Source of the DNA: Burkholderiales bacterium
Lineage (GTDB): Bacteria; Pseudomonadota; Gammaproteobacteria; Burkholderiales; Burkholderiaceae_C
NCBI GenBank assembly: GCA_016219375.1
Contig: JACRNC010000003.1
Location: forward strand, 62,001-126,000
Direction of reading: 5' to 3'
DNA length: 64,000 bases
In this document: positions 1 to 64,000 of the stretch, piece by piece
Layout of the letters: each line of letters begins with the position of its first letter
Position numbering within the stretch: position 1 is the first letter of the stretch
Program-made: the position numbers and the translations under genes
Notes under the pieces: generated by a model
What the model was told of the DNA's origin: nothing
The model's input: the letters and a program-made list of their open reading frames with translations, nothing else
Database searches by the model: none

Positions 1-848
1 TCGGCCTGGGCGTCATGGGCTCGCCTATGGCGGGCCACCTGGCCCGCGCCGGCCACAAGGTGCGCGTCTACAACCGCACGGGCCAGAAGGCGCAGGCCTG
101 GATGGAGGCGGTGGGGCAGGAACACGGCGCATCGGCTCATGAAGAGCCGGCCGAGGCCGCGCGCGGCGCCGATGTGGTGATCTCCTGCATCGGCGGCGAC
201 CATGACCTGCGGGCCGTGGTCGCGGCGGCCGAGCCGGGGCTGCAGGCCGGCGCGGTGTGGATCGACCACTCCACCACCTCGGCCGAGGTGGCCGCCGAGA
301 TACACGCCCGGCTGGGCGCGCGCGGCGTGGCCTTCGTCGATGCGCCGGTCTCCGGCGGCAACCTGGGTGCGGTCAACGGCACGCTGACCGTGATGTGCGG
401 CGGCGATGCCGACGCCTTCGCGCGCGTGCAGCCGCTGATCCACACCTATGCCCGCGCGGTCACGCTGCTGGGTGGACCGGGCAGCGGCCAGCGGGCGAAG
501 ATGGTCAACCAGATCTGCGTGGCCGGCCTGCTGCAGGGCCTGTCCGAGGCGCTGGCCTTCGGCGAGAAGGCCGGGCTGGACATGGCCGCCGTGCTCGATG
601 TGATCAGCCAGGGTGCGGCCCAGAGCTGGCAGATGCAGCATCGCGGGCCCACGATGCTGGAAGACCGCTTCGACTTCGGCTTTGCCGTGGACTGGATGCG
701 CAAGGACCTGGGCCTGTGCCTGCAGGAGGCCCGCCGCATCGGCGCCCGGCTGCCGGCCACCGCGCTGATCGACCAGTTCTATGCCGAGCTGCAGCAGGAC
801 GGTGGCGGCCGCTGGGACACGTCCAGCCTGATCCGGCTGCTGCGCTGA
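1..848 (+). CDS. NAD(P)-dependent beta-hydroxyacid dehydrogenase (3-hydroxyisobutyrate dehydrogenase family), 5' partial
   Basis: The reading frame is open from the first bases of the window and starts inside the dinucleotide-binding motif (GLGVMGSPMAGHL), so only about the first 5-10 residues are missing. Family marks are the substrate-binding stretch DAPVSGGNLGAVNGT and the catalytic lysine in GQRAKMVNQICVAG. These enzymes reversibly oxidise small 3-hydroxyacids (3-hydroxyisobutyrate, tartronate semialdehyde/glycerate) with NAD(P) in the cytoplasm; the exact substrate cannot be read from sequence. The frame ends at a TGA followed by a strong palindrome, facing the convergent dolP group. Assignment to the family is secure, the substrate is open. 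Confidence 0.9.
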   Translation, partial: GLGVMGSPMAGHLARAGHKVRVYNRTGQKAQAWMEAVGQEHGASAHEEPAEAARGADVVISCIGGDHDLRAVVAAAEPGLQAGAVWIDHSTTSAEVAAEIHARLGARGVAFVDAPVSGGNLGAVNGTLTVMCGGDADAFARVQPLIHTYARAVTLLGGPGSGQRAKMVNQICVAGLLQGLSEALAFGEKAGLDMAAVLDVISQGAAQSWQMQHRGPTMLEDRFDFGFAVDWMRKDLGLCLQEARRIGARLPATALIDQFYAELQQDGGGRWDTSSLIRLLR

Positions 849-880
849 TTCCCGGCTGGCTGGCAAGCCGGCACGCTCCA

Positions 881-918
881 GAAGCAACAACGGCCCTCGC
901 GAGGGCCGTTGTTGCTTC
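881..918. terminator. bidirectional hairpin between convergent genes
   Basis: A perfect 38-nt palindrome (arms GAAGCAACAACGGCCCTC and its complement, CGCG centre) lies between the stop of the dehydrogenase and the convergent BON-domain gene. There is no long T run on either side, so it may act as a barrier or mRNA 3' stabiliser as much as an intrinsic terminator. Confidence 0.7.
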
Positions 919-931
919 TGCGGGATGCGGT

Positions 932-1699
932 TCAGCGCACCGGCGTTGCCTGCACCGGCTCGGCAGCCGTTCCGGCAGCGCCCTGCGTAGGCGCGGATGT
1001 CGGTGATGCCGTGCCCGGCGTGGCTGGCGTGCCCTGGGCCGCGCGGCTCGCGGTGCCGGCCAGCTCGGCCTCGGTCAGGATCTCGAAGACGCGCACCACC
1101 TTGAGCACGCCGCCCACGCTGCGCGCCAGGTCCACGGCGCGCGTGGCCTCGCGCTCGGTGACGCGGCCCAGCAGGTAGACGATGCCGCGCTCGACCACGA
1201 TCTCGAAGGCGTTGGACTGCAGGTCCTTGGCATCGACCAGCGTGGCCTTGACCTTGCCCTGGATCAGCAGGTCGGAGGAGCGCGAGGTGAGCGAGCTGTT
1301 GCCCATCACCGCCAGCTCGTTGTAGACGCCCTTGACGTTCTCCACGCGGGCAGCGGCCTGCTCGGCGGCGGCGCGGTCGGCCTCGCTGGGGACTTCACCG
1401 GTCAGCAGCACCATGCGGTTGTAGCTGTTGACATTGACGTGGCCGCGCTCGCCCAGCACGTCGCGGATGCGGCCGGCGGCCTTGACCTCGATGCTCTTGT
1501 CCTCCAGCTGCGTGCCGGACGTGCGCCGGTCGGTGGCCACCAGGGCGCCGCCCACGGCCGCGCCGCCGACGATCAGCGGGGCGCAGGCCGACAGGGCCGC
1601 GGCGGCCAGCGTGGCAGCCGCTGCGGCGTGCAGCAGCCGCAAGCCGCGTCGGGCGGCAGACGGGGAAAAGCGGGTCGGGTCCATGCGTTCAACGGTCAT
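932..1699 (-). CDS. dolP: DolP-like BON-domain outer-membrane lipoprotein
   Basis: A 255-aa protein with a basic, alanine-rich signal peptide and the lipobox LSAC (Cys about 39), so a lipoprotein. Two BON domains follow (about residues 65-135 and 140-210, with the typical VLLTGEV and VYLLGRV strands), then a Pro/Ala/Thr-rich tail of about 40 residues. DolP (YraP) of E. coli supports outer-membrane integrity at the division site and has the same double-BON build. The start at 1699 overlaps the stop of the upstream SIS gene as ATGA, which supports it and indicates translational coupling. Neighbours match the E. coli yraN-diaA-dolP order. An upstream in-frame start would enter the SIS gene and is unlikely. 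Confidence 0.85.
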   Translation of the reverse strand: MTVERMDPTRFSPSAARRGLRLLHAAAAATLAAAALSACAPLIVGGAAVGGALVATDRRTSGTQLEDKSIEVKAAGRIRDVLGERGHVNVNSYNRMVLLTGEVPSEADRAAAEQAAARVENVKGVYNELAVMGNSSLTSRSSDLLIQGKVKATLVDAKDLQSNAFEIVVERGIVYLLGRVTEREATRAVDLARSVGGVLKVVRVFEILTEAELAGTASRAAQGTPATPGTASPTSAPTQGAAGTAAEPVQATPVR

Positions 1700-2247
1700 G
1701 CAAAGTCCTGTTCTCCAAGCAATTGGGTGTCGATGGCGCCGCACAGGGCATGCAGGGCCAGCAGTTGCAGCTCCAGCCGGCGCATGCGCCCGCTGGGCGG
1801 CAGGGTGAGCAGCACGTCGGTCTCGGCCAGGTCCAGCCGGCGCGCGGGCTCGGGATCGGCCAGCACGATCACCGTCATCTCCTTGTCGTGCGCGGTGTCA
1901 ATCAGCGGGCCGGCGGTGCTGGTGTCCTTGTCGCCGACGAAGAGCAGCAGCACGTCGCCGGGGTGGCCCAGGGCCTGCAGCTGCGCGCCGCCGGCGCGGC
2001 CGTCGGCCAGCACCAGGGCGGCCAGGGGAGGGCGTTCGCGCTCGGCGCCGCGCACGAGCAGCGTGGCGGCGTGCTGGGCCAGCGCATGGGCGCCGTCGCA
2101 GCCGGCGGCCATCACCTTGCCGCCCGCGGTCAGGCAGCCCACCAGCGCATGGCTGGCATCGTCCAGCGGCCGGCTGAGGCTCTCGGCCGACTGGTTGAGC
2201 AGGTCGGCCGCGTCGAAGAACTGTTGTTGGATGCGGGCTTCGAGCAT
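1696..2247 (-). CDS. diaA: SIS-domain protein, DiaA / phosphoheptose isomerase family
   Basis: A 183-aa single SIS domain (sugar isomerase fold). The N-terminal helix MLEARIQQQFFDAADLL and the phosphate-binding region around GGKVMAAGCDGAHALAQHAA match the GmhA/DiaA family, which includes a sedoheptulose-7-phosphate isomerase and the DnaA-binding initiation factor DiaA. The catalytic residues of GmhA are not obvious here, and the gene sits exactly where diaA sits in enterobacteria (yraN-diaA-dolP), so DiaA is the better guess; the function is inferred from context. It overlaps dolP by 4 nt and follows yraN by 45 nt, one transcription unit. Confidence 0.75.
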   Translation of the reverse strand: MLEARIQQQFFDAADLLNQSAESLSRPLDDASHALVGCLTAGGKVMAAGCDGAHALAQHAATLLVRGAERERPPLAALVLADGRAGGAQLQALGHPGDVLLLFVGDKDTSTAGPLIDTAHDKEMTVIVLADPEPARRLDLAETDVLLTLPPSGRMRRLELQLLALHALCGAIDTQLLGEQDFA

Positions 2248-2292
2248 GGCTGGGGATGATAGGCGGGGTGCAGGCGAGTTCCCCGCCGCACT

Positions 2293-2655
2293 TCAGGCGC
2301 TGAAGGCGCCCGGCAGCCAGGTGATCTGGTCGCCATCGATGGCCACCACGTCGAAGCGGCAGGGCGGGGGCGCGCCGAAGCGCAGCAGGTAGTGGCGTGC
2401 GGCCAGGATGCAGCGCCGCTGCTTGGTGGGCGTGACGCTGGCCGCCGCGCCGCCGTGGCTTGCGCTGGCGCGCGAGCGCACCTCGGCAAACACCAGCGTG
2501 CCGTCGGCGTCGCGCAGGATCAGGTCCACCTCGCCGCCGTGGGCGTGCGGGCCGCGCGCCACTCGATAATTGCGCTCCACCAGCTTCATGCCGCGTCGTT
2601 GCAGCCAGGCCAGCGCCTGCTCCTCCGCTGCGTCTCCCTTGCCCTTCGTCGTCAT
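2293..2655 (-). CDS. yraN: YraN family endonuclease-like protein (UPF0102)
   Basis: A 120-aa protein starting MTTKGKGDAAEEQALAWL. It carries the family core GGEVDLILRDADGTLVFAEVRSR, a restriction-endonuclease-like fold with the E-D-(E)VK/R type acidic residues, and a C-terminal FDVVAIDGDQITWLPGAF. The biochemical role of UPF0102 is not established. The start chosen at 2655 shares the palindrome CATG (2653-2656) with the start codon of the divergent rsmI; an in-frame start 21 nt further upstream (2676) exists but would lie inside rsmI and adds nothing conserved. lpoA, which sits beside yraN in E. coli, is absent here. Confidence 0.85.
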   Translation of the reverse strand: MTTKGKGDAAEEQALAWLQRRGMKLVERNYRVARGPHAHGGEVDLILRDADGTLVFAEVRSRASASHGGAAASVTPTKQRRCILAARHYLLRFGAPPPCRFDVVAIDGDQITWLPGAFSA

Positions 2656-3592
2656 GGATGCCGATCTGCTGCTCAAAGCCGCCCATCATGCCGCGTCCGG
2701 CCAGCAGCACCCGGGTGCCGCGCTGTACCTGGTGGCCACGCCCATTGGCAACCTGGCCGACCTGACGCTGCGCGCCATCCATGTGCTGGCCAGCGTCGAT
2801 GCCGTGGCCTGCGAGGACACGCGCGTCACCGCCCGGCTGCTGCAGCATCTGGGCCTGTCGCCGCGGCTGATCGCGCTGCATGAGCACAACGAGGCCCAGG
2901 CCTCCGAGGCGGTGATCGCCGCGCTGCAGGCCGGCCAGCGCGTGGCCTATGTCAGCGATGCCGGCACGCCGGCCATCTCCGACCCCGGCGCCGAGCTGGT
3001 GCGCCGCGTGCAGGCCGCCGGCCTGCGCACCCTGCCCATCCCCGGCGCCAGCAGCGTGGCCGCGGCGCTGAGCGTGGCAGGCGATGCGGCCTCCAGCGGC
3101 TTTCACTTCACGGGCTTCTTGCCGACCAGGTCCGCAGTGCGTCGCCAGGCCCTGCAGGAGGCGCTGGCCCAGCCGGTGTCCACCGTGCTCTTCGAGGCGC
3201 CGCATCGCATCCTGGAGCTGGCCGACGAGCTGGCCGCGGCGGCGCCGCAGCGGCGCATCACGCTGTGCCGCGAGCTGACCAAGCAGTTCGAGACGGTGGC
3301 CACCCTGGCCTGCGCCGAGCTGCCCGCCTGGCTGCGCGCCGACGCCAACCGCCAGCGCGGCGAGTTCGTCGCCGTGCTGCATGCGCCCGATGCCGCGCCT
3401 GCCACGGCGGCGCTGCCGCCCGCCGCCACCGAGCTGCTCGCCGCGCTGCTGGCCCATCAGCCGCTCAAGCACGCCGTGCGCCTGGTGGCCGAGGCCTGCG
3501 GCCTGCCGCGCAATGCGGTCTACGAGCAGGCCCTGGCGCTGCGCCGCGAGGGCGCCATCGACGACGCCGGCCCGCAGGCGCAGGACGGCTGA
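2654..3592 (+). CDS. rsmI: 16S rRNA (cytidine(1402)-2'-O)-methyltransferase RsmI
   Basis: A 312-aa tetrapyrrole-methylase-fold enzyme that 2'-O-methylates C1402 of 16S rRNA using SAM. The sequence shows LYLVATPIGNLADLTLRA near the N-terminus, CEDTRVTARLLQHL, YVSDAGTPAISDPG (the glycine-rich SAM region) and IPGASSVAAALSVAG, all signatures of this family; the length is slightly above the usual 285-290 aa because of about 25 extra N-terminal residues. The ATG at 2654 overlaps the start codon of yraN on the other strand. It is the conserved divergent partner of yraN-diaA-dolP. Confidence 0.93.
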   Translation: MDADLLLKAAHHAASGQQHPGAALYLVATPIGNLADLTLRAIHVLASVDAVACEDTRVTARLLQHLGLSPRLIALHEHNEAQASEAVIAALQAGQRVAYVSDAGTPAISDPGAELVRRVQAAGLRTLPIPGASSVAAALSVAGDAASSGFHFTGFLPTRSAVRRQALQEALAQPVSTVLFEAPHRILELADELAAAAPQRRITLCRELTKQFETVATLACAELPAWLRADANRQRGEFVAVLHAPDAAPATAALPPAATELLAALLAHQPLKHAVRLVAEACGLPRNAVYEQALALRREGAIDDAGPQAQDG

Positions 3593-3607
3593 CGCCGCCG
3601 CCCGGGC

Positions 3608-3657
3608 GGCACGGCCCGTCACCGCTGGCCCAGGCCGGCACGGCCCGTTGCCGCTGG
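3608..3657 (+). repeat. short tandem direct repeat, 2 x 21 bp
   Basis: Two 21-bp copies (3608-3628 and 3637-3657), starting GGCACGGCCCGT and ending CCGCTGG, differ at two positions and are spaced with a 29-bp period. They lie just after the rsmI stop in a non-coding stretch of 261 bp. No function is evident. Confidence 0.6.
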
Positions 3658-3691
3658 ACGACGCCCGAAGCCGCGACGCCGGCCGACGTGA

Positions 3692-4812
<1,121 letters not shown>

Positions 4813-4865
4813 GCAGCGCGACCTGATCCGCGGGCGCCGCGCCGGCGCACCGCGGCATCACAGCA

Positions 4866-4888
4866 GCCGGGCATGTGCCCGGCTTTTT
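4866..4888 (+). terminator. intrinsic terminator after lipase copy 1
   Basis: Stem GCCGGGC/GCCCGGC (4866-4872 with 4877-4883), 4-nt loop, then five T. It separates the two lipase genes into distinct transcripts. The 423-bp non-coding gap 4813-5235 otherwise holds only the shared upstream motif at 5053 and the ribosome binding site of copy 2. Confidence 0.85.
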
Positions 4889-5052
4889 GCTTTGGGGCTT
4901 CTTGCGCCTCTGCGCCGGTGCGCCTCGCTGCGCCTTCGTGGGCGCTCGTGCGCATTCCTCGGGGGCGCCGGCTTGGCTGTTCGCGCCGTTTTGTTCCGCT
5001 GTGCAAGCCGGACCGAGGCAGCTGGATGCACCGCGCTCATGCGGTCAGGACA

Positions 5053-5078
5053 ACCCTCGTTGCACGGGCTTACCCGGC
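5053..5078 (+). promoter_or_regulatory. conserved motif upstream of lipase copy 2
   Basis: Counterpart of the element at 3725-3750: it shares ACCCT.GTTG..CGG and the terminal ACCCGG, 20 of 26 positions. It begins 183 bp before the ATG of the intact lipase. It may be a regulator site or a remnant of the duplication; no sigma-70 -10 box with good spacing was seen next to it. Confidence 0.4.
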
Positions 5079-5235
5079 CGTGGCCGGGTCCGGCGCGCCG
5101 AATACTGGCCGCGCTTTCAAACGGCCGTTTGATGTCTGGCGGCGGCTTGACAGCCCGCACCGCGGCAGTCCGCCCGGGCCTCCGCCCGGCTGCATGCGGG
5201 CGGCAGATCCCAAACCCCAGCCAAGGAGACCTTCC

Positions 5236-6174
5236 ATGACCCGACGCACCCTGCGCCACCTCGCCGCGGCCGCCGCCGTCGCCGCCGCCACGGTGGCCGC
5301 TGCCCCGGCCGCCCATGCCGACACCTATGCCAAGACCAAGTACCCCATCGTGCTGGTCCACGGCTTCATCGGCTTCGACAACATCCTGGGCATCAACTAC
5401 TTCTACGGCGTGCCTGATGCCCTGCGCGACGGCGGCGCCACCGTCTACATCGCCCAGGTCAACCCGTCGCAGACCACCGAATACCGCGGCGAGCAGTTGC
5501 TGCAGCAGATGAAGCAGTGGGCGGCCAAGGACGGGGTGAAGAAGTTCAACCTCATCGGCCACAGCCACGGCGGGCCCACCACGCGCTACGTGGCCGGCGT
5601 GGCGCCGTCGATGGTTGCCAGCGTCAGCACGGTGGCCGGCACCCATCAGGGCAGCAAGGTGGCCGACAGCATCCTGGCCAACACCACGCCGGGCGGCGGC
5701 TTCGACCAGCTGGCCACGGCCGGCCTGGCGCTGATCAACTGGCTGGCCGGCGGCTCCAGCCAGTCGGTGGACGACACCGCGCTGCTGGTGGCGCTCAACG
5801 CGCTGAGCACGCCGGGCGCCCAGGCCTTCAACAAGAAGTTCCCGGCCGGCGCACCCACCAAGGCCTGCGGCACGGGGGCCTCGTCGGTCGGCGGCATCCG
5901 CTACTACTCGGCCTCCGGCACCTCGGTGCGCACCAACGGCTGGGACATCAGCGACGACATCCTGGCCGGCACCGCCAGCTACTTCGGCACAGAAGAGAAC
6001 GACGGCCTGGTCAGCCGCTGCTCGTCCCGCTGGGGCAGCGTCATCAAGGACAACTACCCCTGGAACCACCTGGACGAGATCAACCAGGTGCTGGGCACCA
6101 TCGGCTCCGGCGCGCCCGATCCCAAGCAGTTCTACCGCCAGCACGCCAACCGGCTGAAGTGGGCCCTGCTTTGA
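5236..6174 (+). CDS. lipA: secreted family I.1 triacylglycerol lipase, copy 2 (intact)
   Basis: A 312-aa precursor with an Ala-rich signal peptide ending PAAHA (about residue 30). The mature part follows the Pseudomonas/Burkholderia foldase-dependent lipases: oxyanion-hole segment [18 protein letters not shown], nucleophile Ser110 in GHSHGG, Asp256 in ENDGLV, His278 in NHLDE, and Cys211/Cys262 placed as the conserved disulfide. It hydrolyses long-chain acylglycerols outside the cell after Sec export and type II secretion (family knowledge). The ATG is preceded by AAGGAG. The stop codon is the first base group of an octamer repeat. The foldase gene lies 347 bp downstream in the same direction. 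Confidence 0.93.
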   Translation: MTRRTLRHLAAAAAVAAATVAAAPAAHADTYAKTKYPIVLVHGFIGFDNILGINYFYGVPDALRDGGATVYIAQVNPSQTTEYRGEQLLQQMKQWAAKDGVKKFNLIGHSHGGPTTRYVAGVAPSMVASVSTVAGTHQGSKVADSILANTTPGGGFDQLATAGLALINWLAGGSSQSVDDTALLVALNALSTPGAQAFNKKFPAGAPTKACGTGASSVGGIRYYSASGTSVRTNGWDISDDILAGTASYFGTEENDGLVSRCSSRWGSVIKDNYPWNHLDEINQVLGTIGSGAPDPKQFYRQHANRLKWALL

Positions 6175-6220
6175 GCGTCTGAGCGTCTGAGCGTCTGAGC
6201 GTCTGAGCGTCTGAGCGTCT
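6173..6220 (+). repeat. perfect octanucleotide tandem repeat, 6 x GAGCGTCT
   Basis: Six uninterrupted copies of the 8-bp unit GAGCGTCT run from 6173 to 6220. The first copy begins on the G of the lipase TGA stop codon. Such arrays change length by slippage. Because the unit count lies after the stop it would not alter the lipase, but it could affect the 3' untranslated region. Confidence 0.95.
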
Positions 6221-6298
6221 GAACGGCAGGCCGCCCGCTGCCACCGCCGTCTTGCCCTCGCGCCGCGCCCACCAGGCCGCCGCCGCGCGGGTTTGACC

Positions 6299-6321
6299 GG
6301 CCCCTCACGACAGGGGCCTTT
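6299..6321 (+). terminator. weak intrinsic terminator between lipase copy 2 and the foldase
   Basis: Stem GGCCCCT/AGGGGCC (6299-6305 with 6312-6318), 6-nt loop, then TTT. It suggests partial termination, so the foldase may be made from read-through or from its own promoter. The rest of the 347-bp gap 6175-6521 holds only the octamer repeat and GC-rich sequence without other recognisable signals. Confidence 0.55.
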
Positions 6322-6521
6322 GCGGGATGCGCCGCTGCCGGCGCCGGCAGCCGGCAGCACACCATGCGGCCCAGGCGGTGTGACGGCGCCGGTCGCCGCC
6401 GCGGGTGGCGCGCCCAGGCGGCGGGGCCGCGCAGCGCCCGGTGTGTCGTGCCGCCGGTGTGTCGTCCTCTTCCCGCTGTCCGCCCGTCCGTCGCCCTGCC
6501 GCTCCTGCTTCGATCTCTGTC

Positions 6522-7457
6522 ATGCAAGTCCACCGCACCACCGTCGTCTTTGTCGTCCTCGCCACGCTGCTCGCCGTCGGCGGCTGGGCGGCGCATCGCC
6601 TCTACGGCACGGCCGAGCCCGCCGTCTTCGCTGCCCGGGGCGACGGCCGCGGCTGGAGCCTCATGGGCGCCGCCAAGTCCCAGGCCGACGCTCCGGCGGC
6701 CAGCGCCTCTGCTCCAATGTCGGCCGCCGCCGTGCGCGAGCAGCTCTTCACCAAGGGATCCTTCGCCGGCACCCAGCTCGACGGCGACTGGGCCATCGGC
6801 CCGGACGGCAAGCCCCAGCCCAGCATCCAGCTGCGCCGCCGCTTCGAGAACTACCTGCTCGCCCTGGGCGAGGCCACGCTGCCCGAGATCCGCAGCCTGG
6901 TCGAGGACGACGCCCGCCGCGCCCACGGCGACGTGTCCGCCGCCGCCATCCTGGCCGTCTGGGACAAGTACATGCAGCTGCGCCAGCACGACTTCCAGCG
7001 CCGCTTCGACCAGTCCGACCGCGCCACCTGGCGGCCCTTCTTCGAGGAGCTCAAAGCCGTGCGCCGCCAGATCCTGGGCCGCGACTGGGCCCAGGCCTTC
7101 TTCGCCGCCGAGGAGGCGGAGTTCGAGCAGTTCGTCGCCCAGCTCGAATCCGGCCAGCCTGCGCCGCCCGACCCCGGCGCCCCGGTGCCGCAGATCGCGC
7201 CCGGCAAGGACGCCGCTGCCGTGCGCGCCGAGCGCGTGGCCCGCTACGGCGAGGCCGCCGCCCAGCGCCTGGAGCAGGCCGACGCCGAATGGGCCGACTG
7301 GGAGCGTCGCCTGCAGGCCGGCCGCACCGAGTGGACCCGGCTGAAGCAGTCGCCCGAGTTGTCCGACGCCCAGCGGCGCGAGCTCATGGATCGCTACATC
7401 GCCGCCAACTTCCAGCCCGACGAGCACCGCCGCGTGCGGGCGCTGCTCAATCTGTAG
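6522..7457 (+). CDS. lifO: lipase-specific foldase (steric chaperone, LifO/LipB type)
   Basis: A 311-aa protein with one N-terminal membrane anchor (about residues 6-26, VVFVVLATLLAVGGWAA), an Ala/Pro linker, and a long helical domain. The family hallmark RxxFDYxLSALGE appears as RRRFENYLLALGE, and the C-terminus carries the other conserved element (NFQPDEHRRVRALL, compare FxxEEQxR in relatives). Foldases sit in the inner membrane facing the periplasm and impose the active fold on family I.1 lipases before type II export. Its place directly after the lipases confirms the call. The start at 6522 is chosen because the anchor follows at once; no strong ribosome binding site is seen. Confidence 0.9.
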   Translation: MQVHRTTVVFVVLATLLAVGGWAAHRLYGTAEPAVFAARGDGRGWSLMGAAKSQADAPAASASAPMSAAAVREQLFTKGSFAGTQLDGDWAIGPDGKPQPSIQLRRRFENYLLALGEATLPEIRSLVEDDARRAHGDVSAAAILAVWDKYMQLRQHDFQRRFDQSDRATWRPFFEELKAVRRQILGRDWAQAFFAAEEAEFEQFVAQLESGQPAPPDPGAPVPQIAPGKDAAAVRAERVARYGEAAAQRLEQADAEWADWERRLQAGRTEWTRLKQSPELSDAQRRELMDRYIAANFQPDEHRRVRALLNL

Positions 7458-7532
7458 TCCTAGCAGTGGCCTCTGCCGCAGCCGCAGACCCTGTCCCGGC
7501 GCCGGGGCGCACCCCTCCCTACAATCGCGCGC

Positions 7533-8993
7533 ATGAACGCACGTGACCCTGCCCTGGAGCGGCTCGACATTGCCCGCACCGTCCTGCTCGAACCCTATGG
7601 GGTCGACGAAGCCATGCTGGGCCGGGCGCTGAGCCTGATCGGCGAGCACCGCACCGACGACGCCGACCTCTACTTCCAGTACACCCGCAGCGAGGGCTGG
7701 AGCCTGGAGGAGGGCATCGTCAAGTCCGGCAGCTTCAGCATCGACCAGGGCGTGGGCGTGCGCGCCATCGCTGGTGAGAAGACCGCGTTCGCCTACTCCG
7801 ACGACATTTCCGAGGCCGCCCTGCTGGACGCCGCCCGCACCGTGCGCACCATCGCCGCGGCCGGCGGCAGCCGCAAGCGCGTCAAGGTGCCGTCGTCCTC
7901 GCCGGCCATGCGCGTGCTCTACCCCGCGATGGACCCGATCGCCACGCTGGACAGCGCGGCCAAGGTGGCGCTGCTGGAGAAGATCGAGCGCCTGGCCCGC
8001 GCCCGCGACCCGCGCGTGGTGCAGGTCATGGCCGGCCTGGCCGCCGAGTACGACGTCGTGCTGGTGGCCCGCGCCAACGGCCTGCTGGCCGCAGACGTGC
8101 GCCCGCTCGTGCGCCTGAGCCTCACGGTGATCGCCGAGCAGGCCGGCCGGCGCGAGGTCGGCTCCTCCGGCGGCGGCGGCCGCTTCGGCCTGGAGGCCTT
8201 CACCGACGAGCGGCTGCAGGCCTATGTCGAGCAGGCGGTGGGCGCCGCACTGATGAACCTGGAATCCCGCCCCGCCCAGGCCGGCGAGATGACGGTGGTG
8301 CTGGGCTCCGGCTGGCCCGGCATCCTGCTGCACGAGGCCATCGGCCACGGCCTGGAAGGCGACTTCAACCGCAAGGGCTCCAGCGCGTTTGCCGGCCGCA
8401 TCGGCCAGCGCGTGGCCGCCAAGGGCGTCACCGTGCTCGACGACGGCACGCTGCCCGACCGCCGCGGCTCGCTCAACATCGACGACGAAGGCCAGCCCAG
8501 CCAGCGCAACGTGCTCATTGAGGACGGCATCCTGCGCGGCTACATCCAGGACTCGATGAACGCCCGCCTCATGGGCGTGCGCCCCACCGGCAACGGCCGC
8601 CGCGAAAGCTACGCCCACCTGCCCATGCCGCGCATGACCAACACCTACATGCTGGCCGGCAGCACCCCTCCCGAGGAGATCGTCGCCTCCATCAAGCGCG
8701 GCCTCTACGCCACCAACTTCGGCGGCGGCCAGGTCGACATTACCAGCGGCAAGTTCGTCTTCTCCGCCTCCGAGGCCTGGTGGGTGGAGGACGGCAAGCT
8801 GCAATATCCCGTCAAGGGCGCCACCATCATCGGCAACGGCCCGGATGCACTCACCCGCGTCAGCATGATCGGCAACGACATGGCCCTGGACAGCGGCGTG
8901 GGCACCTGCGGCAAGGAAGGCCAGAGCGTGCCCGTCGGCGTCGGCCAGCCCACGCTGCGCATCGACGGCCTGACCGTCGGCGGCACGGCCTGA
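7533..8993 (+). CDS. tldD: metalloprotease TldD
   Basis: A 486-aa protein of the PmbA/TldD family. The zinc-binding motif HEAIGHGLEGD (HExxxH, His267 and His271) and the central IEDGILRGYIQDSMNARLMG stretch are present, and the C-terminus has GNDMALDSGVGTCGKEGQSVPVG. TldD forms a heterodimer with TldE/PmbA that trims unfolded or leader peptides in the cytoplasm; tldE is not in this window. It stands between the lipase locus and the ribosomal operon, with a promoter for the latter downstream. Confidence 0.95.
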   Translation: MNARDPALERLDIARTVLLEPYGVDEAMLGRALSLIGEHRTDDADLYFQYTRSEGWSLEEGIVKSGSFSIDQGVGVRAIAGEKTAFAYSDDISEAALLDAARTVRTIAAAGGSRKRVKVPSSSPAMRVLYPAMDPIATLDSAAKVALLEKIERLARARDPRVVQVMAGLAAEYDVVLVARANGLLAADVRPLVRLSLTVIAEQAGRREVGSSGGGGRFGLEAFTDERLQAYVEQAVGAALMNLESRPAQAGEMTVVLGSGWPGILLHEAIGHGLEGDFNRKGSSAFAGRIGQRVAAKGVTVLDDGTLPDRRGSLNIDDEGQPSQRNVLIEDGILRGYIQDSMNARLMGVRPTGNGRRESYAHLPMPRMTNTYMLAGSTPPEEIVASIKRGLYATNFGGGQVDITSGKFVFSASEAWWVEDGKLQYPVKGATIIGNGPDALTRVSMIGNDMALDSGVGTCGKEGQSVPVGVGQPTLRIDGLTVGGTA

Positions 8994-9060
8994 CGGGCCC
9001 TGGCGGCCGCCGACCTCCACCGGCCGCCGCCCGCGTTTTTCAGATGGCGCAACGCAAGGC

Positions 9061-9089
9061 TTGCGCGCCCTTGCAATCCTTGCCATAAT
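9061..9089 (+). promoter_or_regulatory. sigma-70 promoter of the spc ribosomal operon
   Basis: TTGCGC (9061-9066), a 17-bp spacer and CATAAT (9084-9089) form a good -35/-10 pair, about 147 bp before the rplN start. The long leader could carry ribosomal-protein feedback sites. Confidence 0.65.
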
Positions 9090-9235
9090 CGCCGTCTTTC
9101 GCCGTTTGGCACCCCGGCACATTCAGCGGCCGGGTGGAGTCAAGCGGCTTCGCCCAGCGGTTCAACCAGACTGGCCCAAGACTGACCGGCAGGCTCCATC
9201 TCACGGTGGCCTGCGGGGACAAGTTGGGGAACAAC

Positions 9236-9604
9236 ATGATCCAAATGCAATCGCGACTCGACGTCGCTGACAACACTGGCGCCAAGTCCGTCATGTGCAT
9301 CAAGGTGCTCGGCGGCTCCAAGCGTCGCTACGCCGGCATCGGCGACATCATCAAGGTCAGCATCAAGGAAGCTGCGCCCCGTGGCCGCGTCAAGAAGGGC
9401 GAGGTCTACAGCGCCGTCGTCGTGCGCACCGCCAAGGGCGTGCGCCGCCAGGATGGTTCGCTGGTCAAGTTCGACGGCAACGCCGCCGTGCTGCTCAATG
9501 CCAAGCTTGAGCCCATCGGCACCCGCATCTTCGGCCCGGTCACGCGCGAGCTGCGCACCGAGCGCTTCATGAAGATCGTCTCCCTCGCCCCCGAGGTGCT
9601 CTGA
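9236..9604 (+). CDS. rplN: 50S ribosomal protein L14
   Basis: 122 aa, the usual length. It opens [20 protein letters not shown] and contains [16 protein letters not shown], both hallmark L14 segments; it binds 23S rRNA at the subunit interface. It is the first gene of the spc operon here, preceded by its own promoter rather than by rpsQ. GGGGAA precedes the ATG. Confidence 0.97.
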
Positions 9605-9633
9605 AGCATCGGGTGATCCGCAAAGGACAGGCC

Positions 9634-9951
9634 ATGAACAAGATTCGCAAAGGCGACCAGGTCATCGTGCTGACCGGCCGCGACAAGGGCAAGCGCGGCG
9701 CCGTCACGGCTCGCGTCGATGCCGACCACGTGCTGGTCGAGGGCATCAACGTCGTCAAGAAGCACGTCCGTCCCAACCCCATGAAGGGCGCGACGGGCGG
9801 CATCGTCGACAAGACCATGCCCATCCATCAGTCCAACGTGGCCATCTTCAACCCGGCGACGGGCAAGGGCGACCGCGTGGGTATCAAGCTCCTGGCCGAC
9901 GGCAAGAAGGTTCGCGTCTTCAAGTCCAGCGGCGAAGAAATCAAGGCGTGA
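9634..9951 (+). CDS. rplX: 50S ribosomal protein L24
   Basis: 105 aa with the KOW motif [20 protein letters not shown] at the N-terminus. It is an early assembly protein of the large subunit, near the tunnel exit. The ATG at 9634 follows AAAGGAC; an in-frame ATG 21 nt upstream is not supported by the family. Confidence 0.96.
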
Positions 9952-9962
9952 CGAGGTTCGAG

Positions 9963-10523
9963 ATGGCTCAACAATCCGCCCAGCAAGCCCGCCTGCAGGC
10001 CTTCTATCGCGAGAAGGTCGTGCCGGACCTCATGAAGAAGTTCGGCTACCAGTCGGTGATGGAGGTTCCGCGCCTCACCAAGATCACGCTCAACATGGGC
10101 GTGAGCGAGGCCGTGTCCGATAAGAAGGTCATGGACCACGCCGTCGGCGACCTGACCAAGATCGCCGGCCAGAAGCCCGTGGTCACCAAGTCGCGCAAGG
10201 CCATCGCCGGCTTCAAGATCCGCGAGAACGTGCCCATCGGCTGCATGGTCACCCTGCGTGGTGTGCGCATGTATGAGTTCCTGGACCGCTTCGTCACCGT
10301 GGCGCTGCCGCGCGTGCGTGACTTCCGCGGCATCTCGGGTCGCTCCTTCGACGGCCGTGGCAACTACAACATCGGCGTCAAAGAGCAGATCATCTTCCCC
10401 GAGATCGACTACGACAAGGTCGATGCGCTGCGTGGCATGAACATCAGCATCACCACGACTGCAAAGACCGACGACGAGTGCAAGGCGCTGCTGTCGGCGT
10501 TCAAATTCCCGTTCAAGAACTGA
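9963..10523 (+). CDS. rplE: 50S ribosomal protein L5
   Basis: 186 aa, slightly above the usual 179. It contains the L5 stretches [14 protein letters not shown] and [15 protein letters not shown], and [20 protein letters not shown]. It binds 5S rRNA and P-site tRNA. ATG at 9963 follows GAGG by 6 nt; an alternative GTG at 9948 overlaps the rplX stop but lacks a binding site. Confidence 0.95.
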
Positions 10524-10531
10524 GGTGGCCC

Positions 10532-10837
10532 GTGGCTAAACTGTCGCTCAAACAGCGCGAACTCAAGCGCGAAAAGCTGGTCGCCAAGTACGCCAAGAAG
10601 TACGCGGAGCTCAAGGCGATCATCGACGACGCCAAGCGTTCGGACGAAGAGCGCTATGCCGCCCGTCTGGAGCTGCAGAAGCTCCCCCGCAACGCCATGC
10701 CCTCGCGCCTGCGCAACCGTTGCGAGATGACCGGCCGCCCCCGCGGCACCTTCCGCCAGTTCGGTCTGGCCCGCACCAAGATCCGCGAACTGGCCTTTGC
10801 CGGCGACATCCCCGGTGTCGTCAAGGCCAGCTGGTAA
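10532..10837 (+). CDS. rpsN: 30S ribosomal protein S14
   Basis: 101 aa, starting at GTG as (M)[15 protein letters not shown]. It contains [20 protein letters not shown]. This is the long, zinc-free S14 type, since only one cysteine of the zinc motif is present. It belongs to the head of the small subunit. GTG is preceded by TGAGG overlapping the rplE stop. Confidence 0.95.
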
Positions 10838-10867
10838 TCGGCCTCGGGCACTGACAGGAGTTATTCC

Positions 10868-11263
10868 ATGAGCATGAGTGATCCCATCGCCGACATGCTG
10901 ACCCGCATTCGTAACGCGCAGATGGTCGACAAGACCAGCGTCACGATGCCGTCGTCCAAGCTGAAGGTCGCCATCGCCCAGGTCCTGAAGGACGAGGGCT
11001 ATATCGACGGCTACGCCGTCAAGGGTGAGGCCGCCAAGCCCGAACTCGAGATTGCGCTGAAGTACTACGCCGGCCGTCCCGTGATCGAGCGCATCGAGCG
11101 CGTGAGCCGCCCGGGCCTGCGCATCTACAAGGGCCGTCATGACATCCCTCAGGTTATGAACGGCCTGGGTGTGGCCATCGTCACCACGCCCAAGGGCGTG
11201 ATGACCGATCGCAAGGCCCGCGCTGCCGGCATCGGCGGCGAAGTGCTGTGCTACGTCGCCTAA
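10868..11263 (+). CDS. rpsH: 30S ribosomal protein S8
   Basis: 131 aa, starting [18 protein letters not shown] and ending with the S8 signature [22 protein letters not shown]. It binds the central domain of 16S rRNA and in E. coli represses the spc operon at the L5 region. AGGAG lies 6 nt before the ATG. Confidence 0.96.
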
Positions 11264-11281
11264 GGTGAAGGAGAGATCGCA

Positions 11282-11815
11282 ATGTCCCGCGTAGGAAAAA
11301 TGCCGATCGCCGTCCCCAAGGGTGTGGACGTGTCGATCACCGCTGACCAGATCAGCGTCAAGGGCACGCTGGGTTCGCTCACCCGCCCGATGAACGGCCT
11401 GGTCACCGTCAAGAACGAGGACGGCAAGCTGCTGTTCGCGCCGGCCAACGAATCCGCCGAAGCCAACGCCATGTCCGGCACCATGCGTGCGCTGGTCAAC
11501 AACATGGTCAACGGCGTCAGCAAGGGTTTCGAGAAGAAGCTCAACCTGGTCGGCGTGGGTTTCCGTGCCCAGGCTCAGGGTCAGAAGCTGAACCTGCAGA
11601 TCGGGTTCTCGCACCCTGTGGTCAAGGACATGCCCGCCGGCATCAAGGTCGAGTGCCCGACCCAGACCGAGATCCTCATCAAGGGTGTCGATCGCCAGGT
11701 CGTCGGTCAGATCGCCGCTGAAGTCCGTGCCTTCCGGCCGCCCGAGCCCTACAAGGGCAAGGGCATCCGCTACTCGGATGAGCGAGTGGTCCTGAAAGAG
11801 ACCAAGAAGAAGTAA
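11282..11815 (+). CDS. rplF: 50S ribosomal protein L6
   Basis: 177 aa with the tandem L6 domains. The C-terminal signature [14 protein letters not shown] binds 23S rRNA near the sarcin-ricin loop. AAGGAGAG precedes the ATG, and rplR follows after 11 nt. Confidence 0.97.
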
Positions 11816-11826
11816 GGAGCCGCATC

Positions 11827-12192
11827 ATGTCGTTGAACAAGAAAGCCCAGCGCCTGCGCCGCTCCCGCCAGACCCGTGCGCGCATCGCGCTGCAAGGGGT
11901 GGCCCGTCTGACGGTCTTCCGCTCCAACCTGCACATCTACGCCAGCGTCATTTCCGGCGACGGCAACAAGGTGCTGGCCAGTGCCTCCACCGCCGAAAAG
12001 GAAGTGCGCGCCCAGCTCGGCTCGGCCAATGGCGGCAACGTCTCCGCCGCCGAGCTGATCGGCAAGCGCATCGCCGAGAAGGCCAAGGCCGCCGGCGTCG
12101 AGCAAGTGGCATTCGACCGCGCCGGCTTTGCCTACCACGGCCGCGTCAAGGCCCTGGCCGAAGCCGCCCGCGAAGCCGGTCTGCGCTTCTGA
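11827..12192 (+). CDS. rplR: 50S ribosomal protein L18
   Basis: 121 aa, basic N-terminus ([16 protein letters not shown]) then [16 protein letters not shown], ending AREAGLRF as usual for L18. It carries 5S rRNA into the large subunit together with L5. AAGGAG overlaps the rplF stop. Confidence 0.97.
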
Positions 12193-12219
12193 TCGCCCGG
12201 CCCACCGAAGGAACCTGAA

Positions 12220-12738
12220 ATGGCTAAGTTTCAACCGAAGATTTCGGACGAAGGTCGCGACGACGGTCTGCGCGAGAAGATGATCCAGGTGAACCGCGTG
12301 ACCAAGGTGGTCAAGGGCGGCCGGATCATGGGTTTTGCCGCCCTCACCGTGGTCGGTGACGGCGACGGCCGCGTCGGCATGGGCAAGGGCAAGGCGCGTG
12401 AAGTGCCGCTGGCCGTGCAGAAGGCGATGGACCAGGCCCGCCGCAACATGGTCAAGGTGAGCCTGAAGAACGGCTCCGTGCATCACAACGTCATCGGCGA
12501 GCATGGCGCGGCCAAAGTGCTGCTGGCCCCGGCTCCGGCTGGTACCGGCATCATCGCCGGCGGCCCGATGCGCGCGGTGTTCGAGGTGATGGGCGTGACC
12601 GACATCGTGGCCAAGAGCCACGGCTCGACCAATCCGTACAACATGGTTCGCGCCACCTTCGATGCGCTCAAGCGCTCGACGACGCCGGCCGAAGTCGCCG
12701 CCAAGCGTGGCAAGTCGGTTGAAGAGATCTTCAACTGA
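12220..12738 (+). CDS. rpsE: 30S ribosomal protein S5
   Basis: 172 aa. The double-stranded-RNA-binding half includes [20 protein letters not shown] and [19 protein letters not shown]; the C-terminal half contains [17 protein letters not shown]5 helps keep translational accuracy and mRNA unwinding at the entry channel. Confidence 0.97.
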
Positions 12739-12758
12739 AGCGGCCGCTGGAGACCATC

Positions 12759-12941
12759 ATGTCTGACAAGAAGACCGTCACCGTCAAGTTGGTTCGCAGC
12801 CCCATCGGCACCCGCGAATCGCACCGCGCCACCGTCAAGGGTCTGGGCCTGGGCAAGCTCAACAGCGAGCGCACCCTGGAAGACACTCCGGCCGTGCGCG
12901 GCATGATCAACAAGGTGAGCTACCTGGTGAAGGTGCTCTGA
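12759..12941 (+). CDS. rpmD: 50S ribosomal protein L30
   Basis: 60 aa, with [20 protein letters not shown] and the typical end [13 protein letters not shown] small large-subunit protein. It is in the standard rpsE-rpmD-rplO order. Confidence 0.97.
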
Positions 12942-12954
12942 GGCCGAGGGCAAC

Positions 12955-13386
12955 ATGCAACTCAACACCATCAAGCCGGCTGCCGGCTCCAAGCATGCCA
13001 AGCGCCGCGTCGGTCGCGGCATCGGCTCGGGCCTGGGCAAGACCGCCGGTCGTGGCCACAAGGGCCAGAAGTCCCGTGCGGGCGGCTATCACAAGGTCGG
13101 CTTCGAAGGCGGCCAGATGCCGCTGCAGCGTCGTCTGCCCAAGCGCGGCTTCAAGTCCCACCTGCTGAAGTTCAACGCCGAGATCACCCTGGCTCAGCTC
13201 GACCAGCTCGCGCTGTCCGAGGTGGATCTGCTGGCGCTCAAGCAGGCGGGTCTGGTGCCGCAGATCGCCAAGGTCGTCAAGGTGATCAAGTCCGGTGAGC
13301 TCACCCGCAAGGTCGAGCTCAAGGGCATCGGCGCGACCGCTGGCGCCAAGGCCGTCATCGAGGCGGCTGGCGGCTCCCTGGCCTGA
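12955..13386 (+). CDS. rplO: 50S ribosomal protein L15
   Basis: 143 aa, starting [20 protein letters not shown] with the glycine/arginine-rich RNA-binding N-terminus ([18 protein letters not shown]) and the [17 protein letters not shown] signature. Late assembly protein of the large subunit. GAGGGC precedes the ATG. Confidence 0.97.
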
Positions 13387-13414
13387 TCGCAGCCTGAACA
13401 GGTTTCGGAAGCAC

Positions 13415-14725
13415 GTGGCTAACAACGCAACTCAGCTGGCCAAGAGCGGCAAGTTCGGCGACCTGCGTCGCCGGCTGGTCTTTCTGCTCCTGGCCCTGGT
13501 CGTCTACCGGATCGGGGCGCACATCCCCGTGCCGGGGATCGACCCTGCGCAGCTCCAGCAGCTCTTCAAGAGCCAGCAGGGCGGCATCCTGAGCCTGTTC
13601 AACATGTTCTCGGGCGGTGCGCTGTCGCGCTTCACCGTCTTCGCGCTGGGCATCATGCCCTACATCTCGGCGTCGATCATCATGCAGTTGATGACCTACG
13701 TGCTGCCGAGCCTGGAGGCGCTGAAGAAGGAGGGCGAGGCCGGCCGCCGCAAAATCACGCAGTACACGCGCTACGGCACGCTGCTGCTGGCGCTGTTCCA
13801 GTCGCTCGGCATCGCGATGGCTCTGGAGGGCTCTGCCGGCCTGGTCATCAGCCCGGGGTTCGGCTTTCGTGTGACGGCCGTGGTGAGCCTGACGGCTGGC
13901 ACGCTGTTCCTGATGTGGCTGGGCGAGCAGATTACCGAGCGGGGCTTGGGTAACGGCATCTCCATCCTGATCTTCGGCGGGATTGCTGCAGGCCTGCCGG
14001 GCGGCATCGGCCAGTTCCTGGAGCTGGTGCGCACCAACGCGATGAGTCCGCTGGCCGGCATCTTCATCGTGGCCGTCGTCATCCTGGTGACCTACTTCGT
14101 CGTCTTCGTCGAGCGGGGCCAGCGCAAGATCCTCGTCAATTACGCCAAGCGTCAGGTGGGCAACCGTGTCTATGGCGGGCAGTCTTCGCACTTGCCGCTG
14201 AAGATCAACATGGCCGGCGTGATTCCGCCGATCTTCGCCTCGTCCATCATCCTGCTGCCCACGACGGCGGTGGGTTGGTTCGCGACGGGCGACAGCTTGC
14301 GTTGGCTGAAGAACCTGGCGGGTGCGCTGTCGCCCGGCCAACCGATCTACGTGATGCTCTATGCCGTCGCGATCGTGTTCTTCTGCTTCTTCTACACGGC
14401 ACTGGTGTTCAACAGCCGCGAGACGGCCGACAACCTGAAGAAGAGCGGCGCCTTCATCCCCGGCATCCGGCCCGGTGAGCAGACGTCGCGCTACATCGAC
14501 AAGATCCTGTCCCGGCTCACGCTGGCGGGCGCGGTCTACATCACCGCCGTCTGCCTGCTGCCGGAGTTCCTGGTCCTCAAGTACAACGTGCCGTTCTATT
14601 TTGGCGGCACCTCGCTGCTGATCATCGTGGTCGTCACCATGGACTTCTGGGCCCAGGTGCAGTCCTACGTGATGTCCCAGCAATACGAATCACTGCTCAA
14701 GAAGGCGAATTTCAAGGCGGGCTGA
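13415..14725 (+). CDS. secY: preprotein translocase channel subunit SecY
   Basis: 436 aa with ten hydrophobic segments. SecY signatures include [13 protein letters not shown] in TM1, [17 protein letters not shown] in TM2, [14 protein letters not shown] and the cytosolic loop [20 protein letters not shown]. It forms the inner-membrane channel for secretory and membrane proteins, including the lipases encoded upstream. The start is a GTG (VANNATQ), 28 nt after rplO, with only a weak binding site. Confidence 0.96.
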
Positions 14726-14753
14726 TAACGCGGCAGCGACATGGCAGGGCGAC

Positions 14754-14972
14754 ATGGCGAGAGACGACGTCATCCAGATGCAGGGTGAAATCATCGAAAA
14801 CCTGCCCAATGCCACCTTTCGCGTGAAGCTCGAAAACGGCCATTTGGTCCTCGGTCACATCTCCGGAAAGATGCGCATGCACTACATCCGCATCCTGCCC
14901 GGCGACAAGGTCACCGTGGAGCTCACGCCCTACGATTTGAGTCGTGCTCGCATCGTCTTCCGGGCGAAGTGA
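14754..14972 (+). CDS. infA: translation initiation factor IF-1
   Basis: 72 aa, an S1-like OB fold: [20 protein letters not shown] then [20 protein letters not shown] and the conserved [17 protein letters not shown]. It occupies the ribosomal A site during initiation. Its placement between secY and rpmJ is typical of beta-proteobacteria and differs from E. coli. Confidence 0.96.
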
Positions 14973-15027
14973 GCGTCAGTTCAGTACCCGGAAGAAGTTC
15001 CGCGAATCACCGGTCAAGGAGAAGACC

Positions 15028-15141
15028 ATGAAAGTCTCGGCATCCGTCAAGAAGATGTGCCGCAATTGCAAGATCATCCGTCGCAAGGGCGTGGTGCGCG
15101 TCATCTGCACCGATCCGCGCCACAAGCAGCGCCAGGGCTGA
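15028..15141 (+). CDS. rpmJ: 50S ribosomal protein L36 (zinc-binding form)
   Basis: 37 aa, [20 protein letters not shown] and on to the C-terminus. Cys11, Cys14, Cys27 and His32 form the zinc ribbon, so this is the C+ (zinc-containing) form rather than the zinc-independent paralog. AAGGAG precedes the ATG. It is the last gene of the spc part. Confidence 0.96.
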
Positions 15142-15177
15142 CCTGGTTCGCGACGACTTACGTTCTAGAGGACGCCC

Positions 15178-15540
15178 ATGGCACGTATCGCTGGCATCAA
15201 CATCCCGCCGCACAAGCACACCGAAATCGGTCTGACCTCGATCTACGGGATCGGGCGCACCACCGCGCAGAAGATCTGCACGGCTTGTGGCATTGCGTTC
15301 GACAAGAAGGTCAAGGACCTGACCGACGCCGACCTGGAGAAGCTGCGCGAGGAAGTCGGCAGGCTCACCATCGAGGGTGACCTGCGCCGCGAAGTCTCCA
15401 TCAACATCAAGCGACTGATGGATCTGGGTTGCTACCGCGGCTTCCGTCATCGTCGCGGTCTGCCCGTGCGTGGTCAGCGCACCCGCACGAACGCCCGCAC
15501 CCGCAAGGGTCCGCGCAAGGCCATCGCCGGCAAGAAGTGA
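15178..15540 (+). CDS. rpsM: 30S ribosomal protein S13
   Basis: 120 aa, starting [20 protein letters not shown], with the helix-two-turns-helix region [12 protein letters not shown] and the basic tail [17 protein letters not shown]. It sits in the 30S head and contacts the P-site tRNA. First gene of the alpha operon part. Confidence 0.97.
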
Positions 15541-15598
15541 TCCGCGGGCTCCGGCACGACGGGTTTTGAGACCGCACTAGATCCGAGAGAAGGTTTCC

Positions 15599-16003
15599 AT
15601 GGCTAAAGCACCTGCCAACACCGCCGCGCGGCGCGTGAGCAAGAAGGTCCGCAAGAACATCGCGGACGGCATTGCGCACGTCCACGCTTCGTTCAACAAC
15701 ACCATCATCACGATCACCGACCGCCAGGGCAATGCGCTGTCCTGGGCGTCGAGCGGTGGCCAGGGCTTCAAGGGCTCGCGCAAGTCCACGCCTTTCGCTG
15801 CCCAGGTGGCAGCCGAGGTGGCAGGCCGTGCCGCTCAGGAGCAGGGCATCAAGAACCTGGACGTCGAGATCAAGGGCCCTGGCCCCGGCCGCGAGTCCTC
15901 GGTGCGTGCGCTGGCCTCGCTGGGCATTCGCATCAACTCCATCTCGGACGTCACGCCGGTTCCGCACAACGGCTGCCGCCCGCAGAAGCGTCGCCGCATC
16001 TGA
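15599..16003 (+). CDS. rpsK: 30S ribosomal protein S11
   Basis: 134 aa with [20 protein letters not shown] and the C-terminal [17 protein letters not shown], the standard S11 end. It lines the platform near the mRNA exit. It follows rpsM after 58 nt with AGAAGG before the ATG. Confidence 0.97.
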
Positions 16004-16048
16004 GCGCGCTTGGAGGCGGCGGATGATCTCCGCGCCGGCCGCCTCAGC

Positions 16049-16054
16049 TACAAT
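16049..16054 (+). promoter_or_regulatory. possible -10 box upstream of rpsD
   Basis: TACAAT lies in the 198-bp gap between rpsK and rpsD, but no acceptable -35 hexamer was seen at 16-18 bp. It could be a secondary promoter for rpsD-rpoA-rplQ. Confidence 0.25.
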
Positions 16055-16201
16055 CTCAGGTTTTCCGTTCGCCGGCAGGTGCAGTGCGCCTTGGCCGGCG
16101 GTTTCTTTGAAGCCCACTGTCTGAGCGCATCCAACAACACCCGCCAGACTCGCGCAGGCTGCGCTTAGGCCACCTGCGTCAGACCCGTTGAAGGACACAC
16201 C

Positions 16202-16825
16202 GTGGCACGTTATCTCGGCCCCAAGGCCAAGCTGTCCCGCCGTGAAGGCACCGACCTGTTCCTGAAGAGCGCCCGCCGCCCCATCAGCGACAAGGCGAAG
16301 TTCGATTCCAAGCCCGGCCAGCACGGCCGCACCTCCGGCTCCCGCACCTCCGACTTCGGCCTGCAGCTGCGCGAAAAGCAGAAGGTCAAGCGCATGTACG
16401 GCGTGCTGGAGCGTCAGTTCCGCCGCTACTTCGCCGAGGCCGAGCGCCGTCAAGGCAACACCGGCGCCAACCTGCTGATCCTGCTGGAATCGCGCCTGGA
16501 CAACGTCGTCTACCGCATGGGCTTCGGCTCCACTCGTGCGGAAGCCCGTCAGCTCGTCTCGCACAAGGCGGTGACGGTCAACGGCCAGATCGTGAACATC
16601 CCGTCGTACCTGGTCAAGGCCGGTGACGTCGTCGGCGTGCGCGAGAAGGCCAAGAAGCAGACCCGCATCCAGGAGTCCCTGAAGCTGGCCGAGTCCATCG
16701 GCCTGCCGGGCTGGGTGCAGGTGGACGCCTCCAAGATGGAAGGCGTCTTCAAGAAGTCGCCGGACCGCGATGAGTTCGGTGCCGACATCAACGAATCGCT
16801 GATCGTCGAACTGTATTCGCGCTGA
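16202..16825 (+). CDS. rpsD: 30S ribosomal protein S4
   Basis: 207 aa, GTG start (M)[18 protein letters not shown], ending [11 protein letters not shown]. The S4 RNA-binding domain is at about residues 95-160 ([20 protein letters not shown]). It nucleates 30S assembly and in enterobacteria represses the alpha operon. No zinc-binding cysteines are present, so it is the zinc-independent type. Confidence 0.97.
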
Positions 16826-16826
16826 T

Positions 16827-16885
16827 CGCCCGGACTGTGGAGGCGGCTCCTGCCGCCTCTTCATGCGCGCGTTTTTTCGTCCGGG
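16827..16885 (+). terminator. nested hairpin with T run between rpsD and rpoA
   Basis: An inner stem GAGGCGGC/GCCGCCTC (16840-16847 with 16852-16859) and a following run of six T (16872-16877) are enclosed by a second stem, CCCGGAC/GTCCGGG (about 16829-16835 with 16879-16885). The geometry is not a textbook terminator because 12 nt separate the inner stem from the T run. It may attenuate transcription into rpoA-rplQ or protect mRNA ends. Confidence 0.45.
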
Positions 16886-16970
16886 TGTGCGGTGCCTTTG
16901 CGCGCCGGCTCCCGGTTGGTCCATCAGCCTTATCGGTGTAACGAGCCGAGGGTATTGACAGGAAGACCTC

Positions 16971-17960
16971 ATGCAAACCAATTTGCTGAAACCCAAAGCC
17001 ATCCAGGTCGAGCCGCTGGGCGGTCACCGTGCCAAGGTGACGCTGGAGCCCTTCGAGCGCGGCTATGGCCACACGCTGGGCAACGCCCTGCGCCGTGTGC
17101 TGCTGTCGTCGATGGTGGGTTACGCGCCGACCGAGGTCACGATTGCCGGCGTGCTGCACGAGTACTCCACCGTGGACGGTGTGCAGGAAGATGTGGTGCA
17201 CATCATGCTCAACCTCAAGGGCGTGACCTTCCGTCTGCACAACCGTGACGAGGTCACGCTGGTGCTGCGCAAGGATGGCGAAGGGCCGGTCACGGCCGCC
17301 GACATCCAGACCCCGCACGACGTGGAGATCATCAACCCGGATCACGTCATCGCCCACCTGTCGCAAGGCGGCAAGCTGGACATGCAGATCAAGGTCGAGA
17401 AGGGCCGCGGCTATGTGCCGGGCAACCTGCGCCGCTATGGCGACGAGTCGAGCAAGGCCATTGGCCGCATCGTGCTGGACGCGTCCTTCTCGCCGGTGCG
17501 CCGCGTCAGCTACACGGTCGAAAGCGCCCGCGTTGAGCAGCGCACCGACCTGGACAAGCTGGTGATGGAGATCGAGACCAACGGCGCCATCTCGCCGGAG
17601 GAAGCGATCCGTGCCTCGGCCAAGATCCTTGTCGAGCAGCTGGCCGTGTTCGCCCAGCTCGAAGGCAGCGAGATCAGCAGCGTGTTCGACACGCCGGCCA
17701 AGAGCGCCCAGCAGTTCGACCCGATCCTGCTGCGCCCGGTCGACGAGCTGGAGCTCACCGTGCGCTCGGCCAACTGCCTGAAGGCCGAGAACATCTACTA
17801 CATCGGCGATCTCATCCAGCGCACGGAAACCGAGCTGCTCAAGACCCCCAACCTGGGTCGCAAGTCGCTCAACGAGATCAAGGAAGTGCTGGCGTCGCGC
17901 GGCCTGGCTCTGGGCTCGCGCCTGGAGAACTGGCCGCCGCAAGGTCTGGACAAGCGCTGA
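16971..17960 (+). CDS. rpoA: RNA polymerase alpha subunit
   Basis: 329 aa, the usual length. The N-terminal dimerisation domain ([20 protein letters not shown]) is followed by a linker near residue 235 and the C-terminal domain with the helix-hairpin-helix region ([33 protein letters not shown]), which contacts UP elements and activators. It is separated from rpsD by 145 bp containing a hairpin. Confidence 0.98.
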
Positions 17961-18032
17961 GCTTCGCTTCAGCGCCGAGTGCAACCCTCGGTACCTGATC
18001 CGGCCGAGGTTCAATAAAGAAAGGAAAGCACC

Positions 18033-18428
18033 ATGCGTCACCGTCACGGTCTTCGCAAACTGAACCGTACCTCCGAGCATCGCCTGGCGATGCTGCGCAA
18101 CATGGCCAACTCGCTCATCGAGCACGAGGCCATCAAGACCACGCTGCCCAAGGCCAAGGAACTGCGCCGCGTCGTCGAGCCGCTGATCACCCTGGGCAAG
18201 GAGCCGACGCTGGCCAACAAGCGGCTGGCGTTCTCCCGCCTGCGCGACCGCGACAACGTGGTCAAGCTGTTCGACGTGCTGGGCCCGCGCTTCGCGGCGC
18301 GCCCGGGCGGCTACACCCGCATCCTGAAGATGGGCTTCCGGGTGGGCGACAACGCGCCGATGGCTTATGTGGAGCTGGTGGATCGTCCGGAGCCGGCGGC
18401 CGAGTTGGCTGCCGATAAGGCCGAGTAA
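18033..18428 (+). CDS. rplQ: 50S ribosomal protein L17
   Basis: 131 aa, starting [20 protein letters not shown], with the L17 signature [20 protein letters not shown]. The last gene of the alpha operon. AAAGGAAAG precedes the ATG, and an intrinsic terminator follows. Confidence 0.97.
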
Positions 18429-18451
18429 GCCGCTCTCGCGCATCGTGATCA

Positions 18452-18476
18452 AGGGCCCGCCAAGAGCGGGCCTTTG
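18452..18476 (+). terminator. intrinsic terminator of the ribosomal operon
   Basis: Stem GGCCCGC/GCGGGCC (18454-18460 with 18466-18472), loop CAAGA, then TTT. It lies 24 nt after the rplQ stop. The next 120 bp before the ABC transporter hold imperfect CTGCTTCTTGG-like repeats without obvious function. Confidence 0.75.
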
Positions 18477-18599
18477 TCATTTGCGGGCCTGCTTCTTGGG
18501 TCCGCTTCTTGCGGCTGCTTGTTGGACTGCTTCTGGGACCTGCTCCCTGGGACGGCTTCGACTGCCGCAGCGCGCGGCGCCTTTTGGCACACTGCGCGC

Positions 18600-19523
18600 A
18601 TGCCCAGCCCGCTCATCTTCAGCGCCATGTCCCTGGTCAAGCGCTATGGCCAGCAGATGGTCGTGGATGGCCTGTCGTTCGATGTCCATGCAGGCGAATG
18701 CGTGGGCATCATCGGGCCCAATGGTGCGGGCAAAACGACCACGATGCGGATGTGCCTGGGACTGACGCAGCCGGACGCCGGCAGCATCCAGGCCTTCGGG
18801 CTGCCGCTGGACAGCGACCTGCTGCGCGCCAAGCAGCGCATGGGCGTGGTGACGCAGTTCGACAGCCTGGACCCGGACTTCACCTGCGCCGAGAACCTGC
18901 TGGTGTATGGCCGCTACTTCGGGCTGCCGCGTGCGGTGATCGATGAGCGCATCCCGCGCCTGCTGGAGTTCGCCGCGCTGCAGGCCAAGGCGGGCGCGCG
19001 CCCGGGTGAACTCTCCGGCGGCATGCGTCGGCGGCTGAGCCTGGCCCGGGCGCTGGTCAACGACCCGGACCTGCTTCTGCTGGACGAGCCGACCACCGGG
19101 CTGGACCCGCAGGCGCGCCATCTGATGTGGGAGCGGCTGAAGCGGCTGCTGCAGGACGGCAAGGCCATCGTGCTGACGACGCACTTCATGGACGAGGCGC
19201 AGCGGCTGTGCGACCGGCTGCTCGTCATGGATCATGGCCGCCGCATTGCCGAGGGCACACCGGCCGGCCTGATCGCGCAGTACCTGGAGCCCGATGTGAT
19301 CGAGGTTTACGGCGACGGTGCGGTCGACCTGGCGCACAGCCACCGCCAGCATGCCGAGCGGGTGGAGGTCAGCGGCGACACGCTGTTCTTCTATACCGCC
19401 TCGCCGGCTCCGCTGCTCGATGCGCTGGCGCAGCGGCGGGAGCTGAGGGTGATGCACCGGCCGGCCAACCTGGAGGACCTGTTCCTCAAGCTCACCGGCC
19501 GGCAGATCCGGGAGGAGGCGTGA
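18600..19523 (+). CDS. ABC transporter ATP-binding protein, NodI/DrrA-like
   Basis: 307 aa with all ABC motifs: Walker [11 protein letters not shown]-loop [12 protein letters not shown], signature LSGGMRRRL, Walker [14 protein letters not shown] and the switch His in [11 protein letters not shown]. The C-terminal 80 residues match the regulatory tail of the NodI-type exporter ATPases. It pairs with the permease that follows with a 1-nt overlap (TGATG), forming a two-component exporter of unknown substrate (relatives export lipo-oligosaccharides, drugs or polysaccharide parts). The start at 18600 is the one nearest the conserved [14 protein letters not shown] strand. Confidence 0.88.
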
Positions 19524-20338
19524 TGGCGCCAGCGCAATCGAGACGGGCATCGTCCCGCGCAGGCTGGATGGCACCGCCCCGGCTGTCCTGGCGTTTCACC
19601 GCCGTGCTGTGGCGCAACCTGCTGGTCTGGCGCAAGCTGGCCGTGCCCAGCCTGATCGGCAACATTGCCGAGCCGCTGATCATCCTGGTGGCCTTCGGCT
19701 ACGGCGTGGGCGCGCTGGTGGGCGAGGTGCGCGGGCTGCCGTACATCCTCTTCCTGGCGTCGGGCAGCATCTGCATGAGCACCATGTATGCAGCATCCTT
19801 CGAGGCGCTGTACTCGGCCTTCTCGCGCATGCATGTGCAGAAAACCTGGGACGGCATCATGAACGCGCCGGTGCGGCTGGACGACATCGTGCTGGCCGAG
19901 CTGCTTTGGGCGGCGTTGAAAAGCGTGTTCACCGCCGTCGCCATCGCCGGTGTGCTGATGGCCCTGGGCATCAGCCGGCAGCCGACGCTGCTGCTGGCCA
20001 TCCCGCTGCTGGGCCTGGTGGGGCTCGCCTTCGCCGCCATTGCGCTGATCTTCAATGCGCTGGCCAAGGGTTATGACTTCTTCACCTACTACTTCACCCT
20101 GGTGCTCACGCCAATGACCTTCCTGTCGGGCGTGTACTTCCCGCTGGACCAGATGCCGCATGCGCTGCAGATGGCTTCGGCCGTGCTGCCGCTGACGGCG
20201 GCCGTGGAGCTGATCCGGCCGCTGGTGATCGGGGAATGGCCGGTGCGCTGGCTGGCTCCGCTGGCTCAGTTGCTGGGCACGACGCTGGCCGCGGGCTGGG
20301 TCGCGCTGGCCCTCACTCGGCGCCGCTTCGGGCGTTGA
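19523..20338 (+). CDS. ABC-2 type transporter permease, NodJ-like
   Basis: 271 aa with six hydrophobic segments and the ABC-2 family elements SGVYFPLDQMP and AVLPLTAAVELIRPLVIGEW near the C-terminus, as in NodJ. It forms the membrane channel for the ATPase encoded just upstream; GGAGGAGG precedes the ATG, which overlaps the preceding stop by one base. No nod or polysaccharide genes are nearby, so a role in nodulation is not suggested and the substrate stays unknown. Confidence 0.87.
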   Translation: MAPAQSRRASSRAGWMAPPRLSWRFTAVLWRNLLVWRKLAVPSLIGNIAEPLIILVAFGYGVGALVGEVRGLPYILFLASGSICMSTMYAASFEALYSAFSRMHVQKTWDGIMNAPVRLDDIVLAELLWAALKSVFTAVAIAGVLMALGISRQPTLLLAIPLLGLVGLAFAAIALIFNALAKGYDFFTYYFTLVLTPMTFLSGVYFPLDQMPHALQMASAVLPLTAAVELIRPLVIGEWPVRWLAPLAQLLGTTLAAGWVALALTRRRFGR

Positions 20339-20363
20339 GGCTTTTCAAGCAAAGGAGCACAAG

Positions 20364-20708
20364 ATGCGGGCCGACGAGGAGCAGGTGTGCGTAGTGCTGT
20401 GCACCGCGCCGAGCGAGAAGGCAGCCGCGGCGCTGGCGCAGGCAGTGCTGCAGGCGCGTGCGGCGGCCTGCGTCAATGTGCTGCCGGGCGTGCGCTCGCA
20501 CTACTGGTGGGAAGGACGGCTGCACGAAGACGGCGAGTGGCTGCTGCTCATCAAGACCACGCGCGCCCGTTACGCCGCGCTGCAGGCGGCGGTGCGCGAG
20601 GCGCATCCCTATGAGGTGCCGGAGATCATTGCGCTCGACGTGGCGGACGGCTGGCCCCCCTATCTGGCCTGGGTTGCGCAGCAGGCGCGCGGGCCCAAGG
20701 GTGTTTGA
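20364..20708 (+). CDS. cutA: divalent-cation tolerance protein CutA
   Basis: 114 aa, trimeric ferredoxin-like fold. Family signatures are TAPSEKAAAALAQAVLQ, AACVNVLPGVRSHYWWEG and HPYEVPEIIALDV. CutA is implicated in copper and other divalent metal tolerance, but its mechanism is unclear. It is 25 nt after the ABC permease with AAGGAG before the ATG, so probably the same transcript. Confidence 0.93.
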   Translation: MRADEEQVCVVLCTAPSEKAAAALAQAVLQARAAACVNVLPGVRSHYWWEGRLHEDGEWLLLIKTTRARYAALQAAVREAHPYEVPEIIALDVADGWPPYLAWVAQQARGPKGV

Positions 20709-20720
20709 GCAGCCTGCGGC

Positions 20721-20749
20721 GTGACAACACCAAATGCCTGTGCTATAGT
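20721..20749 (+). promoter_or_regulatory. promoter of tRNA-fMet
   Basis: GTGACA (20721-20726), a 17-bp spacer and TATAGT (20744-20749) form a near-consensus sigma-70 promoter ending 13 nt before the tRNA. Confidence 0.8.
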
Positions 20750-20762
20750 TTCATTCTTCTGA

Positions 20763-20839
<77 letters not shown>

Positions 20840-20849
20840 CTCCGAGAGA

Positions 20850-20880
20850 CAGGCCGCTTCCGCAAGGAGCGGCCTGTTTT
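20850..20880 (+). terminator. intrinsic terminator after tRNA-fMet
   Basis: Stem CAGGCCGCT/AGCGGCCTG (20850-20858 with 20868-20876) followed by TTTT. The 228 bp from here to the next gene show no further signal. Confidence 0.85.
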
Positions 20881-21108
20881 GCTTTGTGCGCGGCTTTGTG
20901 TCTGCTGCTCGGTGCCTGTGCATGCGCGGCGGGGGCATGACTTGTGGGCACGTGCCGCGCTGCGCCGGCAAGCTGGATGTTGAGCCATGCTGAGCCGCAC
21001 GGCCCGCCGGGTCGGCACCCATGTTGCACACGCACGCACACGCTTACCGCACGCTGCGGGCACGCTTCTCATACTGCGCTCCCTTCGATGTTTGGACAGG
21101 AGCAGGCG

Positions 21109-21402
21109 ATGACGCTCACCCCCCGTATGCAGTTGCCCGAGCCCTATGTCGGCCATGAGGCCGTGGTGATCCGTGTGGACACCGGCCGGCGCGAGGTGCG
21201 CGCCGTTGTGTCGCGCGAGGCGCTGGAAGAGCGCTTTGCCGCCGGCCACACGCCGCAGGACTGGTTGCTGGCCTACCAGGCCCATGCCGAGGAGATCCAG
21301 GCGGTGGTGCGGGCCAAGGTGGCGCGCGCCAGCCCGGAGCCGGTGGTCATCTCCAAATACGACTTCTCGAGAGCCGACGCAGCCGGCATGACGGCCCGCT
21401 GA
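21109..21402 (+). CDS. small DUF1488-like protein
   Basis: 97 aa, starting MTLTPRMQLPEPYVGHEAVV; CAGGAG precedes the ATG by 6 nt. The pattern V-x-R-(E)ALEERF followed by a helix with AEEIQAVVRAKV resembles the DUF1488 family of small proteins, whose role is unknown. There is no signal peptide or membrane segment. It stands alone between tRNA-fMet and the Fur-box promoter. The family match is by eye and moderate. Confidence 0.6.
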   Translation: MTLTPRMQLPEPYVGHEAVVIRVDTGRREVRAVVSREALEERFAAGHTPQDWLLAYQAHAEEIQAVVRAKVARASPEPVVISKYDFSRADAAGMTAR

Positions 21403-21445
21403 GCGTTGCGCTTCTCCTGCGAATAGCCCGGCCACCTGCCGGGAC

Positions 21446-21486
21446 TTGCGCCTGGCCTGCACCTCCATATAATGAGAATCATTCGC
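21446..21486 (+). promoter_or_regulatory. sigma-70 promoter overlapped by a Fur box
   Basis: TTGCGC (21446-21451), a 16-bp spacer and a perfect TATAAT (21468-21473). The 19 bases 21468-21486 match the Fur consensus GATAATGATAATCATTATC at 15 positions, with the core AATGAGAATCATT intact. A Fur-Fe(II) dimer there would cover the -10 box and the start site, so transcription should rise when iron is scarce. Confidence 0.75.
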
Positions 21487-21623
21487 AATGACGGATGAGG
21501 CGGTGGGGACGTGAGTCACGCCAGATGCCCGTCAAGGCGCTGCCCGGTTTCGTGGGGCAGCGAGGCCGGCAGGCTCGCTGCATTTGCGGGGCCGCCTCCC
21601 GATAGGGGCGGCCCCGTTTTTTT
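21480..21623 (+). ncRNA. candidate Fur-regulated small RNA (or leader RNA)
   Basis: The Fur-box promoter predicts a start near 21480, and a strong terminator ends at 21623, giving a transcript of about 144 nt with no convincing reading frame. Several helices can form: GACGG (21490) with CCGTC (21529), CGTG/CACG (21510-21520), CTGCCC/GGGCAG (21540-21560), GCGAG/CTCGC (21560-21578) and the terminator stem. Iron-regulated small RNAs of other bacteria (RyhB, PrrF, NrrF) have this same Fur promoter plus terminator layout, but no primary-sequence likeness to them was recognised. Because a gene with a good ribosome binding site starts 27 nt after the T run, an attenuator leader is the alternative. 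Confidence 0.6.
21587..21623 (+). terminator. strong intrinsic terminator of the candidate small RNA
   Basis: Perfect 10-bp stem CGGGGCCGCC/GGCGGCCCCG (21587-21596 with 21607-21616), 10-nt loop, seven T. Confidence 0.92.
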
Positions 21624-21650
21624 GCCAATGCAGGTCCAGCGGAGGTCGCA

Positions 21651-21968
21651 ATGAACCAGTCCCGATCAGCCCAGGCGGCAAGCGGCGTCTGCGAGGTCGA
21701 GATGACGGCGCTAGAGGCCCAACTGGCCGCGGCGCTGGTGCTGATGACGGCGCACGAGCGCAGCGGCCAGGCCGCCGAGCAGCGCATGGCCTTGGCCCGC
21801 AAGATCGGCGCGCATCTAGAGGCGCTGGCCGGCGAGATGCGGCTGTCGCAGGCCTTTCGCCGCATCGCCGAATGCCTGGGCAGCCAATGGGCCGAGCAGG
21901 CGGGGGTGCAGGCGGCCGTGCAGCGCGGTCAATTGGCCATCATGCCGGCGGCGCCGGGCCTGCATTGA
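21651..21968 (+). CDS. hypothetical protein, helical, 105 aa
   Basis: Not recognised. The ATG follows GGAGG at 5 nt, so it is likely translated. The product is predicted to be mostly alpha-helical (MTALEAQLAAALVLMTAHER, AEQRMALARKIGAHLEALAG), without signal peptide, cysteine pairs or membrane segment; a coiled-coil or regulator-like small protein is possible. It lies 27 nt downstream of the terminator of the Fur-controlled RNA and is convergent with glpQ. If the terminator leaks, it would be iron-regulated. Confidence 0.6.
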   Translation: MNQSRSAQAASGVCEVEMTALEAQLAAALVLMTAHERSGQAAEQRMALARKIGAHLEALAGEMRLSQAFRRIAECLGSQWAEQAGVQAAVQRGQLAIMPAAPGLH

Positions 21969-22004
21969 GGACGCAAACAGGCCGGCGCGCGTGTCGAGCG
22001 TGTC

Positions 22005-23192
22005 TTAGCGGCCGATGAAGGCGTCGCGCGCTTGCACGCCCAGGAAGGCCTGATCGGTGAAGAAGCCGTCCAGGCCGGTGGCCAGCAGGGTGCGGGCATA
22101 GTCGCCCATGCGGCCGATGGCGGCGGGCTCGCTGCCGTTGTCGAACTCGGCGGGCAGGAAGACGTTTTCGGCTCGCAGCGTCCAGGCGTGGACGACCAGG
22201 CCGGCGGCGTGTGCGTCCTTGACCAGCGTGGTGGGCTGTCCGAGCGTGCCGTTCCCCGTGAGCGGGATGACAAGGCTGGTGTGTGCGCCGATCCCCTGCG
22301 CGTAGCGGGCGATCTCCTTCAGGCCCTCGGGCTTGGCCAGATCGGCGTAGGTTCGCGCGTCGCCCGAGACGACGAAGTCATAGGGCTTGCCGCTGTTGCT
22401 GAGCAACTGCACGAGTGGCAGGCGGGTCATCCGTGAGAGCTCGCGCAGGTTGCCGACTTCGAAGGACTGGATGATGGCCGCGTCCCGGCGGCTGCTGTAG
22501 CCGAAGCGGCGCAGCGTGCGCACCAGAGGTTCCTCCAGGGACAGGCCGATGCTGTCGAAGTAGGTCGGGTGCTTGGTCTCGGGATAGACGCCGACCGGCT
22601 TGAAGTCGCGCAGCGTGCCGCTCTGGATGGCGCGCTGGCGACGGCGTTCATTGGCCTGCTCGACCAGGCGCAGCACCTCTTCCAGCGTGGGCACCTCGAA
22701 CATGTTGTCGAAGCGGGTGTTGGCTGTGCGCAGCTGCGGCAGGCGCTCGCGGGCGCGCAGGGTCTTGAGCTCAGCCAGCGTGAAGTCCTCGGTAAACCAG
22801 CCGGTGATCGTGACGCCGTCGATCACCTTGGTGCGCTTGCGGTCGGCGAATTCGGGTCGCTCTTGCACGTCGGTGGTGGCCTCGCGCAGGCTGCCGTCGG
22901 CGTTGAGGATGGCCATGGCGTTCTCATGGCGGGCGACGAGCACGCCGTCGCGGGTGCTCACCAAGTCCGGCTCGACATAGTCGGCGCCCTGTTCGATGGC
23001 CAGCCAGTAGGCGGCCAGCGTGTGCTCGGGCACGTAGCCGCTTGCGCCGCGGTGGGCGATGACGACCGGCGTCTCAGGCGCCTGAGCATCGCCGTCGCGG
23101 TGCGCATGCGCGCCGGTGACCAGCGCGCAGCTGGCGATCAGCATGGCAAGGGCGCGCGACAGGGCATGGCGGCGCGGCGTGAGGACGGTCAT
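22005..23192 (-). CDS. glpQ: periplasmic glycerophosphodiester phosphodiesterase
   Basis: 395 aa with a signal peptide (cleavage after AHA, about residue 30). The GDPD domain shows the catalytic HRGASGYVPEHTLAAYWLAI, then ADYVEPDLVSTRDGVLVARHE with the metal-binding E-x-D and second histidine. It hydrolyses glycerophosphodiesters to glycerol-3-phosphate and an alcohol in the periplasm. The long insert between about residues 95 and 170 is typical of the GlpQ rather than UgpQ branch. No glp transporter gene is adjacent and no clear Pho box was found upstream. Confidence 0.93.
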   Translation of the reverse strand: MTVLTPRRHALSRALAMLIASCALVTGAHAHRDGDAQAPETPVVIAHRGASGYVPEHTLAAYWLAIEQGADYVEPDLVSTRDGVLVARHENAMAILNADGSLREATTDVQERPEFADRKRTKVIDGVTITGWFTEDFTLAELKTLRARERLPQLRTANTRFDNMFEVPTLEEVLRLVEQANERRRQRAIQSGTLRDFKPVGVYPETKHPTYFDSIGLSLEEPLVRTLRRFGYSSRRDAAIIQSFEVGNLRELSRMTRLPLVQLLSNSGKPYDFVVSGDARTYADLAKPEGLKEIARYAQGIGAHTSLVIPLTGNGTLGQPTTLVKDAHAAGLVVHAWTLRAENVFLPAEFDNGSEPAAIGRMGDYARTLLATGLDGFFTDQAFLGVQARDAFIGR

Positions 23193-23304
23193 GGCGGTCT
23201 CCGGTGTGATGAGTAACCGCCACCTTAGAAAGCGCTGATGACCGGCTCGTGAGCGGGCCCTGCGCCGATCGGAGCAGGGCGGCGCCCCCGGCGCCCCCGG
23301 CGGC

Positions 23305-24099
23305 TCAGGGTTCGCCGAAGAAGGCCCGCAGCTCGCGCGTCACCTCCGGCGCTTCTTCGAGCTGCACCCAATGCCCGCAGTCCGCGAAGTGCCGCACGCG
23401 GCGCGCGCCGAAGCGCTCGGCCAGGCTGCGCGGCAGGTAAGGGTCGCGGTCGCCCCAGAGCACCAGCGTGGGCTTGTCGGCGGTGAGCCGCAGCAGCCGC
23501 TCGTCCCAGCCGGCCAGCTTCCACGGGTCGGCCGCGCGGTAGATCTGCAGCACCGTGCGCTTCATCGTCGGGTGCATGCGGTCGAAGGTCTCGTCGATCT
23601 GCGCCCGCGTGAGCTTGCGCGAGCCGCGGCGCAGCTCCATGCGAAAGCCGCTGCGGTTGAGCAGCGCCATGCTGAGCTCGCCCAGCAGCGGCGTGCGCCA
23701 GACGCGGCCCCAGAAGTGCCAGCGGTAGTCGCGGTGGAAAGCGGTGTCGAGGATGGCGATGCGGCGCACGCGCTGCGGGTGCATCACCGCCCAGGCCAGC
23801 CCCAGCGGGCCGCCGATGTCGTGCACCACCAGGTCCAGCGGCTGCTGCACGCCGGCGGCGGTGATGAAGTCCTCCACCCAGCGGCCCATGTTCTCGATGT
23901 CGTACTGCGGCATGCGCAGCGGCTCGGACTGGCCGAAGCCTGGCAGGTCTGGAGCCAAGCAGCGGTGCTCAGCACGCAGGCCGTCGATCACCGGCCGCCA
24001 CACCTCGCTCGTGTCCGGGTTGCCGTGCAGCAGCAGCACGGGCGGGCCCTGGCCCTCGTCGATGAGATGGACACGCGTGTCGCGGACGGTCAAGCTCAT
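23305..24099 (-). CDS. alpha/beta hydrolase with an aspartate nucleophile (haloalkane dehalogenase / epoxide hydrolase type)
   Basis: 264 aa, cytoplasmic. The oxyanion motif HGNPDTSEVW is near residue 26, and the nucleophile elbow reads VVHDIGGPLGLAW, placing Asp where serine esterases have Ser. The charge-relay partners fit: the acid in WGDRDPYLP and the His in CGHWVQLEEAPEV. Asp nucleophiles are used by haloalkane dehalogenases, fluoroacetate dehalogenases and epoxide hydrolases; HGNP and the HD-x-G pattern lean toward the dehalogenase-like branch. The halide-binding tryptophan next to the nucleophile is replaced (Ile), so the substrate is uncertain. It is divergent from rluA. Confidence 0.75.
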   Translation of the reverse strand: MSLTVRDTRVHLIDEGQGPPVLLLHGNPDTSEVWRPVIDGLRAEHRCLAPDLPGFGQSEPLRMPQYDIENMGRWVEDFITAAGVQQPLDLVVHDIGGPLGLAWAVMHPQRVRRIAILDTAFHRDYRWHFWGRVWRTPLLGELSMALLNRSGFRMELRRGSRKLTRAQIDETFDRMHPTMKRTVLQIYRAADPWKLAGWDERLLRLTADKPTLVLWGDRDPYLPRSLAERFGARRVRHFADCGHWVQLEEAPEVTRELRAFFGEP

Positions 24100-24312
24100 G
24101 GCGGCTTTCGGCTGGGATGGAATCGTTGCGGATCGCCGGTCCGGCAGGCGAGGCGGAGACGGGCATAGAGGCAGGGATCGGTGATCATAGGCAGCTGCCG
24201 CCCGGCCTCTGCGCCTGCCCTGCGCCGCGGCATCGTCGCCAGACGCTGGGCGTGAATCTCCGCCGCCTCATGCCGGGGCCGACATCGGGAAGGCGCCCGT
24301 CTTCACCCCACC

Positions 24313-25002
24313 GTGCACGTCAATCCATCCAACCCGCTTCCGCCGCCGCCGCCCTACGAGCCGCCGCCCGACGACAGCCTGGCGCTGCTGGCGGCCGACG
24401 AGGCACTGCTGGCGGTGGACAAGCCTGCCGGACTGCTGACCGTGCCGGGCCGCGGCGCGCATCTGCAGGACTGCCTGCTGCACCGGGTGCAGGCCCGGCA
24501 TGCCGATGCGCGGCTGGTGCACCGGCTGGATCAGCCGACCTCCGGCATTGTCGTCTTCGGCCGCGGGCTGCCGGCGCAGCGTGCGCTGGCCGGCGCCTTC
24601 GAGCAGCGCCGGGTGGACAAGCGCTACATCGCCCTGGTGGCCGGCCGCATGGCGCAGCAACAAGGCGAGATCGACCTGCCGCTGGCCTGCGACTGGCCCC
24701 ACCGCCCACGCCATGTGGTGGACCGCCTGCACGGCCGGCCGGCGCAGACGCGCTGGCGCGTGCTGGGTTTTGATGAGCGGCTGCAAGCCACCCGCGTGGA
24801 GCTGCAGCCGCTGACCGGCCGCACGCATCAGCTGCGTGTGCACCTGCAGGCGCTGGGCCACCCCATCCTGGGTGACCGGCTCTACGCGGGCGCTGCCGCG
24901 CAGGCCGCCACGGCGCGCCTGATGCTGCATGCGGCGCGGCTGGCCCTGCCGCATCCGGTGGATGGCCGGATGTGCGTGCTCGAATCACCGCCGCCGTTCT
25001 GA
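24313..25002 (+). CDS. rluA: dual-specificity 23S rRNA/tRNA pseudouridine synthase RluA
   Basis: 229 aa, GTG start (MHVNPSNPL), with a proline-rich N-terminal extension. The catalytic motif is VHRLDQPTSGIVVF, and the region EIDLPLACDWPHRPRHVVD plus GRPAQTRWRVL and the C-terminal LTGRTHQLRVHLQALGHPILGDRLY follow E. coli RluA closely, better than RluC or RluD. RluA makes Psi746 in 23S rRNA and Psi32 in some tRNAs. The length (219 aa in E. coli) and lack of an S4 domain also fit. No strong ribosome binding site precedes the GTG. Confidence 0.87.
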   Translation: MHVNPSNPLPPPPPYEPPPDDSLALLAADEALLAVDKPAGLLTVPGRGAHLQDCLLHRVQARHADARLVHRLDQPTSGIVVFGRGLPAQRALAGAFEQRRVDKRYIALVAGRMAQQQGEIDLPLACDWPHRPRHVVDRLHGRPAQTRWRVLGFDERLQATRVELQPLTGRTHQLRVHLQALGHPILGDRLYAGAAAQAATARLMLHAARLALPHPVDGRMCVLESPPPF

Positions 25003-25185
25003 GGCGATGACTGCGGGGCCGCCACCGCAGCCGGCCAGGCTGCGCCGGGCGCGGGTGCGATGACGGATGACGCACCGGATCCGGTGGCCCGTCAGGCCAC
25101 GGGTGGCAAAATCGACAGCTTCCCCTCAATGCAGCGGACCGTCCCGCCCCAGCCATGCGCCGGGGCCGCGCCGCCCAGGAACATC

Positions 25186-26307
<1,122 letters not shown>

Positions 26308-26320
26308 GGCGGCACACGCC

Positions 26321-27763
26321 ATGACCATGAGCGGCGAGGGCTGCGCCAGCTTCTTCTGGCACGACTACGAGACCTTCGGCCGCTTCCCGCGCAAGGACCG
26401 GCCGGCGCAGTTCGCCGGCATCCGCACGGATCTGGATCTCAACGAGATCGGCGAGCCGGTCATGCTCTACTGCCAGCCTGCGCCGGACTACCTGCCCGAC
26501 CCCGAGTCCTGCCTGCTGACCGGCATCCTGCCCCAGCATTGCCTGGAGCGCGGCATCCCCGAGCACCAGTTCGCCGCTGCCATCGAGCGCGAGCTGGCCG
26601 CCCCCGGCACGGTGGGCGTGGGCTACAACACCATCCGCTTTGACGACGAGGTCACGCGCCATCTCTTCTGGCGCAACCTGATCGACCCGTATGGCCGCGA
26701 GTGGCAGAACGAATGCGGCCGCTGGGACATCCTGGACCTGGTGCGCGCCGCCCACGCGCTGCGGCCCGAAGGCATCGAATGGCCGCGGCATGAGGACGGC
26801 CGCGTGTCCTTCAAGCTGGAGCACCTGACTGCTGCCAACGGCCTGGCGCACGAGGCGGCGCACGATGCGCTGTCCGACGTGCGCGCCACCATCGCGCTGG
26901 CCAAGCTGATCCGCGAGCGCCAGCCCCGGCTGTTCGACTTCTGCCTGAAGCTGCGCAAGAAGGACGCCGTGCTGGCCGAGATCGGCGTGGGCCGGCCCTT
27001 CCTGCACATCTCCGGCATGTACGGCCCGGAGCGCGGCTGCGTGGCCATCGTCTGGCCGCTGGCGCCGCACCCGACCAACCGCAACGAGATCATCGTCTGG
27101 GACCTGGCCGAGGACCCGGCCGAGCTGCTGGACCTGCGTGCCGAGGACATCCGCGCGCGCCTGTTCACCCGCGCGGAGGATCTGCCGGAAGGCACGCGCC
27201 GGCTGCCCATCAAGACCATCCACATCAACAAGTCGCCGGTGGTGGTGGGCAATCTCAAGGCGCTCAGCACCGCGCAGGCCGAGCGCTGGGCGGTGGACGT
27301 GGGCCGGGCGCTGCGCCATGCGGAGTGGACGGCCCAGCACGGGGCCAAGCTGCACGGCATCTGGCCTGAGGTCTTTGCCCGCCCGGACGAGGCGCGGCCC
27401 GCGGTGGACGTGGACGAGGACCTCTACGGCGGCCTGCTCAGCCGCGATGACCGCCGCGCGCTGGACCGCCTGCGCAGCCAGCCGCCCGCCGACCTGGCCG
27501 GACGCCGCTTCGGCTTCGACGATCCACGGCTGGAAGAGCTGGTCTTCCGCTGGCGCGCACGCAACTTCGCCGACACGCTGACCGCGGACGAGCGCGAGCG
27601 CTGGCAAGCGCATCGCCGTGACCGCCTGCTCGACGGTGCCGGCGGCGCGCTGACCATCGAGCGCTATTTCGAGCGCATCGACACGCTGAGCGAGACCGCC
27701 GACGAGCGCGGCGAGGCCATCCTGGGCGCGCTCTACGACTACGCCGAGCAGATCGCGCCGTAA
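26321..27763 (+). CDS. sbcB: exodeoxyribonuclease I
   Basis: 480 aa, close to E. coli ExoI (475 aa). The DEDDh exonuclease motifs are WHDYETFG (about residue 14), the second acidic segment VGYNTIRFDDEVTRHLFWRN and HDALSDVRATIALAKLI with the final His/Asp. The SH3-like and C-terminal ExoI domains follow (KLRKKDAVLAEIGVGRPFLH, HINKSPVVV). It degrades single-stranded DNA 3' to 5' and acts in mismatch repair and recombination. An ATG six bases later (MSGEG) is an alternative start. Confidence 0.95.
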   Translation: MTMSGEGCASFFWHDYETFGRFPRKDRPAQFAGIRTDLDLNEIGEPVMLYCQPAPDYLPDPESCLLTGILPQHCLERGIPEHQFAAAIERELAAPGTVGVGYNTIRFDDEVTRHLFWRNLIDPYGREWQNECGRWDILDLVRAAHALRPEGIEWPRHEDGRVSFKLEHLTAANGLAHEAAHDALSDVRATIALAKLIRERQPRLFDFCLKLRKKDAVLAEIGVGRPFLHISGMYGPERGCVAIVWPLAPHPTNRNEIIVWDLAEDPAELLDLRAEDIRARLFTRAEDLPEGTRRLPIKTIHINKSPVVVGNLKALSTAQAERWAVDVGRALRHAEWTAQHGAKLHGIWPEVFARPDEARPAVDVDEDLYGGLLSRDDRRALDRLRSQPPADLAGRRFGFDDPRLEELVFRWRARNFADTLTADERERWQAHRRDRLLDGAGGALTIERYFERIDTLSETADERGEAILGALYDYAEQIAP

Positions 27764-27918
27764 GCCTGGCCGTGCCGGTGGCCCAGGGCACGATCACCCG
27801 GTTTCTGCGGGTTTGCGCGCCCCTGTGTCGAGGGGCCCGCCGGTTCGCGATTCAGGATCCCTCCACAGAATGGATGGGCGACGTGACGTCGCACACACCG
27901 ATCAACTGGAGGATGAAT

Positions 27919-28656
27919 ATGAAGATGAACTGGAAGGCCGCGTGCGGGGCCCTGGCTGTATGGGGAGTCACCATCAGCGCGTCGGCACAAGGCATCGTGC
28001 CTGTCGCGCTTACGGGTACGTTCGATTTTTCCGCCGACGCTGAACAGGCGCTCGTCGCCAGTGGCGCGTCGAGCGCGGCTCTGACGCCCGCCTCGGGGGT
28101 CGGCTATGACGTCAGCATGCCTGCTGACATCACGCTTGAACCGGGGGCAGCAAGCGGCACGATCACCGCTGTTGAAGCCCGTGCGGCGGGTGGTTGGTTC
28201 TGGCAATCCACCCCCAACTTCACCAATACAGGCGGCTCGCTCAGCATCACCAACTTGCGCATCGACGTGGCCACCCAGACCATCTACGGCGACGCATCCG
28301 GGGCAAATGGTGCGGGAAGCCTGAGCAACGTCGCGCTGTGGACGGGGCAGATCGAAGCGCCCGATCTGCCGTCGGATGCGTTCAGCATGGTGCCCTCTTT
28401 GCCACCCGGCACAACCATCGTGCTGCGAGCCAGCGGGTTGGCGCTGACGCAGAGCGGCCGTGATCTGCTGGGCACTGGTCTGGGTCTCAACGGCACGGGG
28501 CAGACGATCTTCAATGACGTGAGTGACTGGGGGACCGTCACATTCGCGATCACCACCCCGGTGCCCGAGCCCTCCACCTGGGCGCTGTCCGCCATCGGCC
28601 TGGCGGCGGCAGCGTTGCGGCTGCGCCGCCGGGCCACGGCTGACGCCCGCGCCTGA
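27919..28656 (+). CDS. PEP-CTERM sorting-signal protein
   Basis: 245 aa with a signal peptide (MKMNWKAACGALAVWGVTIS, cleavage near ASA). The C-terminus carries the exosortase signal VPEPSTWALSAIGLAAAALR followed by an arginine-rich end, so the protein is exported, handled by an exosortase and probably released at the surface or attached to exopolysaccharide. The middle is rich in small and hydroxyl residues, with several TG and NG repeats, a likely beta-rich surface protein without named domain. TGGAGG lies six bases ahead of the chosen ATG; two other in-frame ATGs are within 6 nt. The exosortase gene is not in this window. Confidence 0.88.
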   Translation: MKMNWKAACGALAVWGVTISASAQGIVPVALTGTFDFSADAEQALVASGASSAALTPASGVGYDVSMPADITLEPGAASGTITAVEARAAGGWFWQSTPNFTNTGGSLSITNLRIDVATQTIYGDASGANGAGSLSNVALWTGQIEAPDLPSDAFSMVPSLPPGTTIVLRASGLALTQSGRDLLGTGLGLNGTGQTIFNDVSDWGTVTFAITTPVPEPSTWALSAIGLAAAALRLRRRATADARA

Positions 28657-28678
28657 TCGGGCAGCCCGGCACCCAAGC

Positions 28679-28708
28679 AAACGGCCCGCATTGCGCGGGC
28701 CGTTTCGT
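28679..28708 (+). terminator. intrinsic terminator after the first PEP-CTERM gene
   Basis: Stem AAACGGCCCGC/GCGGGCCGTTT (28679-28689 with 28695-28705), 5-nt loop, T-rich end. The long A/T-flanked stem could also serve the small convergent gene on the minus strand. Confidence 0.85.
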
Positions 28709-28756
28709 TTGGCGCCTGCTGCGGATGCAGGCGCCGGTGTGCACAGGCAGGGGCGC

Positions 28757-28909
28757 TCAGTTCGAGGCCGCCGACGCGGCCGGTGCCGCCTCATGGGTTT
28801 CGGTGGAGATGCCGTGCTCGCCGCCCATCGACACGTCGCCGCCCGCCTTGGACAGCAGCCAGAACACGCCAGCGATCACGATGGCACCCAGAACGATCCA
28901 CTTCACCAT
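28757..28909 (-). CDS. small single-pass membrane protein, 50 aa
   Basis: Not recognised as a named family. The frame starts MVKWIVLGAIVIAGVFWLLS, one clear membrane helix after a two-residue start, then KAGGDVSMGGEHGISTETHE and an Ala-rich acidic tail. GAGG lies 9 nt ahead of the ATG; an upstream ATG 9 nt earlier (MLVMVKW) overlaps that site. The topology suggests a short helix anchored in the inner membrane with a histidine/glutamate-containing tail. It is convergent with the PEP-CTERM gene. Confidence 0.6.
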   Translation of the reverse strand: MVKWIVLGAIVIAGVFWLLSKAGGDVSMGGEHGISTETHEAAPAASAASN

Positions 28910-29100
28910 GACAAGCATCCTCAGGAATATGACAGCAACCCGGCATTGTTGCGCTGCAGGCCTGGGCGGGCATCAGGGAAAGGACGGGCTGATGACGGCC
29001 CGACGCCGCCTGGCACCGCGCGATGGTGCCCCCGCCCCGCGCGTGACCGCATCGAGGGCAGTCGGCAGGCCTCGTGGGCGGGCCCCTTCGACAGGCATAA

Positions 29101-29135
29101 GAAAAAGAGGCCCGCCAGGTCTCCCCGGCGGGCCT
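29101..29135 (-). terminator. intrinsic terminator of acnB
   Basis: On the minus strand the stem AGGCCCGCC/GGCGGGCCT (29108-29116 with 29127-29135) is followed by CTTTTTCTT. It lies 29 nt after the acnB stop. Confidence 0.88.
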
Positions 29136-29163
29136 TCCGATCAGCGCAGGCTGGTCGTGAGCG

Positions 29164-31767
29164 TCAGACGGACACGGACTTGGCGGTCTCCGCGTACTCC
29201 TCGATCTGGTCGAAGTTCATGTAGCGGTAGATCTTGGCCTTGTCCTTGTCGACCACGCCCATCTCGGCCAGGTACTCGGCCGGCGTGGGCAGCTTGCCCA
29301 GCTTGGAGGCGATGGCGGCCAGCTCGGCCGAGCCGAGGAACACGTTGGTGTTCTTGCCCAGGCGGTTGGGGAAGTTGCGGGTGGAGGTCGAGATGACGGT
29401 CGCACCTTCCTTGACCTGCGCCTGGTTGCCCATGCACAGCGAGCAGCCCGGCATCTCGGTGCGAGCGCCGGCCGTGCCGAAGGTGTTGTAGAAGCCTTCC
29501 TTGGTCAGCTCGGCGGCGTCCATCTTGGTCGGCGGGGCCACCCACAGGCGCACCGGGATGTCCTTCTTGCCTTCCAGCAGCTTGCCGGCCGCGCGGAAGT
29601 GGCCGATGTTGGTCATGCACGAGCCGATGAAGGCCTCGTCGATCTGGGTGCCGGCCACTTCGGACAGGAACTTGGCATCGTCCGGGTCGTTGGGGCAGCA
29701 GACGATGGGCTCCTTGATGTCGTCGAGGTTGATCTCGATGACGGCGGCGTACTCGGCGTCCTTGTCGGCCTCCAGCAGCTCGGGCTTGGCCAGCCAGGCT
29801 TCCATCGCCTTGATGCGGCGCTCCAGCGTGCGGGCGTCTTGGTAGCCGTCGGCGATCATGTTCTTCATGAGCACGATGTTCGAGTTCATGTACTCGATGA
29901 TCGGCTCCTTGTTGAGCTTGATCGTGCAGCCGGCGGCCGAGCGCTCGGCCGAGGCGTCGGACAGCTCGAACGCCTGCTCCACCTTCAGCTCCGGCAGGCC
30001 CTCGATCTCCAGGATGCGGCCGGAGAAGATGTTCTTCTTGCCTTGCTTGGCCACCGTCAGCAGGCCGGCCTTGATGGCGTACAGCGGGATGGCATGCACC
30101 AGGTCACGCAGGGTGACGCCGGGCTGCATCTTGCCGGTGAAGCGCACCAGCACCGACTCGGGCATGTCCAGCGGCATCACGCCGGTGGCCGCACCGAAAG
30201 CCACCAGGCCCGAGCCGGCCGGGAAGGAGATGCCGATCGGGAAGCGGGTGTGCGAGTCGCCGCCGGTGCCCACGGTGTCGGGCAGCAGCAGGCGGTTGAG
30301 CCAAGAGTGGATCACGCCGTCGCCCGGGCGCAGGGCCACGCCGCCACGGGTGCTGATGAAGGCCGGCAGCTCGCGGTGCATCTTCACGTCCACGGGCTTG
30401 GGATAGGCCGCGGTGTGGCAGAAAGACTGCATCACCAGGTCGGCGCTGAAACCCAGGCAGGCCAGGTCCTTGAGCTCGTCGCGGGTCATCGGGCCGGTGG
30501 TGTCCTGCGAGCCGACCGTGGTCATCTTGGGCTCGCAGTAGGTGCCCGGGCGGATGCCTTGCTGGTTGCCGCCGACAACGGGCAGGCCGCAGGCCTTGCC
30601 GACCATCTTCTGCGCCAGGGTGTAGCCCTTGCCCGTGTCCTTGGGCGCCTGCGGCAGGCGGAACAGGGTGGAGGCGGGCAGGCCCAGGAACTCGCGCGCC
30701 TTGCCGGTCAGCGAGCGGCCGATGATCAGGTTGATGCGGCCGCCGGCGCGCACTTCATCGAGCAGCACCTGCGACTTGAGCTGGAAGGTGGCGGCGACCT
30801 GACCGCCCTTCTCGATCTTGCCGTCGTAGGGGTAGACGTCGATCACGTCACCCATCTCGAAGGCGGACACGTCCACCTCGATGGGCAGCGAGCCGGAGTC
30901 TTCCTGGGTGTTGAAGAAGATCGGGGCGATCTTGCCGCCCAGGGTGACGCCGCCGAAGCGCTTGTTGGGCACGAAGGGGATGTCTTCGCCCGTGGCCCAG
31001 ATCACGCTGTTGGTGGCGGACTTGCGGGACGAGCCGGTGCCGACCACGTCGCCGACGTAGGCCACCAGGTGGCCCTTCTTCTTCAGGTCTTCGATGAACT
31101 GGATGGGGCCGCGCTTGCCGTCCTCTTCCGGCTTGAAGGCCGCGTCGGGGCGCGTGTTCTTCAGCATGGCGAGGTAGTGCATCGGGATGTCCGGGCGGCT
31201 CCAGGCATCCGGGGCGGGCGACAGGTCGTCGGTGTTGGTCTCGCCGGGCACCTTGAAGACGGTGACGGTGATCTTCTTGGCGACTTCGGGGCGGCTGGTG
31301 AACCACTCGGCGTCGGCCCAGGACTGCATGACGGCCTTGGCGTTCGCGTTGCCGGCCTTGCACAGCTCGGCCACGTCATGGAAGGCGTCGAACATCAGCA
31401 GGGTCTTCTTCAGGCCCTCGGCGGCGACCGTGCCCACTTCAGCGTCGGACAGCAGGTCGATCAGCGGCTTGACGTTGTAGCCGCCGACCATGGTGCCCAG
31501 CAGCTCGGTGGCCTTGGCGCGAGAGATCAGCGCGGTCTTGACGTCGCCGTGGGCGACGGCGGCCAGGAAGGAGGCCTTGACCTTGGCGGCGTCGTCCACG
31601 CCCGGCGGCACGCGGTGCGTCAGCAGGTCGACCAGGAAGGCCTCTTCGCCGGCCGGCGGGTTCTTGATCAGCTCGATCAGCTCGGCCGTCTGCTTGGCAT
31701 CCAGGGGCAGGGGTGGGATGCCGAGGGCGGCACGCTCGGCGACGTGTTGGCGATAGGCTTGCAGCAT
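29164..31767 (-). CDS. acnB: bifunctional aconitate hydratase 2 / 2-methylisocitrate dehydratase
   Basis: 867 aa, the AcnB size. The N-terminal helical repeat domain starts [20 protein letters not shown], followed by the mobile domain ([20 protein letters not shown]) and the three catalytic domains, with the 4Fe-4S ligand cysteines in [11 protein letters not shown] and [12 protein letters not shown]. It interconverts citrate and isocitrate in the TCA cycle and can also hydrate 2-methylaconitate. An AGGAG site precedes the ATG at 31767. The promoter region carries an 18-bp palindrome that also occurs beside the GntR gene 9 kb away. It is transcribed alone, with terminators on both sides. Confidence 0.97.
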
Positions 31768-31795
31768 GGAAGAGGCTCCTGTGTGAGGCGCAGTG

Positions 31796-31818
31796 ATTTT
31801 AAGTCTTATATAAGACAT
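31796..31818 (-). promoter_or_regulatory. acnB promoter with GntR-type palindromic operator
   Basis: The palindrome core GTCTTATATAAGAC (31803-31816) immediately precedes, on the minus strand, a -10-like TAAAAT (complement of 31796-31801), so a bound protein would occupy the spacer and -35 area. The same 14-bp core, within ATGTCTTATATAAGACAT, lies at 40822-40839 next to the GntR regulator gene. Repression of acnB by that regulator is inferred. Confidence 0.7.
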
Positions 31819-31907
31819 AAGGGCGGGCTACCCCAGTGTCCTGCTGGGTGCAGCGGCCGGCGGGCCGCATCAGCATGCGTTGGGCACGCTTGCGGCGTGC
31901 CGGCCCG

Positions 31908-31941
31908 TAAAGCAAACGGCCGGCGCTGCTGGCGCCGGCCG
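31908..31941 (-). terminator. minus-strand terminator of the 32.0-kb hypothetical gene
   Basis: Stem CGGCCGGCGC/GCGCCGGCCG (31917-31926 with 31932-31941), followed on the minus strand by TTTGCTTTAC. A second hairpin GGCACGC/GCGTGCC sits at 31883-31901. Confidence 0.7.
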
Positions 31942-31960
31942 CCTGGACTGCGGACGATCT

Positions 31961-32452
31961 TCAGTTGCCGAACAGCGACGGCGTGTTCTGCGGGTTGAGC
32001 TTGGCTTCGTCCAGCGCAGCCTGCTGCGCCTCATGCACGCAGGCATCGACGATGCGCTGGCCGGTGCGGGTGTTGAGCAGCATCGACTTGAAGGCGATCT
32101 GCAGCAGCATGGCCTGGCCGCGGGTGTCTTCGATGCGCAGTGCGCCGGTGGACGACAGCACCGGGCGCATGACCCAGGTCTGCTGCTTGAACTTCAGGTT
32201 CAGGTAGCCGGGATTGGCGTCGTTGCGGTCGAGCATCAGCTCCTGGCCGAACTCGCACAGGTAGCGGCCCACGTGGGCGCGCTTGGCAGCTTCGATCTGC
32301 TCGTCGCTGGCCGGGGCCAGCGGCGTGGCCAGCGACTGCGTCTCGGCGGCCTGGGGCTTGGCCGCGCGGGTCTTCTTGGTCGCTGCAGACGACACGCCCG
32401 GCAGCGCCATGCAGGCCGCCAGTAGCAGGCAGGTGAGAGTGGAACGATTCAT
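31961..32452 (-). CDS. periplasmic hypothetical protein with two cysteines (MliC-like pattern)
   Basis: 163 aa with a signal peptide (MNRSTLTCLLLAACMALPGV, cleavage after SSA). The mature part begins with a basic, Ala-rich linker, then RYLCEFGQELMLDRND, then QTWVMRPVLSSTGALRIED and a final Cys in RIVDACVHEAQ. The pattern of a cysteine near RYxC, a WxM/L strand and GA-(L)R resembles the C-type lysozyme inhibitor (MliC) fold, but this is a loose likeness seen by eye. The start at 32452 is preferred to an upstream ATG because the signal peptide begins there. It stands between acnB and prpF with its own terminator. Confidence 0.6.
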   Translation of the reverse strand: MNRSTLTCLLLAACMALPGVSSAATKKTRAAKPQAAETQSLATPLAPASDEQIEAAKRAHVGRYLCEFGQELMLDRNDANPGYLNLKFKQQTWVMRPVLSSTGALRIEDTRGQAMLLQIAFKSMLLNTRTGQRIVDACVHEAQQAALDEAKLNPQNTPSLFGN

Positions 32453-32513
32453 GACTTCCTCCACAGGTGTCTGGGCCGGCCCGGCCGGCCGGGTAATGCG
32501 CCCGCGATGCGGA

Positions 32514-33707
32514 TCAGAACGCGTCGCTGGGCACGCGGACCCAGCCTTCCATGAGCACGCGGGCGCTGCGGCTCATGACGGCCTTGGTGACTTTCCAGTC
32601 GCGGTCCACCTGGCGGGCCTCAGCCCCGACGCGCAGCGTGCCCGACGGGTGGCCGAAGCGCACCGCGTCATGGGCCCGGCCGCCGGCGGCCAGGCTCACC
32701 AGTGTGCCCGGAATCGCCGCGGCCGTGCCGATGGCCACGGCAGCCGTGCCCATCATGGCGTGATGTAGTTTGCCCATGGACAGGGCACGCACCAGCAGGT
32801 CGATGTCGCCGGCTGCGATGCGCTTGCCGCTGGAGGCGGTGTAGTCGGCCGGCGGCGCGACGAAGGCGATCTTCGGCGTGTGCTGTCGGCTGGCGGCCTC
32901 CTCCACATGGCGGATCAGGCCCATGCGCACCGCGCCATACGCGCGGATGAGCTCGAACATCGCCAGCGCCTTGGGGTCGCCGTTGATCTGCTCCTGCAGC
33001 TCGCAGCCGGTGTAGCCGATGTCGGCGGCGTTGACGAAGATGGTCGGGATGCCGGCGTTGATCAGCGTGGCCTTGAGCGTGCCGATGCCCGGCACCTCCA
33101 GGTCGTCGACCAGGTTGCCGGTGGGGAACATCGCGCCGCCGCTGTCGCCTTCGCCTTCATCGGCCGGGTCCAGGAACTCCAGCTGCACCTCGGCAGCCGG
33201 GAAGGTGACGCCGTCGAGCTCGAAGCTGCCGGTCTCCTGCACCTGCCCGCCGGTGATGGGCACGTGGGCGATGATGGTCTTGCCGATGTTGGCCTGCCAG
33301 ATGCGCACGGTGCAGACGCCATCGGCCGGGATGCGCGCGGCCTCGATCAGCCCGGCCTGGATGGCGAACGAGCCCACGGCCGAGGACAGGTTGCCGCAGT
33401 TGCCCGACCAGTCCACGAAGGCTTGGTCGATGGACACCTGGCCGAAGAGGTAGTCCACGTCATGGTCCGGCCGGGTGCTCCTGGACAGGATGACCGTCTT
33501 GCTGGTGCTGGACGTGGCGCCGCCCATGCCGTCGATCTGCTTGCCGTACGGGTCCGGGCTGCCGATGACGCGCAGCAACAGCTGGTCGCGTGCCGGGCCG
33601 GGCACCTGGCAGCGCTCGGGCAGGTCCTGCAGGCGGAAGAAGACGCCCTTGCTGGTGCCGCCGCGCATGTAGGTCGCGGGGATCTTGATCTGCGGCGCGT
33701 GGGCCAT
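32514..33707 (-). CDS. prpF: 2-methylaconitate cis-trans isomerase PrpF
   Basis: 397 aa. It opens with IPATYMRGGTSKGVFFRLQD, a near-invariant PrpF segment, and includes DWSGNCGNLSSAVGSFAI and the isomerase-fold half AADIGYTGCELQEQ. PrpF works with AcnD to turn 2-methylcitrate into 2-methylisocitrate in propionate breakdown. It lies 12 nt after acnD on the minus strand, as expected for the acnD/prpF version of the pathway (instead of prpD). Confidence 0.96.
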   Translation of the reverse strand: MAHAPQIKIPATYMRGGTSKGVFFRLQDLPERCQVPGPARDQLLLRVIGSPDPYGKQIDGMGGATSSTSKTVILSRSTRPDHDVDYLFGQVSIDQAFVDWSGNCGNLSSAVGSFAIQAGLIEAARIPADGVCTVRIWQANIGKTIIAHVPITGGQVQETGSFELDGVTFPAAEVQLEFLDPADEGEGDSGGAMFPTGNLVDDLEVPGIGTLKATLINAGIPTIFVNAADIGYTGCELQEQINGDPKALAMFELIRAYGAVRMGLIRHVEEAASRQHTPKIAFVAPPADYTASSGKRIAAGDIDLLVRALSMGKLHHAMMGTAAVAIGTAAAIPGTLVSLAAGGRAHDAVRFGHPSGTLRVGAEARQVDRDWKVTKAVMSRSARVLMEGWVRVPSDAF

Positions 33708-33719
33708 GCGGATGCTCCT

Positions 33720-36338
33720 TCAGGCGGCCTTCTGCGTGGCCAGGAAGTCCTGGGCGAAGCGCTGCAGCACGCCGCCGGCTTCGTACACGGACACTTCCTC
33801 GGCCGTATCCAGCCGGCAGGTCATCGGCACGCGCAGCACCTCGCCGCTCTTGCGGCGGATGACCAGCGTGAGGTCGGTGCGCGGCTTGAGCGCGCCTTCG
33901 ACGTCGTAGGTCTCGGTGCCGTCCAGGCCCAGGGTCAGCCGCGTGGTGCCCGGCTTGAACTCCAGCGGCAGCACGCCCATGCCGATCAGGTTGGTGCGGT
34001 GGATGCGCTCGAAGCCCTCAGCCGCGATCACCTCCACGCCCGCCAGGCGCACGCCCTTGGCTGCCCAGTCGCGCGAGGAGCCCTGGCCGTAGTCGGCGCC
34101 GGCGATGATGATCAGCGGCTGCTTGCGCTCGATGTAGGTCTCGATGGCCTCCCACATGCGCATCACGCTGCCGTCGGGCTCGACACGGGCGAGCGAGCCA
34201 GCCTTCACGCTGCCGTCGGCATTGCGCACCATCTCGTTCTTCAGCGTGGGGTTGGCGAAGGTGGCGCGCATCGCGGTCAGGTGGTCGCCGCGGTGGGTGG
34301 CGTAGGAGTTGAAGTCCTCCTCCGGCAGGCCCATCTTGTGCAGGTACTCGCCCGCCGCGCTGTTCATCAGGATGGCGTTGGACGGCGAGAGGTGATCGGT
34401 GGTGATGTTGTCCGGCAGGATGGCCAGCGGCCGCATGCCCTTGAGGCTGCGGGGGTTGGCTGCCAGTGCACCCACGCCCTCGGTGTCCCAGTAGGGCGGG
34501 CGGCGGATGTAGGTGGACTGCGGCCGCCAGTCGTACTGCGGGCTCACGGCCGAGCCGTCGTCCTGGCGGATGGCGAACATCGGCTCGTAGACCGCGCGGA
34601 ACATCTCCGGCTTGACGCTGGCCTTGACGATGGCGTCGATCTCCTCGTCGCTGGGCCAGATGTCCTTCAGGCGGATTTCCTTGCCGTCCACCACGGTCAA
34701 CACGTCGTTCTCGATGTCGAAGCGCACCGTGCCGGCGATCGCATAGGCCACGACCAGCGGCGGCGAGGCGAGGAAGGCCTGCTTGGCATACGGATGGATG
34801 CGGCCGTCGAAGTTGCGGTTGCCCGACAGCACCGCCGTGGCATACAGGTCGCGGTCGATGATCTCCTGCTGGATCTTGGGATCCAGCGCGCCGGACATGC
34901 CGTTGCAGGTGGTGCAGGCAAAGGCGACGATGCCGAAGCCGAGCTTCTCGAGCTCGGGCAGCAGACCGGCTTCTTTCAGGTAAAGCTCCACCGCCTTGGA
35001 GCCGGGCGCCAGCGACGACTTGACCCAGGGTTTGCGCACCAGGCCCAGCCGGTTGGCGTTGCGCGCCAGCAGGCCGGCGGCGATCACGTTGCGCGGGTTG
35101 GACGTGTTGGTGCAGGACGTGATGGCCGCGATGATCACCGCGCCATCGGGCATGGTGCCTTCACCGGCCGCGGGCATGGACCACTTGCCGGCGATGCCCT
35201 TGGCCGCCAGGTCGGTGGTGGCCACGCGGGCATGCGGGTTGGAGGGGCCGGCCATGTTGCGCACCACGCTGGACAGGTTGAACTCCAGGTTGCGCTCGTA
35301 GACGGCGTCCTTGAGCGTGTCCGACCACAGGCCCGCCGTCTTGGCGTAGGTCTCGACCAGCTTGACCTGCCCGGGCTCGCGGCCGGTGAGCAGCAGGTAG
35401 TCCAGCGTCTGCTCGTCGATGCTGAACATCGCGGCCGTGGCACCGTACTCGGGCGCCATGTTCGAGATGGTGGCGCGGTCGCCGATGGTGAGCTTGGAGG
35501 CACCTTCGCCGTAGAACTCCAGGTAGGCGCCCACCACCTTGCTCTTGCGCAGGAACTCGGTCAGGGCCAGCACCACGTCGGTGGCGGTGATGCCCGGCTG
35601 GCGCTGGCCCGTGAGCTTGACGCCCACGATCTCGGGCAGGCGCATCCACGAGGCGCGGCCCAGCATCACGTTCTCGGCCTCCAGGCCGCCCACGCCGATG
35701 GCGATCACGCCCAGCGCATCGACGTGCGGCGTGTGCGAGTCGGTGCCCACGCAGGTGTCGGGGTAGGCCACGCCGTGGTCCGCATGGATCACGGGCGACA
35801 TCTTCTCCAGGTTGATCTGGTGCATGATGCCGTTGCCCGCGGGGATCACGTCCACGTTGGCGAAGGCCTTTTTGGTCCACTCGATGAAGTGGAAGCGGTC
35901 CTCGTTGCGGCGCTCCTCGATCTCGCGGTTCTTGCGGAAGGCCTCGGGGTCGAAGCCGCCGCACTCCACGGCCAGCGAGTGGTCCACGATCAGCTGCACC
36001 GGCACGACGGGGTTCACCTTGGCCGGGTCGCCCCCCTCCTTGGCGATCGCGTCGCGCAGGCCGGCCAGGTCCACCAGGGCCGTCTGGCCCAGGATGTCGT
36101 GGCAGGCCACGCGCGCCGGGAACCACGGGAAGTCGCGTTCGCGCTTGCGCTCGATGAGCTGCACCAGGCAGTCGCGAATGATGGCCGGATCGGCCCGGCG
36201 CACGATGTTCTCGGCATGCACGCGGGACGTGTAGGGCAGGGTGGCCCAGGCGCCCGGCTGGATGGCCTCAACCGCCTCCTGGGCGTCGAAGTAGTCCAGA
36301 TCGGTGCCGGGCAGGGGCTTGCGGTGGGCGCTGTTCAT
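33720..36338 (-). CDS. acnD: Fe-S-dependent 2-methylcitrate dehydratase AcnD
   Basis: 872 aa, an aconitase A-like enzyme. It begins MNSAHRKPLPGTDLDYFDAQ, and the 4Fe-4S cysteines appear in AAITSCTNTSNPRNV and FACTTCNGMSG. The swivel domain includes GADYGQGSSRDWAAKGVRLA. It dehydrates 2-methylcitrate to 2-methylaconitate, which PrpF isomerises. It is placed between prpF and prpC. A gap of 155 bp separates it from prpC, longer than the other spacings, with no clear terminator. Confidence 0.96.
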   Translation of the reverse strand: MNSAHRKPLPGTDLDYFDAQEAVEAIQPGAWATLPYTSRVHAENIVRRADPAIIRDCLVQLIERKRERDFPWFPARVACHDILGQTALVDLAGLRDAIAKEGGDPAKVNPVVPVQLIVDHSLAVECGGFDPEAFRKNREIEERRNEDRFHFIEWTKKAFANVDVIPAGNGIMHQINLEKMSPVIHADHGVAYPDTCVGTDSHTPHVDALGVIAIGVGGLEAENVMLGRASWMRLPEIVGVKLTGQRQPGITATDVVLALTEFLRKSKVVGAYLEFYGEGASKLTIGDRATISNMAPEYGATAAMFSIDEQTLDYLLLTGREPGQVKLVETYAKTAGLWSDTLKDAVYERNLEFNLSSVVRNMAGPSNPHARVATTDLAAKGIAGKWSMPAAGEGTMPDGAVIIAAITSCTNTSNPRNVIAAGLLARNANRLGLVRKPWVKSSLAPGSKAVELYLKEAGLLPELEKLGFGIVAFACTTCNGMSGALDPKIQQEIIDRDLYATAVLSGNRNFDGRIHPYAKQAFLASPPLVVAYAIAGTVRFDIENDVLTVVDGKEIRLKDIWPSDEEIDAIVKASVKPEMFRAVYEPMFAIRQDDGSAVSPQYDWRPQSTYIRRPPYWDTEGVGALAANPRSLKGMRPLAILPDNITTDHLSPSNAILMNSAAGEYLHKMGLPEEDFNSYATHRGDHLTAMRATFANPTLKNEMVRNADGSVKAGSLARVEPDGSVMRMWEAIETYIERKQPLIIIAGADYGQGSSRDWAAKGVRLAGVEVIAAEGFERIHRTNLIGMGVLPLEFKPGTTRLTLGLDGTETYDVEGALKPRTDLTLVIRRKSGEVLRVPMTCRLDTAEEVSVYEAGGVLQRFAQDFLATQKAA

Positions 36339-36493
36339 GGCAGTGGGGCAGAGAGGCCGGGCGGTGGCCGACCCGGCTGGTTCGGCGCCCCGGTCTGGCG
36401 CGCCGGGGCTGCGGTGTCAGGTCATCCCGGCCGCCTCGTGAGCGGGCGGGAGCGGGACGGCGCGACCGCTGCCGCGCCCATCCCTCGAGCGTC

Positions 36494-37660
36494 TTACTTG
36501 CGATCCTTCAGCGGCACGAAGCTCAGGTTCTCCGGGCCGGTGTAGTTGGCGCTCGGGCGGATGATCTTGCCGTCGATGCGCTGCTCGATGATGTGGGCGC
36601 TCCAGCCGCTGGTGCGCGCGATGACGAACAGCGGCGTGAACATGGCCGTGGGCACGCCCATCATGTGGTAGCTGACGGCCGAGAACCAGTCCAGGTTGGG
36701 GAACATCTTCTTGATTTCCCACATCACGGATTCGAGCCGCTCCGCGATGTCGTACATCTTGGTGTTGCCCTGCTCCTTGGACAGCTCCTCGGCGACCTTC
36801 CTGATCACCACGTTGCGCGGGTCGCTCACCGTGTAGACCGGGTGGCCGAAGCCGATCACCACTTCCTTCTTCTCCACGCGGGCGCGGATGTCGGCCTCGG
36901 CCTCGTCCGGCGTGTCGTAGCGCTTCTGGATCTCGAAGGCCACCTCGTTGGCGCCGCCATGCTTGGGGCCGCGCAGCGCGCCGATGGCACCGCAGATGGC
37001 CGAGAACATGTCCGAGCCGGTGCCGGCGATCACGCGGCCGGTGAAGGTGGAGGCGTTGAACTCGTGCTCGGCGTAGAGGATCAGGCTGGTGTGCATGGCC
37101 CGCACCCAGCTCTCGCGCGGCTTTTCGCCGTGCAGCAGGTGCAGGAAGTGGCCGCCGATGGAGTCGTCATCCGTCTCCACCTCGATGCGCCGGCCGTTGT
37201 GGCTGTAGTGGTACCAGTACAGCAGCATGGAGCCCAGCGAGGCCATCAGCTTGTCGGCGATGTCGCGGGCGCCCGGGTGGTTGTGATCGTCCTTCTCGGG
37301 CGACACGCAGCCCAGCACGGAGACGCCGGTGCGCATCACGTCCATCGGGTGGGCCGAAGGCGGCAGCTGCTCCAGCGCGGCCTTGACCGCGGCCGGCACG
37401 CCGCGCAGGGCCTTGAGCTTGGCCTTGTACGCGGCCAGCTCGGCCACGGTGGGCAGCTTGCCGTGGACCAGCAGGTGGGCGATCTCCTCGAACTCGCAGG
37501 TCGTCGCCACGTCCAGGATGTCGTAGCCGCGGTAGTGCAGGTCGTTGCCGGTGCGGCCGACGGTGCACAGCGCGGTGTTGCCGGCCGCGGTGCCGGACAG
37601 GGCCACGGATTTCTTCGGTTTGAAGCCGGGCGTGGTCGGGGTCTCGGGGGTGGCGCTCAT
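36494..37660 (-). CDS. prpC: 2-methylcitrate synthase
   Basis: 388 aa of the citrate synthase family. The catalytic residues are in [15 protein letters not shown] (His), [15 protein letters not shown] (His) and [16 protein letters not shown] (Asp). The short length and lack of the type II N-terminal beta domain distinguish it from GltA (also in this window). It condenses propionyl-CoA and oxaloacetate. A 45-nt spacer with a GGAG-type binding site separates it from prpB. Confidence 0.96.
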
Positions 37661-37705
37661 CGAGGGGGTCTCCTGACAGTGGGGCGGTAGGGAGGAGGGA
37701 AGGGC

Positions 37706-38596
37706 TCAGCCCGCCTTCTTCTGGGCGAACAGGGCGTCGAGCTTGTTCTCGAAGTCGTGGTAGCCGATGCGCTCGTAGAGCTCCTCGCGGGTCTGCATCA
37801 GCTCGATCACGTTCTTCTGGTGGCCGTCGCGGCGGATGGCGGTGTAGACCGCCTCGGCCGCCTTGTTCATCGCGCGGAAGGCCGACAGCGGATACAGCAC
37901 CATGCCGGCGCCCGCACCGCGCAGTTCGTCCACGCTGAATAGCGGCGTCTTGCCGAACTCGGTGATGTTGGCCAGCACCGGCACCTTCACCGCATCGGCG
38001 AACTTGCGGTAGGTGGGCAGGTCGTAGGCGGCCTCGGCAAAGATGCCGTCGGCACCGGCTTCCACGCACTTGATGGCCCGCTCGATGGCCGCATCCACGC
38101 CGTGCACCTGGATGGCATCGGTGCGGGCGATCAGGAAGAAGTCCGGGTCGGTCTTGGCATCGGCCGCGGCCTTGACGCGGTCCACCATCTCCTCGGTGGA
38201 GACGATCTCCTTGCCCGGGCGGTGGCCGCAGCGCTTGGCGCCCACCTGGTCCTCGATGTGGCAGGCAGCGGCGCCGAACTTGATCAGGCTCTTGACCGTG
38301 CGCTCGATGTTGAAGGCGCTGGGTCCGAAGCCGGTGTCGATGTCCACCAGCAGCGGCACATCGCACACGTCAGTGATGCGCCGCACGTCGGTCAGCACGT
38401 CGTCGAGCGTGTTGATGCCCAGGTCGGGCAGGCCCAGCGAGCCCGCGGCCACGCCGCCGCCGGACAAGTAGATGGCGCGGAAGCCCGCGCGCTTGGCCAG
38501 CAGGGCATGGTTGGCGTTGATGGCGCCGATCACCTGCAGCGGCGATTCGTCGCGCAGCGCCTGGCGAAAGCGCGCACCGGCGGAGTTGAGGCTCAT
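37706..38596 (-). CDS. prpB: 2-methylisocitrate lyase
   Basis: 296 aa of the isocitrate lyase/PEP mutase family. The metal-binding DIDTGFGPS and the catalytic loop [14 protein letters not shown] are present, as are [10 protein letters not shown] and the typical C-terminal helix [15 protein letters not shown]. It cleaves 2-methylisocitrate to pyruvate and succinate, ending the methylcitrate cycle. Its ATG overlaps the stop of the upstream CitE-like gene by 4 nt, so the two are translationally coupled. Confidence 0.97.
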
Positions 38597-39612
38597 TCTG
38601 CTTCCTTGAAAAAGGCGTCCAGCACTTCCTCGGGCAGGGGTTGCCCGGTGCGCCAGGCGCGTTCCAGCACATGCCAGTAATGGCGGTAGCTTGCGCGGTC
38701 GTGCAGCGTGCCGCGCAGCGCGATCGGCCCCCAGCCCGCGGCCAGGCCGGCCAGCAAGATGTCCACCGCATCGTCCACCTCGGCCACCACCGGCGCGAAG
38801 CTCTCGATGATCACGCGGATCTGGTCCGGGTGGATGCTCCACATGCGCGTGTAGCCCAGCTCCTTGGAGGCGCGCGTGGCCGCCTTCTCCAGTGCGCGCG
38901 TCTGCTTGAACTCGGTCACCACGCCGTGCGACGGGGTCTTGCCGTGCGCATGGCAGGCGGCTGCGATCTCCAGCTTGGCGCGCATGACCAGCGGATGGCT
39001 GAACTGGCCGTCCAGCGTCATCGCCGACGCAGGGATCGCCCCGCCGTGGGCTGATACGAAGTCCATCAGACCGAAGGACAGCGACTCCAGCCGCGGCTGG
39101 GCCGCGATCGCCTGCACCTGGGCCACCGCGGCGGGCGATTCGATCAGCGCATGCACCGGGATGCGCCGCTCCAGGCCGTGGCGGTCGCAGGCCGCGTCGA
39201 TCGTGGCGATCGCCCGCTCGGCCACGGCCAGGCTGTCGACCTTGGGGACCATCAGATAGGCCAGCCGCGCGCCGCAGCGGCCCACCAGCGTGTCGACCTC
39301 GTCCTCGAAGCGCGGGTGCGACACCGGGTGCAGCCGCGAGCCGACCCGGTCGAAGCGGTTGGCGGGGCTGTCCACCAGCTCGGCCACCAGCAGGGCATGC
39401 TCGTGCTCGCCGCCTACCGGCGCGCCGTCTTCCAGGTCCAGCGTGACGTCGAACAGCGCATGCTCGGCCAGCCCGCCCTGCAGCGCCAGGCTCTTGCGCA
39501 TGCGCTCCTCCACACCGCTGTAGTGGTCGCACACCGGCAGCATGGGCCGTGGCGGCGCATCGGCGCCGAACAGGGCCAGACGAGGGAGCAGGGAGTCGGA
39601 GGGCAGGTTCAT
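38593..39612 (-). CDS. HpcH/HpaI aldolase / citrate lyase beta-chain (CitE-like) family protein
   Basis: 339 aa, a TIM-barrel lyase. The conserved [13 protein letters not shown] carries the metal ligand Glu-Asp, and [14 protein letters not shown] and [16 protein letters not shown] follow as in CitE and malyl-/citramalyl-CoA lyases. No CoA- or ACP-linked citrate lyase partner genes are present, so citrate lyase is unlikely; a C-C lyase or thioesterase for a malyl- or methylmalyl-type CoA ester fits the metabolic context better, but that is inference. Its 3' end overlaps prpB as ATGA. The start at 39612 ([10 protein letters not shown]) has only a weak binding site; the frame extends to a possible GTG at 39645. 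Confidence 0.75.
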
Positions 39613-39641
39613 GAGGTGAAGGCCGTCTTGAGGCCAGGTGG

Positions 39642-39682
39642 ACAAAGGGCCGGTGCACCCGACAGCGTGACCGGCCCTTTTC
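39642..39682 (-). terminator. intrinsic terminator of mdh
   Basis: Stem AAAGGGCCGGT/ACCGGCCCTTT (39644-39654 with 39670-39680) right after the mdh stop on the minus strand, ending in TTTGTCC. It would largely separate mdh from the prp genes, implying a promoter in the short gap or read-through. Confidence 0.75.
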
Positions 39683-39699
39683 AGCTGTGCGCCTGCGGC

Positions 39700-40686
39700 T
39701 TACAGCAGGTGCTTGACGCCGTCCTGCTCTTCCTGCAGCTCCGCCAGGGTCTTGTTGATGCACTCCTGCGAGAACGCATCGATGGGCAGGCCCTCGACGA
39801 CCTTGTACTTGCCGCCTTCGCAGGTGACCGGGTAGCCGAACATCACGTCCTTCGGGATGCCGTACTCGCCGTTGGACGGGATGCCCATCGTGACCCACTT
39901 GCCGTTGGTGCCCAGGGCCCAGTCGCGCATGTGGTCGATGGCGGCGTTGGCAGCCGAGGCGGCCGACGACAGGCCGCGCGCAGCGATGATGGCCGCGCCG
40001 CGCTTGCCCACCGTGGGCAGGAACACGTTGGCGTTCCACTCGTGGTCGTTGATCGTGTCCTTGACCGACTTGCCGTTCACGGTGGCGAAGCGGTAGTCGG
40101 CGTACATCGTCGGCGAGTGGTTGCCCCACACGGCCAGCTTCTCGATGTCGCCCACGGCGCAGCCGATCTTGGCGGCGATCTGCGAGGCGGCGCGGTTGTG
40201 GTCCAGGCGCAGCATGGCGGTGAAGTTCTCGCGCGGCAGATCCGGCGCGCTCTTCATGGCGATGTAGGCATTGGTGTTGGCCGGGTTGCCGACCACCAGC
40301 ACCTTGACGTTGCGCGAGGCCACGGCGTTCAGCGCCTTGCCCTGGGCAGTGAAGATCTGGGCGTTGGCCGACAGCAGGTCCTTGCGCTCCATGCCGGGGC
40401 CGCGGGGGCGGGCGCCGACCAGCAGGGCGTAGTCGGTGTCCTTGAAGGCGGTCATCGGGTCGGAGTGGGCCTCGATGCCGGCCAGCAGCGGGAAGGCGCA
40501 GTCTTCCAGCTCCATGATCACGCCCTTGAGCGCGTTCTGGGCCTTCTCGTCCGGGATCTCCAGCAGTTGCAGGATGATTGGCTGGTCCTTGCCCAGCATC
40601 TCGCCCGAGGCGATGCGGAACAGCAGGGCATAGCCGATCTGGCCGGCGGCACCGGTGACAGCGACTCGGACGGGTTTCTTGCTCAT
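39700..40686 (-). CDS. mdh: malate dehydrogenase (NAD)
   Basis: 328 aa. The Rossmann motif [20 protein letters not shown] opens the protein, the substrate-binding arginines are in [15 protein letters not shown], and the catalytic His is in [15 protein letters not shown]. It oxidises malate to oxaloacetate, feeding both gltA and prpC encoded nearby. The promoter at 40787-40816 is flanked by the GntR-type palindrome. It is divergent from the gntR gene. Confidence 0.97.
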
Positions 40687-40786
40687 GAGGGGCTCCAGGG
40701 CAGACTAGGTGTGAAGGAGGCCGGCGCAAGGCAGCGGGGCCCGGCCGGAACAACCCAAAAGTGTAGGTCACTCCCGACTGCACACA

Positions 40787-40816
40787 ACTGTATGCCCAGG
40801 CTCCCGAGTGCGTCAA
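40787..40816 (-). promoter_or_regulatory. mdh promoter
   Basis: On the minus strand, TTGACG (complement of 40811-40816), 18 bp, TACAGT (complement of 40787-40792). The -35 hexamer sits 5 bp from the palindrome at 40822-40839. Confidence 0.55.
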
Positions 40817-40821
40817 CTCTT

Positions 40822-40839
40822 ATGTCTTATATAAGACAT
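40822..40839. promoter_or_regulatory. GntR-type operator between mdh and gntR
   Basis: A perfect 18-bp palindrome ATGTCTTATATAAGACAT in an otherwise GC-rich region. It is placed to control mdh (just upstream of its -35) and the divergent regulator gene itself. The acnB promoter carries the same element with one changed base at the outer edge. Confidence 0.75.
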
Positions 40840-40890
40840 CTTTCATGAGTGTCCTGGACGCTCCGTCGCGTCCTGTGGTGCAATGCCGCC

Positions 40891-41673
40891 ATGCCGAACG
40901 CCTCGCCGCCCGCTGCAGCGAAGCCGCTTCCCGGGCCCCAGGGCCAGGAGGCGGCGCCGGCATTCAGCCCGCTCTACCAGCAGATCAAGGCGCTGCTGAT
41001 GAAGAGCCTGCAGGCCGGCGAGTGGCGCCCGGGCGAGGCCATCCCCAGCGAGATGGACTTGGCTGCGCGCTACAAGGTCAGCCAGGGCACGGTGCGCAAG
41101 GCCATCGACGAGCTGGCGGCCGAGAACCTGCTGGTGCGCCGGCAGGGCAAGGGCACTTTCGTCGCCACGCATGCCGAAGAGCATGTGCAGTACCGCTTCC
41201 TGCGCCTGACGCCGGATTCGCCGCAGGACGCCGGCCCGGTGCAGCGCCGCTTTCTGGAGTGCCGCCGCATGCGCGCGCCGGCCGATGTCGCCCGCAGCCT
41301 GGAGCTCAAGGCGGGCGACGCGGTCGTGATGATCCGCCGGCTGCTGCTGTTTGCAGAGCGCCCGGTCGTGCTCGACGAGATCTGGCTGCCCGGGCAGCTG
41401 TTCAAGGGGCTGACCGCCGAGCGCCTGGGCGAATACCAGGGCCCGATGTACGCGCTCTTCGAGACCGAATACGGCGTGCGCATGATCCGCGCCGAAGAAA
41501 AGCTGCGTGCCCTGGCCGCCGACGGCCCCACCGCCGAGCTGCTGCAGGTAACGCCCGGCACCGCACTGCTGAGCGTGGAGCGCCTGAGCCGCACCTATGA
41601 CGATCGCCCGGTGGAGTTGCGCCGCGGCCTGTACCACACGAGTGCGCACCATTACCGCAATGAGGTGAGTTGA
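40891..41673 (+). CDS. GntR/HutC-type transcriptional regulator of the TCA cluster
   Basis: 260 aa. A winged helix at about residues 28-95 (FSPLYQQIKALLMKSLQAGE, IPSEMDLAARYKVSQGTVRK and LVRRQGKGTFVA) precedes a UTRA ligand-binding domain (FLECRRMRAPADVARSL ... TPGTALLSVERLSRTYDDRP). The UTRA domain binds a small effector that lowers DNA affinity; a TCA or methylcitrate intermediate is plausible here but not shown. Its start (MPNASPPAAAKPLPG) is 52 nt after a perfect palindrome likely to be its own operator; it lies between mdh and sdhC, a location kept in related bacteria. Confidence 0.88.
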   Translation: MPNASPPAAAKPLPGPQGQEAAPAFSPLYQQIKALLMKSLQAGEWRPGEAIPSEMDLAARYKVSQGTVRKAIDELAAENLLVRRQGKGTFVATHAEEHVQYRFLRLTPDSPQDAGPVQRRFLECRRMRAPADVARSLELKAGDAVVMIRRLLLFAERPVVLDEIWLPGQLFKGLTAERLGEYQGPMYALFETEYGVRMIRAEEKLRALAADGPTAELLQVTPGTALLSVERLSRTYDDRPVELRRGLYHTSAHHYRNEVS

Positions 41674-41822
41674 TCGCCCGCCGGGGCGCAGGCCGCGCGG
41701 CTTGCGCTGGGGACGGGCGGCAGGAATTCAAGGGCTTGTCCTAAAATCGCGGGCTTTCCCGCCCACTGGACGCCCGGCCGGCAACCGCTGTGAACACGCT
41801 TTGAAGAAGGGCCCACGACCCC

Positions 41823-42248
41823 ATGCAAACCACGAAGAAACGCCCCGTCTACAGCAACATCCACGTGTCGGACATCGTCACGTACCGGCTTCCGCCGGCG
41901 GGCATCGTGTCCATCCTGCATCGCATCAGCGGCGCGGTCCTGTTCCTGCTGCTGCCCTTCGTGATCTGGATGTTCGACACCAGCGTGTCGTCCGAGATCA
42001 GCTTCGAGACCTTCACCAGCGTCTTCAGCGCCGGCGTCGGCTTCCTGCCCGGCTGGTTCATCAAGCTGGTGGCGCTGGGCATCATCTGGGCCTACCTGCA
42101 GCACTTCGTGGCCGGCGTGCGCCACCTGTGGATGGACGCCACGCACAGCGTCAGCAAGCAGCAAGGCCGCAGCTCGGCCATCGCCACGCTGGTGATCGCC
42201 AACGTCATCACGCTGCTGCTCGCCCTGCGCCTGTTCGGCGTCTACTGA
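41823..42248 (+). CDS. sdhC: succinate dehydrogenase cytochrome b556 subunit
   Basis: 141 aa with three membrane helices. The N-terminal RPVYSNIHVSDIVTYRLPP and the heme-side HRISG motif (SILHRISGAVLFLL) plus QHFVAGVRHLWMD mark SdhC. It anchors the catalytic subunits and binds heme and quinone. It is the first gene of sdhCDAB; a TAAAAT box at 41742-41747 may be its -10, though no matching -35 was seen. Confidence 0.95.
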   Translation: MQTTKKRPVYSNIHVSDIVTYRLPPAGIVSILHRISGAVLFLLLPFVIWMFDTSVSSEISFETFTSVFSAGVGFLPGWFIKLVALGIIWAYLQHFVAGVRHLWMDATHSVSKQQGRSSAIATLVIANVITLLLALRLFGVY

Positions 42249-42308
42249 GCCCGGCTCCCGCAACGCCGCCCGCGGCGTTCCGTCCTTTTCCTCCTCCCCA
42301 CGATCCCC

Positions 42309-42671
42309 ATGTCCACCAGCTATGGTTCCAAGCGCCTGGTCGTCGGCGCGCACTACGGCTTTCGCGACTGGCTGTCCCAGCGCGTCACCGCCGTCCTCAT
42401 GGCCCTGTTCACCGTCGTCCTGCTCGTGCAGGTGCTCTTCGGTGAGCCGCTGTCCTATGTCAAGTGGTCCGGCATCTTCGCCCAGCAATGGATGAAGGTG
42501 CTGACCTTCGTGGTCATCGTCTCGTTGCTCTGGCATGCCTGGGTGGGCGTGCGCGACATCTGGATGGACTACATCAAGCCCGTCGGCCTGCGGCTGAGCC
42601 TGCAGGTCCTCACCATCGTGTGGCTGGTCGGTTGTGCCGGCTGGGCGGTTCAAGTGCTGTGGAGACTGTGA
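42309..42671 (+). CDS. sdhD: succinate dehydrogenase membrane anchor subunit
   Basis: 120 aa, three membrane helices. It starts MSTSYGSKRLVVGAHYGFRD, and the second helix carries the heme-ligand histidine region LLWHAWVGVRDIWMDY. Its TGA overlaps the sdhA ATG by one base. Confidence 0.94.
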   Translation: MSTSYGSKRLVVGAHYGFRDWLSQRVTAVLMALFTVVLLVQVLFGEPLSYVKWSGIFAQQWMKVLTFVVIVSLLWHAWVGVRDIWMDYIKPVGLRLSLQVLTIVWLVGCAGWAVQVLWRL

Positions 42672-44467
42672 TGCAAGCCGGAAGTTCTTTGCCCACCCGC
42701 AAGTTCGACGTCGTCATCGTCGGGGCCGGCGGCTCCGGCATGCGCGCCTCGCTGCAACTGGCCCGCGCCGGCCTCAGCGTGGCCGTCCTGTCCAAGGTGT
42801 TCCCCACCCGCTCGCACACCGTCGCCGCCCAGGGCGGCATCGGTGCCTCGCTGGGCAACATGTCCGAGGACAACTGGCACTACCACTTCTTCGACACCGT
42901 CAAGGGCTCGGACTGGTTGGGCGACCAGGACGCCATCGAGTTCATGTGCCGCGAGGCGCCCAAGGTCGTCTACGAGCTCGAACACTTCGGCATGCCGTTC
43001 GACCGCAACCCGGACGGCACCATCTACCAGCGCCCCTTCGGCGGCCACACCGCCAACTACGGCGAGAAGCCGGTGCAGCGCGCCTGCGCCGCTGCCGACC
43101 GCACCGGCCACGCCATGCTGCACACGCTGTATCAGCAGAACGTCAAGGCGCGCACGCACTTCTTCGTCGAGTGGATGGCCCTGGACCTGATCCGCGACGC
43201 CGATGGCGACGTGGTCGGCGTCACGGCGCTAGAGATGGAAACCGGCGACGTCCACATCCTGCAGGGCAAGGCCGTGCTGCTGGCCACCGGCGGTGCCGGC
43301 CGCATCTACGCCGCCTCCACCAACGCCTTCATCAACACCGGCGACGGCCTGGGCATGGCCGCGCGCGCCGGCATCCCGCTGGAAGACATGGAGTTCTGGC
43401 AGTTCCACCCCACCGGCGTGGCCGGCGCGGGCGTGCTGCTGACCGAAGGCTGCCGCGGCGAGGGCGCCATCCTGCGCAACTGCAACGGCGAGCGCTTCAT
43501 GGAGCGCTATGCGCCCACGCTGAAGGACCTGGCACCGCGCGACTTCGTGTCCCGCTGCATGGACCAGGAGATCAAGGAAGGTCGCGGCTGCGGTCCCAAC
43601 AAGGACTACGTTGTCCTCGACATGACCCACCTGGGCGCCGAGACCATCCTCAAGCGCCTGCCGTCCGTCTACGAGATCGGCCACAACTTCGCCAACGTCG
43701 ACATCACCAAGGAGCCGATCCCGGTGGTGCCGACCATCCACTACCAGATGGGCGGCATCCCGACCAACATCCACGGCCAGGTGGTGGTGCCCAAGGATGG
43801 CAATCCCAACTCGGTCGTCAACGGGCTCTACGCCGTGGGTGAGTGCTCCTGCGTGTCGGTGCACGGCGCCAACCGCCTGGGCACCAACTCGCTGCTCGAC
43901 CTGCTGGTCTTCGGCCGCGCCGCGGGCAACCACATCGTCGACTTCAACCTCAAGAACAAGACGCACAAGCCGCTGCCCAAGGATGCGGCCGACCGCACCC
44001 TGGCCCGCCTGGCGCGGCTGGACGGCAGCACCGGTGGCGAATACGCCCAGGACGTCGCCAATGGCATCCGCACCTCGATGCAGAAGCATGCCGGCGTCTT
44101 CCGCACCCAGGCGGCGATGGACGAGGGCGTGGTGCAGATCGCCGAGCTGCGCGAGCGTGTCAAGGCCATCGGCCTGAAGGACAAGTCCAAGGTGTTCAAC
44201 ACCGCGCGCATCGAGGCGCTGGAAGTCGAGAACCTGATCGAGGCCGCCCAGGCCACGATCGTCTCGGCCGCCGCCCGCAAGGAAAGCCGCGGTGCGCACA
44301 CGGTGAACGACTACGCCGACTCGCCGGAATTCCCCAACGGCCGCAACGACCGCGACTGGATGAAGCACACGCTGTGGTTCAGCGAAGGCAACCGGCTCGA
44401 ATACAAGCCGGTCAACCTCAAGCCGCTGTCGGTCGAATCCATCCCGCCCAAGGTCCGTTCCTTCTGA
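42671..44467 (+). CDS. sdhA: succinate dehydrogenase flavoprotein subunit
   Basis: 598 aa. The FAD-binding VVIVGAGGSGMRASLQL, the covalent-FAD histidine in RSHTVAAQGGIGAS, the active-site segment HPTGVAGAGVLLTEGCRGEG and the C-terminal HTLWFSEGN are present. It oxidises succinate to fumarate. It begins in the TGATG junction with sdhD. Confidence 0.98.
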   Translation: MQAGSSLPTRKFDVVIVGAGGSGMRASLQLARAGLSVAVLSKVFPTRSHTVAAQGGIGASLGNMSEDNWHYHFFDTVKGSDWLGDQDAIEFMCREAPKVVYELEHFGMPFDRNPDGTIYQRPFGGHTANYGEKPVQRACAAADRTGHAMLHTLYQQNVKARTHFFVEWMALDLIRDADGDVVGVTALEMETGDVHILQGKAVLLATGGAGRIYAASTNAFINTGDGLGMAARAGIPLEDMEFWQFHPTGVAGAGVLLTEGCRGEGAILRNCNGERFMERYAPTLKDLAPRDFVSRCMDQEIKEGRGCGPNKDYVVLDMTHLGAETILKRLPSVYEIGHNFANVDITKEPIPVVPTIHYQMGGIPTNIHGQVVVPKDGNPNSVVNGLYAVGECSCVSVHGANRLGTNSLLDLLVFGRAAGNHIVDFNLKNKTHKPLPKDAADRTLARLARLDGSTGGEYAQDVANGIRTSMQKHAGVFRTQAAMDEGVVQIAELRERVKAIGLKDKSKVFNTARIEALEVENLIEAAQATIVSAAARKESRGAHTVNDYADSPEFPNGRNDRDWMKHTLWFSEGNRLEYKPVNLKPLSVESIPPKVRSF

Positions 44468-44518
44468 TCACCGCCTACCGACTTTGGTGTTGACCCACGA
44501 CACACCGAAAGAGCCGTC

Positions 44519-45223
44519 ATGACCCTGCGTACCTTCCAGATCTACCGCTACGACCCGGACAAGGATGCCAAGCCGTACATGCAGACCCTCCAGGTCGAGC
44601 TCGACGGCTCCGAGCGCATGCTGCTCGATGCCCTGATGAAGCTCAAGGCGGTCGATCCGTCGCTGAGCTTCCGCCGCTCCTGCCGTGAAGGCGTGTGCGG
44701 CTCCGATGCGATGAACATCAACGGCAAGAACGGCCTGGCCTGCCTGACCAACATGCGCACGCTGCCGGGCACCGTGGTGCTCAAGCCGCTGCCGGGTCTG
44801 CCTGTCGTCCGCGACCTCATCGTGGACATGACGCACTTCTTCAACCAGTACCACTCGATCAAGCCCTACCTGGTCAACGACACGCCGCCGCCCGAGAAGG
44901 AGCGCCTGCAGTCGCCCGAGGAGCGCGACGAGCTCAACGGCCTGTACGAGTGCATCCTGTGCGCGAGCTGCTCCACCAGCTGCCCGAGCTTCTGGTGGAA
45001 CCCGGACAAGTTCGTCGGCCCGGCCGGCCTGCTGCAGGCCTATCGCTTCATCGCCGACAGCCGTGACCAGGCCACCAGCGACCGCCTCGACAACCTCGAG
45101 GATCCGTACCGCCTGTTCCGCTGCCACACGATCATGAACTGCGTGGACGTGTGCCCCAAGGGCCTGAACCCCACCAAGGCCATCGGCAAGATCAAGGAGC
45201 TGATGGTCCGCCGGGCCGTCTGA
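44519..45223 (+). CDS. sdhB: succinate dehydrogenase iron-sulfur subunit
   Basis: 234 aa. The [2Fe-2S] ligands are in CREGVCGSDAMNINGKN GLAC, and the [4Fe-4S] and [3Fe-4S] cysteines are in CILCASCSTSCPSFWW and CVDVCPKGLNP. It carries electrons from SdhA to quinone. It follows sdhA by 51 nt. Confidence 0.97.
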   Translation: MTLRTFQIYRYDPDKDAKPYMQTLQVELDGSERMLLDALMKLKAVDPSLSFRRSCREGVCGSDAMNINGKNGLACLTNMRTLPGTVVLKPLPGLPVVRDLIVDMTHFFNQYHSIKPYLVNDTPPPEKERLQSPEERDELNGLYECILCASCSTSCPSFWWNPDKFVGPAGLLQAYRFIADSRDQATSDRLDNLEDPYRLFRCHTIMNCVDVCPKGLNPTKAIGKIKELMVRRAV

Positions 45224-45248
45224 TCCACGAGGGCGAGGAAGCGCAGGC

Positions 45249-45539
45249 ATGACGACCGCAGACGAGCTGCCGCTGGACGACGACGCTCAGCGCCGCCTGC
45301 GCTGGCGCTGCCGGCGCGGCCTGCTGGAGAACGATCTGTTCGTCACCCGCTTCCTCGACCGCCATCAGGCCGCGCTGACGGTCGCACAGGCCCGAGGCTT
45401 GCTTGCCCTGATGGAGCTCGCCGACAATGACCTGCTCGACCTCTGCCTGGGGCGCAAGGAGCCGCAAGGCGACATTGACCGCCCCGAGGTCCGGCAGGTG
45501 CTGCAGCTGATGCGCACGCCCGCACGGGCCGCGCACTGA
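45249..45539 (+). CDS. sdhE: FAD assembly factor SdhE
   Basis: 96 aa, helical. The family motif RGLLENDLFVTRFLD (RGxxE, the FAD-transfer surface) is present. SdhE helps covalent flavinylation of SdhA. Its location directly after sdhB supports the call. Confidence 0.93.
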   Translation: MTTADELPLDDDAQRRLRWRCRRGLLENDLFVTRFLDRHQAALTVAQARGLLALMELADNDLLDLCLGRKEPQGDIDRPEVRQVLQLMRTPARAAH

Positions 45540-45625
45540 AGAGACATCCCCGCGGTGCCCGCCCCGCGTGCCGCGCGCGGCGCCTACCGCCCAGAACATC
45601 CCCGAGTGACTAGCCAGGAGTGCCC

Positions 45626-46936
45626 ATGACCCCGTCCGACGTGAAAGCCACCCTGTCGTTCTCCGACGGCAGCCCCAGCATGGATCTGCCGATCTACAAG
45701 GGCACGATCGGCCCGGATGTCATCGACATCCGCAAGCTCTACGCCCAGACCGGCAAGTTCACCTACGACCCGGGCTTCCTGTCCACCGCGTCGTGCAACT
45801 CCACCATCACCTACATCGACGGCGACAAGGGCGAGCTGCTCTACCGCGGCTATCCCATCGAGCAGCTGGCGGTGAACTGCGACTTCCTGGAGACCTGCTA
45901 CCTGCTGCTCTACGGAGAGCTGCCCAACGCTGCCCAGAAGGACGCATTCGTCGGCCGCGTGACCCAGCACACGATGGTCAACGAGCAGATGCAGTTCTTC
46001 CTGCGCGGCTTCCGTCGTGACGCCCACCCGATGGCCGTGATGACCGGCCTGGTCGGCGCGCTGTCGGCCTTCTATCACGACAGCACCGACATCAATAACC
46101 CCGAGCACCGCGAGATCGCGGCGATCCGTCTGATCGCCAAGATGCCCACGCTGGTGGCCATGGCCTACAAGTACTCGGTCGGCCAGCCTTACGTCTACCC
46201 GCGCAACGACATGTCGTACGGCGCGAACTTCATGCGCATGATGTTCGCGACGCCGTGCGAGGAGTACAAGTCCAACGACGTGCTGGTGCGCGCGATGGAC
46301 CGCATCTTCATCCTGCACGCCGACCACGAGCAGAACGCCTCCACCTCCACGGTCCGCCTGTGCGGTTCTTCGGGCACCAACCCGTTCGCCGCCATCGCCG
46401 CTGGCGTGGCCTGCCTGTGGGGTCCCGCCCACGGCGGCGCCAACGAGGCCTGCCTGAACATGCTGGAAGACATCCAGGCCATGGGCGGCGTGGCCAAGAT
46501 CGGCGAGTTCATCTCCAAGGTCAAGGACAAGAACTCCGGCGTGCGCCTGATGGGCTTCGGCCACCGGGTCTACAAGAACTACGACCCGCGCGCCAAGCTG
46601 ATGCGTGAGACCTGCCACGAGGTGCTCTCCGAACTGGGCCTGGAGAACGACCCGCTGTTCAAGCTGGCGATGGAGCTGGAGAAAATCGCGCTGGAAGACG
46701 AATACTTCGTCGCCCGCAAGCTGTACCCGAACGTGGACTTCTACTCCGGCATCGTGCAGCGCGCCATCGGTATCCCGGTGAGCCTGTTCACCGCAATCTT
46801 CGCGCTGGCCCGCACGGTGGGCTGGATCGCCCAGCTCAACGAGATGATTGCCGACCCCGAGTACAAGATCGGCCGTCCGCGCCAGCTGTTCGTCGGCTCC
46901 CCGAAGCGCGACGTCAAGCCGCTGGCCCAGCGCTGA
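45626..46936 (+). CDS. gltA: citrate synthase, type II
   Basis: 436 aa, with the N-terminal beta domain typical of NADH-sensitive hexameric enzymes. Catalytic residues lie in [30 protein letters not shown] and [14 protein letters not shown]. It condenses acetyl-CoA and oxaloacetate. CCAGGAG precedes the ATG at 45626 by 5 nt; a GTG six bases earlier overlaps that site and is unlikely. Confidence 0.97.
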
Positions 46937-47007
46937 TTCCTGGCCGCTGCAACGGCGGCGCTGCGTTTCGGCTGAGCGGTGCATTGCGCCGCCCAAGCCT
47001 CTCTTCC

Positions 47008-47046
47008 AAGCCGCCTGACGGGTCTCCTGTCAGGCGGCTTTGTCTT
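47008..47046 (+). terminator. intrinsic terminator of the sdh-gltA operon
   Basis: Stem AAGCCGCCTGAC/GTCAGGCGGCTT (47008-47019 with 47029-47040), then TTGTCTT. Confidence 0.9.
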
Positions 47047-47142
47047 GCCTGATGAGGGTCATCCCCCGCCTGAGGTGTATCAAGGCGTTGCTAACGTATC
47101 TTGCCGTGTTGTGATCCTGGGCGATCGCAGTACGGAGGAATC

Positions 47143-47745
47143 GTGAAGAAGGTCATCAAGAACGTTGCGCTGTTTGTCGCCGCCTGCAGCGCGGTCACGG
47201 CATCTGTGGCAGGCACCCTCGACTTCGAAAGCGCGCCCAAGGCCATCTACACCGAGTTGACGGTCGATGGCGTGACCTTCACCCGCGGCGGCGAGCAGTT
47301 CGCCGTGGCGCACTGGGGCGCGGACACCGACGCCTTCTCCGGCAACTCCATCGGCCTCTGGAGGCCGTATGCCGTGCTGCCGAATGCAGCCGTGGCCTTT
47401 CGCGCAACGCTGACCGGCGGGTTCTCGTCCTTCAGCATCGGCATGGGGGATACCGGCGGCGATGACGACCAGGGCCGGCTCGAAGCCTATGACGCGCTCG
47501 GCAACCTGCTGGACAGCGACAGCCTCAGCGTGGCGGCCGGTGTCAGCGGTGGCGGCTACCTCAGCGTCTCCAGCGTCAAGCCGATCGCCTATGTGCTGTT
47601 CTACGAGGTCGGCAGCTACCCGGGGGTGGTTGCCTGGGACAACGTGAGCTTCACCGCTGCGGTGCCCGAGCCTCAGAGCGGCCTGCTGATGGCTGCCGGT
47701 CTGGGCACGATGGGCCTGCTGGTACGTCGCCGGCGCCGCGGCTGA
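47143..47745 (+). CDS. second PEP-CTERM protein
   Basis: 200 aa from a GTG (VKKVIKNVALFVAACSAVTA signal peptide, cleavage after VAG or nearby), GGAGGA 3-8 nt ahead. The body is beta-rich (LDFESAPKAIYTELTVDGVTF ...), resembling the PEP-CTERM proteins with a carbohydrate-binding-like jelly roll. The C-terminus is VPEPQSGLLMAAGLGTMGLL followed by RRRRRG, the exosortase recognition signal. It is an independent gene between two terminators and is unrelated in sequence to the PEP-CTERM protein at 27.9 kb apart from the sorting tail. Confidence 0.88.
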   Translation: MKKVIKNVALFVAACSAVTASVAGTLDFESAPKAIYTELTVDGVTFTRGGEQFAVAHWGADTDAFSGNSIGLWRPYAVLPNAAVAFRATLTGGFSSFSIGMGDTGGDDDQGRLEAYDALGNLLDSDSLSVAAGVSGGGYLSVSSVKPIAYVLFYEVGSYPGVVAWDNVSFTAAVPEPQSGLLMAAGLGTMGLLVRRRRRG

Positions 47746-47767
47746 GACGCATCAGCCGAATCGCAAG

Positions 47768-47796
47768 CGGGGCGCTCGGGGCGCCCCGTTCTGTTT
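47768..47796 (+). terminator. intrinsic terminator after the second PEP-CTERM gene
   Basis: Stem CGGGGCGC/GCGCCCCG (47768-47775 with 47781-47788), followed by TTCTGTTTT. The remaining 236 bp to leuC are GC-rich, with a GATAAT at about 47907 as the only -10-like box. Confidence 0.8.
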
Positions 47797-48032
47797 TGGC
47801 CCGGCTGCGCAGGTGGTGCCGAAGGGCCTGTCCCGGGCCGCCGGGCCGAGCGGCAGGAATGCGGCCCGGCGACAGGCGCAGCGCGCCCGCAGCTGCCCGC
47901 GCCCTGCGATAATCGCCAGTTCCCCAAGCCGCCTGCGCCAGGCTGAGAAACGCAGGCTGGCGATGAAGCCCGGCGCCTCGGCTGGACCGAGGCTGCCGCG
48001 CAAGCAACCTCCTGCCCCGCAAGGCTTGTGAC

Positions 48033-49448
48033 ATGAGCGGCCGCACCCTCTACGACAAGATCTGGGACGAACACGTCGTCCACACCGAGGAGGACGGCAC
48101 GGCCGTTCTCTACATCGACCGTCACCTGGTCCACGAGGTGACCAGCCCGCAGGCCTTCGAGGGCCTGGAGATCGGTGGTCGCAAGGTCTGGCGCCTGTCG
48201 GCCAACCTGGCGGTGTGCGACCACAACGTGCCCACCACCGACCGCCGCGACGGCATCAAGGACCCGGTGTCGCGCCTGCAGGTCGAGACGCTGGACAAGA
48301 ACTGCGACCGCTTCGGCATCACGCAGTTCAAGATGAGCGACAAGCGTCAGGGCATCGTCCACGTGATCGGCCCGGAGCAGGGCGCCACCCTGCCGGGCAT
48401 GACGGTGGTCTGCGGCGACTCGCACACGTCCACGCACGGTGCCTTCGGCGCGCTGGCCCACGGCATCGGTACGTCGGAGGTCGAGCACGTGCTGGCCACG
48501 CAGACGCTCCTGGCCAAGAAGGCCAAGAACATGCTGGTGAAGGTGGAAGGCGAGCTGCCCGCCGGCTGCACCGCCAAGGACATCGTGCTGGCCATCATCG
48601 GCCGCATCGGCACGGCCGGCGGCACGGGCTACACCATCGAGTTCGCCGGCAGCGCCATCCGCGCCCTCAGCATGGAAGGCCGCATGACGGTGTGCAACAT
48701 GGCCATCGAAGGCGGCGCGCGGGCCGGCCTGGTGGCGGTGGACGACACCACGATCAACTACGTCAAGGGCCGCCCGTATTCGCCCACCGGCGTGGAATGG
48801 GAGCAGGCCGTCGCCTACTGGCGCACGCTGCATTCCGATGCGGATGCGCATTGGGATGCGGTGGTCGAGATCGACGCCACGCAGATCCGCCCGCAGGTCA
48901 CCTGGGGCACCTCGCCAGAGATGGTGGCGTCCGTGGAAGACCGCGTGCCCGATCCCGACAAGGAAAAGGACCCGGTCAAGCGCGCCGCGATGGAGCGCGC
49001 GCTGCAATACATGGCGCTGGAGCCCAACAAGCCGATCAGCGACATCCGCATCGACAAGGTCTTCATCGGCTCTTGCACGAACTCGCGCATCGAGGACATC
49101 CGCGCCGCCGCGGCCGTGGTGCGCAAGCTGGGCAAGCGGGTGGCCTCCAACGTCAAGCTGGCGATGGTCGTGCCGGGCTCGGGCCTGGTGAAGGAGCAGG
49201 CCGAGCGCGAAGGTCTGGATCAGGTCTTCCGTGCCGCCGGCTTCGAGTGGCGCGAGCCGGGTTGCTCGATGTGCTTGGCGATGAACGCCGACCGGCTGGA
49301 GCCGGGCGAGCGCTGTGCCTCCACCAGCAACCGCAACTTCGAAGGCCGCCAGGGAGCGGGCGGCCGCACCCATCTGGTCAGCCCGGCGATGGCGGCTGCG
49401 GCGGCCATCGAGGGGCATTTCGTCGACGTGCGTCGACTCGGCGCGTGA
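48033..49448 (+). CDS. leuC: 3-isopropylmalate dehydratase large subunit
   Basis: 471 aa. It starts [20 protein letters not shown]; the 4Fe-4S cysteines are in [14 protein letters not shown] and [12 protein letters not shown]. With LeuD it isomerises 2- to 3-isopropylmalate in leucine synthesis. Its stop overlaps an ATG of the small entericidin gene. Confidence 0.97.
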
Positions 49449-49459
49449 TGAGGGCAGAC

Positions 49460-49588
49460 ATGAAGCGCATGAGCAGGATCATGGCCATGCTGGCTGCGGC
49501 GGCTGTGCTGGCCGGCTGCAACACCGTGCACGGCATGGGCAGGGACATCACGCGCGCTGGCGAAGTCATCAGCGGCGCAGCCAAGTAG
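49460..49588 (+). CDS. ecnB: entericidin-type small lipoprotein
   Basis: 42 aa, starting [20 protein letters not shown]; the lipobox LAGC makes Cys20 the lipidated residue, and the short mature part [20 protein letters not shown] is the entericidin pattern. In enterobacteria the entericidin pair is a toxin/antidote system that affects envelope lysis in stationary phase; single-copy versions have unknown roles. GAGG precedes the ATG at 49460; an in-frame ATG at 49448 overlaps the leuC stop. It is placed between leuC and leuD, so it is co-expressed with leucine genes. Confidence 0.85.
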
Positions 49589-49598
49589 TGAGGACGGC

Positions 49599-50245
49599 AT
49601 GCAAGCCTTTCGAGTGCACAAGGGGCTGGTGGCCCCGATGGACCGCGAGAACGTCGACACCGACGCCATCATCCCCAAGCAATACCTGAAATCGATCAAG
49701 CGCACCGGCTTCGGCCCCAACCTGTTCGACGAGTGGCGCTACCTGGACGTCGGCGAGCCGGGCCAGGACCCGGCCACGCGCAAGCCCAACCCGGACTTCG
49801 TGCTCAACCAGCCGCGCTACCAGGGCGCATCCATCCTGATCGCACGCCAGAACTTCGGCTGCGGCTCCAGCCGCGAGCACGCGCCCTGGGCGCTGGAGCA
49901 GTACGGCTTTCGCGCCATCATCGCGCCCAGCTTCGCCGACATCTTCTTCAACAACTGCTTCAAGAACGGCCTGCTGCCCATCGTGCTCAGCGAGAGTCAG
50001 GTCGATCAGTTGTTCAACGAGGTCTATGCCTTCGTCGGCTACGAGCTCACGGTGGACCTGGAGCGGCAGGTGGTGGTCAAGCCCGACGGCGCCGAGCTGG
50101 CCTTCGACGTACAGCCCTTCCGCAAGTACTGCCTGCTCAACGGCTTCGACGACATCGGCCTGACGCTGCGCCAGGCGGACAAGATCAAGGCCTACGAGGC
50201 CCAACGCCTGGCCACCAAGCCCTGGCTCAACCACCGCATCGTCTG

Positions 50246-50246
<1 letters not shown>
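49599..50246 (+). CDS. leuD: 3-isopropylmalate dehydratase small subunit
   Basis: 215 aa. It includes [20 protein letters not shown] and the substrate-binding [15 protein letters not shown]. The partner of LeuC. It starts 11 nt after the entericidin gene. Confidence 0.97.
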
Positions 50247-51334
<1,088 letters not shown>

Positions 51335-51370
51335 GCCACGCCCTCAACACGACAGACGAGAGATCACGAC

Positions 51371-52534
51371 ATGGCTACGACATTGGTGGGTTTGGTGGGC
51401 TGGCGCGGCATGGTGGGTTCCGTGCTGATGGAGCGCATGCAGGCCGAGGGTGACTTCGACCTCATCGAGCCGGTCTTCTTCAGCACCAGCAACGCCGGCG
51501 GCAAAGCCCCGGTCATGGCGAAGAACGAGGCCACGCTCAAGGACGCCTACGACATCGAGTCGCTCAAGCGCTGCGACATCATCCTGACCGCCCAGGGCGG
51601 CGACTACACCACCGAGGTCTTCCCCAAGCTGCGTGCCGCGGGCTGGGCTGGTCACTGGATCGACGCCGCCTCCACGCTGCGCATGAAGGACGACGCGGTC
51701 ATCGTGCTCGACCCGGTCAACATGCCGGTGATCAAGGATGCGCTTGCCAAGGGCAGCCGCAACTGGATCGGCGGCAACTGCACCGTCAGCTGCATGCTCA
51801 TGGGCGTGGGCGCGCTCTACAAGGCCGGCCTGGTGGAGTGGATGTCCACCCAGACCTACCAAGCAGCGTCTGGCGGCGGCGCGCAGCACATGCGCGAGCT
51901 GCTCACGCAGTTCGGCACGCTCAACGCCGAGGTGCGCGACCTGTTGGCCGACCCCAAGAGCGCCATCCTGGAGATCGACCGCAAGATCATCGCCAAGCAG
52001 CGCGCGCTGACCGAGGCCGAGACGGCCAACTTCGGCGTGCCGCTGGGCGGCTCGCTGATCCCGTGGATCGACAAGGATCTCGGGGTGGGCAAGCAGCCCG
52101 GTGAGCCGGGCTGGGGCCAGTCGCGCGAAGAATGGAAGGGCATGGCCGAGACCAACAAGATCCTCGGCCTGGGCGAAGGCTTCGGCTGCGCCCCGATCCC
52201 GGTCGACGGCTTCTGCGTGCGCATCGGCGCCATGCGCTGCCACTCGCAGGCGTTGACCTTCAAGCTGAAGAAGGACGTGCCGGTGGCCGACATCGAGGCC
52301 ATGATCGCCGCCGACAACCCGTGGGCCAAGGTCGTGCCCAACACGCGCGAGGCGACCATCAAGGACCTGACCCCCGTAGCCGTGACGGGCACGCTCACCA
52401 TCCCGGTGGGCCGTATCCGCAAGCTCGCAATGGGCCCGGAGTACGTTGGCGCCTTCACCATCGGCGATCAGTTGCTCTGGGGTGCGGCTGAGCCGCTGCG
52501 GCGGATGCTGCGCATCCTGCTGGACGCGTCCTGA
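51371..52534 (+). CDS. asd: aspartate-semialdehyde dehydrogenase
   Basis: 387 aa. The N-terminal nucleotide-binding [19 protein letters not shown] and the active-site cysteine in [13 protein letters not shown] are typical of the proteobacterial enzyme, as are the [15 protein letters not shown] and [16 protein letters not shown] stretches. It produces aspartate semialdehyde for lysine, methionine and threonine and for peptidoglycan diaminopimelate. It ends the leu group and is followed by a terminator. Confidence 0.97.
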
Positions 52535-52544
52535 TCCTGCCCTT

Positions 52545-52575
52545 CACGCCCGCCTTCATGGCGGGCGTGTTACTT
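52545..52575 (+). terminator. intrinsic terminator after asd
   Basis: Stem CACGCCCGCC/GGCGGGCGTG (52545-52554 with 52560-52569), then TTACTTCT. Confidence 0.8.
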
Positions 52576-52691
52576 CTGCAACAAGCGGGCAGTATTCGCA
52601 CTTGAATAGCGCGGCCGTTGCAGGCTGACAACGGCACAAATGCTCAAATACTGCTCATCGCAGCGGCATAAAGATCAGTAAATGCATGAGC

Positions 52692-52720
52692 TTGTCACCG
52701 TATCTGCCTGCTGCTATTGT
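52692..52720 (+). promoter_or_regulatory. promoter of fimV
   Basis: TTGTCA (52692-52697), 17 bp, TATTGT (52715-52720) in an unusually AT-rich stretch for this window. It lies about 110 bp before the fimV start, after the asd terminator. Confidence 0.7.
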
Positions 52721-52829
52721 GATTTCAACTGTTCCACCAAGCCTGGTGCGTGGGTGGCGTCAATAACGACGGGCGCGGCCGGCGCAATGCCGCCACATCT
52801 ACCGCCCGCATGACGACCTGGGAGACGCC

Positions 52830-55427
52830 TTGAAAGGTCATTCTCTGTCTGCGGGGCGCTTCGTCCTGCGCGGGGTGGCGGCTGCTGCCGCCTGCGTTGC
52901 ATTGTTGGGCTCGCCGAATGTCCAGGCGCTGGGATTGGGCCGGTTGTCGGTGCAGTCGGCGCTGGGCGAATCGCTGCGGGCTGAAATCGACATCGGCAGC
53001 CTCACGCCGGAAGAAGCTGCTGATCTCAGGGTCAAGGTAGCTTCGCCGGAAACCTACCGTGCCGCGGGCGTGGATTACAACGCCGTGCTGCCGTCCACCG
53101 TGATCACGCTGGCGCGCCGTGCCGACGGCCGGCCGTATCTGCGCCTGAGCAGCGACCGCCCCGTCCAGGAGCCCTTCGTGGACGTCATCCTGGAGCTGTC
53201 CTGGTCCACCGGCAGGCTGGTGCGCGAATACACGCTGCTGTTCGATCCGCCCACCTCCGGCAGCACCCGCACCGCGCAGGCGCCGGCCGCCCTGGGTGCG
53301 CCGCCGGCAGAAGCACCTCGGCGCCCAGCCGCGCCTGAGGCGGCCGCTACGCCTACGCGCACCGCCCCGGCCGGCTCCGCCGCGGGTATCCCCGCATCCG
53401 CGCCGGCCGCCACGGCCCGCGCGCCGCAGCCCGCCGCTCCCGCTGCTCGCACCACGCCTACGCCCGCCGTGCGCGAACAGGCCGCTGCAGCCGAGGACGA
53501 AGTCCGCGTGCGCCGGGGCGACACCCTGTCGCGCATCGCGGCCCGCGTGCAGCGGCCCGGCGTCTCGCTCGACCAGATGCTGGTGGGTCTCTACCGCGCC
53601 AATCCGCAGGCCTTTGCCGGCAACAACATGAACCGCCTGCGCTCCGGCGCGGTGCTGACCGTGCCCGACGCGCAGGCGCTGGGCGAGACGTCGCGTGAAG
53701 AGGCGCGGCAGGTCATCCAGGCCCAGAGCGCTGATTTCAATGCCTACCGTCAGCGCCTGGCCTCCGACGGCGCCGCACCGGCGGTGGACCAGCCGCGCCG
53801 CCAGGCCAGCGGCCAGGTGGCCGAGGTGCAGGACCGCAAGCAGCCGGTGGGTGGCTCGCCGGACAAGCTGACCCTGAGCAAGGGCGGTGCGGCCCCGGGT
53901 GGTCGCACGGCCGAGGAAGACCGCCTGGCGCGCGAGCGTGCCCAACGTGACGCCGCCACCCGCGTGGCCGAGCTGTCGAAGAACGTCGAAGAGCTCAAGC
54001 GCCTGCAGGGCGCCACCGCCGCAGCGTCCAAGCCGACCGCGTCGGCAGCGCCTGCGCCGGCCGCCTCCCGTGCGCTGACGCCCGTGCCCCCGGCGTCGGC
54101 TGCTGCGCCGGCACCGGCTGCCTCGCCTGCTGCTGCGGCCTTGCCGGCGTCTGCCGCCGTCGCCGCCTCGGCACCGATGGCGGCCTCGGTCCCGGAGGCT
54201 GCCGCCTCGCCGGCAGAGGCCGCGTCGATGGCCAGTGCGCCTGAGGCCGCATCCGAGGCTGCGTCCGAAGTCGCTTCCGCTCCCGCGCCGGCTCCCGAGC
54301 CGGCCGCTGCGCCGCCGGTTGTGCCCCCGATCGTCGCCGACGAAGAGCCGGGCGTGCTCGCCACGCTGCTGCAGAGCCCGCTGGCCCTGGCTGGCGCAGG
54401 CCTCGCCGTGGCGCTGCTGGCCGGCCTGGGCTTCTACCGCTGGCGTTCGCGCGGCAAGCCCGACAGCGGCGAGACCTCCTTCCTGGAAAGCCGGCTGCAG
54501 CCCGACTCCTTCTTTGGCGCCAGCGGTGGCCAACGCATCGACACGCGCGATGCCTCTGGCGCGCCCTCGTCGATGAGCTACTCGCTGAGCCAGCTTGACG
54601 CCATCGGCGATGTCGATCCGGTGGCCGAGGCGGATGTCTACCTGGCCTACGGCCGCGACCTGCAGGCCGAAGAGATCCTGAAGGAAGCGCTGCGCACCAC
54701 GCCCGACCGCCTGGCCATTCGCGTCAAGCTGCTCGAGGTGTATGCCAAGCGGCGCGACACCAAGGGTTTCGAGGCGCTGGCCACGCAGCTCTACGCGCTG
54801 ACCGGCGGCCAGGGCGAGGATTGGACCCGTGCCCAGGAGCTGGGCCTGACCATCGACCCCGAGAACCCGCTGTACGCACCGGGTGGTCAGCCGCAGGCGC
54901 CGTCCGGTGGGCCGGCCGCGCCGCTGGACCCCTTCGATGCGCCAACGCTGCCGCAGCCGGCTCCCGCATCGGCCTTTGCAGCGCCGGCACCGGCTGCGGG
55001 CAATGTCGATCTGGACCTGGAGCTCGACCTTGGTGCTTCCAGCCCGGCTGAACCGGCAGCTGCCCCGGCCCCTGCTGCGACGGACAATGGTCTGAGCTTC
55101 GATCTTCCCGAGATCCCGGCCGCCCCGCCTGCGCAGGACGAGGTGCCGACCACGGCTCGTGGCCCGCTGGAGTTCGACCTGTCGGACATCAGCCTGGACC
55201 TCAACGCACCGGCGCCCGCGCCGGCCGGCGCGGCCGAGCTGCCCGCTCTGGATGAGAACGCCGACTTCGACGCCGCCGATCCGATGGCGCGCAAGATCGA
55301 GCTGGCCGAGGAGTTCCGCCAGATCGGTGACATCGAAGGCGCCCGCGACCTGCTCAACGAGGTGGTGGCCAAGGCCAGCGGCGGCGTGAAGTCCAAGGCC
55401 CAGCGCATGCTGGACGAGCTGGGCTGA
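52830..55427 (+). CDS. fimV: FimV-like peptidoglycan-binding polarity protein
   Basis: 865 aa, TTG start with GGGAGA ahead. Order of parts: signal peptide (to about residue 34, VQA), FimV N-terminal domain (LGLGRLSVQSALGESLRAEI), an Ala/Pro linker, a LysM domain at about residues 226-285 (RVRRGDTLSRIAARVQR ... VLTVPDA), a coiled coil (AELSKNVEELKRLQG), a second Ala/Pro-rich region, one membrane helix (LALAGAGLAVALLAGLGFYR, about residue 522), a cytoplasmic acidic region with TPR-like repeats, and the C-terminal FimV motif (ARKIELAEEFRQIGDIEGAR). In Pseudomonas it binds peptidoglycan and organises polar type IV pili and type II secretion. Confidence 0.93.
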   Translation: MKGHSLSAGRFVLRGVAAAAACVALLGSPNVQALGLGRLSVQSALGESLRAEIDIGSLTPEEAADLRVKVASPETYRAAGVDYNAVLPSTVITLARRADGRPYLRLSSDRPVQEPFVDVILELSWSTGRLVREYTLLFDPPTSGSTRTAQAPAALGAPPAEAPRRPAAPEAAATPTRTAPAGSAAGIPASAPAATARAPQPAAPAARTTPTPAVREQAAAAEDEVRVRRGDTLSRIAARVQRPGVSLDQMLVGLYRANPQAFAGNNMNRLRSGAVLTVPDAQALGETSREEARQVIQAQSADFNAYRQRLASDGAAPAVDQPRRQASGQVAEVQDRKQPVGGSPDKLTLSKGGAAPGGRTAEEDRLARERAQRDAATRVAELSKNVEELKRLQGATAAASKPTASAAPAPAASRALTPVPPASAAAPAPAASPAAAALPASAAVAASAPMAASVPEAAASPAEAASMASAPEAASEAASEVASAPAPAPEPAAAPPVVPPIVADEEPGVLATLLQSPLALAGAGLAVALLAGLGFYRWRSRGKPDSGETSFLESRLQPDSFFGASGGQRIDTRDASGAPSSMSYSLSQLDAIGDVDPVAEADVYLAYGRDLQAEEILKEALRTTPDRLAIRVKLLEVYAKRRDTKGFEALATQLYALTGGQGEDWTRAQELGLTIDPENPLYAPGGQPQAPSGGPAAPLDPFDAPTLPQPAPASAFAAPAPAAGNVDLDLELDLGASSPAEPAAAPAPAATDNGLSFDLPEIPAAPPAQDEVPTTARGPLEFDLSDISLDLNAPAPAPAGAAELPALDENADFDAADPMARKIELAEEFRQIGDIEGARDLLNEVVAKASGGVKSKAQRMLDELG

Positions 55428-55455
55428 CGGAGCAGCCGGCCAGGAGCGACGAACC

Positions 55456-56265
55456 ATGCGCGTGGCCCTGGGGCTGTGCTTCCGGGGCACGCGCTACCTC
55501 GGATGGCAGAGCCAGCCGGGCGGCCGAACGGTGCAGGATGCACTGGAGGCCGCCCTTTCACGTTTTGCCGGCCATGCCGTGCGCACGGTCTGCGCCGGGC
55601 GCACCGACACGGGTGTGCATGGCATCAACCAGGTGGTGCACCTGGACACGTCCCTGCGGCGTGAGCCGTTCTCCTGGGTGCGCGGCACCAACACCTACCT
55701 GCCGCCCGACATCGCCGTGCAGTGGTGCCGGCCGATGCCTGAGGGCTTCCATGCCCGCAATGCCGCGCGCGGGCGGCGCTATGCCTACGTGCTGCTGGAG
55801 TCGCCCGTGCGTCCGGCACTGGAGGCCGGGCAGTGCGGCTGGGTCTTCCGGCCGCTGGATGCGCCGGCCATGCGCCAGGCGGCTGCGGTGCTCATCGGCG
55901 AGCACGACTTCACCTCCTTCCGCTCGTCCGAATGCCAGGCCGCCTCGCCGGTGAAGACGCTGCGCGAGATCACGATCAGCCGCCACGGCGCCTATTGGCG
56001 CTTCGACTTCGAGGGCAGCGCCTTCCTGCACCACATGATCCGCAACATCATGGGCTGCCTGCTGGCCGTGGGCACCGGCACGCGATCACCGGGCTGGATG
56101 CAGACGGTGCTGCAGGCGCGCGACCGCCGCGTGGCCGCGCCGACCTTCGCCCCGGACGGGCTGTACTTTCTGGGCCCGCGGTACGATGCCGAGCTCGGTC
56201 TGCCGACCGACGTGCCCGCACTGCAGTGGCTGCCCGGCGCGGGCCCTGCCGAGGGCCGCCACTGA
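55456..56265 (+). CDS. truA: tRNA pseudouridine(38-40) synthase TruA
   Basis: 269 aa. It shows LGLCFRGTRYLGWQSQPGGR, the catalytic Asp in CAGRTDTGVHGINQV and HHMIRNIMGCLLAVG. It modifies the anticodon arm of many tRNAs. It follows fimV by 28 nt, the same pair as in pseudomonads. The start at 55456 is the ATG nearest the conserved first strand. Confidence 0.96.
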   Translation: MRVALGLCFRGTRYLGWQSQPGGRTVQDALEAALSRFAGHAVRTVCAGRTDTGVHGINQVVHLDTSLRREPFSWVRGTNTYLPPDIAVQWCRPMPEGFHARNAARGRRYAYVLLESPVRPALEAGQCGWVFRPLDAPAMRQAAAVLIGEHDFTSFRSSECQAASPVKTLREITISRHGAYWRFDFEGSAFLHHMIRNIMGCLLAVGTGTRSPGWMQTVLQARDRRVAAPTFAPDGLYFLGPRYDAELGLPTDVPALQWLPGAGPAEGRH

Positions 56266-56443
56266 TCGCAGTCCTGCGGTTTGCGACGCGTGCCCCGTGG
56301 CTTTTGCCATCCCGACTGCTCGGCATCCCATGCCGCCACGGCGTGCGCAGGCTGGCTGATACCGGCCGGCGATCCGGCGGCCCGTTGGCGGTCTGCCGGC
56401 TGCCCACCGGTTGCCGCTGAACGACACAGCCGAGCCCTCGCCC

Positions 56444-57130
56444 ATGACCCATCGCACACGCATCAAGATCTGCGGCCTGACCCGTGAGGCCGATGTCGAG
56501 GCCGCGGCCGAGGCCGGCGCAGATGCGGTGGGTTTCGTGCTCTATGCGCGCAGCCCGCGCCATGTCAGCCCGGCGCGCGCGCTGCAGCTGGCGCGCCGCC
56601 TGCCGCCCTACGTCACGCCGGTGCTGCTCTTCGTCAACCACGCGGTGGACGAGGTGAGGGCCATCCTGCGCGACCATCCCGGTGCCCTGGCGCAGTTCCA
56701 CGGCGACGAGACGCCTGAGCATTGCGAGACCGCGGCCGGAGCGCCTTATCGCTATGTCCGCGCCGTACGGATGACGCCCGATGTGGACCTGCAGGCCGTC
56801 GCCCAGGCGCATCCCGGTGCCCAGGCCCTGCTGCTGGATGCGCATGTGGACGGCTATGGCGGCGCCGGCCGGGCGTTCGACTGGTCCTGGGTGCGCAGCC
56901 GTGCCCGGCTGCCCTACATCCTGGCTGCGGGCCTGACGCCGGATAATGTCGCCGACGGCGTGCAGCGTGTGCGGCCCTGGGCGGTGGACGTGAGCTCCGG
57001 CGTCGAGGCCTCCCGCGGCATCAAGGACACCGCCTTGATGCGCCGCTTCTGCCAGGCCGTGCGCGATGCGGATGCGTGCATCGCCGACCTTCCACGGGAC
57101 GAGGCCGTCGTGGCCGCACCCCAGCCCTGA
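56444..57130 (+). CDS. trpF: phosphoribosylanthranilate isomerase
   Basis: 228 aa, a TIM barrel. [20 protein letters not shown] starts the protein with the catalytic Cys, and the Asp and phosphate-binding loop are in [19 protein letters not shown] and [14 protein letters not shown]. It converts N-(5'-phosphoribosyl)anthranilate to CdRP in tryptophan synthesis. It is seven nucleotides ahead of trpB. A TTG 33 bp upstream is not supported by the family. The 178 bp between truA and trpF show no promoter. Confidence 0.95.
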
Positions 57131-57137
57131 AGACCCC

Positions 57138-58402
<1,265 letters not shown>

Positions 58403-58406
<4 letters not shown>

Positions 58407-59218
58407 GCCGCATCGCCGCCACGTTCGACAAACTGCGCGCCGCAGGCCGCAAGGCGTTGATCCCCTACATCACCGCGGGCGATCCGTACCCGGAGCTGAC
58501 GGTGGAGCTGATGCTGGCGATGGCTGACGCCGGTGCCGACGTCATCGAGCTGGGCGTGCCGTTTTCCGACCCGATGGCCGACGGGCCGGTGATCCAGCGG
58601 GCGTCCGAGCGGGCGCTGGCCAAGGGCATCGGCCTGACGCACGTGCTCGAGATGGTGCGCGGCTTTCGCCAGCGCAATGCCGACACACCGGTCGTGCTGA
58701 TGGGCTATGCCAACCCGATCGAGCACTTCGGGGCCGAGCGTTTCGTGGCCGTAGCCCGGGAGGCCGGCGTGGACGGCGTGCTGGTGGTGGACTACCCGCC
58801 GGAGGAGTGCGAGGCGTTCGCCGCGCAGCTCAAGTCCGCGGGGCTGGATCCCATCTTCCTGCTCGCGCCCACGTCCACCGACAAGCGCATGGACGAGGTG
58901 GGCCGCATCGCCAGCGGCTATGTCTACTACGTCTCGCTCAAGGGCGTGACGGGTGCCGGCCATCTGGACACCGACGCGGTGGCGCGCATGATCCCGCGCA
59001 TCAAGGCGCATGTGCAGGTGCCGGTGGGCGTGGGATTTGGCATCCGCGATGCGCAGACCGCCTGCGCGGTGGCCGCGGTGTCGGATGCCGTGGTCATCGG
59101 CTCGCGCATCGTGCAGCTGCTGGAAGAGCAGCCGCATGACGGTGTGGTGGCCGCCGGCCGCGACTTCATCGCCGGCATCCGCGCCGCCCTCGATCAATCA
59201 ACCGGAGCCGCACGATGA
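58403..59218 (+). CDS. trpA: tryptophan synthase alpha chain
   Basis: 271 aa. The catalytic Glu and Asp are in [19 protein letters not shown], and the phosphate-binding [12 protein letters not shown] is near the C-terminus. It splits indole-3-glycerol phosphate and passes indole to TrpB through the complex tunnel. It overlaps both neighbours by 4 nt (ATGA), so trpB-trpA-accD are coupled. Confidence 0.97.
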
Positions 59219-60087
59219 GCTGGCTTGAAAAACTCCTGCCGCCCAAGATCCAGCAGACCGACCCGTCGGAGCGCCGCACGGTGCCCGAGGGCCTGTGGGT
59301 CAAGTGCCCGTCGTGCGAGACGGTGCTCTACAAGACCGACCTGGAGAAGAACCTCAACGTCTGCCCCAAGTGCAGCCACCACCACCGCATCGGTGCGCGC
59401 GAGCGGCTGGACGCCTTCCTCGACCCGGAGGGCCGCTACGAGCTGGGCCAGGAGGTGCTGCCGGTCGATGCGCTGCGCTTCAAGGACAGCAAGAAGTACC
59501 CCGACCGCCTGAAGGAGGCCCTGGAGGCCACGGGCGAGACGGACGCGCTGGTCGTGATGGGCGGCGCGGTGCACAGCATCCCGGTGGTGGCCGCGGCCTT
59601 CGAGTTCGACTTCATGGGCGGCTCGATGGGCTCGGTGGTGGGCGAACGCTTCGTGCGCGGGGTGGAGACGGCCTGCGAGCAGAAGACGCCCTTCATCTCC
59701 TTCACCGCCACCGGCGGCGCGCGCATGCAGGAGGGCCTGCTGAGCCTGCTGCAGATGGCCAAGACCAATGCCGCGCTCACGCGGCTGGCCAAGGCCAGGC
59801 TGCCCTACATCAGCGTGCTGACCGACCCGACCATGGGCGGCGTGTCGGCCAGCTTCGCCTTCATGGGCGATGCGGTGATCGCCGAGCCCAAGGCGCTGAT
59901 CGGCTTTGCCGGCCCGCGCGTGATCGAGAACACCGTGCGCGAGAAGCTGCCCGAGGGCTTCCAGCGGGCCGAGTTCCTGCTCGAGAAGGGCGCCATCGAC
60001 ATGATCACCGACCGGCGCGAGCTGCGTGCCACCGTGGCCCGCATCCTGGCCATGCTGCTGCGCCAGCCGGCGGATGCCATCGTCTGA
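59215..60087 (+). CDS. accD: acetyl-CoA carboxylase carboxyltransferase subunit beta
   Basis: 290 aa. The N-terminal zinc ribbon is complete (CPSC...CPKC, spaced by 15), and the crotonase-fold core shows [20 protein letters not shown] and [20 protein letters not shown]. It transfers the carboxyl group to acetyl-CoA as part of AccA2D2. It overlaps trpA by 4 nt; an intrinsic terminator follows, before folC. Confidence 0.97.
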
Positions 60088-60107
60088 GCCACTGCGCGTC
60101 GCACCTC

Positions 60108-60136
60108 ACGGGCTGCCGCACGCAGCCCGTTTTTCT
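60108..60136 (+). terminator. intrinsic terminator between accD and folC
   Basis: Stem ACGGGCTGC/GCAGCCCGT (60108-60116 with 60122-60130), 5-nt loop, then TTTTCTT. It sits 21 nt after accD within a conserved gene series, so folC probably gets partial read-through or its own start. Confidence 0.85.
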
Positions 60137-60159
60137 TGGACCTTGCCAAACCGCCTGCC

Positions 60160-61485
60160 ATGACCCTGCCCACCACCCTCGACGACTGGCTGGCCCATGC
60201 CGAGCGCCAGCATGCGCAGACCATCGCGATGGGGCTGGACCGCGTGCAGATGGTGCGCGAGTGCATGGGCCTGGCCTTCGACTGCCCGGTTTTCACCGTG
60301 GCCGGCACCAACGGCAAGGGCTCCACCTGCGCGATGCTGGAGAGCATCCTGCGCGAGGCCGGCTGGCGCGTGGGCGTCTACACCTCGCCGCATCTGGTGC
60401 GCTTCGAGGAGCGCTGCCGCATCGACGGCCAGCCGGTGGACGGGCAGACGCTGCTGGAGGACTTCGCCGCGGTGGAGGCGGCGCGTGGCGCCGTGCCGCT
60501 GACCTACTTCGAGTTCACGACGCTCGCCATCCTGCGCCGTCTGGCGCGCGAGGGGCTGGATGCGGTGGTGCTGGAGGTCGGCCTGGGCGGGCGGCTGGAT
60601 GCGGTCAACATCATCGATGCCGACTGCGCGGTGATCACCAGCATCGACCTGGACCACATGGAGCTGCTGGGGCCGGACCGCGAGAGCATCGGCCGCGAGA
60701 AGGCCGGCATCATGCGCGCCGGCCGGCCGGTGGTGGTGTCCGACCCCATGCCGCCGGCCAGCATCGCCGAGCATGCCCAGGCCATCGGTGCCAACCTGCG
60801 CCTGATGGGCCGGGACTTCAACTACAGCGGCGACAAGCAGCAGTGGGGCTGGGGCGGGCGTCAGCAGCGTTATGCCGGCCTGGCCTACCCGGCGCTGCGT
60901 GGCGCCAACCAGCTGCTCAATGCGTCGGGCGTGCTGGCCGCGCTGGAGGCGCTGCGGCTGCGCTTGCCCGTTACGGCGCAGGCGGTGCGCGTCGGCCTGG
61001 CGCGCGCCGAGCTGCCTGGCCGCTTCCAGATCGTGCCGGGCCAGCCGACGCTGATCCTGGACGTGGCGCACAACCCGCATGCCGCCGCCACCCTGGCCCA
61101 CAACCTGGACCAGATGGGCTTCTACCCGCGCACCCACGTCGTCTTCGGCGCGATGGCGGACAAGGACATCGCCCAGCTGGTGCAGCGCCTGCTGCCGCTG
61201 GTCGACGCCTGGTATCTGTGCGACCTGCCCACGCCGCGCGCCGCGTCGGCTGCGCAGCTGCAGGCTGCGGTGCAGCAGGCGCTGGCCGGCGCGCGCGCCA
61301 CCGGGCGGGCGCTGCCGCCGCAGGTGGACTCGTCCGTGCACGATGGCCCGGTCGCGGCCCTGCAGGCGGCCATCGCCGCGGCGGACCCGACGGATAGAAT
61401 CGTCGTCTTCGGTTCGTTCTACACCGTGGGCGGCGTGCTGGCCCACGGCGTGCCGCGGCTGGACGCACCGCACCTCGGCGCCTGA
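60160..61485 (+). CDS. folC: bifunctional folylpolyglutamate / dihydrofolate synthase
   Basis: 441 aa. The P-loop VAGTNGKGSTCAMLESIL, the TSPHLVRFEERCRIDG loop, DHMELLGPDRESIGREKAGI and the C-terminal DVAHNPHAA are standard FolC motifs. It adds glutamate to dihydropteroate and to folates. The ATG at 60160 (MTLPTTLDDW) is preferred over a TTG 24 nt upstream inside the terminator tail. Confidence 0.96.
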   Translation: MTLPTTLDDWLAHAERQHAQTIAMGLDRVQMVRECMGLAFDCPVFTVAGTNGKGSTCAMLESILREAGWRVGVYTSPHLVRFEERCRIDGQPVDGQTLLEDFAAVEAARGAVPLTYFEFTTLAILRRLAREGLDAVVLEVGLGGRLDAVNIIDADCAVITSIDLDHMELLGPDRESIGREKAGIMRAGRPVVVSDPMPPASIAEHAQAIGANLRLMGRDFNYSGDKQQWGWGGRQQRYAGLAYPALRGANQLLNASGVLAALEALRLRLPVTAQAVRVGLARAELPGRFQIVPGQPTLILDVAHNPHAAATLAHNLDQMGFYPRTHVVFGAMADKDIAQLVQRLLPLVDAWYLCDLPTPRAASAAQLQAAVQQALAGARATGRALPPQVDSSVHDGPVAALQAAIAAADPTDRIVVFGSFYTVGGVLAHGVPRLDAPHLGA

Positions 61486-61634
61486 GCTCCCTCCTGGCGG
61501 CTGAGCCCGCGGCCCCGCCGCACCGGCCCTGCCTGCCGCTGGCGATGGCTGCCGCCACCGGGGCGGGCCCGCCGCCCCGGGCCCTGCCGCCAGCCGCCTC
61601 CCCCGACCGTCTTCGCCGTACCCGAGACCCGCCG

Positions 61635-62522
61635 ATGCCCCTGCCGTCCTTCCTCCAGCGTTTCCGGGCGGCTGCAGGCGCCAGAGCGGCAAGAGGGGCC
61701 AAGGGCGCACGAGGCGCCTCGGCGGCACCGGCGGCGGACGAGGAAGAGATCCGCGCCCGGGCGCGCCGCCGGCTGATCGGCGCATCGCTGCTCGTGGCCG
61801 CCGCGGTCATCGGCTTTCCGCTGCTCTTCGACAGCCAGCCCCGCCCGCTGCCGGGCGACGTGGGCGTGCAGATCGTCACGGGCGCCTCGGCCACGCGGCC
61901 CGGCACCGCCGGCTCGACAGGGCGCAGCACGGCCGGCACCGTGGCCGACGCCGGGGCCGAGGATGCGCCGCCCGCCCGGCCCGCCGCAACCGATGCCGCC
62001 CGCGCTGCGGCGGACCACCCGCAGCCCGCCGCGCCCGAGCGCGCTGCTGCGGCGGACGACCGCCCGGTCGAGCGCTCCACGGAGCGTGTGATCGAAGGCC
62101 CGGCCGACCGATCCACCGACCGCGCGACCGACGATGCCCGTCGCGCCGAAGCGCGCCGCGCAGAAGACCAGCGCAAGGCGGAAGAACAACGCAAGGCCGA
62201 CGAACAGCGCCGGGCCCAGGTGCGCGAAACCGAGGCCACCCGTGCCAAGGCCCTGCTCGAAGGCCGCCCGCCCGCCTCCAGCCCCGCTGCCGCCGGCCGC
62301 TTCGTCGTGCAGATCGGCGCCTTCGCCGACCCGGCCGGCGTGCGCGATGCACGGGCCAAGGTCGAGAAGCTCGGCCTGAAGACCTACACCCAGGCCATCG
62401 GTGATGGCGCCACCCGGCGCATCCGTGTGCGCGTGGGCCCTTTTGCCGACCGAGCCGAGGCCGAGCGCGCTGCCGCCCGTCTGCGCCAAGCGGGGATGGC
62501 GGCAGCCATCCTCACCCTCTGA
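61635..62522 (+). CDS. SPOR-domain membrane protein (DedD-like)
   Basis: 295 aa. A cytoplasmic basic N-terminus, one membrane helix (RLIGASLLVAAAVIGFPLLF, about residue 55), a long Ala/Asp/Arg-rich periplasmic linker with coiled-coil character (ARRAEDQRKAEEQRKADEQR), and the C-terminal SPOR domain (FVVQIGAFADPAGVRDARAK ... RVRVGPFADRAEAERAAARL). SPOR binds denuded peptidoglycan at the septum. Position between folC and cvpA equals dedD of E. coli and pseudomonads. Confidence 0.88.
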   Translation: MPLPSFLQRFRAAAGARAARGAKGARGASAAPAADEEEIRARARRRLIGASLLVAAAVIGFPLLFDSQPRPLPGDVGVQIVTGASATRPGTAGSTGRSTAGTVADAGAEDAPPARPAATDAARAAADHPQPAAPERAAAADDRPVERSTERVIEGPADRSTDRATDDARRAEARRAEDQRKAEEQRKADEQRRAQVRETEATRAKALLEGRPPASSPAAAGRFVVQIGAFADPAGVRDARAKVEKLGLKTYTQAIGDGATRRIRVRVGPFADRAEAERAAARLRQAGMAAAILTL

Positions 62523-62556
62523 CCCGATCGGCCAGGGCAGCCGAGGGCAAGGGTGC

Positions 62557-63072
62557 ATGAGCTGGGTGGATGTGGCATGGTTGGGCGTGCTCGGCCTGTC
62601 GGTGGCCGTGGGTGCGGTGCGCGGCCTGCTGGTCGAGGTGCTGGCCCTGCTGGGCTGGGTTGCGGCATGGTGGGTCAGCCGCCTGCTGGCTCCGCAGGTG
62701 GCGCCAGCGCTGCCCATCGGGCCGGCGGGCTCGGCGCTCAATCTGGGTGCGGCGCACGGGTTGGTTTTCGTTTTGACGCTGTTCGGCTGGGCCGTACTGA
62801 CCTGGCTGCTGCGTCATCTGGTGCGGGCCTCGGTGCTCAGCGGTGCGGACCGCGTGCTCGGGGCGGTGTTCGGCGCGGCGCGCGGGCTGTTGATCGCCCT
62901 CGTGCTGGTGTGGCTGGTGGGCCTGACGCCGCTGGCGCGTCAGCCGGCCTGGCAGGCGTCGCACGGTGTGGCCTGGCTGCAGGCGGTGTGGCAGGGCTTG
63001 CGCCCGCTGCTGCCGCCGGTGCTGCAGCGCCATGTGCCGCAGGTTGTGGATCGTGAGCAGGATTGGGGATAG
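62557..63072 (+). CDS. cvpA: CvpA family membrane protein
   Basis: 171 aa with four predicted membrane helices (LGVLGLSVAVGAVRGLLVEV is the first, starting after MSWVDVAW). It carries the family pattern of a GAVRG motif and DRVLGAVFGAARGLL. CvpA is needed for colicin V production and envelope robustness; its mechanism is unknown. It precedes purF by 3 nt, the conserved pair. Confidence 0.92.
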   Translation: MSWVDVAWLGVLGLSVAVGAVRGLLVEVLALLGWVAAWWVSRLLAPQVAPALPIGPAGSALNLGAAHGLVFVLTLFGWAVLTWLLRHLVRASVLSGADRVLGAVFGAARGLLIALVLVWLVGLTPLARQPAWQASHGVAWLQAVWQGLRPLLPPVLQRHVPQVVDREQDWG

Positions 63073-63075
63073 GCC

Positions 63076-64000
63076 ATGTGCGGCATCGTCGGTGTGATCT
63101 CGAAAACGCCGGTCAACCAGTTGATCTATGACGCGCTGCTGCTGCTGCAGCACCGCGGCCAGGATGCGGCGGGCATCGTCACGGCCGGGCCGGATGCGCG
63201 CGGCACCAAGTTCTTCATGCACAAGGCGCGCGGCATGGTGCGCGACGTCTTCCGCACCCGCAACATGCGGGCGCTGCCCGGGACCATCGGCCTGGGCCAG
63301 GTGCGCTATCCCACGGCGGGCAACGCCTACAGCGAGGAAGAGGCCCAGCCCTTCTACGTCAACGCGCCCTTCGGCCTGGTGCTGGTGCACAACGGCAACC
63401 TGACCAACGCCCACGCGCTGCGCCAGGAGCTGTTCGCCATCGACCGCCGGCACATCAACACCGAGAGCGACTCCGAGGTCCTGCTCAACGTGCTGGCCCA
63501 TGAGCTGGAGCAGGCCGCCCGCAACCATCCGCTCACGCCCGACGAGATCTTCGCCGCCGTGCGCGCGGTGCACCGGCGCGTCAAGGGCTCCTATGCCGTG
63601 ATCTGCCTGATCGCCGGCCACGGGCTGCTCGCCTTCCGCGACCCCTACGGCATCCGCCCGCTGTGCCTGGGTGAGGGCGACGGACCGGATGGCCGCACGG
63701 TGATGGTGGCCAGTGAGTCGGTCGCGCTCGAGGGCACCGGCCACCGCCTGGTGCGCGACGTGCAGCCTGGCGAGGCGCTCTTCATCGACCTGGACGGCCA
63801 GGTGCACGCGGCCCAGTGCGCCGAGCGCATCGACCCGCATCCCTGCCTGTTCGAGTACGTCTATCTGGCTCGGCCGGATTCGGTGATGGACGGCATCTCC
63901 GTCTACCAGGCGCGGCTCAACATGGGCGAGACGCTGGCGCAGCGCGTCATCTCCACCATGCCGCCATCCGAGATCGATGTCGTCATCCCGATTCCGGAAT
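63076..64000 (+). CDS. purF: amidophosphoribosyltransferase, 3' partial
   Basis: The first 308 codons are in the window. After Met1 the catalytic Cys2 (MCGIVGVISKTPVNQLIYDA) is the N-terminal nucleophile of the glutaminase domain; LLQHRGQDAAGIVT and FRDPYGIRPLCLG are further hallmarks. PurF makes 5-phosphoribosylamine, the first step of purine synthesis. The phosphoribosyltransferase half is cut off by the window end. Confidence 0.97.
   Translation, partial: MCGIVGVISKTPVNQLIYDALLLLQHRGQDAAGIVTAGPDARGTKFFMHKARGMVRDVFRTRNMRALPGTIGLGQVRYPTAGNAYSEEEAQPFYVNAPFGLVLVHNGNLTNAHALRQELFAIDRRHINTESDSEVLLNVLAHELEQAARNHPLTPDEIFAAVRAVHRRVKGSYAVICLIAGHGLLAFRDPYGIRPLCLGEGDGPDGRTVMVASESVALEGTGHRLVRDVQPGEALFIDLDGQVHAAQCAERIDPHPCLFEYVYLARPDSVMDGISVYQARLNMGETLAQRVISTMPPSEIDVVIPIPE

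Follow-up and report, generated by a model that had tools for sequence, protein, structure and literature searches.

RyhB and NrrF are short RNAs that are transcribed from Fur-repressed promoters and end at intrinsic terminators, and both are encoded by free-standing genes. In Pseudomonas aeruginosa, PrrF1 has a Fur site and starts 116 nt before its Rho-independent terminator, and reading through this terminator gives a longer transcript, PrrH, for which anti-termination is proposed in the excerpted source (PMC2851614). As described in excerpts of two further reports, BrrF of Burkholderia cenocepacia arises by cleavage from the 3' part of the hemP mRNA (PMC7377471), and Salmonella mgtCBR has a transcription-attenuated leader with two short leader frames (PMC3641672).

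Here, we analysed a 64-kb window (bases 62001-126000 of contig 1) from a Burkholderiales genome of 3.58 Mb in 24 contigs. In a preliminary description, an interval of this window had been presented as a candidate iron-regulated small RNA with the layout of RyhB, PrrF and NrrF. We propose instead that this interval is probably the 5' leader of the adjoining gene, orf105, and that it has a built-in terminator, with a Fur-repressed promoter giving both a ~140-nt RNA and a read-through orf105 mRNA. RyhB and NrrF differ from this arrangement as free-standing genes, whereas the window RNA lies 5' of orf105 and has no covariance match. As far as the excerpted sources go, PrrF1/PrrH would be the closest working analogy: both loci have a Fur site, a terminator ~100 nt on and a read-through product (a proposed one in the window), but PrrF read-through enters a second sRNA, whereas that in the window would enter a protein gene. 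BrrF, in its excerpted account, likewise responds to iron and is tied to a small protein gene under Fur control in Burkholderiales, as predicted for the RNA in the window, but BrrF lies in the 3' part of the hemP mRNA and the window RNA 5' of orf105. The mgtCBR leader, in its excerpted description, contains two leader frames, whereas a leader peptide or antiterminator is unsupported in the window.

A predicted promoter overlapped by a Fur box

The perfect TATAAT of the preliminary description was confirmed at 21468-21473 (+ strand) as the predicted -10 element, and no other TATAAT occurs on either strand of the 64-kb window. The element is contained in the Fur box (TATAATGAGAATCATTCGC, 21468-21486, + strand), which overlaps the -10 and matches the Fur consensus at 15/19 positions, as had been claimed. 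In 300 first-order Markov versions of the window, in which one strand was scored, sites of at least 14/19 occurred at 0.013 per 64 kb and none reached 15/19. In addition, the Fur-box 18-mer occurs once in the whole genome at up to 3 mismatches, while the backward control gave 0 occurrences. The good -35 element that had been described did not hold up, as the best hexamer at a spacing of 15-19, TTGCGC (21446-21451, + strand, spacer 16), is weak and agrees at 3/6 positions, and a promoter scan that requires 4/6 does not list the Fur promoter. Transcription would start near 21480. Two observations support Fur (iron) control of the promoter, the box itself and the link of the orf105 family to Fur described below, and by its sequence the locus reads as a Fur-controlled transcription unit.

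We also searched for TATAAT-Fur sites elsewhere and found matches in 34 of 61 genomes. The 30 loci inspected, including our own, mostly place the site 5' of protein genes as judged by eye. Weaker T-run hairpins were seen at two of the other loci, L171 (-14.4 kcal/mol, 41 nt from the box) and L187 (-15.5 kcal/mol, 329 nt).

An intrinsic terminator between the promoter and orf105

A hairpin scan and folding placed an intrinsic terminator at 21586-21623 (+ strand), which consists of a stem at 21586-21617 followed by a T7 run at 21617-21623. The terminator and its seven T thus stand as first described, but the stem is larger than the ten base pairs then reported, with 13 pairs that include one G-U and 11 G-C. 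Four hairpins in the window with at least five T passed the cut-off, and this one has the highest stability (-29.5 kcal/mol). A second strong hairpin, at 29106 on the - strand, has a five-T run and -28.7 kcal/mol. The stem begins ~106 nt after the predicted start, in agreement with the 100-150 nt given earlier, and the distance from the T-run to the next ATG, that of orf105, is 27 nt as stated there.

The predicted leader or short RNA, placed from the -10 element and the terminator, would run from the putative start to the end of the T-run (21480-21623, + strand, ~140 nt). Its fold has a z score of -2.78, with 2 of 200 shuffles equally good, and the leader up to orf105 has a z score of -1.97. 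The part before the terminator was equalled by 59 of 500 shuffles when folded alone, which shows that much of the stability of the transcript fold comes from the terminator; the several helices that had been noted are to be viewed with caution. Two hairpins of 8 perfect pairs each lie here on the + strand, hairpin A (21538-21562), which is not favoured in the full fold (pair probability ~0.05), and hairpin B (21557-21581), with pair probabilities of mostly ~0.6. Since the two have bases in common, they form one at a time. The short frames in the leader include ones of 8 (starting at 21488), 36, 47 and 26 codons; none is convincing, as the preliminary description had found, and a search for homologues of the 47-aa frame found none. 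The scan showed no promoter between the leader and orf105, a negative result that weighs little because the same scan misses the Fur promoter.

The earlier description had left open a terminator-attenuated leader, and a leader does fit better than a free-standing RNA. An intrinsic terminator between promoter and gene, as well as the mutually exclusive hairpins A and B, would suit a genuine attenuator or a riboswitch-like leader, where the choice between the terminator and an antiterminator falls to a ligand, a protein or a ribosome. In transcripts ending near 21600, the preferred fold is indeed hairpin B extended with 21545-21553, which holds the 5' arm of the terminator. However, the completed terminator beats this competing antiterminator fold by ~19 kcal/mol, and the energy gain of the antiterminator is average for shuffles (10.6 compared to 10.8 ± 3.3 for shuffled leaders, 244 of 500 being equal or better). 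Since shuffled leaders gain equal energy, we do not claim regulated antitermination, and a true attenuator appears quite improbable. A different antiterminator, pairing 21497-21503 with 21592-21598, was dropped with a pair probability of 0.

Comparison with known small RNAs

To the preliminary description, the RNA bore no recognised likeness to RyhB, PrrF or NrrF, and Rfam agrees: these families, which we take to be present in Rfam, were absent from the 10 matches at E ≤10 on 21400-21700, and nothing there matched above gathering. Two other Burkholderia sRNA models matched the same stretch at scores far below gathering. The trait of RyhB, PrrF and NrrF that was found at this locus is a putative Fur box directly at the promoter. 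Membership in RyhB, PrrF, NrrF or BrrF is not supported. A hemP search (PF10636) found no match in the window's own genome, which is listed as 99.99% complete, and E. coli alone matched among 14 control genomes; a BrrF-type sRNA would therefore not be expected at the site described for BrrF.

A free-standing, trans-acting, iron-sparing sRNA that works in the way of RyhB, PrrF and NrrF, with orf105 as a neighbour transcribed by leakage, would account for the Fur box directly on the -10, the ~140-nt length and the T7 terminator, and would suit a genome that has no hemP match. It is opposed by the Rfam result, in which even lax filters gave scores far below gathering, and by the orf105 family, which already explains the Fur box. 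We consider such an sRNA rather unlikely.

The orf105 family and its association with Fur boxes

orf105 (21651-21968, + strand) stands behind a good Shine-Dalgarno sequence, GGAGG (21641-21645, + strand), and encodes a protein of 105 aa that has no Pfam or NCBIfam match at E 0.001. The predicted structure has three helices (mean pLDDT 80), and no PDB match was found for this fold at E 0.001. A protein search with orf105 gave six clusters including itself. Among 399 genomes of the bacterial family, 15 including its own have an orf105 match at E 1e-6, and the others are 31-46% identical. A wider search with a 19-member alignment found orf105-family members in 85 of the 389 genomes searched, spread over 45 of 141 genera (E 1e-8, own included, 12 candidates scored per genome), and 402 of 7997 scored candidates are family proteins at E 1e-10. 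Among the 120 matches listed, all named ones are called "hypothetical protein", and the excerpts of the literature searched hold no recognised description of the family or of the leader. The orf105 family is an undescribed small-protein family, with three helices predicted for the member in the window. The genomes that carry the orf105 homologues P0002-P0006 were not found among the family samples and nine genomes of a genus that we take to be Caldimonas; two of these nine genomes have distant matches.

We fetched the best-scoring 30 of 86 family matches, namely our own and 29 others, and scored each, with a simple consensus, for its best Fur match within a stretch of 300 upstream nt and a further 30 nt. 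Among the 29 other copies, 17 have a match of at least 11/19, 13 of at least 12/19 and 7 of at least 13/19, compared to 155, 31 and 4 of 800 random windows, which were drawn from 80 other loci and were not matched for intergenic position. Since 155 of the 800 random windows reach at least 11/19, a match of 11/19 alone says little. For at least 12/19, shuffles of the same 29 stretches gave an expectation of 0.93 copies. In 10 of the 29 copies, a receptor frame ends 25-106 nt upstream; all seven of these frames that were tested are TonB receptors, and the remaining three were judged by eye. None of these ten copies has a Fur match of at least 11/19, while 17 of the other 19 copies do and 13 reach at least 12/19 (0.84 expected from shuffles). 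The 29 copies represent 18 genera and are not independent; counted by genus, a match of at least 12/19 occurs in 8, and in 5 others all copies lie behind a receptor.

Two copies, L206 and L216, adjoin a divergent ferritin-like gene, and the L204 copy lies behind an oxidoreductase that is presumably AhpF. An 11/19 box and a receptor are both missing from two of the 29 copies (L208 and L232), and at least one of the 12/19 matches, that of L233, may not be the true Fur site. Outside of the 29-copy set, L200 lies behind a HemP-like frame, which we take to be HemP, with a 14/19 box ~340 nt upstream, and L202 shows a doubtful match of 11/19 only. Because family copies elsewhere carry Fur matches or sit behind receptors, the Fur promoter is most likely that of orf105. 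The family, which bears no Pfam or NCBIfam name, is thus widespread and occurs with Fur boxes, TonB receptors and ferritin-like genes throughout the bacterial family.

Among 18 leaders with a box of at least 11/19, our own included, the window's leader alone has both a strong hairpin and a long run of T; a comparable terminator is absent from the 17 others, in which the longest T run is four. These leaders are mostly short, and those of L204 and L216 are long and terminator-less, with fold z scores of 0.07 and -1.03. Since all 17 other leaders are without a comparable terminator, the arrangement may be lineage-specific. The RyhB/PrrF/NrrF layout stands in its Fur box and terminator, but a free-standing sRNA is not the best reading, because orf105 accounts for the Fur promoter and because these 17 leaders are without a strong terminator between box and gene.

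The probable leader in relatives

In a blastn search of 99 relatives and the window's own genome, the interval gave nothing beyond its own full match except isolated matches spanning 61 query bases or fewer, which argues against a free-standing sRNA and also weighs against the leader reading. A close orf105 was likewise not found in the genomes of the same 99 relatives, and the interval had no match in plasmid and phage collections. The comparison for compensatory changes that had been suggested earlier yielded one such change, in P0003, a predicted protein from a metagenome-assembled genome. The orf105 part of P0003 is 79% identical, and of its annotated 160 aa, the 52 residues before the orf105 start match the translated leader; the Fur box falls outside of the protein. 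Its possible codons were aligned to the window DNA with gaps fitted, and codons that do not allow all four bases were counted as informative.

The informative bases agree at 34/35 in the hairpin region (21535-21584) and at 24/26 in the terminator region (21585-21620), together 58/61 for the hairpin-terminator part. Over 21585-21650, 42 of 49 agree, and agreement is lower in the promoter-near part (19/24, with several gaps); the coding part, given for comparison and no neutral yardstick, shows 201/217. Two single-base gaps in the core fall in the arms of hairpin A and of the terminator, and both can be moved into loops without conflict. For the terminator, just one of the five registers that were compared allows all 13 pairs; four of the pairs are forced, and one of these is a double (compensatory) change from C-G to T-A. 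Hairpin B has no excluded pair, compared to 1-2 in slid controls, and hairpin A has none either, as is the case for two of its slid controls. Taken together, these comparisons, which are read from protein letters, suggest that the hairpin-terminator part is retained in a single relative, P0003. Retention of the leader core would also be expected of a free-standing sRNA. With regard to an attenuator, none of the 9 antiterminator pairs is excluded, compared to 1-4 in slid controls, which favours it, although plain sequence conservation would do likewise. At the place that matches the 8-codon frame at 21488, P0003 has no stop, which speaks against attenuation by a leader peptide.

Since P0003 is open through the leader, the leader could be partly coding, and orf105 would then have the longer form annotated there. 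In the window, however, a stop that ends at 21605 interrupts the orf105 frame, and the 47-codon frame that stays open is out of frame with orf105 and without a homologue. Furthermore, the leader aligns with P0003 only if one-base gaps shift the frame, and P0002, P0004 and P0005 begin at the orf105 ATG. A longer orf105 is thus extremely improbable.

Proposed regulation of orf105

We favour a 5' leader of orf105 with a built-in terminator, which would work as follows. When iron is plentiful, Fur would occupy the -10 element and block transcription. At low iron, RNA polymerase would begin near 21480 and make a GC-rich folded leader, and most transcripts would end at the terminator near 21620, with release of a short, ~140-nt RNA. 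Those transcripts that read through would be the orf105 mRNA, with its own Shine-Dalgarno sequence. The leader and sRNA readings are not exclusive, because termination would release the short RNA either way. So strong a terminator might let through little orf105 mRNA. On this proposal, a possible orphan sRNA becomes a testable unit of Fur promoter, terminated leader and orf105, and should the leader act in trans as well, it would show a route from an mRNA leader to an iron-sparing RNA in a genome that has no hemP match.

The locus might even have two planned outputs, an iron-sparing terminated RNA and orf105 made by regulated read-through in response to a further signal, for instance heme or severe iron shortage; we consider this a long shot. 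If true, it would place PrrF/PrrH-like logic inside an mRNA leader and make orf105 a member of a new iron-stress protein family.

Genomic context of the probable leader

The + strand of the window carries, in order, rpoA, rplQ, a NodI/NodJ-like ABC pair, cutA, tRNA-Met, a DUF1488 gene, the interval and orf105; rpoA, rplQ and NodI/NodJ are presumed names, given from sequence by recall. The DUF1488 gene (21109-21402, + strand, 97 aa) matches Pfam PF07369 at E 3.8e-6, and a GDPD gene (22005-23192) is opposed to the direction of DUF1488 and orf105. In four genus mates (L023, L025, L026 and L028), DUF1488 adjoins an opposed GDPD-like gene (29-32% partial match); an orf105 match is absent between the two, and no Fur match there exceeds 12/19. 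Around DUF1488 in 11 genus-mate loci, the top Fur match in ~1.3 kb is likewise at most 12/19. The segment of Fur box, leader and orf105 may have been inserted between DUF1488 and the GDPD gene.

These genus mates, in which orf105 is missing between DUF1488 and the GDPD-like gene, suggest a later rearrangement, and the terminator could accordingly be that of the upstream DUF1488 gene, with the Fur promoter brought into its trailer by chance and no functional leader. From the DUF1488 stop to the Fur box, no T-run terminator is present in a scan of 20500-22500, which lists the one at 21586 only, as this explanation would have it; the DUF1488 gene also faces a GDPD-like gene in the four genus mates. 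However, the same hairpin-terminator part is found 5' of orf105 in P0003, which argues against a DUF1488 terminator. We consider the latter very improbable, and the terminated leader of orf105 is still our preferred reading.

Further upstream, the NodJ-like permease has two Caldimonas proteins as its nearest named relatives (75 and 77%), followed by Comamonadaceae, among the best 80 matches. A match to DUF1488, orf105 or GDPD was found in none of 80 named permease loci, many of which are partial. The tRNA-Met is present in three of the permease loci (L047, L048 and L110), and L047 continues into other DNA. Among 42 genomes of the genus, our own included, the permease of the NodI/NodJ-like pair (18474-20338) has a match above 30% identity in our own genome only; transfer, loss in other genus members, or an odd genus placement are possible. 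In two Caldimonas loci (L047, 7111-9076, and L048, 7135-9129), ~2 kb separates the cutA match from tRNA-Met, compared to ~55 bases in the window.
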